This document shows positions 1-42,536 of a DNA stretch of 42,536 bases, piece after piece. Under the pieces are notes generated by a model. The model did not search any database. It saw only the letters and a list, made by a program, of their open reading frames with translations, and was not told the DNA's origin. Numbering within the stretch: position 1 is the stretch's first letter; the number at the start of each line of letters is the position of its first letter. The position numbers and the translations under genes were made by a program. Source of the DNA: Acholeplasmataceae bacterium (GTDB lineage Bacteria; Bacillota_I; Bacilli_A; Acholeplasmatales; Acholeplasmataceae); the NCBI GenBank assembly GCA_018399615.1, contig JAGYNT010000003.1:1-42536 (forward strand), written 5' to 3'.

Positions 1-479
1 GGGAAAATGAAGTTGATGGTGTGGACTACTACTTCGTCGATAAGAAAACGTTTTTGACCCGTATTCGCGAGAACAAGTTTCTCGAATGGGCCGAATTCGT
101 CGGTCATTACTACGGAACGCCGCTCGACAAGGTTGAAGAACAACTCGATCAGGGGAAGGAAGTCGTCCTCGAGATCGAAGTCGAAGGAGCCCTTCAGGTA
201 CGCAAACAGATGAAGGATGCGGTTTTCATCTTCCTCGTGCCGCCCGGTAAGAAAGCGCTCTACGAACGACTTAAAAAACGAGGCACGGAACCTCTCCGGA
301 TGATCGAGAAACGGATGAAAAAAGCGGAGAGGGAATTTTTGCTCGCGCACAAGTACGACTATATCGTCGTCAACGACGAAGTACACAATGCCGCGGATCG
401 TATTATGGCGATCGTCAGAGCCGAGCACGCTCGAACGGAGCGAACGATACACAACTACATGAAGATGATAGGAGAGTGA
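1..479 (+). CDS. gmk: Guanylate kinase, 5'-truncated by window edge
   Basis: Guanylate kinase phosphorylates GMP to GDP with ATP in the cytoplasm. The track starts this ORF at a GTG at position 21, but the same frame is open back to base 3 and reads ENEVDGVDYYFV. That is the family's GMP-binding region, so the true start lies left of the window and the N-terminal P-loop is not visible. Visible motifs are the YGTP segment, the VVLEIEVEGALQVRK strand-helix, FIFLVPP and the lid/arginine region ERLKKRGTEP...KRMKKAEREF. The C-terminus (NYMKMIGE) is a normal family end. A 4-nt gap and an AGGAG ribosome site lead into rpoZ, a pairing common in Bacillota. Confidence 0.95.
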   Translation, partial: ENEVDGVDYYFVDKKTFLTRIRENKFLEWAEFVGHYYGTPLDKVEEQLDQGKEVVLEIEVEGALQVRKQMKDAVFIFLVPPGKKALYERLKKRGTEPLRMIEKRMKKAEREFLLAHKYDYIVVNDEVHNAADRIMAIVRAEHARTERTIHNYMKMIGE

Positions 480-483
480 ACAC

Positions 484-699
484 ATGATCAAGAACCAGGA
501 TGGTTTGCGTTACCCGTCGATCGATGATCTTCTCAAGAAAATCGATTCGAAATACAAGCTCGTCTATGCCGCCAGCAAAGTCGCCGGCATCCTCGAACAC
601 GACAACTTGCGAGTCGAGGGCGCCAAATGCGTGCAGAGCGTCGGCATCGCACTCGAGGAAATCCTCGATGACCGGGTTACGATTGAATTCGAGACGTAA
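484..699 (+). CDS. rpoZ: RNA polymerase omega subunit
   Basis: The omega subunit is a small chaperone-like subunit that stabilises the beta' subunit of RNA polymerase. The 71-residue product has the family pattern: N-terminal RYPSIDDLLKKIDSKYKLVYAASKVA (conserved helix with the Lys-Tyr and Ala-rich segment) and a C-terminal segment around ALEEILDDRVTIE. The length is normal for a Bacillota omega. The ATG is preceded by AGGAG at a good distance and follows gmk by 4 nt, so the two genes are co-translated. A terminator-like hairpin follows the stop codon directly. Confidence 0.92.
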   Translation: MIKNQDGLRYPSIDDLLKKIDSKYKLVYAASKVAGILEHDNLRVEGAKCVQSVGIALEEILDDRVTIEFET

Positions 700-703
700 A
701 AAG

Positions 704-735
704 GAAGCGCTCATCACATCGATGGGCTCTTTTTA
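704..735 (+). terminator. Probable intrinsic terminator of gmk-rpoZ
   Basis: GAAGCGCTCATC pairs with GATGGGCTCTT (one internal mismatch and one G-T pair), leaving a short loop followed by TTTTT. It begins 4 nt after the rpoZ stop codon. The stem is moderate, so termination may be partial and uvrC could receive read-through. Confidence 0.5.
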
Positions 736-740
736 AACAG

Positions 741-763
741 TTCCCGGTCGACCTGACCGGGAA
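741..763. other. Perfect 9-bp hairpin in the uvrC leader
   Basis: TTCCCGGTC and GACCGGGAA are perfect inverted arms separated by GACCT. The hairpin lies between the rpoZ terminator and the uvrC ribosome site (AAGGGATG). No T-run follows on the plus strand, so it is not a standard terminator. A leader hairpin affecting uvrC expression or mRNA stability is possible. Confidence 0.45.
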
Positions 764-780
764 AACCAAGGGATGACTCC

Positions 781-2505
781 ATGGATTTCCGTACCAAACT
801 CAATCTCTTGCCGGATGCGCCCGGTTGTTATCTGATGAAAGATGACAAGGACCAGGTCATCTATGTCGGCAAGGCCAAAAACCTTAAGAAACGCGTCAAA
901 TCGTATTTTATCGGCGCACACAATGAAAAGACGACGCTTCTCGTTTCCGAGATTCGCGATTTTTCTTTTGTCATGACGAACAGCGAACACGAATCCTTGA
1001 TTCTCGAGCTCAATCTGATCAAGGAACACATGCCGAAATACAACATAAGGCTCGCGGATGACAAGACATATCCCTATATCGAGCTTACGGAAGAGCGTTA
1101 TCCGAAGCTTAAGGTGGTTCGTAAGAAAAAGCCCAGTGGACGTCTTTTCGGACCCTATCCGAATGTGTACGGAGCGCGTGAGACGGTGCGGTTGCTCAAT
1201 CGTCTCTATCCTTTGCGGAAATGCGATACGCTTCCGAAAAAAGAGTGTCTCTACTATCATATCGGTCAGTGTCTCGCGCCTTGCATTTTTCCGGATGTCG
1301 ATTTCGGATCCCATATCAAAGAGATCGTCCGCTTTCTGAAAGGCGACACCAAGGATGTGCTCGACCGTCTCCACAAGGAGATGGAAGAGGCGAGTTCGTC
1401 CCTGTCTTTCGAGAAGGCGGCCGAGTATCGGGACATGATCGGGCATATCGAAGAGACGACCAGAAAACAGGTTATCAATCTGAGCGATTTCAAGGACCGG
1501 GATGCCGTCGGTTACGCGCATGACGTCGACGATGTCGCCTTGCAGATTTTGATGATGCGTCAGGGAAAGATCGTCGATCATCACCATATCGTCTTTTCCT
1601 ATGTCGGCGATCCGATGGAATCGGCTCTGAGCTACTTGCAGCAGTACTATGAATCGGTCAGCCTCGATGAGATTCTCTTTGAGGATTCGTTCGCAGGTGA
1701 AGACCTGTCTTCCCTGTTCAAGAAGGCGTTCATCCCCCGGAGGGGTCCGAAGAAACACGTGACCGATCTCGCTCACAAGAACGCCGCGTATGACCTCATG
1801 CACCACCATGAGATCTATCGCCACAAGGATGAGAGAAAACAGGAGGCGATGAGGGAATTGAATGAAATCATCGGACGCACGGTCGAACGGATCGAAGTGT
1901 TCGACAACGCCCAGCTTTTCGGCACGTCGCCGATTTCCGCGATGATTCTCTATGAAAACGGCTTCGACAAGAACAATTATCGGAAATACCACCTCAAGAC
2001 CACGACCGACGACGACTATCAGGCCATGCGTGAAGTGACGTATCGTCGCTATCAGCGCCTATTGCTCGAAGAGAAGACCATGCCCGATCTCGTTTTGGTC
2101 GATGGCGGACTCGGCCAGGTCCGGGCCGCCCAAGACGTGCTTTTCGAACTGATGGTCGACCTACCGGTCGCCGGATTGAAGAAGAACAGCAGGCATCAAC
2201 TCGAAGCGCTTATTTACAACGATCGAAGCTATGCGCTCTTGAAACACAGTCCGCTCTACAAATTGCTCGGGAAACTCAGTGAAGAGGTTCACCGCTTCGC
2301 CATCGATTTCCACCGGAAGACCCGCAAGAAGAAGACGATCGCTTCGCCGCTCGACCGCATACCGGGAATCGGACCCAAACGCAAGCGCATGCTGCTCGAA
2401 CATTTCGAAACGATGGATAAACTCAAAAACGCGAGCGATACTGAACTGAAAAGTCTCGGATTGCCGGAAAACGTCATCAAAGCCATGAAGGAGGTCATTT
2501 CATGA
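781..2505 (+). CDS. uvrC: Excinuclease ABC subunit C
   Basis: UvrC makes the two incisions of nucleotide excision repair after UvrAB damage recognition. The 574 residues show the N-terminal GIY-YIG nuclease (GCYLMKD, IYVGKAKNLKKRVKSYF), the conserved cysteine stretch YPLRKCDT...CLYYHIGQCLAPC, and a UVR domain (SFEKAAEYRDMIGHIE). The C-terminal RNase H-like endonuclease follows (DNAQLFGTSPISAMI, LVLVDGGLGQVRAA, EEVHRFAIDFHRK), ending in a helix-hairpin-helix DNA-binding motif (RIPGIGPKRKRMLLEHF). The order and length are normal for the family. The ATG follows an AAGGGATG-like site. The stop TGA overlaps the ATG of the next, broken, exonuclease gene (ATGA), suggesting coupling. No frame problem is visible. 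Confidence 0.97.
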   Translation: MDFRTKLNLLPDAPGCYLMKDDKDQVIYVGKAKNLKKRVKSYFIGAHNEKTTLLVSEIRDFSFVMTNSEHESLILELNLIKEHMPKYNIRLADDKTYPYIELTEERYPKLKVVRKKKPSGRLFGPYPNVYGARETVRLLNRLYPLRKCDTLPKKECLYYHIGQCLAPCIFPDVDFGSHIKEIVRFLKGDTKDVLDRLHKEMEEASSSLSFEKAAEYRDMIGHIEETTRKQVINLSDFKDRDAVGYAHDVDDVALQILMMRQGKIVDHHHIVFSYVGDPMESALSYLQQYYESVSLDEILFEDSFAGEDLSSLFKKAFIPRRGPKKHVTDLAHKNAAYDLMHHHEIYRHKDERKQEAMRELNEIIGRTVERIEVFDNAQLFGTSPISAMILYENGFDKNNYRKYHLKTTTDDDYQAMREVTYRRYQRLLLEEKTMPDLVLVDGGLGQVRAAQDVLFELMVDLPVAGLKKNSRHQLEALIYNDRSYALLKHSPLYKLLGKLSEEVHRFAIDFHRKTRKKKTIASPLDRIPGIGPKRKRMLLEHFETMDKLKNASDTELKSLGLPENVIKAMKEVIS

Positions 2506-3326
2506 GACGGATCATCTGGAGCGTCGATTACAGAAAGAAAGTGTTCTATGTCGTGATTCACGGAAGAAAAACAGGGTTTTATCACGACCAATCGCCTGTG
2601 AACTCTTTTTCAATCATCTCAGACGTGGCGTACTCGTCGATTTCGCCGTCTATCACAAAAGAAAATCGGCAAGGAACGGTTCACGCAAAGTCGCCCTATT
2701 TCATCCAGATCATTTCCTTGCGTCTATTTCGTGCACTATATGACCTGATCGCGCTCGAAACGACATGGAGGGGTGCTCGCAGGCAATGAGCACGTATCAT
2801 TCATCGATTTCGAGATGACGATGCCGGAGTACCGACCCAAGCAATTCCGCTCCGAGATCATTCAGGTCGGATACGCGCTCATGAAGTCGAGAAAGGACAT
2901 CGAGTTCGCCGACGGATGTGCAGTATTGCCCAAAACGACCGTTTTCGACCAGACGGACGAAACGATTTCGAAAATCGACGACGAGCTCTTTTTCAATGGT
3001 GACGGTGTCTTTCTATGATCGCCTCAGGCGATCATCGAAGCGCATCATCCGAAACTCGTCGTCACGAGAAACGACCTTACGGCACTCGAAGACTCTATCG
3101 CCTGCATGAAAAAAAGCCGCTTACGAGAAAGAAAGCGACTTTGTCGATCTGGTGAACTGCGCAAGGGACTATTACAACCTCAAAGAGACTGACCTCGGGC
3201 TTTTTCAAGGCATGTACAAGACATACTACGACAACAACGACTTGCGAGAAACACGATGCCGAAGACGACGCGCTCGTTACGAGTGCGTCTTCGAGCAGTT
3301 CATCAGACCAGTCACAGCGAAGATGA
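2502..3326 (+). pseudogene. DEDDh 3'-5' exonuclease gene with multiple frameshifts
   Basis: No single ORF covers this stretch, but stitched frames read as one DEDDh exonuclease. The pieces are: frame 3 MRRIIWSVDYRKKVFYVVIHG; frame 2 FFNHLRRGVLVDFAVYHKRK; frame 3 SLRLFRALYDLIALE; frame 1 FIDFEMTMPEYRPKQF...EIIQVGYAL (ExoI, Asp and Glu); frame 1 AIIEAHHPKLVVTRNDLTALED (ExoII Asp) with an in-frame TGA at 3016-3018; frame 2 DFVDLVNCARDYYNLKETDLG; frame 3 KHDAEDDALVTS (ExoIII, His and Asp). At least five frame changes occur, yet all catalytic residues remain legible. The start is an ATG overlapping the uvrC stop. It ends just before convergent rnjA. Either a decayed gene or a functional gene with local sequence error. 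The 3' end is approximate. Confidence 0.72.
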
Positions 3327-3328
3327 AT

Positions 3329-5014
3329 CTATTGTTGTTTGAGATCGACGATCGGAATGACCAAAGGCCTTCTGAGCGTCATCTCATAGATCTTCTGATT
3401 GAGGCGTTCGGTAACGCCTTTTTTCATGTTCAATTCGTTCAGGGTCTTGTTTTTAAGTTCCTGCATGACGACTTCTTTGGCCTCATTGGCGAGACTCGCG
3501 GTAATCGCTTCGTTTCCCTTCATGTAGATGAAACCACGGGAAATGACGGTCGGGCCGTTGACCATGCGCATCTTTTCCGAGTCGATCGAGAGAATGACGG
3601 TGAAAAGACCTTCTTCGCTTAAAAGTTTACGTTCTTTCAAGACGATCGAACCGATATCGCCGATACCCGTACCGTCGATATAGACTTCGCCGACCTGGAC
3701 TTTTCCGGCCGCACGCAAACCCTCTTTGTTGATCGCGGCGACGTCACCGTTGTCCATGACGAGAATGTTTTCCGGCTTCACGCCACAGTCGATCGCGAGA
3801 TCGCGGTGGTGCTTGAGCATGCGGTGTTCGCCGTGAATGGGTATGAAGAGTTTCGGTTTGGTCAGGCTCAGCATCAGTTTCAGATCGTTTTGCGTACCGT
3901 GTCCGGACGTATGCGTGTCGGCGAGCGGTCCATGCGTGATGACTTCGACGCCGAGACGGAAAAGCTGGTTGATCGTCCGGTTGATGCCTTCCTGATTTCC
4001 GGGAATCGGTGAAGAGGAGAAGATGACCGTGTCGCCGGGGATGACTTTGATCTGACGGTGTGATCCGTTGGCGATACGACTGAGCGCGGCGAACGGTTCG
4101 CCTTGTGATCCGGTTACGAGAATGGTCAGTTCGTTTGCCGGAACGCGATTGACCTGGTCGGCTTCGATGATCGTTCCCTTGGGAGCCTTGATGTATCCGG
4201 TCTGTTGACCGGCTTCGATGGCGCGTTCCATGCTGCGACCGAATACGGCGACTTTGCGTTTGTTCAGGATGGACGCTTCGATGATCTGTTGGATCCGATA
4301 GAGGTTCGAAGAGAACGTGGCGATCAGAATACGCCCTTCAAGCCGCGAAAACAGTTCGGTGATCGATTTGCCGATCTTGCTTTCGGATTGTGTCAAGGTG
4401 TTCTGTTCGGCATTGGTCGAATCGGAGAGCAGGCACAGTACGCCTTCCTTGCCGATTTCGGCGAGTTTGTCGAATTCGGCGGGGGGGCCGACCGGTGTGA
4501 AGTCGATCTTGAAGTCGCCGGTATGGAACAGAATGCCTTGCGGCGTCCGAAAAACGATGCCGAACATGTCGGGAATCGAATGGTTGAGACGGATGAACGA
4601 GATTTCGACGTTTTTGAACTGATACGTGTAATAGCTCTTGTATTCTTCGATTTGCGGGGACTTGACATCGCTGTGTTCGACGAATTTGTGTTCGATCAGG
4701 TCGACGGCTATGCCGGATGCATAGATTTTGGGTATCTCGATCTTGCGAAGCAGATACGGGATACCACCGATGTGATCCTCGTGTCCGTGCGTGATAAAGA
4801 GACCGACGATCCGGTCCTGGTTTTCAACGACGTATTGGTAGTCGGGGATGACGTAGTCGATTCCGAGCAAGTGCTCATCCGGGAAAAGAATACCGGAGTC
4901 GACGATGAATATCTGGTCCTCGATCTCGTAGATGTACATGTTCTTGCCGACTTCGCCGAGACCTCCTAACGCAAAAACGCCGATCTCACCGGTCTTAAGC
5001 AGTGGATTTTTCAT
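3329..5014 (-). CDS. rnjA: Ribonuclease J
   Basis: RNase J is the Bacillota-type metallo-beta-lactamase/beta-CASP ribonuclease, with endonuclease and 5'-3' exonuclease activity in mRNA decay and rRNA maturation. The 561 residues match the family length. Motif 2 THGHEDHIGGIPYLL carries the zinc ligands. LFHTGDFKID, LLSDSTNAEQ and the beta-CASP part (IATFSSNLYRIQQIIEAS, TGSQGEP, IPGNQ) follow, and HTSGHGTQNDLKLMLSLTKPKLFIPIHGEHR gives the C-terminal metal-site histidines. Translation starts at the ATG after GGAGGATTATCAA. The upstream region shared with the divergent HAD gene contains a perfect inverted repeat. The gene runs convergently into the broken exonuclease with almost no spacer and no clear terminator. 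Confidence 0.96.
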   Translation of the reverse strand: MKNPLLKTGEIGVFALGGLGEVGKNMYIYEIEDQIFIVDSGILFPDEHLLGIDYVIPDYQYVVENQDRIVGLFITHGHEDHIGGIPYLLRKIEIPKIYASGIAVDLIEHKFVEHSDVKSPQIEEYKSYYTYQFKNVEISFIRLNHSIPDMFGIVFRTPQGILFHTGDFKIDFTPVGPPAEFDKLAEIGKEGVLCLLSDSTNAEQNTLTQSESKIGKSITELFSRLEGRILIATFSSNLYRIQQIIEASILNKRKVAVFGRSMERAIEAGQQTGYIKAPKGTIIEADQVNRVPANELTILVTGSQGEPFAALSRIANGSHRQIKVIPGDTVIFSSSPIPGNQEGINRTINQLFRLGVEVITHGPLADTHTSGHGTQNDLKLMLSLTKPKLFIPIHGEHRMLKHHRDLAIDCGVKPENILVMDNGDVAAINKEGLRAAGKVQVGEVYIDGTGIGDIGSIVLKERKLLSEEGLFTVILSIDSEKMRMVNGPTVISRGFIYMKGNEAITASLANEAKEVVMQELKNKTLNELNMKKGVTERLNQKIYEMTLRRPLVIPIVDLKQQ

Positions 5015-5043
5015 TTGATAATCCTCCAGTAACGAGTTTATAC

Positions 5044-5080
5044 ACTACCATTGTATAATAAAAGATGTGAAAATGGTAGT
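5044..5080. repeat. Perfect 9-bp inverted repeat between rnjA and the HAD gene
   Basis: ACTACCATT (5044-5052) and AATGGTAGT (5072-5080) are exact reverse complements separated by 19 nt of AT-rich DNA. The A+T-rich spacer contains the best -10-like sequence for rnjA on the minus strand (TATTATACAAT). The arm spacing and position suggest an operator acting on the divergent promoters. No regulator is assigned. Confidence 0.5.
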
Positions 5081-5094
5081 CGTATGCTCGATTA

Positions 5095-5103
5095 TGTTAT
5101 AAT
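5095..5103 (+). promoter_or_regulatory. Extended -10 promoter for HAD phosphatase
   Basis: TGTTATAAT is a perfect extended -10 box. No good -35 box lies 17 nt upstream. The expected start of transcription (about 5109-5112) falls almost on the GTG start codon at 5113, so the mRNA would have essentially no leader. Confidence 0.55.
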
Positions 5104-5112
5104 TATTTTGAG

Positions 5113-5889
5113 GTGAATACCATCAGGACAATCATATTTTTCGATGTTGACAATACGATTTTCAGTAACGCCGAAGGGATTGTTCCCGATGACACGAAGC
5201 GATTGCTTGCCGAGTTGTCGAAACGAAAGGATGTCACTTTGGGTCTTGCGACCGGACGGGGCAACACGAAACTCTCGGTCATCGCGGATGTTCTCGGTTT
5301 TTTTACGTATCGGGTCCTGATCAATGGCGCGGTCGTTTACAGAAACGATGAGATCATCTACGATCAACCGATTTGTCCAACCGATATCGATGACGTGTTG
5401 AAATGTGTCGATTCGAGCGTCGGAATGGTCGGTCTCGAAAGCGAGGCCGTCAACGTCTTCGATGAAAGGGTTGCTCTCGGCATGCAGGAAATCCGGGGGA
5501 ATGTTCCCGTCGTCGATCCCTCTTTCCACCTTAAGAACAAGGTCTACCAGATGTGGATCTTCACGGATCATGCGACGGATCTGACGACCATTCACGAAAA
5601 ACTTACCAAGTTTTCGCTCTATCCCTGGCACAAGGGCGGAGCCGACTTCATCTACAAGCATATCAACAAGGCCGACGGGATCAAGCGCGTACTTGACGGT
5701 GAAACGGATTACCGGTTGATCTGTGTCGGAGATGGGGCGAATGACGTCCGGATGATCGAAATGGCGGATATCGGAATCGCGATGGCAAACAGTCGCTTTC
5801 CGGAACTCAAAGAAAAAGCCGACCACATCGCACCGCACGTGCTTGAGCATCGACTCTATGCGTTTTTCAAAACGTTGAACCTCATTTAG
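5113..5889 (+). CDS. Cof-type HAD-IIB family hydrolase
   Basis: A haloacid-dehalogenase-superfamily phosphatase, type IIB (Cof/YkrA-like), acting on small phosphorylated metabolites in the cytoplasm; the substrate cannot be told from sequence. Motifs in order: I DVDNTIF (nucleophile Asp and acid/base Asp), II LATGRG, III lysine in NKADGIKRVL, IV GDGANDVRMIEMA. The 258 residues fit the family. The only usable in-frame start is GTG at 5113. An AGGTGA sequence overlaps the start rather than preceding it, so initiation may be leaderless. The gene ends convergently with coaD, overlapping by 8 nt. Confidence 0.88.
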   Translation: MNTIRTIIFFDVDNTIFSNAEGIVPDDTKRLLAELSKRKDVTLGLATGRGNTKLSVIADVLGFFTYRVLINGAVVYRNDEIIYDQPICPTDIDDVLKCVDSSVGMVGLESEAVNVFDERVALGMQEIRGNVPVVDPSFHLKNKVYQMWIFTDHATDLTTIHEKLTKFSLYPWHKGGADFIYKHINKADGIKRVLDGETDYRLICVGDGANDVRMIEMADIGIAMANSRFPELKEKADHIAPHVLEHRLYAFFKTLNLI

Positions 5890-6366
5890 TCATCCGCAGA
5901 CGTTCCTGGACGTCATGAATGATCTCTTTCGGGACGTAGGGTGAGATATCGGCGTGATGCGTGACGAGTTCCTTGATGGCCGAGGATGAGACGAAGTGAT
6001 TTCTGGACGATGGGAAAAGGATCATCGTTTCGATATTTCTGTTGATGTTGCGGTTGAACTGGTAGAGCATGTATTCGTTCTCGTAGTCCTGGATGTTTCT
6101 CAGTCCGCGAACCATCAGGTTGATGCCATGTCTTTGGGCATAGCGAACGACGAGGTCCTTGGTCGATGCGACAAGGATGTTCTTGACGTCCTTGGTTACC
6201 CGCTCGATCATCAATTCGTTCTTCGCTTGAAAACGTCGGAGTCTTGCGGACGTTGTCGGCGACAATGACGTGGAGTTCGTCGACGAGTCTTGCCGCACGT
6301 TTGATGACATCAAGGTGACCGGATCGTAAGTGGGATCGAAAGTTCCTGATATACGGCTTTTGTCAT
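5882..6366 (-). pseudogene. coaD: Phosphopantetheine adenylyltransferase gene, frame-broken 5' part
   Basis: CoaD makes dephospho-CoA from phosphopantetheine and ATP. The track gives a 143-residue ORF whose C-terminal two thirds are clearly CoaD ([36 protein letters not shown]) but whose first 30 residues are nonsense. Reading upstream in other frames recovers MTKAVY, then GTFDP (nucleotidyltransferase entry motif), then [37 protein letters not shown], then [11 protein letters not shown]. An ATG at 6366 with a GAGGT ribosome site is the natural start. At least three or four indels lie between about 6230 and 6350, around short C runs and a GA repeat. CoaD is normally essential and no second copy is in the window, so sequence error is more likely than loss. 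Confidence 0.85.
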
Positions 6367-6430
6367 AGTTTTCTACCTCATTTCAAGTAATAGTATAACA
6401 CAAAACATAATTTAAAAAGGAGTAAATCAG

Positions 6431-6816
6431 ATGCAACTCGTAAAAGTATTGTCATTCAACTGTTGCTGTTCGTAGCGTTTTTCATTATGGCGATTAACAT
6501 CGGAGTTAATACTACGCGCGGGGAGACGAGTGGCCTTGAAGTTGAGCTATGTTCTTCTTGAATCTTCGGTTTGTTTATCATTTTCGGAATTCGATCTATC
6601 GAAGTACGGATTCACGAACGTCGATCATCACGAAGAAAGAACTCGATCTCGTGAAGTATCCACATATGGATATTTCGGCTTTACATCCTGCAGATGATCA
6701 TGACCTCCGTCGTTGAAAACGAAGGGATTCTCGACCTTGTCGTGATCGTCATCGTGGCTTTGCTGATCGGCATTTCCGGTTTCGGAGCCTACGTCCTGAA
6801 ACGCATTCTCGGCTAA
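6431..6816 (+). pseudogene. Small hydrophobic membrane protein gene with frameshifts
   Basis: An ATG at 6431 follows a strong AAAAAGGAG site, but its frame stops after 14 codons. Other frames continue a plausible membrane protein: SIVIQLLLFVAFFIMAINIGV, then GLFIIFGIRSIEVRI, then RLYILQMIMTSVVENEGILDLVVIVIVALLIGISGFGAYVLKRILG ending at TAA 6814-6816. Two or three transmembrane helices are evident. I do not recognise a family. The strong ribosome site, the hydrophobic stretches and a textbook terminator at the stop argue for a real gene of about 125 residues with several indels in the sequence. Confidence 0.6.
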
Positions 6817-6840
6817 GCGTGCTTCGGCACGCTTTTTTTA
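6815..6840 (+). terminator. Intrinsic terminator after small membrane protein gene
   Basis: AAGCGTGC-TTCG-GCACGCTT is a perfect stem with a UUCG tetraloop followed by a T-run. Its 5' base overlaps the stop codon of the upstream gene. Confidence 0.9.
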
Positions 6841-6855
6841 TCTGTCTGATGCGCA

Positions 6856-6864
6856 TGGTATAAT
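6856..6864 (+). promoter_or_regulatory. Extended -10 promoter of the trehalose gene
   Basis: TGGTATAAT is a perfect extended -10 box, 28 nt before the start codon and just after the upstream terminator. No convincing -35 box. A strong AAGGAGG ribosome site lies at 6876-6882. Confidence 0.6.
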
Positions 6865-6891
6865 GGAGGATAAAGAAGGAGGAACAAACGG

Positions 6892-9048
6892 ATGAGCAAA
6901 CTCATATTCGTATCGAATCGTTTGCCCGTGACGGTGAAAAAACAGCGGAATAAAATCACGTATCAGGAGAGTGTCGGAGGGCTCGCTACGGGACTCAAGC
7001 AGTTTCACGAACAAGGCGACAGTCTCTGGATCGGGTGGCCGGGGATTTCATCCGATCGCACGACTCAGAGCGAACGGGAAACGATCCGAGAGAAGCTTGA
7101 AAAAGACTTTCAGTGCGATCCCGTATATTTGTCCGAGAAGGAAATCGAACGCTACTACGAGGGTTATTCGAACCGGACGATCTGGCCGCTCTTCCATTAT
7201 TTTCCCAATAAGACCGACTACGAGGCCAAGACGTTCAAGGCGTATCGGAAAGTCAACGAACGTTTCTTCGAGGCACTCGAACCGTTCATTGAAAACGACT
7301 CGGTCATCTGGGTCCACGATTATCAGCTGATGCTGTTGCCGGCGCTCATCAAGGAAAACCATCCGAATGTCAAGATCGGGTTCTTTCTTCACATCCCTTT
7401 TCCGTCCTATGAGATCTTTCGCCTGCTCGTCGATCGGGAGGCGATCATCAAAGGCTTGCTCGGTGCCGATCTGATCGGTTTTCACACGTACGGATATGTG
7501 CGCCACTTTTTGAGCAGCGTCCGAAGGTTGCTCAATATCGAGCACCATCTCTACAAGCTGAACTACAATGACCGAGTCATCGAAGTCGATGCGTTTCCCA
7601 TGGGAATCGACTACGATCACTTCAACCGATTTATCGATCATGAAACAAACGGGCCATCCCATACGAGGATGAAGACGATTCTTTCCGTCGATCGTCTCGA
7701 TTACACGAAAGGCATCATCGAGCGGATCCGCGCATTCGAGCATCTCTTGAAAAAGTATCCGAGATATCGGCGAAAGGTTCGCCTGCATCTGATCGTCGCA
7801 CCTTCGCGCGATACGCTCGGGTCGTATGAGATCCTGAAAAAACGAATCGAGGAAATCGTCAGCGAAGTCAATGGGAAATACGGAGATTTCGAATGGATGC
7901 CCATCTGGTTTTTATACCAGCGTTTCTCGCAAGCCGATCTGATTCGTTATTATCGTGACGCGGAAGTCATGCTCGTCACGCCGATTCGTGACGGCATGAA
8001 TCTCGTTGCCAAGGAATATATCGCGAGCAGAAAGGATAAGCTCGGTATGCTCGTGATCAGTGAAACGGCGGGCGCGGCGAGTGAACTGAGCGAAGCGATC
8101 ATCGTCAACACGAATGATCTTGAAGGCGTGGCCCAGGGGATCAGACAGGCGCTCGACATGAACAGGGAACAACAACGGACGCGCAATCAGATCATGCATC
8201 AGAGGCTCAAACGATATGATGTCGGTTTCTGGGCGAGTGAGTTTTTGAGCAGGCTCGAACGGATCGAGCCGCACGTATCGCTCGACTTGGCCGGAGAAAA
8301 GGCGATCAGGTCCATCGTTTCCGCTTACAAAGAAAGCGAACGACGGCTGTTGTTGCTGGACTATGACGGTACGCTCGTCGATTTCAAACCGATTCCGAGC
8401 CAGGCCTATCCGAAGAGCGGACTCAAGAAACGTCTGAAAGCGCTCATCGATGATGAAAAGAACCATGTCGTCATCATTTCGGGAAGGGATCAGAGAACGC
8501 TGGAGAAGTGGTTCGGTTCTTTCGATATCGAGTTGTTCGCCGCTCACGGCCTGTGGCATCGGCCCCGTGGGGGCTCGTGGCACATGACGCTATCGATCGA
8601 TAACGATTGGAAAAAAGCCGTCATACATATTTTGCAGCGATTCGTCGACCGTATGCCTGGGGCGCTGATCGAAGAGAAGACGCATGCACTCGCCCTGCAT
8701 TACCGGAATTGCGAACCGGAGATGGTAGCGGTCAAACTCGGTGAACTCAAGGATGCGCTTCTGTCCTTTCAGGAATCGACGCAGATCGAAGTCCAGCAGG
8801 GCCATATGGTGCTCGAGGTCAAGGACCAGAGGATCAACAAAGGCATTGCCCAATCGGTTCTCTTCGATCGCGGAAACTATGACTTCGTCCTTGCCGCAGG
8901 CGACGACCAGACCGATGAGGATGCATTCAACGTGCTAAAAAGGATTCGTCTTACCGAATCAAGATCGGATACGGCGATACGCGCGCGAACTATCGGTTGC
9001 TCGAAGTCGGGGGATTTCACGAACCTGTTGGATCGATTCATCGCTTGA
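6892..9048 (+). CDS. otsAB: Bifunctional trehalose-6-phosphate synthase/phosphatase
   Basis: The two steps of OtsA-OtsB trehalose synthesis are fused: UDP-glucose plus glucose-6-P to trehalose-6-P, then dephosphorylation. Residues 1 to about 460 are the GT20 synthase (SNRLPVTV, GGLATGL, WVHDYQLMLLP, FLHIPFPSYEIFR, DRLDYTKGI, TPIRDGMNLVAKEY). Residues about 475-718 are the HAD phosphatase (LLLDYDGTLVDF, VIISGRD, AAGDDQTDEDAF). Start ATG follows AAGGAGG. Odd point: between A5 at 8937-8941 and G5 at 9009-9013 the ORF reads LKRIRLTESRSDTAIRARTI, whereas the +1 frame reads IKIGYGDTRANYRLLEVG, the expected family sequence. One missing A and one extra G in homopolymers would explain it, so about 25 C-terminal residues are probably wrong as given. 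Trehalose is a typical compatible solute and stress protectant. Confidence 0.93.
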   Translation: MSKLIFVSNRLPVTVKKQRNKITYQESVGGLATGLKQFHEQGDSLWIGWPGISSDRTTQSERETIREKLEKDFQCDPVYLSEKEIERYYEGYSNRTIWPLFHYFPNKTDYEAKTFKAYRKVNERFFEALEPFIENDSVIWVHDYQLMLLPALIKENHPNVKIGFFLHIPFPSYEIFRLLVDREAIIKGLLGADLIGFHTYGYVRHFLSSVRRLLNIEHHLYKLNYNDRVIEVDAFPMGIDYDHFNRFIDHETNGPSHTRMKTILSVDRLDYTKGIIERIRAFEHLLKKYPRYRRKVRLHLIVAPSRDTLGSYEILKKRIEEIVSEVNGKYGDFEWMPIWFLYQRFSQADLIRYYRDAEVMLVTPIRDGMNLVAKEYIASRKDKLGMLVISETAGAASELSEAIIVNTNDLEGVAQGIRQALDMNREQQRTRNQIMHQRLKRYDVGFWASEFLSRLERIEPHVSLDLAGEKAIRSIVSAYKESERRLLLLDYDGTLVDFKPIPSQAYPKSGLKKRLKALIDDEKNHVVIISGRDQRTLEKWFGSFDIELFAAHGLWHRPRGGSWHMTLSIDNDWKKAVIHILQRFVDRMPGALIEEKTHALALHYRNCEPEMVAVKLGELKDALLSFQESTQIEVQQGHMVLEVKDQRINKGIAQSVLFDRGNYDFVLAAGDDQTDEDAFNVLKRIRLTESRSDTAIRARTIGCSKSGDFTNLLDRFIA

Positions 9049-9070
9049 AAAAGCTTGTTTCATCAGATAG

Positions 9071-9110
9071 AAAAGCCCCTCAGGTCCCAAAGGGATCCAG
9101 GGCTTTCTTT
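9071..9110. terminator. Probable bidirectional terminator between otsAB and the lipoprotein gene
   Basis: AAAGCCC at the left pairs with GGGCTTT at the right, and the inner GGTCCC/GGGATCC arms close on an AAA loop. TTTCTTT follows on the plus strand, and on the minus strand the stem ends in CTTTTC. It sits between the convergent otsAB and lipoprotein genes, so it can serve both. Confidence 0.65.
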
Positions 9111-9115
9111 CGTGA

Positions 9116-11770
9116 TCAGGATACGGTTTCCGTGATTTCGAAATCGATGGTTCGACCGATGGGAGCGTAATGGATGTACATGATCGTGATATGATATGTA
9201 CCCGCATTGAGTGTAATCGTCGTCGTCTCGTCGTAGGACTGTATGCGACGAGGTTGCCGGCATCATCGTAGATCGACAGGAAAGAGACTGCTGCTTACGT
9301 TCAGTTCGAGATCCGTCGTGTCGTCGATCGTCAATTCGAGAACTTCGAAGTCGAGTTCATGGTCCTTGGTGAACGTGTAGGCCCGATCCGGGCGTAATCG
9401 CGTAGGGATATGTGACGTCGTCTTGCAAAACGCGTTCGTCCGTGACGTAAAACGATGTCTGCTCGCGTATGGAGAATGCAGTCGTTTAAACCGAGGCGGA
9501 TGCGATAGGTTCCGGCGTTCAAGTGATAGATCCGCTCAGGTAGAGGTGTTTGTAGGTGAAATTGTGGTCGTTTTTTTCGTCATAGAGGCCGTAAGGGCTG
9601 ATATCGTGGGCGCGATCGACCGGGACGGATGCCGGTTCCTCGAGCGTGAAGACGATCGTCTTCTCGTAACCGGGAGTGTCCGGTATGTCTCATAGTATGC
9701 GTCCGGGCTTTGATCATAGGCACTCCAGTTTTCAAGGGTTTCGAGGTCGATCTCGACGTATGTTTCGGTTTCAACGGGACTTTGTGTCGCACGCATCTTC
9801 ATCGCGGTCAGGCGTGATCCGGCACAACGAGCTCGTAGCGACCGGGGAAGATAGATTTCCCGCTGATCGACGATGGCAAACGTCGAATAGTCTTTGATCG
9901 TCATGTTCATCGTATGTTTTGATCTGGATCGTTTTTCCCATTGACGGGCAAGTCCATGAAGTCGTCAAAGAGAACCTCGAACATGTAAATCGATTCGACC
10001 TCGACATCCAATCGGTAACGGATCGGTGGTCGTCATGGGGAACGAGGAAATCGTCTGAATACTCATTGGTGATCAAAACGGGATTGTCGGGTGCGGATCC
10101 GTATTGCAAGACGTCAAGCCCATGCGAAACAGTTCGGTGTGTAGCGAAATAGAAGAGGTTTTCACCGGGTGCGACCGGGATGTATAGGATGTTTCTTCCT
10201 GGGCGTGGTTCAGGTTAAAACACCGTCGTCATCCATGACATAGAGAGAGTTCTCCCGGATAGGGACCGGAAGAGATGAGTTGGAGCATGCCTCCTTTTCG
10301 GCGTCATAGCCGAGGAAGACATAGTCGTATTCACCTTCGAGTGTCGAGATAAAGGTATCGGCCTCGACTCTGTCTGGATTGTCGATGTCGGGAAGGGTAT
10401 CGTATGTTTCTGACAGGTCGACGTACACGATGTCATAGAGGATGGTGACTCGTGTCTCGATGAGATCTCGACGGGTAGTCACCCGCCGGGATCTCGTAGA
10501 TGTTAATGCTCATTACATGCTCACGGAAGGCATAATGCTCGATGGGAGGAATTCGACGACGCCCTCTTCGTCGCAGAGTTTGACATCGAGGCCCAGAGAA
10601 TCGACCTCAAGGGCATAGGTCCCCCCTTCGAAGGATGTCACGTAGTAGTTCGCCGTTTGGTTCGTAGAGGTGGTTCGTCGTCTTTTCGGTCATATCGGTG
10701 AAATCCATGTCGAAGCGGGTTTTGCCTGGGCATTTCGACCCGGCGAGGAAAGGTCGATGGCCTCAAAATCGCGCATAGTCGTATGTCGTTTCGACGGTAG
10801 TCGTCCTCTCTCATCGGTTTCGATTTGTGTCGTCGAGCGCTGAGCGCGATTCTCGTGGATTCGATCGTGGTCAACGTGTCGTATGAGACATACGGCATGA
10901 TTTCCCGCAAACACCGGGTCATCATCGGCCAATACGGAAAGAATCCTTGAGCTGTCCCGTGATGACATATGCGCCGTCTTCATAGGCATAGGTCCAGGTG
11001 TCGTCAGTCGATCCAGGACCGAAATCCATGTCGATATCGAGGTCCCTTCAAAACGACTTCCTCGATCAGACGACTAGAAAGAAACACCGTCGTGGTTTCC
11101 GAGTTCGGTCATGTAATGGGTATCGCCTTGTTTCTCGATGACGAAGCCGATGGAACGGTCGACTTCGACGGCGTAATAGAAGGGGGTTTCACGGGCGACG
11201 ATGACGGCATGCGACCGAGGTGATGAAATCATCCTGTTCGACTTCGATCTTCATGGTTATCAAAGAAAGCTCTTCGAATCGCTGACCAGAGGGTGAGCCA
11301 TTCGATCATGTCCGCCTTGACGGCGGATTTTCTTCGACGAATGGTCACCGAGGTCGTGGTGGTATTGGTCTTGACGGTCCCCGATACGTCCGTGATGATG
11401 ACATCGACAAGGGATGACAGAACAGGGTATTCGATCTCGACGACATGGGGATCGTCTCGCCATGTTCGTCGTAACGTGGTCATGGAAGGTCGTCGTCTCA
11501 TCGAGAATCTCGCTTCTCGACTCGATCACGATAGTCGATGCGGATATTGACGGCCATGGACGGTTCTTTGAGGGTGAAGGTGATTTTGACCTGATGGTCC
11601 GAACCCGTCGACGTAATCGACGCATACGCATGGTCGAGAAACATCTCATAGTTGTCGATGTCAATTCGTAGGCGTAGTCATAGAGTAATCGGGATTTTTT
11701 CATCCTCCGGGACATCCTCACAACCCGATAAAAAAAGAAAAACAAGCATCAAAATCGTGCAAAACTTCAT
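9116..11770 (-). pseudogene. Large repeat-containing lipoprotein gene, heavily frameshifted
   Basis: An ATG at 11770 with GGAGG 7 nt upstream starts MKFCTILMLVFLFLSGC, a lipoprotein signal peptide with lipobox LSGC; the frame breaks after about 29 codons. The next 2.6 kb has no long ORF, but stitched minus-strand frames give repeated beta-rich units like pre-peptidase C-terminal (PPC)-type domains. Examples are LNAGTYHITIMYIHYAPIG near 9160, LNAGTYRIRLGL near 9505, PGRYELVV near 9835, PAGDYPVEI near 10485, GGTYALEVDSLGLDV near 10615 and EDGAYVITGQL near 10965. Units recur about every 320-345 nt (roughly 110 residues). Linker pieces such as FTLEEPASV and ITFTLKEPSM also recur. The last frame ends RTIDFEITETVS then TGA at 9118-9116. 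Intact, it would be about 880 residues, anchored outside the membrane. Function unknown; adhesion or ligand binding is a guess. Its start overlaps the stop of the Fur-family gene (ATGA). Confidence 0.7.
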
Positions 11771-12170
11771 GTCTTGGCCTCCGTGTTATTTTCTATGTTT
11801 CTCCTGTCTTTTCGGCATGACGAGCAATAACCGTAAATCGTCGGATCATGGTGCGTGATGAAAAAGTCGTGCTGCGTTACGATCGTTCTTCGATATAGTG
11901 GATGTGACAGTCGATTTCGAGCATGCGGTGGCATTTCAGGCGAGGGATCATGTAGTGGTGATGGTCCTTTTGGTTCAAATAGTAGTATGTCGTGTTGTCG
12001 AGCGTGCTCTTTGAGATCAGACCATGCGCAAAAAGGTGTCAAGCATCCGGTAGACCGTCGGCCAGTTCATGGCAGTTGGATAATCCCACATGGATCATTT
12101 CCACACTTTGGGGTTGTCTTGTCTTTTCGAGGTAGGCGAGAATGGCTTTGCGCTGTGAAGTCATTCGCAT
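11767..12170 (-). pseudogene. Fur-family metalloregulator gene with frameshifts
   Basis: Stitched frames read a complete Fur/Zur/PerR-type repressor: MRMTSQRKAILAYLEKTRQPQSVEMIH (winged helix), then MNWPTVYRMLDTF (the family's TVYR recognition helix), HGLISKSTLDNTTYYYLNQKD, HHHYMIP, LKCHRMLEIDCHIHYIEE (metal-binding His and first Cys), and QHDFFITHHDPTIYGYCSSCRKD (second CxxC zinc site). At least three frame changes are needed, yet every metal-site residue is preserved. Start ATG at 12170 has GGTGA upstream; an alternative ATG at 12188 would be nearly leaderless from the promoter at 12198. The stop overlaps the lipoprotein ATG by 4 nt, so the two are one translationally coupled operon. Which metal it senses cannot be told. 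Confidence 0.8.
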
Positions 12171-12197
12171 ATCGGAATCACCGTCCATCCATAAAAC

Positions 12198-12206
12198 ATT
12201 ATAACA
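12198..12206 (-). promoter_or_regulatory. Extended -10 promoter for the Fur-family gene
   Basis: On the minus strand TGTTATAAT is a perfect extended -10 box just upstream of the Fur-family start codons. The -35 region is poor (TGATAC at 17 nt). No clear Fur-type operator is seen. Confidence 0.5.
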
Positions 12207-12342
12207 CATGAAACGCATACGTATCATGGTCGAATCGAAAAATCGGAGAATCGGCGATCAGATGAAACCAGCCAAAGGCAAGATGAAAAAGGCGGCAATT
12301 CCGAAGATTGGCGTGAAAACAGGGAAAACGGAGGATAATGAA

Positions 12343-12371
12343 TTGTTTTTTCGAAAAAAAGGTGATATAAT
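12343..12371 (+). promoter_or_regulatory. Promoter of the rimP-nusA-infB operon
   Basis: TTGTTT (12343-12348), a 17-nt spacer, then a perfect TATAAT (12366-12371). It lies about 50 nt before the rimP start and is the only good plus-strand promoter ahead of six tightly packed genes. Confidence 0.7.
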
Positions 12372-12423
12372 AATGACCTAAACGAGTGGGATGATGTCTT
12401 CCGCTCATTTTAATGAGGTAACC

Positions 12424-12864
12424 ATGAATTTAGAACGAATCAAAGAAAAACTGAATCCCATATTGGAAGCGAACGGCTTGACGTTTCACAGCATTCGCAC
12501 GAAAAGAGAATTCGGCGAAAACATCGTGGAAATTCTGATCGAAGGTTTCCCGATCGACTCGGCGTTGCTCGAGAAAATGCACCGGGAGCTCGTGGAGAAA
12601 CTCTCCGATGACGACCTTGATCCCAGATACTTTCTGGAGTTGTCGACGGTCGGACTCGAACGACCGATCAGGAACAAAGAAGATCTGCTGATGGCGATCG
12701 AGCGATACATCTATCTGGAATCACCGAAATACCGAGGAAACGGAACGCTCAAGGCTTTCGATGGAGAGACAATCAAACTTCACATCAATGACAAAGGACG
12801 TTTCAGGACGATCGACATCAACTATCGCGATGCAAGAAAGATTCGCTTTGCCGTGAAGTTCTAG
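12424..12864 (+). CDS. rimP: Ribosome maturation factor RimP
   Basis: RimP assists maturation of the 30S subunit. The 146-residue product starts MNLERIKEKLNPILEANGL and carries the conserved ISTVGLERPI-equivalent (LSTVGLERPIRNKEDLL) that ends the N-terminal domain, followed by the SH3-like C-terminal domain ending ARKIRFAVKF. The track's longer start (12391) is rejected because the ATG at 12424 has a TGAGGT ribosome site and the family begins there. First gene of the operon; an AGGAGG site leads into nusA 9 nt later. Confidence 0.92.
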   Translation: MNLERIKEKLNPILEANGLTFHSIRTKREFGENIVEILIEGFPIDSALLEKMHRELVEKLSDDDLDPRYFLELSTVGLERPIRNKEDLLMAIERYIYLESPKYRGNGTLKAFDGETIKLHINDKGRFRTIDINYRDARKIRFAVKF

Positions 12865-12873
12865 GAGGATATT

Positions 12874-13944
12874 ATGATTAGCAAAGAATTTTTCAAAAAT
12901 ATCGACGCCGTCGCCGAGGAACGCGACCTGTCCCGCGACCAAGTCATCGAAGCCTTCACGCAAGGCATGATCGCCGGCTGCAAGAAAGCGCATGACGTGC
13001 GCTCCTGCCGCGTCACCATTCGTGAGGACCGCAATGAGATCCTCGTCTACAAGCAGCAGCTCGTTGTCGAGGAGTACAGTATGGAAGTCGACAAGGCTCA
13101 CACGCAGATCTTGCTTGAGGACGCCAAGAAAACCAACTCGCGGATCAAGGTCGGCGAGTTGCTCGAAGAGAAAATCGATCCCAAGGAATTCGGGCACTTC
13201 GCCGTGCGCGATTTCAAGAGTCGGTTGAACGAAACGCTCGTCACGATGCAGAAAGAGAATCTCTACAATCATTTCAAGGCCTATGAAAACGAGATGTTAA
13301 CCGCGCGCGTCATCGATGTCGCCGACGATCACTATCGCCTGGAAATCGGCAAGGATCTCACGACACTTCTGCCGAAAAAGGAATCGCTGCCGAAAGACAA
13401 CTTCCATGTCGGCGATCACGTGCGGGTCTATGTCACGGACGTCGAGATGAAAACGAAGTGGCCGAAAGTCTTCGTGAGTCGGACACATTCGTCTTTGATC
13501 ATCCGCTTGCTCGAAAATCTCATTCCCGAGATCAAGGAAGGCATCATCGAAGTCATGGGGATCAGTCGTGATCCGGGTGATCGTTCGAAGATCGGCGTCA
13601 AATCCAATGATCCGAAAGTCGATCCCATCGGAGCTTGTGTCGGTGAGGGCGGATCACGGATCCGTGAGATCGTTCGGACGCTCAGCGATGAAAAGATCGA
13701 CCTGTTCCGTTGGAGCGACAATGAGCGCGAGCTCATCGCGAATGCCTTGCAGCCGGCCGACGTCGTCGCCGTGACAAGGATCAATCCGAAAGAGAAAAAC
13801 GCGCTCGCGATCGTCCCCGACGACCAGTTGTCGCTCGCGATCGGCAAGCTCGGACAAAACGTCAAACTCGCCGTTCAGGCCTGTGGCTGGAGCATCGACA
13901 TCAAGTCGGAAACGATGGCTCAAGGCGAAGGCATTCTTTATTGA
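12874..13944 (+). CDS. nusA: Transcription termination/antitermination factor NusA
   Basis: NusA binds RNA polymerase and modulates pausing, termination and antitermination. The 356 residues show the N-terminal polymerase-binding domain (SKEFFKNIDAVAEERDLSRDQVIEAF), an S1 domain (LTARVIDVADDHYRLEIGKD...VGDHVRVYVTDVE), KH1 (DPIGACVGEGGSRIREIV...EKIDLFRWSDN) and KH2 (AIVPDDQLSLAIGKLGQNVKLAVQACGW). There are no C-terminal acidic repeats, as is usual in Bacillota. AGGAGG precedes the ATG. The TGA stop is followed closely by rnpM. Confidence 0.96.
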   Translation: MISKEFFKNIDAVAEERDLSRDQVIEAFTQGMIAGCKKAHDVRSCRVTIREDRNEILVYKQQLVVEEYSMEVDKAHTQILLEDAKKTNSRIKVGELLEEKIDPKEFGHFAVRDFKSRLNETLVTMQKENLYNHFKAYENEMLTARVIDVADDHYRLEIGKDLTTLLPKKESLPKDNFHVGDHVRVYVTDVEMKTKWPKVFVSRTHSSLIIRLLENLIPEIKEGIIEVMGISRDPGDRSKIGVKSNDPKVDPIGACVGEGGSRIREIVRTLSDEKIDLFRWSDNERELIANALQPADVVAVTRINPKEKNALAIVPDDQLSLAIGKLGQNVKLAVQACGWSIDIKSETMAQGEGILY

Positions 13945-13964
13945 AAGGCGGTGTCCGATCAGAT

Positions 13965-14231
13965 ATGTCCAAAACGAAAAAAGTACCGTTACGGACTTGC
14001 GTCGTAACGCGGGAAGTTCTCCCGAAAAAAGAACTGATCCGAGTAACCGCGACCAAGGACGGCCATGTTTCGGTCGACCCGAGTGGCAGGGCACACGGAC
14101 GAGGCGCGTATCTCAAACTCGATGCCGATGTCATCTCGCAGGCCAGAAAGACGAAAGCGCTCGATCGGAAGCTCGAGACGACCGTTCCCGACGAGATCTA
14201 CGATCAGTTGTTGAAACTCATCGATGGATAG
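13965..14231 (+). CDS. rnpM: YlxR family RNase P modulator RnpM
   Basis: YlxR/RnpM is a small basic RNA-binding protein of the nusA-infB operon, reported to modulate RNase P activity. The visible family signature is PLRTCVVTREVLPKKELIRV (RxCVxxR...L.R) and SGRAHGRGAYLKLD. I choose the ATG at 13965 (MSKTKKVPLRTC, 88 residues). The track's TTG at 13941 overlaps the nusA stop and adds eight residues not seen in the family. A GGCGGTG sequence upstream is the likely ribosome site. The last 8 nt overlap ylxQ. Confidence 0.88.
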   Translation: MSKTKKVPLRTCVVTREVLPKKELIRVTATKDGHVSVDPSGRAHGRGAYLKLDADVISQARKTKALDRKLETTVPDEIYDQLLKLIDG

Positions 14232-14601
14232 GACACTCGGACTCGCCTACCGCGCAGCGAAGACCATCCTTGGAACGGAAAAGACGGTACTCGCGCTCAG
14301 AAAAGGCCATGTGAAACTCGTTATTCTGGCAACCGATGCCTCTGATAACACGAAAAAGAAAATCCATGACAAGGCCAGGACGTACGGCGCACGCGTGATC
14401 GAAGCGATTTCGACCGAACGCATGTCCCGTGCCATCGGCAAGAGAGGCATTAAGGTCATTGGCATAACGGACCAAGGTTTTAGTCGCCTATTGATGAACC
14501 ATAAAGGAAGTGAATATGATGTCGAACAGAAGATATCGACCAAAGAAAAAAACAACGAAAAAACCGGACACATCGAAAAAACCGCCGAAAAAGGTGAATG
14601 A
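14224..14601 (+). CDS. ylxQ: YlxQ, L7Ae-family RNA-binding protein with extended tail
   Basis: An L7Ae/L30e/S12e-fold kink-turn RNA-binding protein usually found between rnpM and infB. The core (residues 1 to about 98) shows LGLAYRAAKTILGTEKTVLALRKG, KLVILATDASDNTKKKIHDKA, ISTERMSRAIGKRGIKVIGITDQGFSRLL. Family members normally end near here. In this gene the frame stays open another 27 or so lysine/glutamate-rich residues ([21 protein letters not shown]) and overlaps the start of infB by 86 nt, so the tail is read in a second frame of the IF-2 N-terminus. The tail may be a mere by-product of a lost stop codon or an undetected indel. Confidence 0.85.
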   Translation: MDRTLGLAYRAAKTILGTEKTVLALRKGHVKLVILATDASDNTKKKIHDKARTYGARVIEAISTERMSRAIGKRGIKVIGITDQGFSRLLMNHKGSEYDVEQKISTKEKNNEKTGHIEKTAEKGE

Positions 14602-16348
14602 CGGTGTGTTTACGTATCGACCGGATATGTCGGTAATCGACGTTGCTCATGGTCTCGGTATTTCCAATGCCGCAATGATCAAGAAACTGATGCAACTCGG
14701 AATGATGACGAGTGTCAACGAAGTCATCGATCGTGAAACGATCGAAATCATCGCCCTCGAAGAAGGGTTTACCGTCAAGGACGAAGTCGTCACGGATGTG
14801 ACGCGATACGATGAATTCAAGATCGAAGACGATCCGGAATCACTCGTCAAACGACCACCGATCGTCACCGTCATGGGACACGTCGATCACGGTAAGACGA
14901 CGCTGCTCGACACGATACGCAAATCCCGTGTCGTCGAAGGCGAAGCGGGCGGCATCACGCAGCATATCGGTGCCTATCAGGTCGTTCGAAACGGTGAACC
15001 GATCACCTTCATCGATACGCCGGGCCATGCCGCGTTTACGGAAATGCGCGCACGCGGTGCGAAAGTGACGGATATCGTCATTCTCGTCGTCGGGGCCGAT
15101 GACGGCGTACAACCGCAGACGATCGAAGCGATCGATCACGCCAAAGCCGCGAAAGTTCCGATCATTGTCGCGGTCAACAAGATCGACCGCGTTCAGGCCA
15201 ACCCGGAACGCGTCATGACCGATCTGTCCGAAAAAGGTCTCATCCCCGAAGAATGGGGTGGCGATACGCCTTTCGTCATGATTTCCGCGTTGAAAAACCA
15301 AGGGATCGACAAGCTTCTCGAGATGATCCAATTGATCAGCGACCTCGAGGAGTTCAAAGCGAATCCGAAGCGTCTGGCACGCGGTACGGTCATCGAAGCG
15401 AGTCTTGACAAGGGGCGCGGACCGGTAGCCACGTTGATCGTCGAAACCGGAACGCTCAGAATCGGTGATGTCATCGTCGTCGGGAACACCTACGGAAAAG
15501 TTCGGACGATGCAGGATGATCTGAAGAACCGGTTCAAGGAAGCGATTCCTTCACAGCCCATCGAGATTACCGGATTGGACGAAGTCCCGGAAGCCGGTGA
15601 CATATTCATGGCATTCGACGATGAAAAGGTTACGCGTCAGATCGCCTCGCAACGACAGAGCAGGCAACGTGAAGGCGAACTCAAGATCGTCAAGAAGCGC
15701 TCGCTGGACAATATGCTCGGCGACATCGAAAGCAGCGACAAGGAACTGACCGTCATCATCAAGGCCGATGTCCAGGGATCGATCGAAGCGATCAAGGGCT
15801 TGCTTGAAAAAATGGATATCGACGGATTCCACGTCAATGTCGTACGCGGAAGTGTGGGAAGCATCACCGAAAGTGATGTTACGCTCGCCAATGCGTCGGA
15901 TGCGATCATCATCGGATTCAACGTCCGACCGACGTCGTCGGTTCGAAAGATCGCCGATGAACAAGGCGTCGAAATCAGACTTTACAGTGTGATCTATCGC
16001 GTCGCGGAAGACATCGAATCGGCCCTCAAAGGCATGCTCGATCCGACGTTCGAAGAAATCGTCACCGGTCAGGCCGAAGTCCGTGATACGTTCAAGTTGT
16101 CCAAAGTCGGTACGATCGCGGGTTGTTATGTCACGGACGGCGTCATCAAACGAAACGCCCTCGTTCGGATCATTCGCGACGGAGTCGTCATCTACGAAGG
16201 TAAACTCGGTTCACTCAAGCGTTTCAAGGATGATGCGAAAGAGGTAAGACAAGGCTTCGAATGCGGATTATCCGTCGAGAAGTATGACGATATCAAGGTT
16301 GGTGACGTCATCGAAGCGTCACAGATGAGAGAAGTGGAGGTTGAATAA
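14516..16348 (+). CDS. infB: Translation initiation factor IF-2
   Basis: IF-2 is the GTPase that brings initiator tRNA to the 30S subunit and promotes subunit joining. About 610 residues: a short basic N-terminus ([22 protein letters not shown]), an IF2N domain ([25 protein letters not shown]), then G1 [13 protein letters not shown]2 [13 protein letters not shown]3 DTPGHAAF, G4 NKID, G5 SAL, and domains II-IV. The short N-terminal region resembles Mollicutes and some Bacillota rather than enterobacteria. Start is ATG 14516 or the adjacent ATG 14519, both placed well behind AAGGAAG; the track's GTG at 14510 overlaps that site and is rejected. Confidence 0.96.
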
Positions 16349-16351
16349 ACC

Positions 16352-16693
16352 ATGTCCATTACCATTGAAAGACTCGCGAGTCTGATTCAGCGGGAACTCG
16401 CACCCATCGTCAACCGGGAAACGAAAGACAAGAGTTTCGGTTACATCAATCTGACCGAAGTCAAGGTGACGAAGGATTTGTCGTATGCGACCGTATATTA
16501 TACCGTTTTATCGGATGAGGAGGACGTCTTGAAGCGCGCGCAAGCGAGTCTCGATCAGAGCAAGGCGACGATTCGCATGGAACTGGCCAAGAAGATCAAA
16601 AACGTTCGGAAAATACCCGATCTCCTTTTCAAGTACGATGAAGCGCTTGCCTACGGCAACCGCATCGACAAGATTCTCAAGACAATAAAGTAA
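16352..16693 (+). CDS. rbfA: 30S ribosome-binding factor A
   Basis: RbfA binds the 30S subunit during late 16S rRNA maturation and cold adaptation. The 113-residue product has the KH-type fold sequence: RLASLIQRELAPIVNRE, GYINLTEVKVTKDLSYATVYYTVL, then the C-terminal IRKIPDLLFKYDEAL-equivalent (VRKIPDLLFKYDEALAYGNRIDKIL). It follows infB by 3 nt, with GTGGAGG inside the infB end as ribosome site. Last gene of the operon; its stop codon lies inside the terminator stem. Confidence 0.94.
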   Translation: MSITIERLASLIQRELAPIVNRETKDKSFGYINLTEVKVTKDLSYATVYYTVLSDEEDVLKRAQASLDQSKATIRMELAKKIKNVRKIPDLLFKYDEALAYGNRIDKILKTIK

Positions 16694-16710
16694 CTTCGGT
16701 TACTTTTTTT
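16686..16710 (+). terminator. Intrinsic terminator of the rimP-rbfA operon
   Basis: AAGTAAC-TTCG-GTTACTT is a perfect stem with a UUCG loop running into seven T residues. The rbfA TAA stop is part of the ascending stem. Confidence 0.93.
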
Positions 16711-16721
16711 CTTGTCAAAAA

Positions 16722-16730
16722 TGTTATACT
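16722..16730 (+). promoter_or_regulatory. Extended -10 promoter for priA operon
   Basis: TGTTATACT is an extended -10 box immediately after the rbfA terminator and 17 nt before the priA ATG. The -35 region overlaps the T-run and is poor. Confidence 0.45.
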
Positions 16731-16746
16731 GGATGTGGGTGAGACT

Positions 16747-19059
16747 ATGTTTGCAAGCGTCGTAATCGACATCGCGCATCGTGATCTGGATACGTACTAC
16801 GACTATCTCGTTCCGAAGGACATGGAGGGTTTTTTGACGCGCGGGATGCGCGTCATCGTACCGTTCGGCCGACAGGAAAGGCTCGGTTACGTGATCGCGA
16901 TCAAAGAAGCGAGTGAGAACGCCACGAAAGAGATTTTGTCTTCTTTGGATGTCGTTCCTTCGATCGATGATGAGATGTTCGAAATCGTTGAAAGCATACT
17001 CGAAGAGACCCCCGTTTCCTATGGAGCCGCTTTGATGACGGTGATGCCACCCGAGCTCAAGATGAGTTATGAGAAGCGCGCCAGGCTTCTCGATCATGAA
17101 AACATCGACCAGGATCTTTATGCCATGTTCGACCAGAAGGGCTTGTGGAAGCTGAGTAAAAAGGACAGCATGTATGGAAACAGACTCAGACGACTTCGAC
17201 AGAAGGGAGTCGTTCGAATCGAGACGGTACTGAAAGAGAGAGCGACGAAAAAACTCGAAACGTACTATCGCCTCGAGAGCGACCATCACTACGGCAGGAT
17301 CGAACGCTATCAGTCGATTCTCAATCTGTTTGAAAACAAGGGGATGGTAGCACGCAAGGATCTCCTCGATGCCGGGATCTCGAAGAGCAGCCTTCTGACC
17401 CTCGTGAAGCACGAGGTTTTGAGTGAACACAAAAAGGAAGTCATCCGGGAGATCGAGCACGCTTTTGAAGAGGACCGGAAAAAGCTCATACTTACGCGCG
17501 AACAGGAAATCGCCTTAAGAAAAATCGAGGATTCCCTTTTTACTCCGAAGACGCTGCTTCTCAAAGGCATAACCGGTTCCGGAAAGACGGAAGTCTATGT
17601 CGAAGCGATTGAAAGCGTGGTGAAAAAAGGTGGTCGCGCACTCGTGCTCGTCCCCGAAATCGCGTTGATCGGTCCGATGGCGAGACGTCTCATGAGTCGA
17701 TTCGAACGGGTGGCGATCTACCACAGCGGTCTTTCGAGTGGGGAGCGATACGATCAGTACCGGATCATCGCCGAACACCAGGCCGATGTCATCCTCGGGA
17801 CGCGCAGTGCCGTATTCCTGCCGATCGATGACTTGGGTCTGATCGTCATCGACGAGGAACACGATGAGAGTTACGTGCAGACCGAAGGCGTCCACTATGA
17901 CGCCCGAAAGGTTGCCGCGCAACGCTCGACATACCATGAGGCGCCACTTCTCTTCGGGAGTGCGACGCCAAGAATCGAGACCATGTATGCGGCCGAAAAG
18001 GGAGAAACGCTCGAACTGACGTTGAACGAACGCCCCTCGGGGATGCGTCTTCCCAAAATTACGCTTGTCGACATGAAGGAAGAAATGAAACGGAATAACG
18101 CCTCGATTTTCTCGAAGGCCTTGATCGAAGCGATCAAAAAACGAATCGCGAAGGGCGAACAGACGATTCTTCTCTTCAACAGAAAGGGTTATGCGCCCTA
18201 TGTGCTCTGTCGCCAATGCGGGCACGTCCCCGAATGTCCGCACTGCCAGGTCTCGTTGACCTATTATCGCGACAAAGGCGTACTCAAATGCCGGTATTGC
18301 GGACATGAGGAAGACTTCAGCCCGACCTGTCCCATCTGTCAGAGCGAAGCGGTACGCGAGGTCGGTTATGGGATCGAATACGTGGAAGAGGCGCTCAAGA
18401 AGGCGATCGATGCTCGGGTCATACGCATGGACGCGCATGTCACCCGGACCAAGGGGAGTCATGAACGGATCTGGCAATCCTTTGAAAACCGCGAAGCCGA
18501 TATTCTCCTCGGCACGCAAATGGTTTCCTTGGGACTCGATTTTCCCAGAGTCACGCTCGTCGGCATTCTCATGGCGGACATGTCTTTGAAAGTCCCCTCG
18601 TTTCGAGCGAGCGAGCGCGCCTACATGCTTTTCGCCCAGATGACGGGTCGCTCGGGGAGGATGTATCCCGGTGAAGCGATCATCCAAGGCTATGATCTCG
18701 AACACTATGCGGTCAAAAGCCTGTTCAAGGATTATGATGCGTTCTATGAGAAAGCGCTCTACGAAAGGAAACTGGCCGAATATCCCCCTTTCAGGAACAT
18801 CGCCCATATTCTTTTTGAAGGGACGTCCTATCTGAAGACGTATCAGGAAGCCTTTCTGTTCAAAAAGACGTTTCGAAGCGATGAAACCGATATTCTGGGA
18901 CCCGCTCCGGCACCGATCAGGAAGATTCGCGATCGCTATCGGTTCACGCTCTCGTTGAAATATGACGTGTTGGATAAAAGGAAACTCTTTCTGATGATCA
19001 AAGAACGACGAAACAAGGATCTGAACATCCGCTATGAACCGTATTTTGATATCGTGTAG
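16747..19059 (+). CDS. priA: Primosomal protein N' (replication restart helicase PriA)
   Basis: PriA is a DEXH helicase that reloads the replicative helicase at stalled forks. About 770 residues: N-terminal 3'-DNA-binding domain (ASVVIDIAHRDLDTYYDYLVP, GMRVIVPFGRQERLGYVI), Walker A GITGSGKTEVY at about residue 274, DEXH box VIDEEHDESY, GSATPRIET, and the helicase C-domain. Two zinc pairs sit in an insertion (CRQCGHVPECPHC and CRYCGHEEDFSPTCPIC, eight cysteines), followed by GYGIEYVEEAL, LLGTQMVSLGLDFPRVTLVGIL, and AQMTGRSGR. I use ATG 16747 (MFASVVID); the track's GTG 16735 has no ribosome site. fmt follows after 8 nt. Confidence 0.96.
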   Translation: MFASVVIDIAHRDLDTYYDYLVPKDMEGFLTRGMRVIVPFGRQERLGYVIAIKEASENATKEILSSLDVVPSIDDEMFEIVESILEETPVSYGAALMTVMPPELKMSYEKRARLLDHENIDQDLYAMFDQKGLWKLSKKDSMYGNRLRRLRQKGVVRIETVLKERATKKLETYYRLESDHHYGRIERYQSILNLFENKGMVARKDLLDAGISKSSLLTLVKHEVLSEHKKEVIREIEHAFEEDRKKLILTREQEIALRKIEDSLFTPKTLLLKGITGSGKTEVYVEAIESVVKKGGRALVLVPEIALIGPMARRLMSRFERVAIYHSGLSSGERYDQYRIIAEHQADVILGTRSAVFLPIDDLGLIVIDEEHDESYVQTEGVHYDARKVAAQRSTYHEAPLLFGSATPRIETMYAAEKGETLELTLNERPSGMRLPKITLVDMKEEMKRNNASIFSKALIEAIKKRIAKGEQTILLFNRKGYAPYVLCRQCGHVPECPHCQVSLTYYRDKGVLKCRYCGHEEDFSPTCPICQSEAVREVGYGIEYVEEALKKAIDARVIRMDAHVTRTKGSHERIWQSFENREADILLGTQMVSLGLDFPRVTLVGILMADMSLKVPSFRASERAYMLFAQMTGRSGRMYPGEAIIQGYDLEHYAVKSLFKDYDAFYEKALYERKLAEYPPFRNIAHILFEGTSYLKTYQEAFLFKKTFRSDETDILGPAPAPIRKIRDRYRFTLSLKYDVLDKRKLFLMIKERRNKDLNIRYEPYFDIV

Positions 19060-19067
19060 GTGATGAT

Positions 19068-20009
19068 ATGTTGAAAATCGTATTTATGGGAACACCGGGT
19101 TTCGCCGAAGTCGTGTTGAAAGGTCTCATCGATTACGGTCATGAGGTCGTACTCGTCGTCACACAACCGGACAAGCCCGTCGGTCGAAAGAAAGTGCTTA
19201 CGCCATCACCGGTCAAAAGGCTCGCGTCTGTCAAGGGAATCGAAGTCCATCAGCCCAAACGTCTTTCCAAGGACTATGACCGGGTGCTCGAGTCGAATCC
19301 CGATCTGATCGTGACCGCCGCCTATGGCCAGATGTTGCCGAAAGCGTTGCTCGATCGGGTGACCGCTTTGAACGTACACGGCTCTTTGTTGCCGGAATAT
19401 CGGGGTGGAGCTCCGATCCAGTATGCGCTCTTCGACGGGCGGAAAGAAACCGGTGTGACGATCATGTACATGGCATATGCCATGGACCAGGGCGATATCA
19501 TCCGACAGGCTACGCTTCCGATCAAGGATGACGACGACTATGAAACGCTTTCGAATCGTCTCAGTCATCTGGGGACAGAACTCCTCTTGGACGTCTTGAG
19601 AGACTTTGAATCCAAAACGCTCGAGCGAAGGCCACAGGACCACGAACGGGCAACCTACGCCTTGACGATCAAGTTTCAGGACGAGTTCTTGCACTTCGGG
19701 GATACGACCAGACGTATTTTGAACCGAGTCCGCGGGCTTTCTCCCACGCCAGGTGCCCATACGTATGTCAACGGTGTTTTAGTCAAGGTCTACGGAATGA
19801 AAAAGAGCGATTACCGGACGCATGATGAACGACCGGGTACGATTCTTTCTCTTGACAGAAGACTGGTCGTCAAGACGCGTGACGGAGCCGTGGAAGTGAC
19901 GATGATCCAGATTCCGGGCAAGAAGAAAATGGATATCAAGAGTTTTTTGAACGGACAGAACCTGATGCGTCCGGGTGACGTATTCGAAAGAAAGGAAGGC
20001 ATGTCATGA
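19068..20009 (+). CDS. fmt: Methionyl-tRNA formyltransferase
   Basis: Fmt transfers a formyl group from 10-formyltetrahydrofolate to Met-tRNAfMet. The 313 residues have IVFMGTPGFAEVVLKGLI at the N-terminus, VTQPDKPVGRKK, the catalytic/family signature NVHGSLLPEYRGGAPIQYAL, GVTIMYMAYAMDQGDII (Asp), and the OB-fold C-terminal tRNA-binding domain (VRGLSPTPGAHTYVNG). Normal length. The priA-fmt pair is classical in Bacillota, although def and the rsmB gene that often follow are absent here. The fmt stop overlaps the next gene's start (ATGA). Confidence 0.96.
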   Translation: MLKIVFMGTPGFAEVVLKGLIDYGHEVVLVVTQPDKPVGRKKVLTPSPVKRLASVKGIEVHQPKRLSKDYDRVLESNPDLIVTAAYGQMLPKALLDRVTALNVHGSLLPEYRGGAPIQYALFDGRKETGVTIMYMAYAMDQGDIIRQATLPIKDDDDYETLSNRLSHLGTELLLDVLRDFESKTLERRPQDHERATYALTIKFQDEFLHFGDTTRRILNRVRGLSPTPGAHTYVNGVLVKVYGMKKSDYRTHDERPGTILSLDRRLVVKTRDGAVEVTMIQIPGKKKMDIKSFLNGQNLMRPGDVFERKEGMS

Positions 20010-20581
20010 ACGAACGGAAAGAAAAAAGGCTCGTCTATACGCGAGAAGAAATGTTCGAGTTCAACAAAAAGACGCTCGAAGAGCGGGGTGTCACGATCGA
20101 GGCGATCGCCGATATCACGTATTTTCAACAGAGCCGTTACACGCAGAACGTGTCACGCAATGTCTGTCAGGAGTCGGTTGAGAAGATTCTCTCGCTGCGG
20201 GACGTCTTTCATCACGTTCAGCTCGCGGTCGAGATCGACCGGCTTGCTGAAGAAGGGTTGTTGCGTGGGCCGATTCAGGATATCATTCACGACGATCTCG
20301 GTCTTTTCGGTGTCGATGAGGTGATGGGACTCGATGTAGCCGGTCTTTACGGGATCATCGGACAGACGAATTTCGGCGACATCGACGTCAACAAGCACGG
20401 AATCGTCCAGGATTTGAACAATGCCGGCAAAAAAGAAGGCATATGCCATACGTTTTTGGACGACATCGTCGGCGCGATCGCCGCTGCGGCATCGACACGG
20501 GTCGCCCAGATTCTGAACGAGGAGATCGCCAACGAACTATCCGGTGTCAAGCGACTGAGCATCTACGATTTCATCGACTGA
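20006..20581 (+). CDS. Phosphatidylglycerophosphatase A-like protein (PgpA/YutG family)
   Basis: The C-terminal two thirds match the PgpA/YutG fold: GLYGIIGQTNFGDIDVNKHGIVQDLN, then TFLDDIVGAIAAAASTRVAQIL, which holds the conserved Asp-Asp pair and Gly/Asn residues. PgpA-type enzymes remove phosphate from phosphatidylglycerophosphate; YutG homologues in Bacillota are soluble and of less certain substrate. An N-terminal extension of about 60 residues (TREEMFEFNKKTLEERGVTIEAIADI) resembles the helical regulatory part typical of YutG. No membrane helix is evident. The ATG overlaps the fmt stop by 4 nt, so translation is coupled. Confidence 0.82.
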   Translation: MNERKEKRLVYTREEMFEFNKKTLEERGVTIEAIADITYFQQSRYTQNVSRNVCQESVEKILSLRDVFHHVQLAVEIDRLAEEGLLRGPIQDIIHDDLGLFGVDEVMGLDVAGLYGIIGQTNFGDIDVNKHGIVQDLNNAGKKEGICHTFLDDIVGAIAAAASTRVAQILNEEIANELSGVKRLSIYDFID

Positions 20582-20600
20582 AAAAAGGGGCGAACGGACT

Positions 20601-21902
20601 TTGAAGCGACGCAGACTGTTCCATGCCAAAACTTTGGGAAAAAGCGTATTCGAGCGCTTTTTTGGCTTTGAACAGGGCGTGGACATTACCGATGACGTCG
20701 CCGTTCTCTACCGACGAAACGTCGTCATCAAGAATATCATCCTTCTATCGAATGTCATCTATTCGCTTCTGCTCGTGCTTCTGTCGCTCAGTCCGATCGG
20801 TGGCGTCACCGATTGGGTTGTCACCGTCCTCGTTTTCCCTTTGACCTACGTCATCAACAGGTTGTTGCGGACACTCATCAATCTCGACCCCAGCGATAAA
20901 ACGAAACAGATGGTCGCCATGTATGTGGCCGCCTTCTACATCTTTTTCTCATCCGTTCTGATCTATGCCCGACTTTATCGGATCGAATACTTCGAAACGG
21001 GAGCTTACATTCTCATGTATTACGCCGTTGTCGTCATTTCGCTCTATCAGGAAAAGCGACTTCTCTCAACGAGTTTCCAAGGCCTGTTGGCCTTGTTGAC
21101 CGCGATTCATCTGATCTGGACCTATAGTCTGCAAGGCATGGTCGACGGTTTGTCGATGGTCGAGTTTTTTCCGATTTTCGTCCGATCCCCCGAGTTTTCG
21201 GATATTCTTCTCAGGACTTTTCTGTTCATCCTCTTCTATTTCGTCGTATACGCGATCGTTTCCATGGGTCAGTACATGCAGGAAGAACGCAAAAACGAAC
21301 TGATCCGCAGGCGTCAGGTCCAATTCGATTTCACGCATATCGTCGGTGATCTCTTTTCCGTCGTCTTTTCGAGTTCCTATGCGCTCATGGACAAGCGCCA
21401 CGCCTATCAGGTTCAACAGATGAGTGAAAGACTCGCGGACGACTACGGTCTTTCCGATGATCGGATCGCGGCGATCAATCATTACGCCATGATCCACCTG
21501 CAGTATCAGGAAATCAAGGAACTGATCACGAACAAGGAAGCGCTCGACGAGCAGAACTACGATCTGCTCAAGGAAAAGACCGAACTCGGATCGAAGATCG
21601 CCAAGCGGATGCAACTCGCGCAAAAGTGCGAGGACATCACGCGGGCCCATATCGAAGGTACCGCGAACGAGAAATTCCTGAATGAAATGCTCGTCATCCA
21701 ACCTGAGATCGAATCCCAGATCATCCTGCTCGCCGATCTCTACATCACGATGCGAAGCGCCAAATCCTATAAGAGACCGCTCGCGCACAGTGCCGTCATG
21801 AAACTGTTTCGAAGCGAGCTGTCCAATTATTTCGATTACGATCTCAAGGAACGGTTTTTCAAGTTCTCCGATGATTTTCTCGAGATCTACAATAACTTCT
21901 GA
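20601..21902 (+). CDS. Membrane protein with degenerate HD-GYP-like domain
   Basis: A 433-residue protein with about six transmembrane segments in residues 43-225 (NIILLSNVIYSLLLVLLSL, VVTVLVFPLTYVI, AAFYIFFSSVLIYARL, ILMYYAVVVISLY, LLALLTAIHLIW, LFILFYFVVYAIVSM). A cytoplasmic helical domain follows. Its end, LADLYITMRSAKSYKRPLAHSAVMKLF...YFDYDLKERFFKF, resembles the last helices of HD-GYP phosphodiesterases (normally ADxxDALTSxRPYR...FDPxLV). The metal-binding HD pair and the GYP loop are not recognisable, so catalysis is doubtful; signalling by a dead HD-GYP fold is an inference. Start is the TTG at 20601 behind AAGGGG, because no in-frame ATG occurs before the membrane part. It follows the PgpA-like gene by 19 nt. 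Confidence 0.6.
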   Translation: MKRRRLFHAKTLGKSVFERFFGFEQGVDITDDVAVLYRRNVVIKNIILLSNVIYSLLLVLLSLSPIGGVTDWVVTVLVFPLTYVINRLLRTLINLDPSDKTKQMVAMYVAAFYIFFSSVLIYARLYRIEYFETGAYILMYYAVVVISLYQEKRLLSTSFQGLLALLTAIHLIWTYSLQGMVDGLSMVEFFPIFVRSPEFSDILLRTFLFILFYFVVYAIVSMGQYMQEERKNELIRRRQVQFDFTHIVGDLFSVVFSSSYALMDKRHAYQVQQMSERLADDYGLSDDRIAAINHYAMIHLQYQEIKELITNKEALDEQNYDLLKEKTELGSKIAKRMQLAQKCEDITRAHIEGTANEKFLNEMLVIQPEIESQIILLADLYITMRSAKSYKRPLAHSAVMKLFRSELSNYFDYDLKERFFKFSDDFLEIYNNF

Positions 21903-21908
21903 TCCCGG

Positions 21909-21937
21909 TTGACAATACCTTCGAATCGTAGTATGAT
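21909..21937 (+). promoter_or_regulatory. Promoter of the metK transcript
   Basis: A perfect TTGACA (-35), a 17-nt spacer, and TATGAT (-10). It starts just after the stop of the upstream gene and feeds the SAM riboswitch. Confidence 0.85.
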
Positions 21938-21953
21938 GAAAAGACAAGTTCAT

Positions 21954-22088
21954 AGGACTTATTAAGAGCTACGGAGGCCAGTGACCATCGATGTAGCAGC
22001 AACCTATTGAGTTAGGTGCTAACCACGAGGGGTAAATCCCAACAATAAGGAAAACGTATGCTTTTCCTTCGAAAAGCGTATTTTTTTT
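21954..22088 (+). ncRNA. SAM-I (S-box family) riboswitch upstream of metK
   Basis: CTTATTAAGAG opens the aptamer and AATAAG (22044-22049) closes P1. Inside are the S-box landmarks CGGAGG, AGCAGCAACCT and AGGTGCTAACC, where ACCT/AGGT forms the paired element and GCAACC carries conserved core bases. The stretch GGCCAGTGACCATCGATGTAGCAG differs from the commonest S-box consensus, so a divergent SAM-I subtype is possible. The expression platform is explicit: AAGGAAAA (22048-22055) pairs with TTTTCCTT as an antiterminator, while the same TTTTC strand pairs with GAAAAGC in the terminator before the T-run. With SAM bound, P1 takes up the AATAAG strand and the terminator forms, lowering metK. Confidence 0.88.
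22056..22088 (+). terminator. Riboswitch-controlled terminator before metK
   Basis: GTATGCTTTTC pairs with GAAAAGCGTAT around a CTTC loop and runs into eight T residues. It is mutually exclusive with the AAGGAAAA/TTTTCCTT antiterminator. Confidence 0.85.
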
Positions 22089-22110
22089 CCGACAAAAGGA
22101 GCAGACAGAT

Positions 22111-23274
22111 ATGATTACGTATTTCAGCAGTGAATCGGTGACCGAAGGTCATCCGGACAAAGTCTGTGATCTGATTTCCGATGCGATCCTCGATGCCTGT
22201 CTGGAGGGTGATCCTCACTCACGCGTCGCATGTGAGACCGCGATCACGAATGATTACGTCCTCATCTTCGGTGAGATCACGACACGGGCGAAGGTGGATT
22301 TCGCAAAGATCGCACGCGAAACGATCAGAAAGATCGGTTATGGCGACAAGGGCTCGGGTTTCGATCTTGAAACCGCCAGGATCGATGTCCGGATCAAAGG
22401 ACAATCCGAAGATATCGCCCAAGGGGTCGATCGCGTCGAACAGAACGTTCTCGGTGCGGGCGACCAGGGACTCATGTTCGGTTACGCGACCGATGAAACG
22501 AAAGAATACATGCCGTTGCCGATCGCGTTATCACACCGAATCGCCCGCCGTCTTTCCGATGTTCGAAAACATAAGGTGATCGAAGGACTCGGTCCCGACG
22601 GGAAAACACAGGTGACGGTCGCCTATGAGGACGGCAGACCGAGTTTCATCGACAACGTCGTTCTTTCGACACAGCACCATGACGATGTCGACCTGGACGC
22701 ATTGAAAACAAGGATCGTCCACGACGTCATCGATCCCGTGCTATCGGATTACGATACCACGAAGACGACCTATCAGATCAATCCGACCGGACGGTTCGTC
22801 ATCGGTGGGCCCGACGGCGATGCCGGAATGACCGGACGAAAGATCATCGTCGATACCTACGGTGGTTACGCCCGTCACGGGGGAGGCGCGTTTTCCGGCA
22901 AGGACTCGACCAAGGTCGACCGCAGCGCGGCATACATGGCGCGCTATCTCGCCAAAAACGTGGTTGCTGCCGGGTTGGCCAAGTCGTGTGAAATTCAGCT
23001 CGCCTACGCGATCGGCCTCACGGAACCGGTAAGCATCAACATCGATACGTTCAATACCGGGGTCATCCCGTCCGATGTCTTGCGTCGTTTCATCATCGAG
23101 CATTTCGACCTCACACCGAAAGGGATGATCGATCGGCTCGGACTAAGACGTCCGCTTTTCGCACAAACCGCCTGTTACGGTCATTTCGGTCGTGAGGAAA
23201 AAGAATTTACCTGGGAACGGCTCGATAGCGTTGAATTATTCGAACAATTGGGATATAATGACCGTAGCGAGTAA
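22111..23274 (+). CDS. metK: S-adenosylmethionine synthase
   Basis: MetK makes S-adenosylmethionine from methionine and ATP. The 387 residues contain the family signatures [23 protein letters not shown] (N-terminal His and metal Asp), [15 protein letters not shown], and [18 protein letters not shown] (P-loop-like lysines), and have standard length. AAAAGGAG precedes the ATG. The gene is controlled by the SAM riboswitch directly upstream, a feedback loop on its own product. A promoter for the next gene is embedded in its last 45 bases. Confidence 0.97.
23231..23259 (+). promoter_or_regulatory. Promoter for DUF3137-lemA inside the metK 3' end
   Basis: TTGAAT (23231-23236), a 17-nt spacer, then a perfect TATAAT (23254-23259), about 40 nt before the DUF3137 start. 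It would free the downstream pair from riboswitch control. Confidence 0.65.
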
Positions 23275-23299
23275 AAAACGATGAACTGGAGCTGACATT

Positions 23300-24226
23300 A
23301 TGGATGAGCGTATTCAAGCGATCGAAGCGAAACGGAAGGAACTCTACGAGACGTTCAAGAAGGAACGGAACAAAGGTATCCTATTCGGTGGCCTGGCCAT
23401 CATTTTATTCATCGTCAGTTTTGGCCTCGGTGGGGAATCGATCGAACCGTTTACCGCTCTGATCGGTGGGATTCTGATTATCGTTGCCATCGTTTTTGGC
23501 GCAAAGGCGGGACAACACGCGCAGACGTTCAAGAAACTGATCAAGAGTGAGTTCATTATCGAGATGCTCAAAACGCAGTTCGAGGATGTCACATACAACC
23601 ATAAGGAAAGCATCCCGATCAGTCGGATCAACCAGACGAAAATGATCAAGGCCCCAGACCGTTTCTCCGGTGAGGACTACATATCGGGTACCTATAAAGG
23701 CGTGGCCTTCGAAGTATCGGATGTCGACCTCAAAGAACGTGTCGAAACGCGCGATTCGAAAGGAAACACCCACGTCAGCTATCAGACGTATTTCAAGGGT
23801 CGCTGGTACATCTATCAGTTTCCCCGCGCTTTCGACGGCACGCTCAAGATCGCGGAAGGCCGCGGCTATCAGATGAACCATCGCGGACTCGAAAAAGTCG
23901 ACACCGAAAGCATCACGTTCAACAAGAAGTTCGCCATCTACGCCTCGGATATGCAGTACGCTTTTTACCATCTGACGCCCGTCATCATGGAAAAATTCAT
24001 GGAACTCGAAAGCATGCACCGCGGTAAAATACTCTTCTATTTTCACGACAACGAACTGCATATCGGCATCAATGACCGCAAGGATTATCTGGAAATACCT
24101 ATTTCGCGCTCGCTCGACGATCAGGCGATCAATGATTTCAGAAGTGACATCGAGATCATACCCGCCATCATCAATGAAGTGCGTTTAGATAGTGATAAGT
24201 TCAATCGAAAACCGAAAAGGAGCTAA
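23300..24226 (+). CDS. DUF3137 family membrane protein
   Basis: A 308-residue protein with a short basic N-terminal helix, two adjacent transmembrane segments (ILFGGLAIILFIVSFGLGG and FTALIGGILIIVAIVFGAKAG), then a soluble domain matching the DUF3137 pattern (YKGVAFEVSDVDLKE, FKGRWYIYQFPRAFDGTLKI, FNKKFAIYASDMQYAFYHLTP). Its biochemical role is unknown. DUF3137 genes are commonly next to lemA, as here (3-nt gap, AAAAGGAG site), which suggests a shared envelope function. Start ATG has GGAGC upstream. Confidence 0.85.
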   Translation: MDERIQAIEAKRKELYETFKKERNKGILFGGLAIILFIVSFGLGGESIEPFTALIGGILIIVAIVFGAKAGQHAQTFKKLIKSEFIIEMLKTQFEDVTYNHKESIPISRINQTKMIKAPDRFSGEDYISGTYKGVAFEVSDVDLKERVETRDSKGNTHVSYQTYFKGRWYIYQFPRAFDGTLKIAEGRGYQMNHRGLEKVDTESITFNKKFAIYASDMQYAFYHLTPVIMEKFMELESMHRGKILFYFHDNELHIGINDRKDYLEIPISRSLDDQAINDFRSDIEIIPAIINEVRLDSDKFNRKPKRS

Positions 24227-24229
24227 AAC

Positions 24230-24790
24230 ATGGAAGAATTTGGAATCGTATTGTTATTCGTAGGTATAATCGCCTTTTTCGTGGTCGTATGGATCATTAC
24301 GACAACAAACAGTTTCAGACGCATGCTCGTCAAGATCGACGAATCCGAATCAAGCATCGACGTCGCACTGACGAAGCGCTTCGACCTTCTGACCAAGATG
24401 TTTCAGGCAACCAAGGGATACATGAAGCACGAACAGGAAACGCTTGAGAAAGTCGTCAAACTGAGACAGCCCGGGCATTCCGCGAGCATCAATGAAAAAC
24501 AGGAATTCGCCAATGAGGTATCCAAAGGATTGCAAAGACTCAACGTCGTCGTCGAACAATATCCCGATCTGAAAGCCTCGCAGAACGTTCTCAAGTTACA
24601 GGATGCCGCGTTCGATGTCGAAGAAAACCTGCAGGCTTCCCGTCGCGTCTACAATTCGAACGTATCCTATTACAACCAGAAAGTCGTCGTCTTTCCAAGC
24701 AACATCATCGCGCGTTGGAAGAACTTCGGCAAGCGTGATTTCTTCGAAGCGGAAGAAGTCAAGAGACAGGATGTCGCATTCGATTTTTAG
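24230..24790 (+). CDS. lemA: LemA family protein
   Basis: LemA-family proteins are small membrane-anchored helical-bundle proteins of unknown molecular role. The 186 residues begin with a single N-terminal transmembrane helix (FGIVLLFVGIIAFFVVVWII). The extended helical domain with family features follows: LVKIDESESSIDVALTKRFDLLTKM, LQDAAFDVEENLQASRRVYNSNVSYYNQKVVVFPSNIIA, ending in the FF-E segment RDFFEAEE. The conserved RR-YN...N..-FP pattern is clear. It is paired with DUF3137 upstream, and a terminator follows the stop codon. Confidence 0.9.
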   Translation: MEEFGIVLLFVGIIAFFVVVWIITTTNSFRRMLVKIDESESSIDVALTKRFDLLTKMFQATKGYMKHEQETLEKVVKLRQPGHSASINEKQEFANEVSKGLQRLNVVVEQYPDLKASQNVLKLQDAAFDVEENLQASRRVYNSNVSYYNQKVVVFPSNIIARWKNFGKRDFFEAEEVKRQDVAFDF

Positions 24791-24795
24791 ATTTA

Positions 24796-24818
24796 AACGC
24801 CGAAAGGCGTTTTTTTTT
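24796..24818 (+). terminator. Intrinsic terminator after lemA
   Basis: AACGCC-GAAA-GGCGTT, a perfect stem with a GNRA loop, followed by a run of T. Confidence 0.93.
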
Positions 24819-24943
24819 GTCCGTATGCGTCGTTCGGCATGAAGAAGTCGGATCATGGAATATCCGATATACCCGTTTGTAAAAGGCATGTGTGAGACCG
24901 GATCCAAACGATTATGTTAAATCGTTGTAAAAGGCGTAATGAC

Positions 24944-24972
24944 TTGTCAAAAGCACCATATTATAGTATCAT
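24944..24972 (+). promoter_or_regulatory. Promoter of the secA operon
   Basis: TTGTCA (24944-24949), a 17-nt spacer, and TATCAT (24967-24972), 27 nt before the secA ATG. The preceding 125 nt after the lemA terminator holds no gene that I can support. Confidence 0.65.
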
Positions 24973-24999
24973 TAGAGAGAATGCAAAGGATGTGTATCT

Positions 25000-27471
25000 A
25001 TGTTGAAAAAGTGGTTTGATCCGGGTAAAAAGATATTGAAAGAAGCCAGAAAAATCGCGGAAGCGGTCTTCGAACTCGAAGATGACATGGCAGTGCTCGA
25101 TGACTCGGATTTCAAGAAGAAAACAGAGGAATTGAAACAACGATACGCGGAAGGCGAAAAGCTCGAGAGCTTGGAAGTCGAAGCGTATGCGCTCGTTCGC
25201 GAAGCGTCCAAGCGCGTCACGGGACTCGTTCCCTATTTCGTGCAGGTGCAGGGAGCGGCGAGTATCTTTCGGGGGAACATCGCCGAAATGAAAACCGGTG
25301 AAGGGAAGACGCTGACTGCCGTCATGCCGGCGTATCTGAACGCTTTGAACGGTGAAGGCGTTCACATCGTCACCGTCAACGAGTACCTCGCCTCACGTGA
25401 GGCGAACGGCGAGATCGGTGAGCTGTTTCGCTTTCTCGGGCTGACGGTCGGACTGAATCTGCGTGATATCACACGGGAACAGAAAAAGGAAGCATACGAC
25501 TGTGACATCCTCTATTCGACCAACAGTGAGCTCGGGTTCGACTATTTGCGCGATCACATGGTTCTCTATGCGCGCGACATGGTTGCCCGTCGTGGGCTCA
25601 ACTACGCGATCATCGATGAAGTCGACTCGATTCTGATCGATGAGGCGCGGACGCCTTTGATCATTTCCGGAGGCGCGAAACAGAATTACAATCTCTATCA
25701 GTCGGCCGACCGTTTCGCAAAATCATTGCGTGACGAGGACTTTGAGATCGATATCGAAGCCAAGACGATCGCGCTTACCCCTACCGGGATCAAACGGGCC
25801 GAACAGATCTTTCAACTCGACAATCTCTATGATCTCAGACACGTGACGCTCGTTCACCACATCAACAACGCGCTTCGTGCGAACTATATCATGTTCAGAG
25901 ACAAGGACTATGTCGTCGACAACGACGAAGTTCTGATCGTCGATCAGTTCACGGGACGTATTCTAAGAGGACGCCAGTTCAGCGAGGGGCTGCACCAGGC
26001 GCTCGAAGCGAAGGAAGGCGTACGGATCAAGAAGGAAACGACGACAGTCGCGACCATCACGTATCAGAACTTCTTCCGTATGTACAAGAAGCTTTCCGGT
26101 ATGACCGGTACCGCGAAAACCGAGGAAGACGAGTTCCGTGACATCTATAACATGGATGTCGTCGAAATACCGACCAATGAGCCCGTGATCCGTGACGATG
26201 AACCGGACTATATCTTCGCGAACATGAAAGACAAGTTCAACGCCTTGGTCGATGAGATCGAGCGACGTTATGAAATCGGTCAACCGATGCTGATCGGTAC
26301 GATCGCGGTTGAAACATCCGAAGACATTTCCCGCATGCTCAGGCAAAGACGGATTCCGCACGAAGTGCTGAATGCCAAAAACCATGAGCGTGAAGCGGAA
26401 ATCGTCGCCAAAGCGGGTTTGAAGAAATCGGTTACGATCGCGACCAATATGGCCGGTCGGGGAACCGACATCAAACTCGGTGAGGGCGTCGTCGAACTCG
26501 GCGGACTCGCCGTGATCGGCAGTGAACGACACGAATCACGTCGGATCGACAACCAGTTGCGCGGTCGAAGCGGTCGTCAGGGTGACCCGGGGTACTCCCG
26601 TTTCTACCTATCCGCCGAAGACGAACTGATGCAGCGTTTCGGGAGCGAGACGTTCAAACGACGGATCGAGATGCTCGAACGCATGAATACGACGGGTGAG
26701 CCGCTCGCTTCGAAAATGTTTTCCCGTTTTGTCGCCGGGGCCCAGAAGCGAATCGAAGGAAACAACTACGACGCCAGAAAGAACGTCCTCAAATACGATG
26801 ACGTCCTCAGGAAACAAAGAGAAGTCATCTATCAGGAACGCCGTGACGTCCTGACGCTCGACAGTATCGAAGACCATGTTCGGGATACGGTATCCAAGAG
26901 TATTTCGAGTGTTCTCGATCAGCACATCCACCCCGTCGGCAAGAATCAGTTCGAAATCGACGATGATGCGATCGTCGCCTATTTCAACGGCAATTATTTC
27001 CCACCGGAAACCTTGCACAAGGAGACCTTGCAGCAATACGACGAAGTCGAAGTCAAGGAATACATCGTCGCGCTTGCCAACCGCGAGATCGATCAGAAGA
27101 AAGAAAACGTCCCCGAGGCGGTTTTCAACGAGTTTCTCAAGGTCGTGATGTTGCGCGTCATCGATACGTACTGGATGCGTCACATCGACGCGATGAGCGA
27201 ACTCAGACAAGGCGTTTCCCTGCAGTCCTACGGTCAGGACAATCCTCTGACCATCTATCAGAGCGAAGGGTTGCGCATGTTCAACGATATGGTCAACAAC
27301 ATCGCCAGAGACGTCACGCGCTATGTCCTGCGGGCACAGATCCAATACAACGTCGAACGTGAGGCCGTCGTCAAGAACACATCGACCAACCAGGGACGGA
27401 CGGATTCGGGGAAACCGAGGAAACCGAAAGTCAGAAAGAACCGAAACCAGAGAAATCTGCCCTGGCGCTAA
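25000..27471 (+). CDS. secA: Preprotein translocase ATPase SecA
   Basis: SecA drives preproteins through SecYEG. The 823 residues include Walker A AEMKTGEGKTLTA (about residue 95-107), DEAD-type motif IIDEVDSILIDEARTPLIISGG, VDQFTGRILRGRQFSEGLHQALEAKEG, FFRMYKKLSGMTGTAKTE, ATNMAGRGTDIKLGEGV, and NQLRGRSGRQGDPG; the helical scaffold/wing parts follow. The C-terminus ends in a basic tail (KPKVRKNRNQRNLPWR) and lacks the CxCx8(H/C)C zinc-binding motif that many SecAs use for SecB or lipid contact. Such loss is known in some lineages. Start ATG has AAAGGATG upstream. First gene of a five-gene operon; an AAGGAG site leads into prfB 11 nt later. Confidence 0.97.
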   Translation: MLKKWFDPGKKILKEARKIAEAVFELEDDMAVLDDSDFKKKTEELKQRYAEGEKLESLEVEAYALVREASKRVTGLVPYFVQVQGAASIFRGNIAEMKTGEGKTLTAVMPAYLNALNGEGVHIVTVNEYLASREANGEIGELFRFLGLTVGLNLRDITREQKKEAYDCDILYSTNSELGFDYLRDHMVLYARDMVARRGLNYAIIDEVDSILIDEARTPLIISGGAKQNYNLYQSADRFAKSLRDEDFEIDIEAKTIALTPTGIKRAEQIFQLDNLYDLRHVTLVHHINNALRANYIMFRDKDYVVDNDEVLIVDQFTGRILRGRQFSEGLHQALEAKEGVRIKKETTTVATITYQNFFRMYKKLSGMTGTAKTEEDEFRDIYNMDVVEIPTNEPVIRDDEPDYIFANMKDKFNALVDEIERRYEIGQPMLIGTIAVETSEDISRMLRQRRIPHEVLNAKNHEREAEIVAKAGLKKSVTIATNMAGRGTDIKLGEGVVELGGLAVIGSERHESRRIDNQLRGRSGRQGDPGYSRFYLSAEDELMQRFGSETFKRRIEMLERMNTTGEPLASKMFSRFVAGAQKRIEGNNYDARKNVLKYDDVLRKQREVIYQERRDVLTLDSIEDHVRDTVSKSISSVLDQHIHPVGKNQFEIDDDAIVAYFNGNYFPPETLHKETLQQYDEVEVKEYIVALANREIDQKKENVPEAVFNEFLKVVMLRVIDTYWMRHIDAMSELRQGVSLQSYGQDNPLTIYQSEGLRMFNDMVNNIARDVTRYVLRAQIQYNVEREAVVKNTSTNQGRTDSGKPRKPKVRKNRNQRNLPWR

Positions 27472-27482
27472 GGAGATCAACC

Positions 27483-28580
27483 ATGGAACGGTACGAAGTA
27501 CATAAAGTCCTCGCGGAATACGAGGATACGCTCGAATCGCTGAGAAACGCGATCGATCCCGACACGCTTCTCAAACGTTATCAGGATCTGAATGCCGTCA
27601 TGCAGGATCCGGAATTCTGGAAGAACACGAAAGAAGCGAAGAAAACGTCGAAGGAAGCCAACCAGATCAAAGGGAAAGTCGACGCTTTGAAGAAACTCGA
27701 GAATGACTACCAAAACGTCGTCGACTGGTTCGAGATCGCCGAGGAACAGTCCGAAGAATGGAGCATTCTCGAAACCGATATCGATCGCCTCAGAAAAGAA
27801 CTCAAGGCCTTTGAAATCGAAACGCTTCTGAACGGACCTTATGACGATTCGAACGCGATCGTCGAACTGCACCCCGGTGCCGGTGGCACCGAGGCGCAGG
27901 ACTGGTGCGACATGCTCTTTCGCATGTATCAGCACTATGCTCAGAAAAAGAGCTACAAGGTCGAGATTCTCGACTATCAGAGCGGTGATGAAGCGGGGAT
28001 CAAGAGCGTGACGATGCACGTCAAGGGACCCTATGCCTACGGCTATCTGAAAGCCGAGCGTGGTGTGCACCGTCTGGTGCGCATTTCCCCCTTCGACTCG
28101 AATGCGCGTCGCCATACCTCGTTCGCATCGGTCGACATCATGCCCGAACTCGATGATGAGATCGAACTCGACATCAAGGACGATGAACTCAAGATCGACG
28201 TCTATCGAAGCAGCGGAGCCGGAGGTCAATCGGTCAACACGACGGATTCGGCCGTTCGGATCACCCATTTGCCTTCGGGAATCGTGGTGACCTGCCAGAA
28301 CGAACGGAGCCAGATCAAAAATCGGGAAACCGCGCTGTCGATTCTCAAAGCGAAACTCATGCAGGAAGAAATCCGTCGGCAGGAAGAAGAAGTCAAGTCG
28401 ATCAAGGGCGAACAAAAGGACATCGCCTGGGGTTCGCAGATTCGCTCCTACGTCTTTCACCCCTATCAGATGGTCAAGGACCACCGGACGAACCACGAGA
28501 TCGGAAACGTCGAAGCGGTCATGGACGGGGACCTGGATGCCCTGATCAACGCCTATCTCAAAAAGGGTGATGCATCGTGA
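27483..28580 (+). CDS. prfB: Peptide chain release factor 2
   Basis: RF2 releases peptides at UGA and UAA stops. The 365 residues carry the anticodon-like SPF tripeptide (VRISPFDSNARRHTSF) and the catalytic GGQ loop (RSSGAGGQSVNTTDSAVRITHLPSG). The whole protein is in one frame: the programmed +1 frameshift site that many bacteria use near codon 25 is absent. Its presence, with TGA stops in the window, shows UGA is a stop codon here. Placement directly after secA is typical of Bacillota. The stop overlaps the next start (GTGA). Confidence 0.96.
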   Translation: MERYEVHKVLAEYEDTLESLRNAIDPDTLLKRYQDLNAVMQDPEFWKNTKEAKKTSKEANQIKGKVDALKKLENDYQNVVDWFEIAEEQSEEWSILETDIDRLRKELKAFEIETLLNGPYDDSNAIVELHPGAGGTEAQDWCDMLFRMYQHYAQKKSYKVEILDYQSGDEAGIKSVTMHVKGPYAYGYLKAERGVHRLVRISPFDSNARRHTSFASVDIMPELDDEIELDIKDDELKIDVYRSSGAGGQSVNTTDSAVRITHLPSGIVVTCQNERSQIKNRETALSILKAKLMQEEIRRQEEEVKSIKGEQKDIAWGSQIRSYVFHPYQMVKDHRTNHEIGNVEAVMDGDLDALINAYLKKGDAS

Positions 28581-29449
28581 ACAAACGCAAGCTCAAGGAA
28601 TGGACGGAGATCTCATTAGGCGTTTTCGTGCTTTCCGCGGGCTTTTATTTCTTTTTGTTGCCGCAGGCGCTCGTCATCGGTGGTGTCATGGGGGTTGCCG
28701 TTTTTTTCAAGGAAATCATTTCCGTCAGTCTTTTCATCTATATCGTCAACGGTGCTCTGCTGATCATCGGACTGATCTTTCTGGGAGGGGTTTTCTTCTG
28801 GAAAACGATCTATGCATCGCTCCTTTCACCGAGCATTCTTTTCATGTTCGAGCTCTTCATTGAAGAGGATGTCATCATGAGGCACTTGTCGGAAAGTCCG
28901 CTTCTGATCGGTACGGCGTTCGGCGGACTGCTCGTCGGTCTCGGTCTCGGTCTGGTCCTTCGAAACAACGGGACGACCGGAGGCATCGATATCATTCAGA
29001 AGATCGCCAACAAGTATCTCAAGATCCCCTTTTCCTGGGCGATGTATGCCACGGATGGAACGATCATTCTCATCGCGATGATCATCGACTTGCAGCTCGG
29101 TCTCTATGCGGTCTTCGCCATGCTTATTTCCGGTTTCATCATCGACCGGGTGGCGATCGAGGGGAGAGCCGGTTATACGGTTTTCATCGTGACGCTCAAG
29201 GGTCCGGATATCCAGGGAGAAATCTATCGGCGACTGAGACGGGGATTGACCAGGGTGCGCGTCATCGGCGGGTATTCCGGGTCCGAACGGGACATGATCA
29301 TCTGTACCGTCAACCGTGTTCAGCTCTATCCGTTCAAATTGTTGATCAAAGAAATCGATCCCGAAGCGTTCACCTTCGTCACCAAGACGAAAGAAGCGCT
29401 CGGAGAAGGATTCAGCAGGGAGGCATACGCATGGCAGGCAAAAGGCTAG
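28577..29449 (+). CDS. YitT family membrane protein
   Basis: A 290-residue member of the YitT/DUF2179 family. The first two thirds hold about five transmembrane helices (GVFVLSAGFYFFLLPQALVIGGVMG, LFIYIVNGALLIIGLIFLGGVFF, LIGTAFGGLLVGLGLGLVLRNNGTTGGIDII, MYATDGTIILIAMIIDL, VFAMLISGFIIDRV). The NNGTTGGIDII segment is a family signature. The last 80 residues are the DUF2179 cytoplasmic domain (YTVFIVTL...RGLTRVRVIGGYSGSERDMIICTVNR). Transport has been suggested for the family but the substrate is unknown. Start is GTG 28577 behind AAAGGGTG, overlapping prfB. Confidence 0.9.
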   Translation: MNKRKLKEWTEISLGVFVLSAGFYFFLLPQALVIGGVMGVAVFFKEIISVSLFIYIVNGALLIIGLIFLGGVFFWKTIYASLLSPSILFMFELFIEEDVIMRHLSESPLLIGTAFGGLLVGLGLGLVLRNNGTTGGIDIIQKIANKYLKIPFSWAMYATDGTIILIAMIIDLQLGLYAVFAMLISGFIIDRVAIEGRAGYTVFIVTLKGPDIQGEIYRRLRRGLTRVRVIGGYSGSERDMIICTVNRVQLYPFKLLIKEIDPEAFTFVTKTKEALGEGFSREAYAWQAKG

Positions 29450-30942
29450 GAATCATTTTCATCGCGGCGGTCATACTCGCCTTTCTTACGGGACTCTACG
29501 CATCGCGCATCGTCGTGATCAACCCGACCGAGGGGGGAGAAGATCTTTTTTCATATATCAACGAGCGTTTCGACGAATATTACTACTACGACATCGATGA
29601 TCAGAATCGAAACGAGGCATTCGTTGCCCAGATGGAAGCGATCATCGACGCCTATGCGGACGCCAACAACGACCCCTATACGAGACTTTCACGGACACCC
29701 GTCGGTATCGCACCGGGTGACGCCGAGCGGTTTGTGGGTCTGGGCATCAACTATCAGCAGGAAGGAAACGATCTGCGCGTGCACTACGTGCAGCACGGCA
29801 GTCAGGCATTCAACAATCTCTATCCGAACGACCTGATCGTCGGTGTCGAACGGGAAGGCGAAGACGTCTTTTTCGATACGCTTCGAAGCCATCAGGACGC
29901 GTTGGACCACATCCGGGCCGAGGAAGGCGAAACGCGGACGTTGCTCGTCCGAGATCCCGATCAGACGATGCATCGCGTCCGGATCGAATTCCGGGAAATT
30001 CTGACACCGACCGCCTATTCGACGGATCTGGGATCCGATGAACTGGGCTATATCCGGATCACGCAGTTCTCCGCTTACCGTGAAAACGTCACGGCCGGGA
30101 CGAACACCGTCTTCGCCGATGTCCTTTTGGAACTCGAACAGGGGAAATTCATGGAGGATACGGAAAACAAAACGCTCATCATCGACCTGAGAGACAATCC
30201 CGGTGGCGCGCTCACCGCGCTTCACAATCTCGAAGTGAAGGGTTTGTTGCCGGGGATCATTCAACAACTCTTCGTCAAGGACATCGAACGCCCGGTATTC
30301 GAGATGATCGACAAAAACGATGCGAACCGAACATTTCTTGGCGGACTGACATCCGCCAAAGCTTATGACATCGTCGCCCTTGTCAACGAGAACACCGCAT
30401 CCGCCGCCGAAGTGCTCGCCGCCGGACTGAGGGAATATGCCGGATATGAACTCTACGGGACGCCCACGTTCGGCAAGGGTGTCTATCAGAATACCCTATC
30501 GCTCAATGAGATCGACGGTGTAGAGTACGCTCTCGTCTACACCGAAGGCGAGTGGTTCTATGGCGACAGACAGAATGTCTCTTCCGATCCGCTTGAGGTC
30601 AACCTCATCGAGCAGAGCGGTTTTCATACGTTGCCTCTCCCCTTTTACGAGGGTTATCTCGCATTCGATTCGGTTTTGCCGGGTCTGGGAACCTATCAGG
30701 CGTTTTTGAATGTCTATTACGACTTGGAGGGTGACGATGCCCTCCGCGTGGACGGCTATTTCGATCGGGCGACCGAGGAGGCCTTTAAACGCTATCAGGG
30801 CGACCTCGGGCTTGACGTGACCGGGGCGTTGGACCGGATGACGGCGATGAGCATCCACGATGTCTATCTTGAGAAAACGAACGATCCCGCTGCCGATGTC
30901 CAGTTGCAGGCGCTGATCGACCACTTGCTCGACGCGTCATGA
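29431..30942 (+). CDS. S41 family C-terminal processing peptidase with PG-binding domain
   Basis: A CtpA/CtpB-type serine protease of 503 residues. It has an N-terminal membrane anchor (LGIIFIAAVILAFLTGLYAS), a PDZ domain (FVGLGINYQQEGNDLRVHYVQHGSQAF...NDLIVGV), and the S41 catalytic core (LGYIRITQFSA, TLIIDLRDNPGGALTALH). The Ser-Lys dyad is clear: Ser324 in ENTASAAEVLA and Lys349 in TFGKGVYQ. The C-terminal 80 residues form a peptidoglycan-binding-like helical domain (LRVDGYFDRATEEAFKRYQGDLGLDVTGALDRMT). It acts outside the membrane on envelope proteins. Its ATG lies 19 nt inside yitT, and its stop overlaps recX (ATGA). Confidence 0.93.
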   Translation: MAGKRLGIIFIAAVILAFLTGLYASRIVVINPTEGGEDLFSYINERFDEYYYYDIDDQNRNEAFVAQMEAIIDAYADANNDPYTRLSRTPVGIAPGDAERFVGLGINYQQEGNDLRVHYVQHGSQAFNNLYPNDLIVGVEREGEDVFFDTLRSHQDALDHIRAEEGETRTLLVRDPDQTMHRVRIEFREILTPTAYSTDLGSDELGYIRITQFSAYRENVTAGTNTVFADVLLELEQGKFMEDTENKTLIIDLRDNPGGALTALHNLEVKGLLPGIIQQLFVKDIERPVFEMIDKNDANRTFLGGLTSAKAYDIVALVNENTASAAEVLAAGLREYAGYELYGTPTFGKGVYQNTLSLNEIDGVEYALVYTEGEWFYGDRQNVSSDPLEVNLIEQSGFHTLPLPFYEGYLAFDSVLPGLGTYQAFLNVYYDLEGDDALRVDGYFDRATEEAFKRYQGDLGLDVTGALDRMTAMSIHDVYLEKTNDPAADVQLQALIDHLLDAS

Positions 30943-31685
30943 AAAGGGTTGAAAGCATCCTTGTCAAGGACAGGAAAAGGCATGTCGTCATCGACGGCAG
31001 TGCATATCCGATCGAATTCGAGCTGATCGGGAAATACCGGCTTCGACCGGGCAGGGAGCTGAGCGACGGCGAACTTTTCGAACTGCTCGGCGAAAACGAA
31101 CGCGTCCTATACGACAAGCTCGCCATCCGTCGTCTGAAAAGCATGCGGACGGAATACGAACTCGCTTCCTATCTTGAGAACAAGGGCGCTTCGAAAAAGC
31201 TTGTCCGTGAACTCATGGACATCTATCGGACAAAGAAGTACGTCGATGATGACGCCTACGCATCCTATTATGTCGAAACCAGGAAACGTAGCGAAGGACC
31301 GCGCAAGATCGAAGAAAAACTCAAGGAAAAGGGTGTTTCCTCGGTCATAATCGAGAAAGTTCTGAACTATGACAGTTACGAGATCGTCTTTGATCTGATC
31401 AAAAAGCGGATCGAGACCAATCGTACGAAAAACAGAAAGAAACTCGTTTTGAGTCTGAAGACGCATTTCGTCGGCAAGGGCTTTTCTTTGGAAGTCGTCG
31501 ATGACGCGATCCGGCATGCGCTTCGCTACTACGCCGCCGATGAACAAGCCTTGTTGAAAAAGGATTATGAGAAGTTGGTTGTCGCTTACGAGAAAAAAAT
31601 GGATCGAGCGACGCTCGAACCATTCATCAGACAAAAACTCTATCAGAAAGGATACGCGTACGAGGACATCAAAAAGTTATTCTGA
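30939..31685 (+). CDS. recX: Regulatory protein RecX
   Basis: RecX binds RecA filaments and modulates recombination and the SOS response. The 248 residues have the three-helix repeat pattern (ALRRLKSMRTEYELASYLENKGA-like, YVDDDAYASYYVETRKRSEGPRKIEEKLKEKGV, and later KKLVLSLKTHFVGKGFSLEVVDDAI, LEPFIRQKLYQKGYAYEDIKKLF), the longer form usual in Bacillota. It starts within the stop of the S41 gene (ATGA) and is the last gene of the secA operon. Its 3' end overlaps the convergent GH3 gene by 9 nt with no visible terminator. Confidence 0.9.
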   Translation: MKRVESILVKDRKRHVVIDGSAYPIEFELIGKYRLRPGRELSDGELFELLGENERVLYDKLAIRRLKSMRTEYELASYLENKGASKKLVRELMDIYRTKKYVDDDAYASYYVETRKRSEGPRKIEEKLKEKGVSSVIIEKVLNYDSYEIVFDLIKKRIETNRTKNRKKLVLSLKTHFVGKGFSLEVVDDAIRHALRYYAADEQALLKKDYEKLVVAYEKKMDRATLEPFIRQKLYQKGYAYEDIKKLF

Positions 31686-34040
31686 TGTCCTTTTTCGATA
31701 GGATTTCAAAGCTTTCAGATAGCGTCTGTTAAGCAGGTGAATCAGCGCATCGACCACCTCATGCCTGACGTGTCCGAAGGAGACGAGACCTTTCAGGGGT
31801 AGGGACTTGATGAACGCTTCGGTCATTTTCCGTTCGGCCGGATCGCTAATCGTTGAAAGCTCTTTTTTCATGATCCGGTTCAAAATGATTTTTCCGATCA
31901 GGCGGTAGGACAGATCGGAAAGCGGGGATGTGCGCGTATAGGGAAAGATACCCACGTCCTTTTTCAGTCGCGTCCCGTATAGAGATTCGAAGTCCTCGTC
32001 GGTCGGAAGAAACAGAGCGTCGATCGCATCGTAGGGTGACTCGACTTTCGGACGTGTTACGCCCTCGATCAAAACCTGACCTTGAAGCCTTATGTCTTCG
32101 GAAGAGGCACCGACCAGTAGGTCGTATGTCCCGCCTTCTTTGACGAAACGACGGTCCTTGACGTCGTAGTATTCGAACGACCTTCGGTCGAGTTCGATCG
32201 TGACCTCTTCGGCTTCGTTCGGTGCGATTTCGATTTTGGAAAATCCGCGTAAAACGACCTTCGGTCGATAGACGGAAGAGTCGGCTTTCGCGACGTAGAT
32301 CTGAACGACTTCCTTGCCGGTTCTGATCCCTTCGTTTCGGATCGTGCAGGACACGGTTACCCGATCATGATCGGATTCGATCCTGAGATTTTCATAGTTG
32401 AACGTGGTATAGCTGAGCCCGTATCCGAAGGGAAACAGCGGTTTCAAAGCGACGGAACGGACGTAACGATAACCGACGTATAAGCCTTCTTTGTAGATGA
32501 CGCGTCTTGTGCCGGGAAAAAAGTGGTCGGAAAGCAGTTCGAGGTGGTTGTTTGGAAACGTTTCGGCGAGTTTGCCGGAAGGGTTGGTCTTGCCGTAGAT
32601 CAGATCGAGGATGGCACCGGCTTGTCCCTGACCGCCGAGATAGCACTCGAAGACCGCGTTGACGCGATCAAGCCAAGGCATGGTGACGGGGGCGCCATTC
32701 GAAAGGAAGACGACGACATGGTCGTGGTTCAGGGCGAGCGCTTCGATCAGTCGGTTCTGTGTCTCGGGAAGGTCCAGTGTGTCCCGGTCGTATCCTTCGG
32801 CTTCGTCGATGTCGAAAAGTCCGGCGAAAACCAGGGCGACCTCGTGCTTTTTCGCGCATTGGACGGCGCGGGTGATCATCGTTTCATCGACATCCTTCCG
32901 ATTAAGACGATACCCTTGTTCATAGGACATCTCGACATCGGGATATTCCCGCTTCAAGACGTCGAGAAAGGATTCGAGACGGGTCGGTTCGACCCGTGAA
33001 CTGCCACCGCCCTGATAGCGCGGGTGTTTCGCGAAAGCGCCAATCACGGCGAGATCTTTATTCGGGTCGAGCGGCAGGATGCCGTCGTTTTTCAGCAAGA
33101 CCATCGAATCGGCGGCGACTTCTCGGGCAAAGGCGTGGTGTCGATCGGGATCGAATGTCTTCGTCTTTTGATCTTTGCGCGTCTTTTCGATGAGTTCGAG
33201 GATGCGTCGAACCGTATCATTCAGGACGCTTTCGTCGAGGTCCCCGTTTTGGACGGCTTCGACGATTTTTTGATCGTTGATGCCTTTGCTCGAAGGCATT
33301 TCGAGATCCTGGGTCGCCTTGATGCCGCGCACGCGATCGTTGATTCCTCCCCAATCGGTAACGGTTGTGCCGGGATAGTTCCATGCGTCCCGCAAGATAT
33401 GTTTGAGCAGTTTCTCGTTTTCGGACGCGTAATCGCCGTTGATCCTGTTATAGGCGGTCATGATCGTCCACGGATTCGACTTCTTGATCGCGATTTCGAA
33501 CGCCTCGAGATAGAGTTCATGCATCGTACGTTCATCGACGATCGTGTCGACGAACATTCTCGACGTTTCCTGATTGTTGCAGGCATAGTGCTTGAGAGAA
33601 GCTCCGACCCGCTCTTTTTGCAGTCCCGTGACCATCGCGGCCGCCGCGTGTCCCGAAAGATAGGGGTCCTCGCTGAAATATTCGAAGTTTCGACCACCGA
33701 AAGGGTGTCTCTTCAAATTCGTTCCCGGCCCCAAAACGACATCGATGTTCTTGGATTTCGCTTCGATCGCGAGATGCCTGCCGACTTCTTCGATCCGTTT
33801 CAGATCCCACGTCGAGGCGAGATTCACCGCGGGCGGATAGCAGGTCGCCGGTTCGCTTTCCCTGATTCCGACATCATCCATCGATCCCGCATGCTTCCGA
33901 AGACCGTGGGGACCGTCGGTCATCAGTATGCTCGGGATACCGAGACGTTCGATCGGTTTGGTATGCCATACATCCTGTCCCGAACAGAGTGACGCTTTCT
34001 CTTCGAGCGTCATCTTTTCAATCGTTTTGTCGATATCCAT
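31677..34040 (-). CDS. Glycoside hydrolase family 3 beta-glucosidase
   Basis: A 787-residue GH3 enzyme that hydrolyses beta-linked glucosides or related sugars. It has the N-terminal (beta/alpha) domain (LLMTDGPHGLRK-type motif ILMTDGPHGLRKH, VLGPGTNLKRHPFGGRNFEYFSEDPYLSG, SLKHYACNNQE), the nucleophile Asp in GTTVTDWGGIND, and a second alpha/beta domain (GYDRDTLDLPETQ, FLSNGAPVTMPWLDRVNAVFECYLGGQ, FPFGYGLSYTTFNY). A fibronectin-III-like C-domain (VSCTIRNEGIRTGKEVVQIYV) follows. There is no signal peptide, so it is cytoplasmic and probably acts on imported oligosaccharides. Start ATG follows AAAAGGAGAACGAC. It is a single minus-strand gene between plus-strand operons; no sugar transporter is adjacent. 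Confidence 0.94.
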   Translation of the reverse strand: MDIDKTIEKMTLEEKASLCSGQDVWHTKPIERLGIPSILMTDGPHGLRKHAGSMDDVGIRESEPATCYPPAVNLASTWDLKRIEEVGRHLAIEAKSKNIDVVLGPGTNLKRHPFGGRNFEYFSEDPYLSGHAAAAMVTGLQKERVGASLKHYACNNQETSRMFVDTIVDERTMHELYLEAFEIAIKKSNPWTIMTAYNRINGDYASENEKLLKHILRDAWNYPGTTVTDWGGINDRVRGIKATQDLEMPSSKGINDQKIVEAVQNGDLDESVLNDTVRRILELIEKTRKDQKTKTFDPDRHHAFAREVAADSMVLLKNDGILPLDPNKDLAVIGAFAKHPRYQGGGSSRVEPTRLESFLDVLKREYPDVEMSYEQGYRLNRKDVDETMITRAVQCAKKHEVALVFAGLFDIDEAEGYDRDTLDLPETQNRLIEALALNHDHVVVFLSNGAPVTMPWLDRVNAVFECYLGGQGQAGAILDLIYGKTNPSGKLAETFPNNHLELLSDHFFPGTRRVIYKEGLYVGYRYVRSVALKPLFPFGYGLSYTTFNYENLRIESDHDRVTVSCTIRNEGIRTGKEVVQIYVAKADSSVYRPKVVLRGFSKIEIAPNEAEEVTIELDRRSFEYYDVKDRRFVKEGGTYDLLVGASSEDIRLQGQVLIEGVTRPKVESPYDAIDALFLPTDEDFESLYGTRLKKDVGIFPYTRTSPLSDLSYRLIGKIILNRIMKKELSTISDPAERKMTEAFIKSLPLKGLVSFGHVRHEVVDALIHLLNRRYLKALKSYRKRTSE

Positions 34041-34134
34041 GTCGTTCTCCTTTTGAATCGTTCTTAGGTTTCAGTTATACTTTACTAGAGAATGTTCCAT
34101 TTCGCAAGTTTGAAAAAAAATATCCGAAAAGTAC

Positions 34135-34176
34135 TTTACCTGTCGTAGTAAGTGTGATATACTGAGATTACTACGA
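34135..34176 (+). promoter_or_regulatory. padR promoter with a perfect inverted-repeat operator over the -10
   Basis: TTTACC (34135-34140), 17 nt, TATACT (34158-34163) with an upstream TGA making an extended -10. Exact inverted arms TCGTAGTAA (34143-34151) and TTACTACGA (34168-34176) flank and centre on the -10 box. A repressor dimer bound here would block RNA polymerase; PadR autoregulation is the obvious model. Confidence 0.78.
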
Positions 34177-34198
34177 TAGATAGAGTAGAGGTGAGTCG

Positions 34199-34516
34199 AT
34201 GATCAGCAGTGATATCATACGTGGTTACAACGACACGATCATACTGTCGATTCTCGTTTCCGGTCCGTCCTACGGATATGAGATATCGAAAACGATCAAA
34301 GAGCGTTCCGATGGGAAATACGTCATCAAGGAGACGACGCTTTATTCCGCTTTCAACCGGCTTCAGAAAAACGGATACGTCCATCCCTTCCACGCCGAGG
34401 ACAAGTCTTTGAAAAGACGTACCTATTTTTCGATCACACCACAGGGAGAAGCGTTTTTGCAAGAAAAGAAAAAGGAATGGCGGACGACGCAGGAAGTCGT
34501 CAACACATTCATATAA
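34199..34516 (+). CDS. PadR family transcriptional regulator
   Basis: A 105-residue PadR-type winged-helix repressor. It opens with IIRGYNDTIILSILVSGPSYGYEISKTIKERSDG (the PadR helix pattern with the conserved L-GPSYGYEI) and continues with ETTLYSAFNRLQKNGYVHPFHAED and RRTYFSITPQGEAFL, the wing and C-terminal helix. PadR proteins usually repress their own operon and are released by small aromatic or antimicrobial ligands, or act with a partner HAAS-domain protein. Start ATG has AGAGGTGA. It is the first gene of a five-gene run, with an AGGAGG site leading to the HAAS gene 14 nt later. Confidence 0.93.
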   Translation: MISSDIIRGYNDTIILSILVSGPSYGYEISKTIKERSDGKYVIKETTLYSAFNRLQKNGYVHPFHAEDKSLKRRTYFSITPQGEAFLQEKKKEWRTTQEVVNTFI

Positions 34517-34530
34517 TATAGGAGGAAGCA

Positions 34531-35484
34531 ATGCATACGATTCGCACGTTTTTGGAAAATCTGTTCAGTACGCTCCCGAAACGGGAAGACGTGCTGAAGG
34601 CCAAGGAAGAACTCTTTGAGATCATGGTCGAGAAGTATGAGGAGCACAAGTCGGCGGGCAAAACCGAGAACGAGGCGATCGGCCTCGTCATCTCGGATTT
34701 CGGCAATATCGACGAACTGCTCGAGGAACTCGGAATCGAGTCGAAGGAAGAGGACGACATCCCCGTCATAGACAAGCATCAGTGTGATGAGATGATCGAA
34801 GCCAAACGGATCTACGGTCGTTTCATCGGTCTCGGAGTCTTTCTGATTCTGTTCGGCATCGCCGTTTCCGCGAGCATGAAAGACATTTTGTCTCTGGTCG
34901 GCATTTCCGATCACAGTGAGCTCATGCGGGCACTCTTCTTTTTCCTTATGGTTTTCATCGCCGTCGGTCTCTTCGTCTTTTCCGGTTTGAGCCTGTCGAA
35001 TACGAACAAGCCGTTCGAAAGCGACTTCAAGCTCGACCAACGCGCCAGGGATGCCATGGAACAGGGAATCGCCACGTATCAGCGGACCTATCAGATCGGT
35101 GTTTTCATCGGTGTCATGACGATCGTTTCCTCCGTTTTCTTTTTCGTGGCGAGCGGCTATGTCGACCAGGCGGAATCCGTTCTGGCTTCGATCGGTTTCG
35201 TCGTGGTCGGACTCGGGGTTTACCGCCTCGTTGCCAACGGCGTTCCCATGGGCGGATACAATCAGGCGTTGAAGCGAGGAGACTATTCCGACGCCGGCAA
35301 AGAGAAAGATCGTGTCATCGACATCGTCGCCGGGATTGTCTTTCCCCTGGCCGTCATCGTCTATCTGTTGACCAGTTTTCTGACCGGAAGATGGGATATC
35401 ACGTGGATCATATGGCCGGTCGTCGGGATCGGTTTCGGCATATTCGCCGCGACATACGAAGAAATCAAAAAGAACAGAAAATAG
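34531..35484 (+). CDS. HAAS-domain multi-pass membrane protein
   Basis: A 317-residue protein. Residues 1 to about 75 form a helical HAAS/permease-prefix type domain (LFSTLPKREDVLKAKEELFEIMVEKYEEHKSAGKTENEAIGLVISDFGNIDELL), the kind encoded beside PadR regulators. About six transmembrane helices follow (FIGLGVFLILFGIAVSA, ALFFFLMVFIAVGLFVFSGL, GVFIGVMTIVSSVFFFVASG, SIGFVVVGLGVYRLV, VAGIVFPLAVIVYLLTSFL, IIWPVVGIGFGIFAA). The pairing suggests that it tunes PadR activity from the membrane; this is inferred from known PadR-HAAS neighbourhoods, not from this sequence. Confidence 0.85.
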   Translation: MHTIRTFLENLFSTLPKREDVLKAKEELFEIMVEKYEEHKSAGKTENEAIGLVISDFGNIDELLEELGIESKEEDDIPVIDKHQCDEMIEAKRIYGRFIGLGVFLILFGIAVSASMKDILSLVGISDHSELMRALFFFLMVFIAVGLFVFSGLSLSNTNKPFESDFKLDQRARDAMEQGIATYQRTYQIGVFIGVMTIVSSVFFFVASGYVDQAESVLASIGFVVVGLGVYRLVANGVPMGGYNQALKRGDYSDAGKEKDRVIDIVAGIVFPLAVIVYLLTSFLTGRWDITWIIWPVVGIGFGIFAATYEEIKKNRK

Positions 35485-35505
35485 GATCTTGGAGGTGCTC
35501 TTCAC

Positions 35506-36990
35506 ATGAAACATTGGAAAAACGGAATCATCCATACCATGAGAAAGCAGGGTGAATGCGTTTCGGAGATGATCACGGACAAAGGTATCGTGAAAGAACT
35601 CGGGGAAAACCTTCATCCGGATGAAACATGCGAGGCAATCGACCTCAAGGGGACTCACGTATACCCGGGGTTCGTCGACGCGCATCTGCATCTTCTCGGA
35701 TACGGACAGATGCTCACCAGGCCGAATTTGAAACTGGAGAGAAACCGCGTTCGCGTCCTTCGTTTCATCGAGGAACAGTTCAAGGGCGAACCGCTTTTCA
35801 TCGAAGGCTATTTCGACATCGGTCTCGAAGCGTTCGACCTCAATGCCATCAGTCTGGAACAACCGATTCTGCTCAGACACAACGATTACCACAGCGTAAC
35901 CGTCAACCAGGTCATACTCGATCGCATCGATGCGTCGGATACGACCGGTATTCTGACGGAAGAAGAGGCGGAAAAAGCGATCAAGGCGATGCACATGCAT
36001 ACGAAAGAACGCCTTTCCTACATGCTCGAAACCGCGATTGACGACCTCTACGCCTACGGGATTACCGGAGGGCACAGCGACGATCTCGCCTATTACAACG
36101 GGTTCGAAGAGACGCTTGGCATCTTTTCGGATGTCCTTTCGAAAAAGGCGTTTCGCGCACACCTTCTCGTCCATCACGAGGTGTTGGACGATTATGAACG
36201 TTTCTTGAAGAAACCGTGGAAGAAAAACGCCTTCCTCGAACTCGGAGCGGTCAAAGTGTTCTATGACGGAACGTTTTCCTCGAAGACCGCGCTCATGCAC
36301 GAACCGTATCTCGGCACACGATCGAAGGGCTTGAAAATCTTTTTTGACCAGGCATTCGAAGATCTGATCAAACGCGTCCGTTCCTTGAATCTGACGCTCG
36401 CGATTCACGTGATCGGCGATCGGGGACTCGATGAAATCGTCGAATGGCTCAGACGATATCCGCCGAAAGAAGGACAAAGAGATCGCATCATTCACGCCTC
36501 GATGGCGACACTTGACGCCATCGAAAAACTTTCCGATATGCCGGTGACACTCGATGTTCAACCGCAGTTTCTTTCAAGCGACCTGCCCTGGGCACTCGAT
36601 CTTTTCGGCAAGCCACCGCAAAAAGTCTATCCGTGGAAGTCTTATCTTGAACAGGGGATCATCTGTTCGGGCAGCAGTGACGCGCCCGTCGAGGAGCCCG
36701 ATCCGCTGCTCGGCATGCACGCCGCGATCACGCGCATCTCGAAACACGATCATTCGTGTTATTATAAGGATGAGAAGATTTCAGCCTATCAGGCGATCGA
36801 ACTCTATACGCGATATGCCAATGCGCAGACGAAGGATGCCCTTAAGGGAATCATCGACCTCGGATATGTCGCCGATTTCACGATTACGAGCGAAAACCTC
36901 GAAGAGGTCGAATGCGACGCTTTGAACAGACGACTCGTGATCGGTACGGTCATTGATGAGACGTTCGTCTACGATCGCCTGCCACGGTAG
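35506..36990 (+). CDS. YtcJ-like amidohydrolase
   Basis: A metal-dependent amidohydrolase of the YtcJ/N-substituted formamide deformylase-like branch, 494 residues. Metal-site motifs: HxH in PGFVDAHLHLLGYG, the mid-domain KVFYDGTFSSKTALM, LTLAIHVIGDRGLDEIV (His), DRIIHASM, and the final Asp in ICSGSSDAPVEEPDPLLGMHAAI. The N- and C-terminal beta segments (KNGIIHTM...VADFTIT) form the composite side domain. The substrate is unknown. GGAGGTG precedes the ATG. It lies between a PadR/HAAS pair and an ABC exporter, which suggests a role in processing a small compound handled by the operon. Confidence 0.88.
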   Translation: MKHWKNGIIHTMRKQGECVSEMITDKGIVKELGENLHPDETCEAIDLKGTHVYPGFVDAHLHLLGYGQMLTRPNLKLERNRVRVLRFIEEQFKGEPLFIEGYFDIGLEAFDLNAISLEQPILLRHNDYHSVTVNQVILDRIDASDTTGILTEEEAEKAIKAMHMHTKERLSYMLETAIDDLYAYGITGGHSDDLAYYNGFEETLGIFSDVLSKKAFRAHLLVHHEVLDDYERFLKKPWKKNAFLELGAVKVFYDGTFSSKTALMHEPYLGTRSKGLKIFFDQAFEDLIKRVRSLNLTLAIHVIGDRGLDEIVEWLRRYPPKEGQRDRIIHASMATLDAIEKLSDMPVTLDVQPQFLSSDLPWALDLFGKPPQKVYPWKSYLEQGIICSGSSDAPVEEPDPLLGMHAAITRISKHDHSCYYKDEKISAYQAIELYTRYANAQTKDALKGIIDLGYVADFTITSENLEEVECDALNRRLVIGTVIDETFVYDRLPR

Positions 36991-37046
36991 GAAAAAAGGG
37001 ATTCACTTTCTTGCATGAAACATGAATCAGGACAGGAGACTTGAAC

Positions 37047-39358
37047 ATGCTGACTCTCAAAGCAATCAATCGAACGTATCAAGTCGGCAAGCGACGCGTC
37101 ACCGCGCTCGACTCCATCGATCTTTCGTTTGAAAACGTCGGGTTCGTATCGATTCTCGGGCCATCGGGGTGCGGGAAGACGACCCTTCTCAACATCATCG
37201 GCGGACTCGATCGTTACACGACGGGCGAACTCTTGATCGATTCGGTTTCAACCGTCGATTATGACGAACACGACTGGGATGCCTACCGCAATCACCGAGT
37301 CGGTTTCGTCTTTCAGAACTACAATCTGATCACGCACATCACCGTCTTGCAGAATGTCGAACTCGCCCTGTCCTTATCCGGTGTCGCGAAAAGCGAAACC
37401 AGACGACAGGCCATGCGGGTCCTGGACGACGTCGGGTTGACCGAACACTGCCACAAGAAACCCAATCAACTCTCCGGTGGCGAACAACAGCGCGTGGCCA
37501 TCGCCCGCGCGCTGGCAAACGATCCGGACATCATTCTGGCCGATGAACCGACCGGAGCGATCGACAGCAGGACCAGTGCGCGGATCATGGACATTCTCAA
37601 AGCCGTATCGAAATCGCGGCTGGTCATCATGGTGACGCACAATGAATCGATCGCCAAGACGTATAGCGACCGGATCATCCGTTTGCTCGACGGTCGTGTG
37701 CAAAGCGATGACCGGGCAGTTGAAGAAGACAGGACCAGACGCCAGATCGCACCCTTGAAAACGGCGATGTCCCACGTGACCGCGCTCGCACTCAGCATGA
37801 ACAATCTTTGGACGAAAAAGATCCGGACGATCATGACTTCCGTTGCCGGAAGCATCGGGATCATCGGTGTCGCGCTCGTCATTTCGCTCGTCTACGGTTT
37901 TCAATCCTATGTCGACCAGGCACAGAAGGATCTGCTCGCCGGCATTCCCATCCAGATCGACCGGATCGCCTATGTCGAAAACAGATCTTTGGACGATTCC
38001 CTGTCGACCGAGATCGAACTTCCCCCCCGGTTTCCCGACGATGAGACCGTGACGCCCTATGTACCGGTGACCCGATACAGTCCCACAACGCACGTCAACA
38101 CGCTCACAAAGAACTATCTCGATTACCTTGACGGACTCGATTCCACGCTCTATGAGGATATGACTAGACCGCTACTCCGTCAGGCCGACGTTCTTGAAGG
38201 ATACGTCCGCAAGGCATCATCGGATCCACCAACGCCTTTCGAATCCGTGAGCTCGCCGTCGACGATCCGGCGTATATCGGAGAACAATATGATATTTTGC
38301 GGGGGCGTCTGCCAAAGAGGATCCCTTGAGACCGTCATCGTCATCAACAGTCGAAACCAATTGCTCGATACGATGCTGAGCGCGCTCGGATATCCGGGGG
38401 ATGACGTCGAAGTGACCTTCGACGAGTTGCTCGATACGACGTTCGTTCTCCCCGATTTGGACGACACTATGTTTCAATGATACGAACGGGCTGTTTGAAA
38501 AGACCTCTCGGCCTTTTACACGAACCACAGGGCCAAAACGATCGACGTCGTCGGTATTCTCAGAATACGTCAGGATCGCCTCGAACGAAGGCCTGCTCGG
38601 TACCGGGGATCGGCTATACGTCCGCTCTGACCGAATACGTGCTCGACATGGCGGCACGTTCGAACATCGTTATTGCCCAGAGAGAGGTCTTGGAAGCGAA
38701 CACGTATGTCGATGTCATGACGGGCGCACCTCTGACCGAACGGGCCGTCCTGGAACGTCTGGCCGCCCTTGGGGCTCCCCAGATGCCCAATCGGATCACG
38801 ATCTATCCCAAGAGCTTCGAAGCGAAAGAGGACATCGCCGACTATCTGGAGCGTTACAACGACCGCTTCGATTCCCTAACGGAAACCGAAAAGATGATTT
38901 TTCACACCGATTACGGTGCGCGCATCACCGAAAGACTCGGTGAAGTCATCGCTTCGATTACGCTCGCGCTCATCGGTTTCGCCGTGATCTCACTGATCGT
39001 CTCCTCGCTTCTGATCGGGATCGTGACCTACGCCTCGGTGATCGAGCGTACCAAGGAAATCGGCATACTCAAGAGCATCGGTGCCCGGAAAAAGGACGTC
39101 CTTCGCGTCTTCAACGCCGAAGCGATGATCATCGGATTCATTGCCGGTTCGATCGGCATCGGGATCGCGCTTCTTTTGAACCCTTTGATCGATCTTTTCG
39201 TTTACCGCCTCGCCTCCGTGCGCTCGATCACGCGACTGACGCCGTGGATCGCTTTACTTTTAATTCTCGTCAGCATTGCGTTAACCTTGCTTGCCGGCCT
39301 TATTCCTGCTAAAATAGCAGCAGGTAAAGATCCTGTAGAAGCACTAAGGACGGAATGA
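37047..39358 (+). pseudogene. MacB-like ABC transporter (ATPase-permease fusion) with a frame-broken middle
   Basis: One gene is split by the track into 37041-38480 and 38477-39358. The N-terminal ATPase is intact: Walker A GPSGCGKTT, Q-loop FQNYN, signature LSGGEQQRVAIARAL, Walker B IILADEPTGAID, H-loop VTHNE. A first transmembrane helix follows (GIIGVALVISLVYGF), then an extracellular domain, then three FtsX-type helices (LIGFAVISLIVSSLLIGIVTYASVIERTKEIGILKSIGA...) ending DPVEALRTE. Between about 38200 and 38620 other frames carry the missing pieces (DDPAYIGEQYDILRGRLPK, FNDTNGLFEKTSRP, AKTIDVVGILR), so about five indels lie in 400 bp of an otherwise clean 2.3-kb gene. Start ATG 37047 lies 8 nt behind AGGAG; the track's TTG 37041 is too close to it. 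Probably functional in the organism. Confidence 0.85.
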
Positions 39359-39362
39359 TCTG

Positions 39363-40016
39363 ATGAAAATCGAAATATGGTTCGACTATCTTTGTCCTCT
39401 GAGTTATCAAACCCACAAGAACCTCGAGTTCGTCCTCGAAAACTATCATTTCGATGATCTCGAGGTTCTCTACCGAAGCTATGAGGTCATCCCCAAATTC
39501 AATATGCACGAATCCTGCACGCTTCACGATGTCGTCAGCAAACACCACGTCCTGACACCCGAGGAAGCACGCGAACTCTTAAAGGAAATCAAGGATGTCG
39601 ACAAGGTGACCCCCGTATCCGTACACGATGCCCATCGCCTGTCGCATCTCGCGAAACACCAGGATAAGGCCTATGCTTTCAACAAACGCGTTTTCAAGGC
39701 GTTTTACGAGGACCTCCAGGATATCAGCGACACGCGCGTACTCCGTGCTCTCGCTCTTGGGGCCGGTCTCGAAGAAGACGAGGTCGATGACGTGCTCGAA
39801 TCGAGCAGATATGACCATGCCGTCGAATGCAATCGGGAGAACGCCATCATGAAAGGGATTCACGAGATTCCCCATATGCGCATCAACAGGCAGATCAGAC
39901 TGTCCGGACTGCAATCGATCAAGGACCTCATCACCTGTCTCAATCGTGCCCTCTATATCGAGAATCCGAGCGAGTATTGCGAGGGAGATAACTGTATGAG
40001 GAAGAAGACTCGATGA
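39363..40016 (+). CDS. DsbA/FrnE-like thioredoxin-fold protein, monothiol
   Basis: A 217-residue member of the DsbA-like FrnE group (cytoplasmic, no signal peptide). The N-terminal strand IEIWFDYLCPLSYQTHKNLE corresponds to the family's D-F-x-CPWC site, but here the second cysteine is serine (CPLS), so disulfide exchange by a CxxC pair is not possible. The helical insertion and the cis-Pro loop (IMKGIHEIPHMRINRQIRLSGLQS) are present. A CEGDNCMRKK tail carries two more cysteines. Polyketide-isomerase-like or glutathione-dependent roles are known in relatives; the function here is unknown. It follows the ABC gene by 4 nt and ends the operon at a terminator. Confidence 0.82.
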   Translation: MKIEIWFDYLCPLSYQTHKNLEFVLENYHFDDLEVLYRSYEVIPKFNMHESCTLHDVVSKHHVLTPEEARELLKEIKDVDKVTPVSVHDAHRLSHLAKHQDKAYAFNKRVFKAFYEDLQDISDTRVLRALALGAGLEEDEVDDVLESSRYDHAVECNRENAIMKGIHEIPHMRINRQIRLSGLQSIKDLITCLNRALYIENPSEYCEGDNCMRKKTR

Positions 40017-40027
40017 GTCTTTTTTTC
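40005..40027 (+). terminator. Intrinsic terminator after the DsbA-like gene
   Basis: AGACTC-GAT-GAGTCT stem followed by a run of T. The stop codon TGA overlaps the loop. Confidence 0.85.
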
Positions 40028-40034
40028 TCGTTTT

Positions 40035-40067
40035 CTCAAGAGATGATGACCCTTCATCTCTTTGAGA
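40035..40067. repeat. Long hairpin between the padR operon and Wadjet
   Basis: CTCAAGAGATGA pairs with TCATCTCTTTGAG (12 bp with one bulged T) around TGACCCT. The right arm can alternatively pair with the following GAGATGA (CATCTC-TTT-GAGATG). No T-run follows on the plus strand. The rest of 40068-40170 holds no gene that I can support. Confidence 0.6.
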
Positions 40068-40172
40068 TGAAATAAAAGGACGCGTTTTCTTCACACATAT
40101 GCGAGATCGGGTGATCTTTTTCCGGGAAAAACGGTCGAATAGACGGAAAAGGGCGGAAAAACCCGTAAAACG

Positions 40173-40181
40173 TGATACAAT
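40173..40181 (+). promoter_or_regulatory. Possible extended -10 promoter of the Wadjet operon
   Basis: TGATACAAT is an extended -10 type sequence 57 nt before the jetA start. No good -35 is present at 17 nt. The leader up to the AAAGGAGA ribosome site is AT-rich. Confidence 0.4.
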
Positions 40182-40237
40182 ATAGAGTGTTTATGGGAAC
40201 ACATATTACTTTTTCATTAAGCATAAAGGAGACATCG

Positions 40238-41623
40238 ATGGCACATTTATTCGAAACCGTCCACAACAATTTTTTCAGTGTCCTCGCCTCGCCGAACAAG
40301 AATACGTATATCGACTGCATCTTCGTCATCTATCACGCCCTCGACAGCATCGAGGACGCTTTTCAAGGTGACCGAGAATTCGTCATTCAAAGACTGATCG
40401 ACTATTTCGACGATCAGCCCGGTGATGACTTTGTCGACGTCGATGAAGGCGAATCCGCCAAAACGAGTCGCCAGAAGGCCGTACACGTTCTGAGCATTCT
40501 CAAGAAGAACGGCTGGCTCGGTGAAGAGGAACTCGGCGACTACAAGACGTCGATCAATCTCTTCGATTATTCGATCAAGATCATCGACGTGCTTTCGAGA
40601 ACATCGTCAATTTCACACAAAACGAGTACACGGGTGAAATCTTCACCGTTTATTCAGCTTCTTTCTTCCTTTCAGATCGACGAGGGCATCGGTGTGATCG
40701 AACAGGCCTTTCAGAAGACGAACGACATGATCCGCAAACTCAAAACGCTGAAAGCCAATATTTACCGGTATTACTACGACATCACCAAAAAACGATCGAA
40801 AAACGACCTCCAGCAACTCCTCGAAAAACTGCTCGTCGAATACAAACAGGATTTCTTCGACTCGGCATATTACAACCTCAAGACGACCGACAGTCTTCCG
40901 CGCTACAAGCGCGCGATTCTCTCCGCGATCTCCGAGGTCATCAACGATCCTGAGACGATGGACCTCCTCGCGAAAAACGCCCAGGCGATCAAACGGATCG
41001 AGGATTACAATGACGCGTTCATCTACGTCGAGGATCGCTTGAGATTCATCACCGACAGTTTCAGTTCGCTCGAGTTTCTGATTCTCGCGATCGACCGGAA
41101 AAATGAGCAATACATCAGTGCGGCGGCATCGAAGATTCTTTTCCTGACGAACCGATCCGACGACATCGAAGGTATTTTCAACCGCTTCTTCCAGGTCGTC
41201 TTGAAACAGAAGGACGTCGATTACAGCCGCTTCGTCAAGCTCATCCAGATGAAAAACCTCGATACCCAGTCGCTCTACAATCAACGACGTACCCGTCAGG
41301 AAGTCATTCCCGAAGAACTGATCTTCGACGAGGACATGATTTCCGCGGATTACCGGCAACAGAAAGTGCGCGATCTTCTCAAGAACAACATCTACGGCAA
41401 ACGCGAGATCGATCGTTATGTCAAAAACCTTCTCAAGAATCGTTCGGCCATGGAAGCTTCCGAAGTTCCGCTCGATACCCAGGAGGACTACGTGAAACTC
41501 ATTTTGATCTTCATGTATTCCAAGTCGATCGGCATGCACTATGAGATCGAACTGCTCGGACGCGAGTGCAAGACCAACCATATCCGGTTTCAAAATTTCA
41601 TGATCAAGGAGTATAGGGGATGA
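40238..41623 (+). CDS. jetA: Wadjet defence protein JetA (DUF5716-type)
   Basis: JetA is the kleisin-like subunit of Wadjet, an SMC-related complex that recognises and cleaves circular plasmids. Start ATG 40238 (MAHLFETVHNNFF) has AAAGGAGA; the track's GTG 40172 has none. The 461-residue product shows HLFETVHNNFFSVLASPNKNTYIDCIFVIY, KKNGWL with a winged-helix feel, LFDYSIKIIDVL, and a helical C-half (EVPLDTQEDYVKLILIFMYSKSIGMHYEIELL). Odd point: between 40593 and 40657 the ORF reads SRTSSISHKTSTRVKSSPF, while the next frame reads ENIVNFTQNEYTGEIFTVYS, the more protein-like sequence. One missing T and one extra G compensate. Overlaps jetB by ATGA. Confidence 0.85.
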   Translation: MAHLFETVHNNFFSVLASPNKNTYIDCIFVIYHALDSIEDAFQGDREFVIQRLIDYFDDQPGDDFVDVDEGESAKTSRQKAVHVLSILKKNGWLGEEELGDYKTSINLFDYSIKIIDVLSRTSSISHKTSTRVKSSPFIQLLSSFQIDEGIGVIEQAFQKTNDMIRKLKTLKANIYRYYYDITKKRSKNDLQQLLEKLLVEYKQDFFDSAYYNLKTTDSLPRYKRAILSAISEVINDPETMDLLAKNAQAIKRIEDYNDAFIYVEDRLRFITDSFSSLEFLILAIDRKNEQYISAAASKILFLTNRSDDIEGIFNRFFQVVLKQKDVDYSRFVKLIQMKNLDTQSLYNQRRTRQEVIPEELIFDEDMISADYRQQKVRDLLKNNIYGKREIDRYVKNLLKNRSAMEASEVPLDTQEDYVKLILIFMYSKSIGMHYEIELLGRECKTNHIRFQNFMIKEYRG

Positions 41624-42258
41624 ACAAATCGAAAGCCTTAACCCAGTTCCATGAGCAGTACGCCACGCTCAAGGAAGGGGAAAAAACCATCTTTTCCCGT
41701 GTCGTCAACAAGCTCTTGCAGGTCAACTTCCTGACACGACGCAAAGTCGGCGATACGAACGACTATCGTTTCATTCTCGCGTACAAGGAGAGTTTCGAGG
41801 CGTTTTTCGCGCTGATCGATTTCGAACTTTTCATCGCGCGCGAATACGAAGTCGTCTATATCGAAAACGTCAACCTGTTCAATCACATGCGTCTCAGAAA
41901 AACGGAAAGTGTTCTCACGCTCGTCATCCGCATCCTCTACCAACGGAAGATGGATCTCGTCACGCTCGATGAGGACGTCGAGATCTATTTGCATGAGATC
42001 CATGCCGAGCTGACCCGAATCGGTTATCTCGATCATAAAAGAATCACGAAGGACCAGCTTCGTCCCGCTCTTTCTTTTCTGAGAAGTTACAACATCATCG
42101 ACTATATCGATCGGGGACTTCATGACGATGCCAGGATCAAGATCTACCCGACGATCCTGTTCGTGACGAATTTGGACAATATCAAGGAAGTCGTTGCCAA
42201 ACTCGACAGTTACGTTGAAGGAGGTGGGGATAGCGATGAAGAAACTGACGAAGATTAA
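41620..42258 (+). CDS. jetB: Wadjet defence protein JetB (DUF4194-type)
   Basis: JetB is the KITE/MukE-like subunit of the Wadjet SMC complex. The 212 residues are predicted to be mostly winged-helix: KEGEKTIFSRVVNKLLQVNFLTRRKVGDTNDYRFI, IDFELFIAREYEVVYIENVN, RLRKTESVLTLVIRILYQRK, LRPALSFLRSYNIIDYIDRGLHDDARIKIYPTILFVTN, the last being the usual DUF4194-type ending. The acidic tail DSDEETDED is read over the jetC start. It overlaps jetA by 4 nt and jetC by 23 nt, so three subunits are made by coupled translation. Confidence 0.85.
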   Translation: MNKSKALTQFHEQYATLKEGEKTIFSRVVNKLLQVNFLTRRKVGDTNDYRFILAYKESFEAFFALIDFELFIAREYEVVYIENVNLFNHMRLRKTESVLTLVIRILYQRKMDLVTLDEDVEIYLHEIHAELTRIGYLDHKRITKDQLRPALSFLRSYNIIDYIDRGLHDDARIKIYPTILFVTNLDNIKEVVAKLDSYVEGGGDSDEETDED

Positions 42259-42536
42259 GTTGGTGAATTGGCATCTTTTCAGCAATGAGACGATCGACAT
42301 CAAGGACAACGCCCTCATATCGGGGGAAAACGGATCGGGGAAATCCACGCTCTTAGATGCCATGCAGTTCATGCTCGTCGGCGGACGAGGCGGAACGAAG
42401 TTCAACGTCGCCGCCACCGACGACGCCAAGCGTACGCTTGAAGGCTACGTCCGTGGTCGGATCGGTGCCGAAAACAAGGAGTTTCTCAGAAACGGAGACG
42501 TCGTGTGCCATCTGGCACTCGAGTTCTTCGATGAGC
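42236..42536 (+). CDS. jetC: Wadjet SMC-like ATPase JetC, 3'-truncated by window edge
   Basis: Only the first 100 codons are present. They read MKKLTKIKLVNWHLFSNETIDI, ISGENGSGKSTLLDAMQFMLVGG and end near VCHLALEFFDE. GENGSGKST (residues 30-38) is the Walker A of an SMC/MukB-type ATPase, and KIKLVNWHLFSNE is the typical N-terminal strand of the JetC/SbcC-like group. JetC supplies the ATP-driven loop-extrusion motor of Wadjet. The ATG lies inside jetB behind GGAGGTGGGG. The ORF track does not list it because it runs off the window. jetD, the topoisomerase-VI-like nuclease, is expected further right. Confidence 0.88.
   Translation, partial: MKKLTKIKLVNWHLFSNETIDIKDNALISGENGSGKSTLLDAMQFMLVGGRGGTKFNVAATDDAKRTLEGYVRGRIGAENKEFLRNGDVVCHLALEFFDE

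What the first reader, a model, noticed from the sequence alone, without database searches (positions are those of the whole stretch)
40238..42536. Wadjet (JetA-JetB-JetC) defence operon at the right edge
Three overlapping genes (4-nt and 23-nt overlaps) encode a DUF5716-type JetA, a DUF4194-type JetB and the Walker A end of an SMC-like JetC. Wadjet systems extrude plasmid DNA and cleave it. The operon sits between core-like genes with no sign of a mobile element on the left side, in a lineage where such systems are little studied. The JetA type places it outside type I.
Basis: partly seen in the sequence, partly recalled or inferred. Interest (0 to 1): 0.6.

Follow-up and report, generated by a model that had tools for sequence, protein, structure and literature searches.

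The report
Nuclease-free Wadjet motor as chromosome organiser
The three genes look like the DNA-reeling motor of the Wadjet anti-plasmid system, but the DNA-cutting subunit is absent here and from almost all related bacteria, which also lack the usual chromosome-organising machine, so the motor most likely organises the cell's own chromosome instead of destroying plasmids.

Summary
In detail: jetA (40238-41623), jetB (41620-42258) and the start of jetC (42236 onward, cut by the contig end) are real, with the stated 4-nt and 23-nt overlaps. The defence reading is not supported. The 3' end of jetC lies on contig C6 of the same genome and is followed 20 nt later by a C1-family peptidase gene, not jetD; no JetD is found in the (67% complete) genome. 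In 150 genomes of the order (Acholeplasmatales), JetA is in 120 and JetC in 125, but JetD in 7 and in none of 78 of the window's own family. The order has no ScpA (0/150) and no Smc over cut-off (0/150). Across 247 genomes of the class, families without Smc-ScpAB carry jetD-less jetABC, while JetD sits mostly where Smc-ScpAB also exists. The genes are syntenic, vertically inherited, as conserved as release factor 2, under strong purifying selection, with intact ATPase motifs. In a sister family jetC is followed directly by the cell-division gene sepF in 10 of 10 loci. Best explanation: a domesticated, nuclease-free Wadjet motor serving as the chromosomal condensin, in parallel to MukBEF/MksBEF. 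No experiment has tested this.

The parts
40238..41623 (+). jetA: kleisin-type subunit (DUF5716/JetA), 461 aa; Shine-Dalgarno-like AAAGGAG at 40225-40231
   Evidence: PF18982 E 7e-74; PADLOC PDLC00442 299 bits; 64-72% identical to Acholeplasmataceae relatives
40592..40668 (+). stretch of jetA read in a shifted frame relative to all relatives (two compensating indels, probably an assembly error)
   Evidence: alignment A1; the other frame of the printed sequence reads NEYTGEIFTVYS as relatives do
41620..42258 (+). jetB: KITE/MukE-like subunit (DUF4194), 212 aa, overlaps jetA by 4 nt
   Evidence: PF13835 E 1e-25, MksE E 2e-5; PDLC00479 218 bits
42236..42536 (+). jetC 5' end: SMC-like ATPase N-terminus, overlaps jetB by 23 nt, cut by contig end; C-terminus is on contig C6:3-617 (L002), followed by a C1 peptidase gene (C6:637-1956), no jetD
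   Evidence: PDLC00519 172 bits over 100 aa; C6 match positions 893-1090 of 1097, 273 bits; ORFs; PF03051 E 3e-163
42323..42346 (+). Walker A motif GENGSGKS of JetC
   Evidence: Walker A intact in all JetC compared
39363..40016 (+). DsbA-like gene upstream of jetA, part of the conserved neighbourhood
   Evidence: PF01323 E 3e-23; same order in Acholeplasmataceae relatives
25000..31685 (+). secA-prfB-yitT-S41 peptidase-recX block that precedes jetABC in the same order in relatives (core neighbourhood)
   Evidence: Pfam names; synteny in relatives

Best explanation
This is a Wadjet-derived SMC complex, JetABC, without the JetD nuclease. JetC (SMC-like ATPase dimer), JetA (kleisin) and JetB (KITE dimer) would form an ATP-driven loop-extruding ring, as in the related JetABC and MukBEF complexes. 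With no Toprim nuclease to fire when extrusion completes, the ring would only fold DNA and help segregate it. Because the lineage lacks Smc-ScpAB, JetABC most likely serves as its sole chromosomal condensin. Shown: subunit homology, intact ATPase motifs, absence of JetD, absence of Smc and ScpA, vertical inheritance, strong purifying selection. Inferred: loop extrusion and the chromosomal role.
For: No JetD: own genome 0 hits at E<=10; order 7/150, none of 78 in the own family; peptidase gene directly after jetC here and in relatives. JetA 120/150 and JetC 125/150, mostly full-length open frames. ScpA 0/150, Smc over cut-off 0/150, with controls ringing. Class: JetA in 58 of 130 ScpA-minus but 10 of 117 ScpA-plus genomes; operonic JetD in 6 of the 10 ScpA-plus JetA genomes, 2 of the 58 ScpA-minus. 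Within the family JetA/B/C mean identity 0.75-0.80 (PrfB 0.77), distances track PrfB and DEAD (r 0.80-0.97), dN/dS 0.02-0.09. ATPase motifs intact in 58 of 59 jetD-less JetC. In sister family f3, sepF directly after jetC in 10/10 loci. Four f3 genomes carry both kinds: jetD-less JetC are 57-71% identical between genomes, the jetD-bearing ones 22-56%. Precedent: P. [quoted passage not shown] MukBEF replaced Smc-ScpAB (PMC10586767).
Against: No experiment. Ten of 28 phytoplasma-like genomes and most of family f5 have neither JetABC nor Smc, and 1.6 of 1.88 Mb of one f5 genome gave only SbcC- and RecN-like hits, so a condensin is not strictly required in this order. Some ScpA-plus genomes (family f12) also carry jetD-less jetABC, so replacement of Smc is not the only context. 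Genome counts are not phylogenetically independent.
Confidence: 0.75

Rival explanations
1. Nuclease-free defence: JetABC still recognises small circular DNA and restrains it by compaction, or recruits an unrelated nuclease encoded elsewhere.
For: Homology to a plasmid-restriction motor. Some phytoplasma-like genomes, on average the larger ones, lack it, which could fit relief from restriction. Smc5/6 is thought to silence viral DNA by compaction without cleavage in eukaryotes (PMC10586767).
Against: Near-universal, syntenic and vertical in the family, as conserved as PrfB; genes next to jetC are housekeeping genes and never a recognised nuclease; complementary to Smc-ScpAB; followed directly by sepF in f3.
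Confidence: 0.14
2. An ordinary Wadjet system whose jetD is missing only from the incomplete assembly or lies elsewhere in the genome.
For: The genome is 67% complete and the operon is split over two contigs.
Against: The gene directly after jetC is read on C6 and is a peptidase; closed or near-complete relatives also lack JetD; the same JetD profile finds true JetD in 7 genomes of the order.
Confidence: 0.04
3. A decaying remnant of a Wadjet system that lost JetD recently.
For: JetA of this window has an aberrant stretch of about 27 residues.
Against: Relatives have intact frames, dN/dS 0.02-0.09 and intact ATPase motifs; the jetD-less state is shared by the whole family, phytoplasmas included.
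Confidence: 0.02

Closest known systems
Wadjet JetABCD (anti-plasmid SMC nuclease)
   Same: Kleisin, KITE and SMC-like ATPase genes in the same order with overlapping frames; detected by PADLOC JetA1/JetB1/JetC1 profiles and Pfam JetA and DUF4194
   Different: No JetD nuclease; vertical, syntenic and slowly evolving; present where Smc-ScpAB is absent
MksBEF of Pseudomonas aeruginosa
   Same: Jet/Mks-type core thought to have lost its nuclease; acts on the chromosome (PMC10586767)
   Different: P. aeruginosa also has Smc; here JetABC appears to be the only SMC complex; JetA is of the DUF5716 kind; independent lineage
MukBEF of enterobacteria
   Same: Wadjet-like condensin without nuclease that replaced Smc-ScpAB; the JetA model has MukF among its top fold matches
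   Different: JetC is shorter (about 1,100 vs 1,486 positions of the MukB model); Muk-type profiles match only weakly (MukB E 2e-4, MksE E 2e-5); different lineage
Smc-ScpAB
   Same: Proposed cellular role
   Different: Only distant homology; absent from this order by Smc and ScpA profiles

Membership tests
Wadjet (JetABCD) defence system | JetA, JetB and JetC subunits in one operon | tested here: met
Wadjet (JetABCD) defence system | JetD with Toprim nuclease domain | tested here: not met
   own genome; 7/150, 0/78 in own family; downstream genes
Wadjet (JetABCD) defence system | sporadic distribution and high divergence typical of defence genes | tested here: not met
   contrast with JetD-bearing copies in the same genomes
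Wadjet (JetABCD) defence system | restriction of plasmid transformation | not testable with these tools
   needs an experiment
Wadjet subtype (I, II or III) | subtype-specific JetA | tested here: inconclusive
   PADLOC best profiles labelled JetA1/JetB1/JetC1; fold of the low-confidence JetA model nearest Wadjet-II JetA 9qe0 (E 2e-6) before E. coli JetA 8as8 (E 1e-2)
Nuclease-free chromosomal condensin (MukBEF/MksBEF-like) | SMC ATPase with intact Walker A, signature and Walker B, kleisin and KITE, no nuclease | tested here: met
   in the window genome itself the middle of jetC is unassembled
Nuclease-free chromosomal condensin (MukBEF/MksBEF-like) | takes the place of Smc-ScpAB in the lineage | tested here: met
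   exceptions in family f12 (both complexes) and f5 (mostly neither)
Nuclease-free chromosomal condensin (MukBEF/MksBEF-like) | acts on the chromosome in vivo | not testable with these tools
   needs Hi-C, imaging or deletion

The most novel reading that the evidence does not exclude
Wadjet motors were disarmed and adopted as the chromosomal SMC complex several times independently in this class of bacteria (Acholeplasmataceae with phytoplasmas; the f3/f2/f4/f23/f24 group; f21/f11; f7), each replacing or accompanying Smc-ScpAB, and in one family were tied directly to cell division through a jetABC-sepF operon.
Probability: 0.5. Interest if true: 0.82.

Novelty: new variant of a known kind. Interest (0 to 1): 0.7.

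Why it matters
Where MukBEF-like condensins come from is unresolved; a passage from chromosome organiser to defence system and back has been proposed. This order, and probably neighbouring ones, would supply further natural cases, including genomes that hold an armed and an unarmed copy side by side, and culturable Acholeplasma in which the role can be tested. It also means that tools which score JetA, JetB or JetC hits as Wadjet defence may miscount much of this group.

Tried and rejected
JetD in trans: no PF09983 hit in the own genome even at E<=10. Unrecognised nuclease after jetC: first downstream genes in 20 loci are C1 peptidase, SepF, nucleotidyl transferase, RNA methyltransferase, tRNA synthetase, chaperonin, transporters and similar; two small genes of family f21 and one 576-aa gene of f7 have no clear family. 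JetB IFDR motif, which contacts JetD in type I (PMC10586767), as a marker of lost coupling: uninformative, absent from the N-terminus of jetD-bearing and jetD-less JetB alike. JetA fold: mean pLDDT 63.5, so only the ranking of fold matches is used. Sequence search of solved structures with the JetA profile, JetB and full-length JetC: no relative found. JetD-bearing JetC as a single clade: rejected (AU p about 1e-56), so a simple one-time loss across the class is not tenable. Papers on Wadjet with phytoplasma, Acholeplasma or missing JetD: none found stating this.

Full report
OBSERVATION. The window is a complete contig (C108) of a 1.37-Mb, 67% complete genome. At its right edge three + strand genes overlap by 4 and 23 nt.

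WHAT FOLLOWS JETC. A JetC profile found the missing C-terminus at the start of contig C6 of the same genome (model positions 893-1090). Twenty nt after it begins a 439-aa C1-family peptidase, not JetD. A JetD_C profile finds nothing in the genome even at E<=10. The stretch between the two contigs (about 2.4 kb of jetC) is not assembled. The nearest relatives in public genomes are Acholeplasmataceae (64-72% JetA identity) and phytoplasmas (about 34%). In the Acholeplasmataceae the order secA, prfB, yitT, S41 peptidase, recX, amidohydrolase, dsbA-like, (DEAD helicase), jetA, jetB, jetC, C1 peptidase is kept almost unchanged. The window shows the same series, with a glycosidase, regulators and an ABC transporter inserted. 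In phytoplasmas jetB and jetC are together and jetA lies elsewhere.

SURVEY OF THE ORDER. In 150 genomes of the order, JetA is found in 120, JetC in 125 (mostly full-length open frames), JetD in 7 (five of family f3, two of f5; none of the 78 genomes of the window's own family), ScpA in none, and Smc over its cut-off in none, while the control genomes ring as expected. By my count from the listed hits, 47 of 50 genomes of the own family outside the phytoplasma-like genus (g10) carry JetA or JetC, and 18 of 28 in that genus. In four f3 genomes with JetD (G007, G054, G058, G062) the JetD-bearing operon is a second copy beside a jetD-less one.

SURVEY OF THE CLASS. In 247 genomes of the class, ScpA and Smc positives fall in the same families. 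JetA occurs in 58 of 130 ScpA-minus genomes and 10 of 117 ScpA-plus genomes (Fisher p 1e-10; genomes are not independent). An operonic JetD was seen in 6 of the 10 ScpA-plus JetA genomes but in 2 of the 58 ScpA-minus ones (G213 has in addition a broken JetD-bearing locus). Exceptions: family f12 (ScpA-plus) holds jetD-less jetABC too, sometimes beside a JetD-bearing operon, and most of f5 and ten of the phytoplasma-like genomes hold neither complex. In one f5 genome, 1.6 of 1.88 Mb were read; only weak SbcC- and RecN-like hits appeared.

NEIGHBOURS. Genes directly after jetC differ by family and are housekeeping genes: C1 peptidase (f1), nucleotidyl transferase (part of f11), RNA methyltransferase or a thioredoxin-like gene (f24), tRNA synthetase, chaperonin and others. 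In f3 it is SepF (Pfam E 1e-8 to 1e-11), found after jetC in 10 of 10 loci, with a 1-nt TAATG stop-start overlap in five of the nine junctions printed and a gap of at most 2 nt or a longer overlap in the rest. True JetD genes, where present, mostly overlap jetC by a few to about 70 nt.

EVOLUTION. Within Acholeplasmataceae JetA, JetB and JetC have mean identities 0.77, 0.80 and 0.75, close to release factor 2 (0.77); their distances follow PrfB and the DEAD helicase (r 0.80-0.97); dN/dS is 0.02-0.09 in the comparisons where dS could be estimated (dS is high, so values are approximate). In a JetC tree the family's copies form one fully supported clade with phytoplasmas inside; JetD-bearing copies do not form one clade (4-5 changes; AU p about 1e-56), so jetD-less lineages arose more than once or JetD was regained; direction is not proven by an unrooted tree. 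In the four f3 genomes with both kinds, jetD-less JetC proteins are 57-71% identical between genomes, the JetD-bearing ones 22-56%, and the two kinds within a genome about 25%. The three f12 genomes with both do not show this contrast (jetD-less 34-49%, JetD-bearing 52-56%). Walker A, signature and Walker B are intact in 58 of 59 jetD-less JetC; the exception is the divergent copy of G250 (family f17, signature SGAE).

MECHANISM. From established knowledge of SMC complexes, JetC dimers bridged by JetA and clasped by JetB should extrude DNA loops using ATP. In Wadjet, completion of extrusion on a small circle is proposed to trigger JetD. Without JetD the same motor would fold DNA without cutting it. 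A published review states that P. [quoted passage not shown] In C. glutamicum, by contrast, the nuclease-bearing MksBEFG acts on plasmids and not on chromosome organisation (PMC10123090). The Acholeplasmatales JetABC fits the first pattern. Chromosomal function and loop extrusion remain inferred.

VERDICT. Real genes, correct subunit names, wrong system: not a Wadjet defence operon by its defining nuclease, but a Wadjet-derived, nuclease-free SMC complex that most likely serves as the chromosomal condensin of a lineage without Smc-ScpAB. I found no paper reporting this for the group, but only open-licence papers were searchable.

Noticed in passing
window 37041-39358: An ABC transporter (ATPase 37041-38480, FtsX-like permease 38477-39358) reads as two ORFs whose junction looks frameshifted; with the JetA stretch it suggests indel errors in this assembly.
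   Followed up: partly
window 21956-22051: SAM riboswitch (RF00162, 49.5 bits) just upstream of S-adenosylmethionine synthetase (22111-23274).
   Followed up: no
L143:9571-9906 and nine further f3 loci (L133, L134, L137, L139, L141, L144, L146, L147, L104): sepF-like cell-division gene directly after jetC, often with a TAATG stop-start overlap, a link between a Jet complex and cell division that I have not seen described.
   Followed up: partly
L193-L272 (genome G019, family f5): A near-complete genome with neither Smc-ScpAB nor JetABC detected (1.6 of 1.88 Mb read in full); possibly a lineage without any condensin.
   Followed up: partly
phytoplasma loci L027, L030, L032, L186-L191: jetA is separated from jetBC, and 10 of 28 genomes of the phytoplasma-like genus lack both JetA and JetC; those lacking it tend to be the larger genomes.
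   Followed up: partly
L151 (G213:C32): Broken JetD-bearing locus (JetA in two fragments, JetD with a stop) in a genome that also holds an intact jetD-less jetABC (L150).
   Followed up: no
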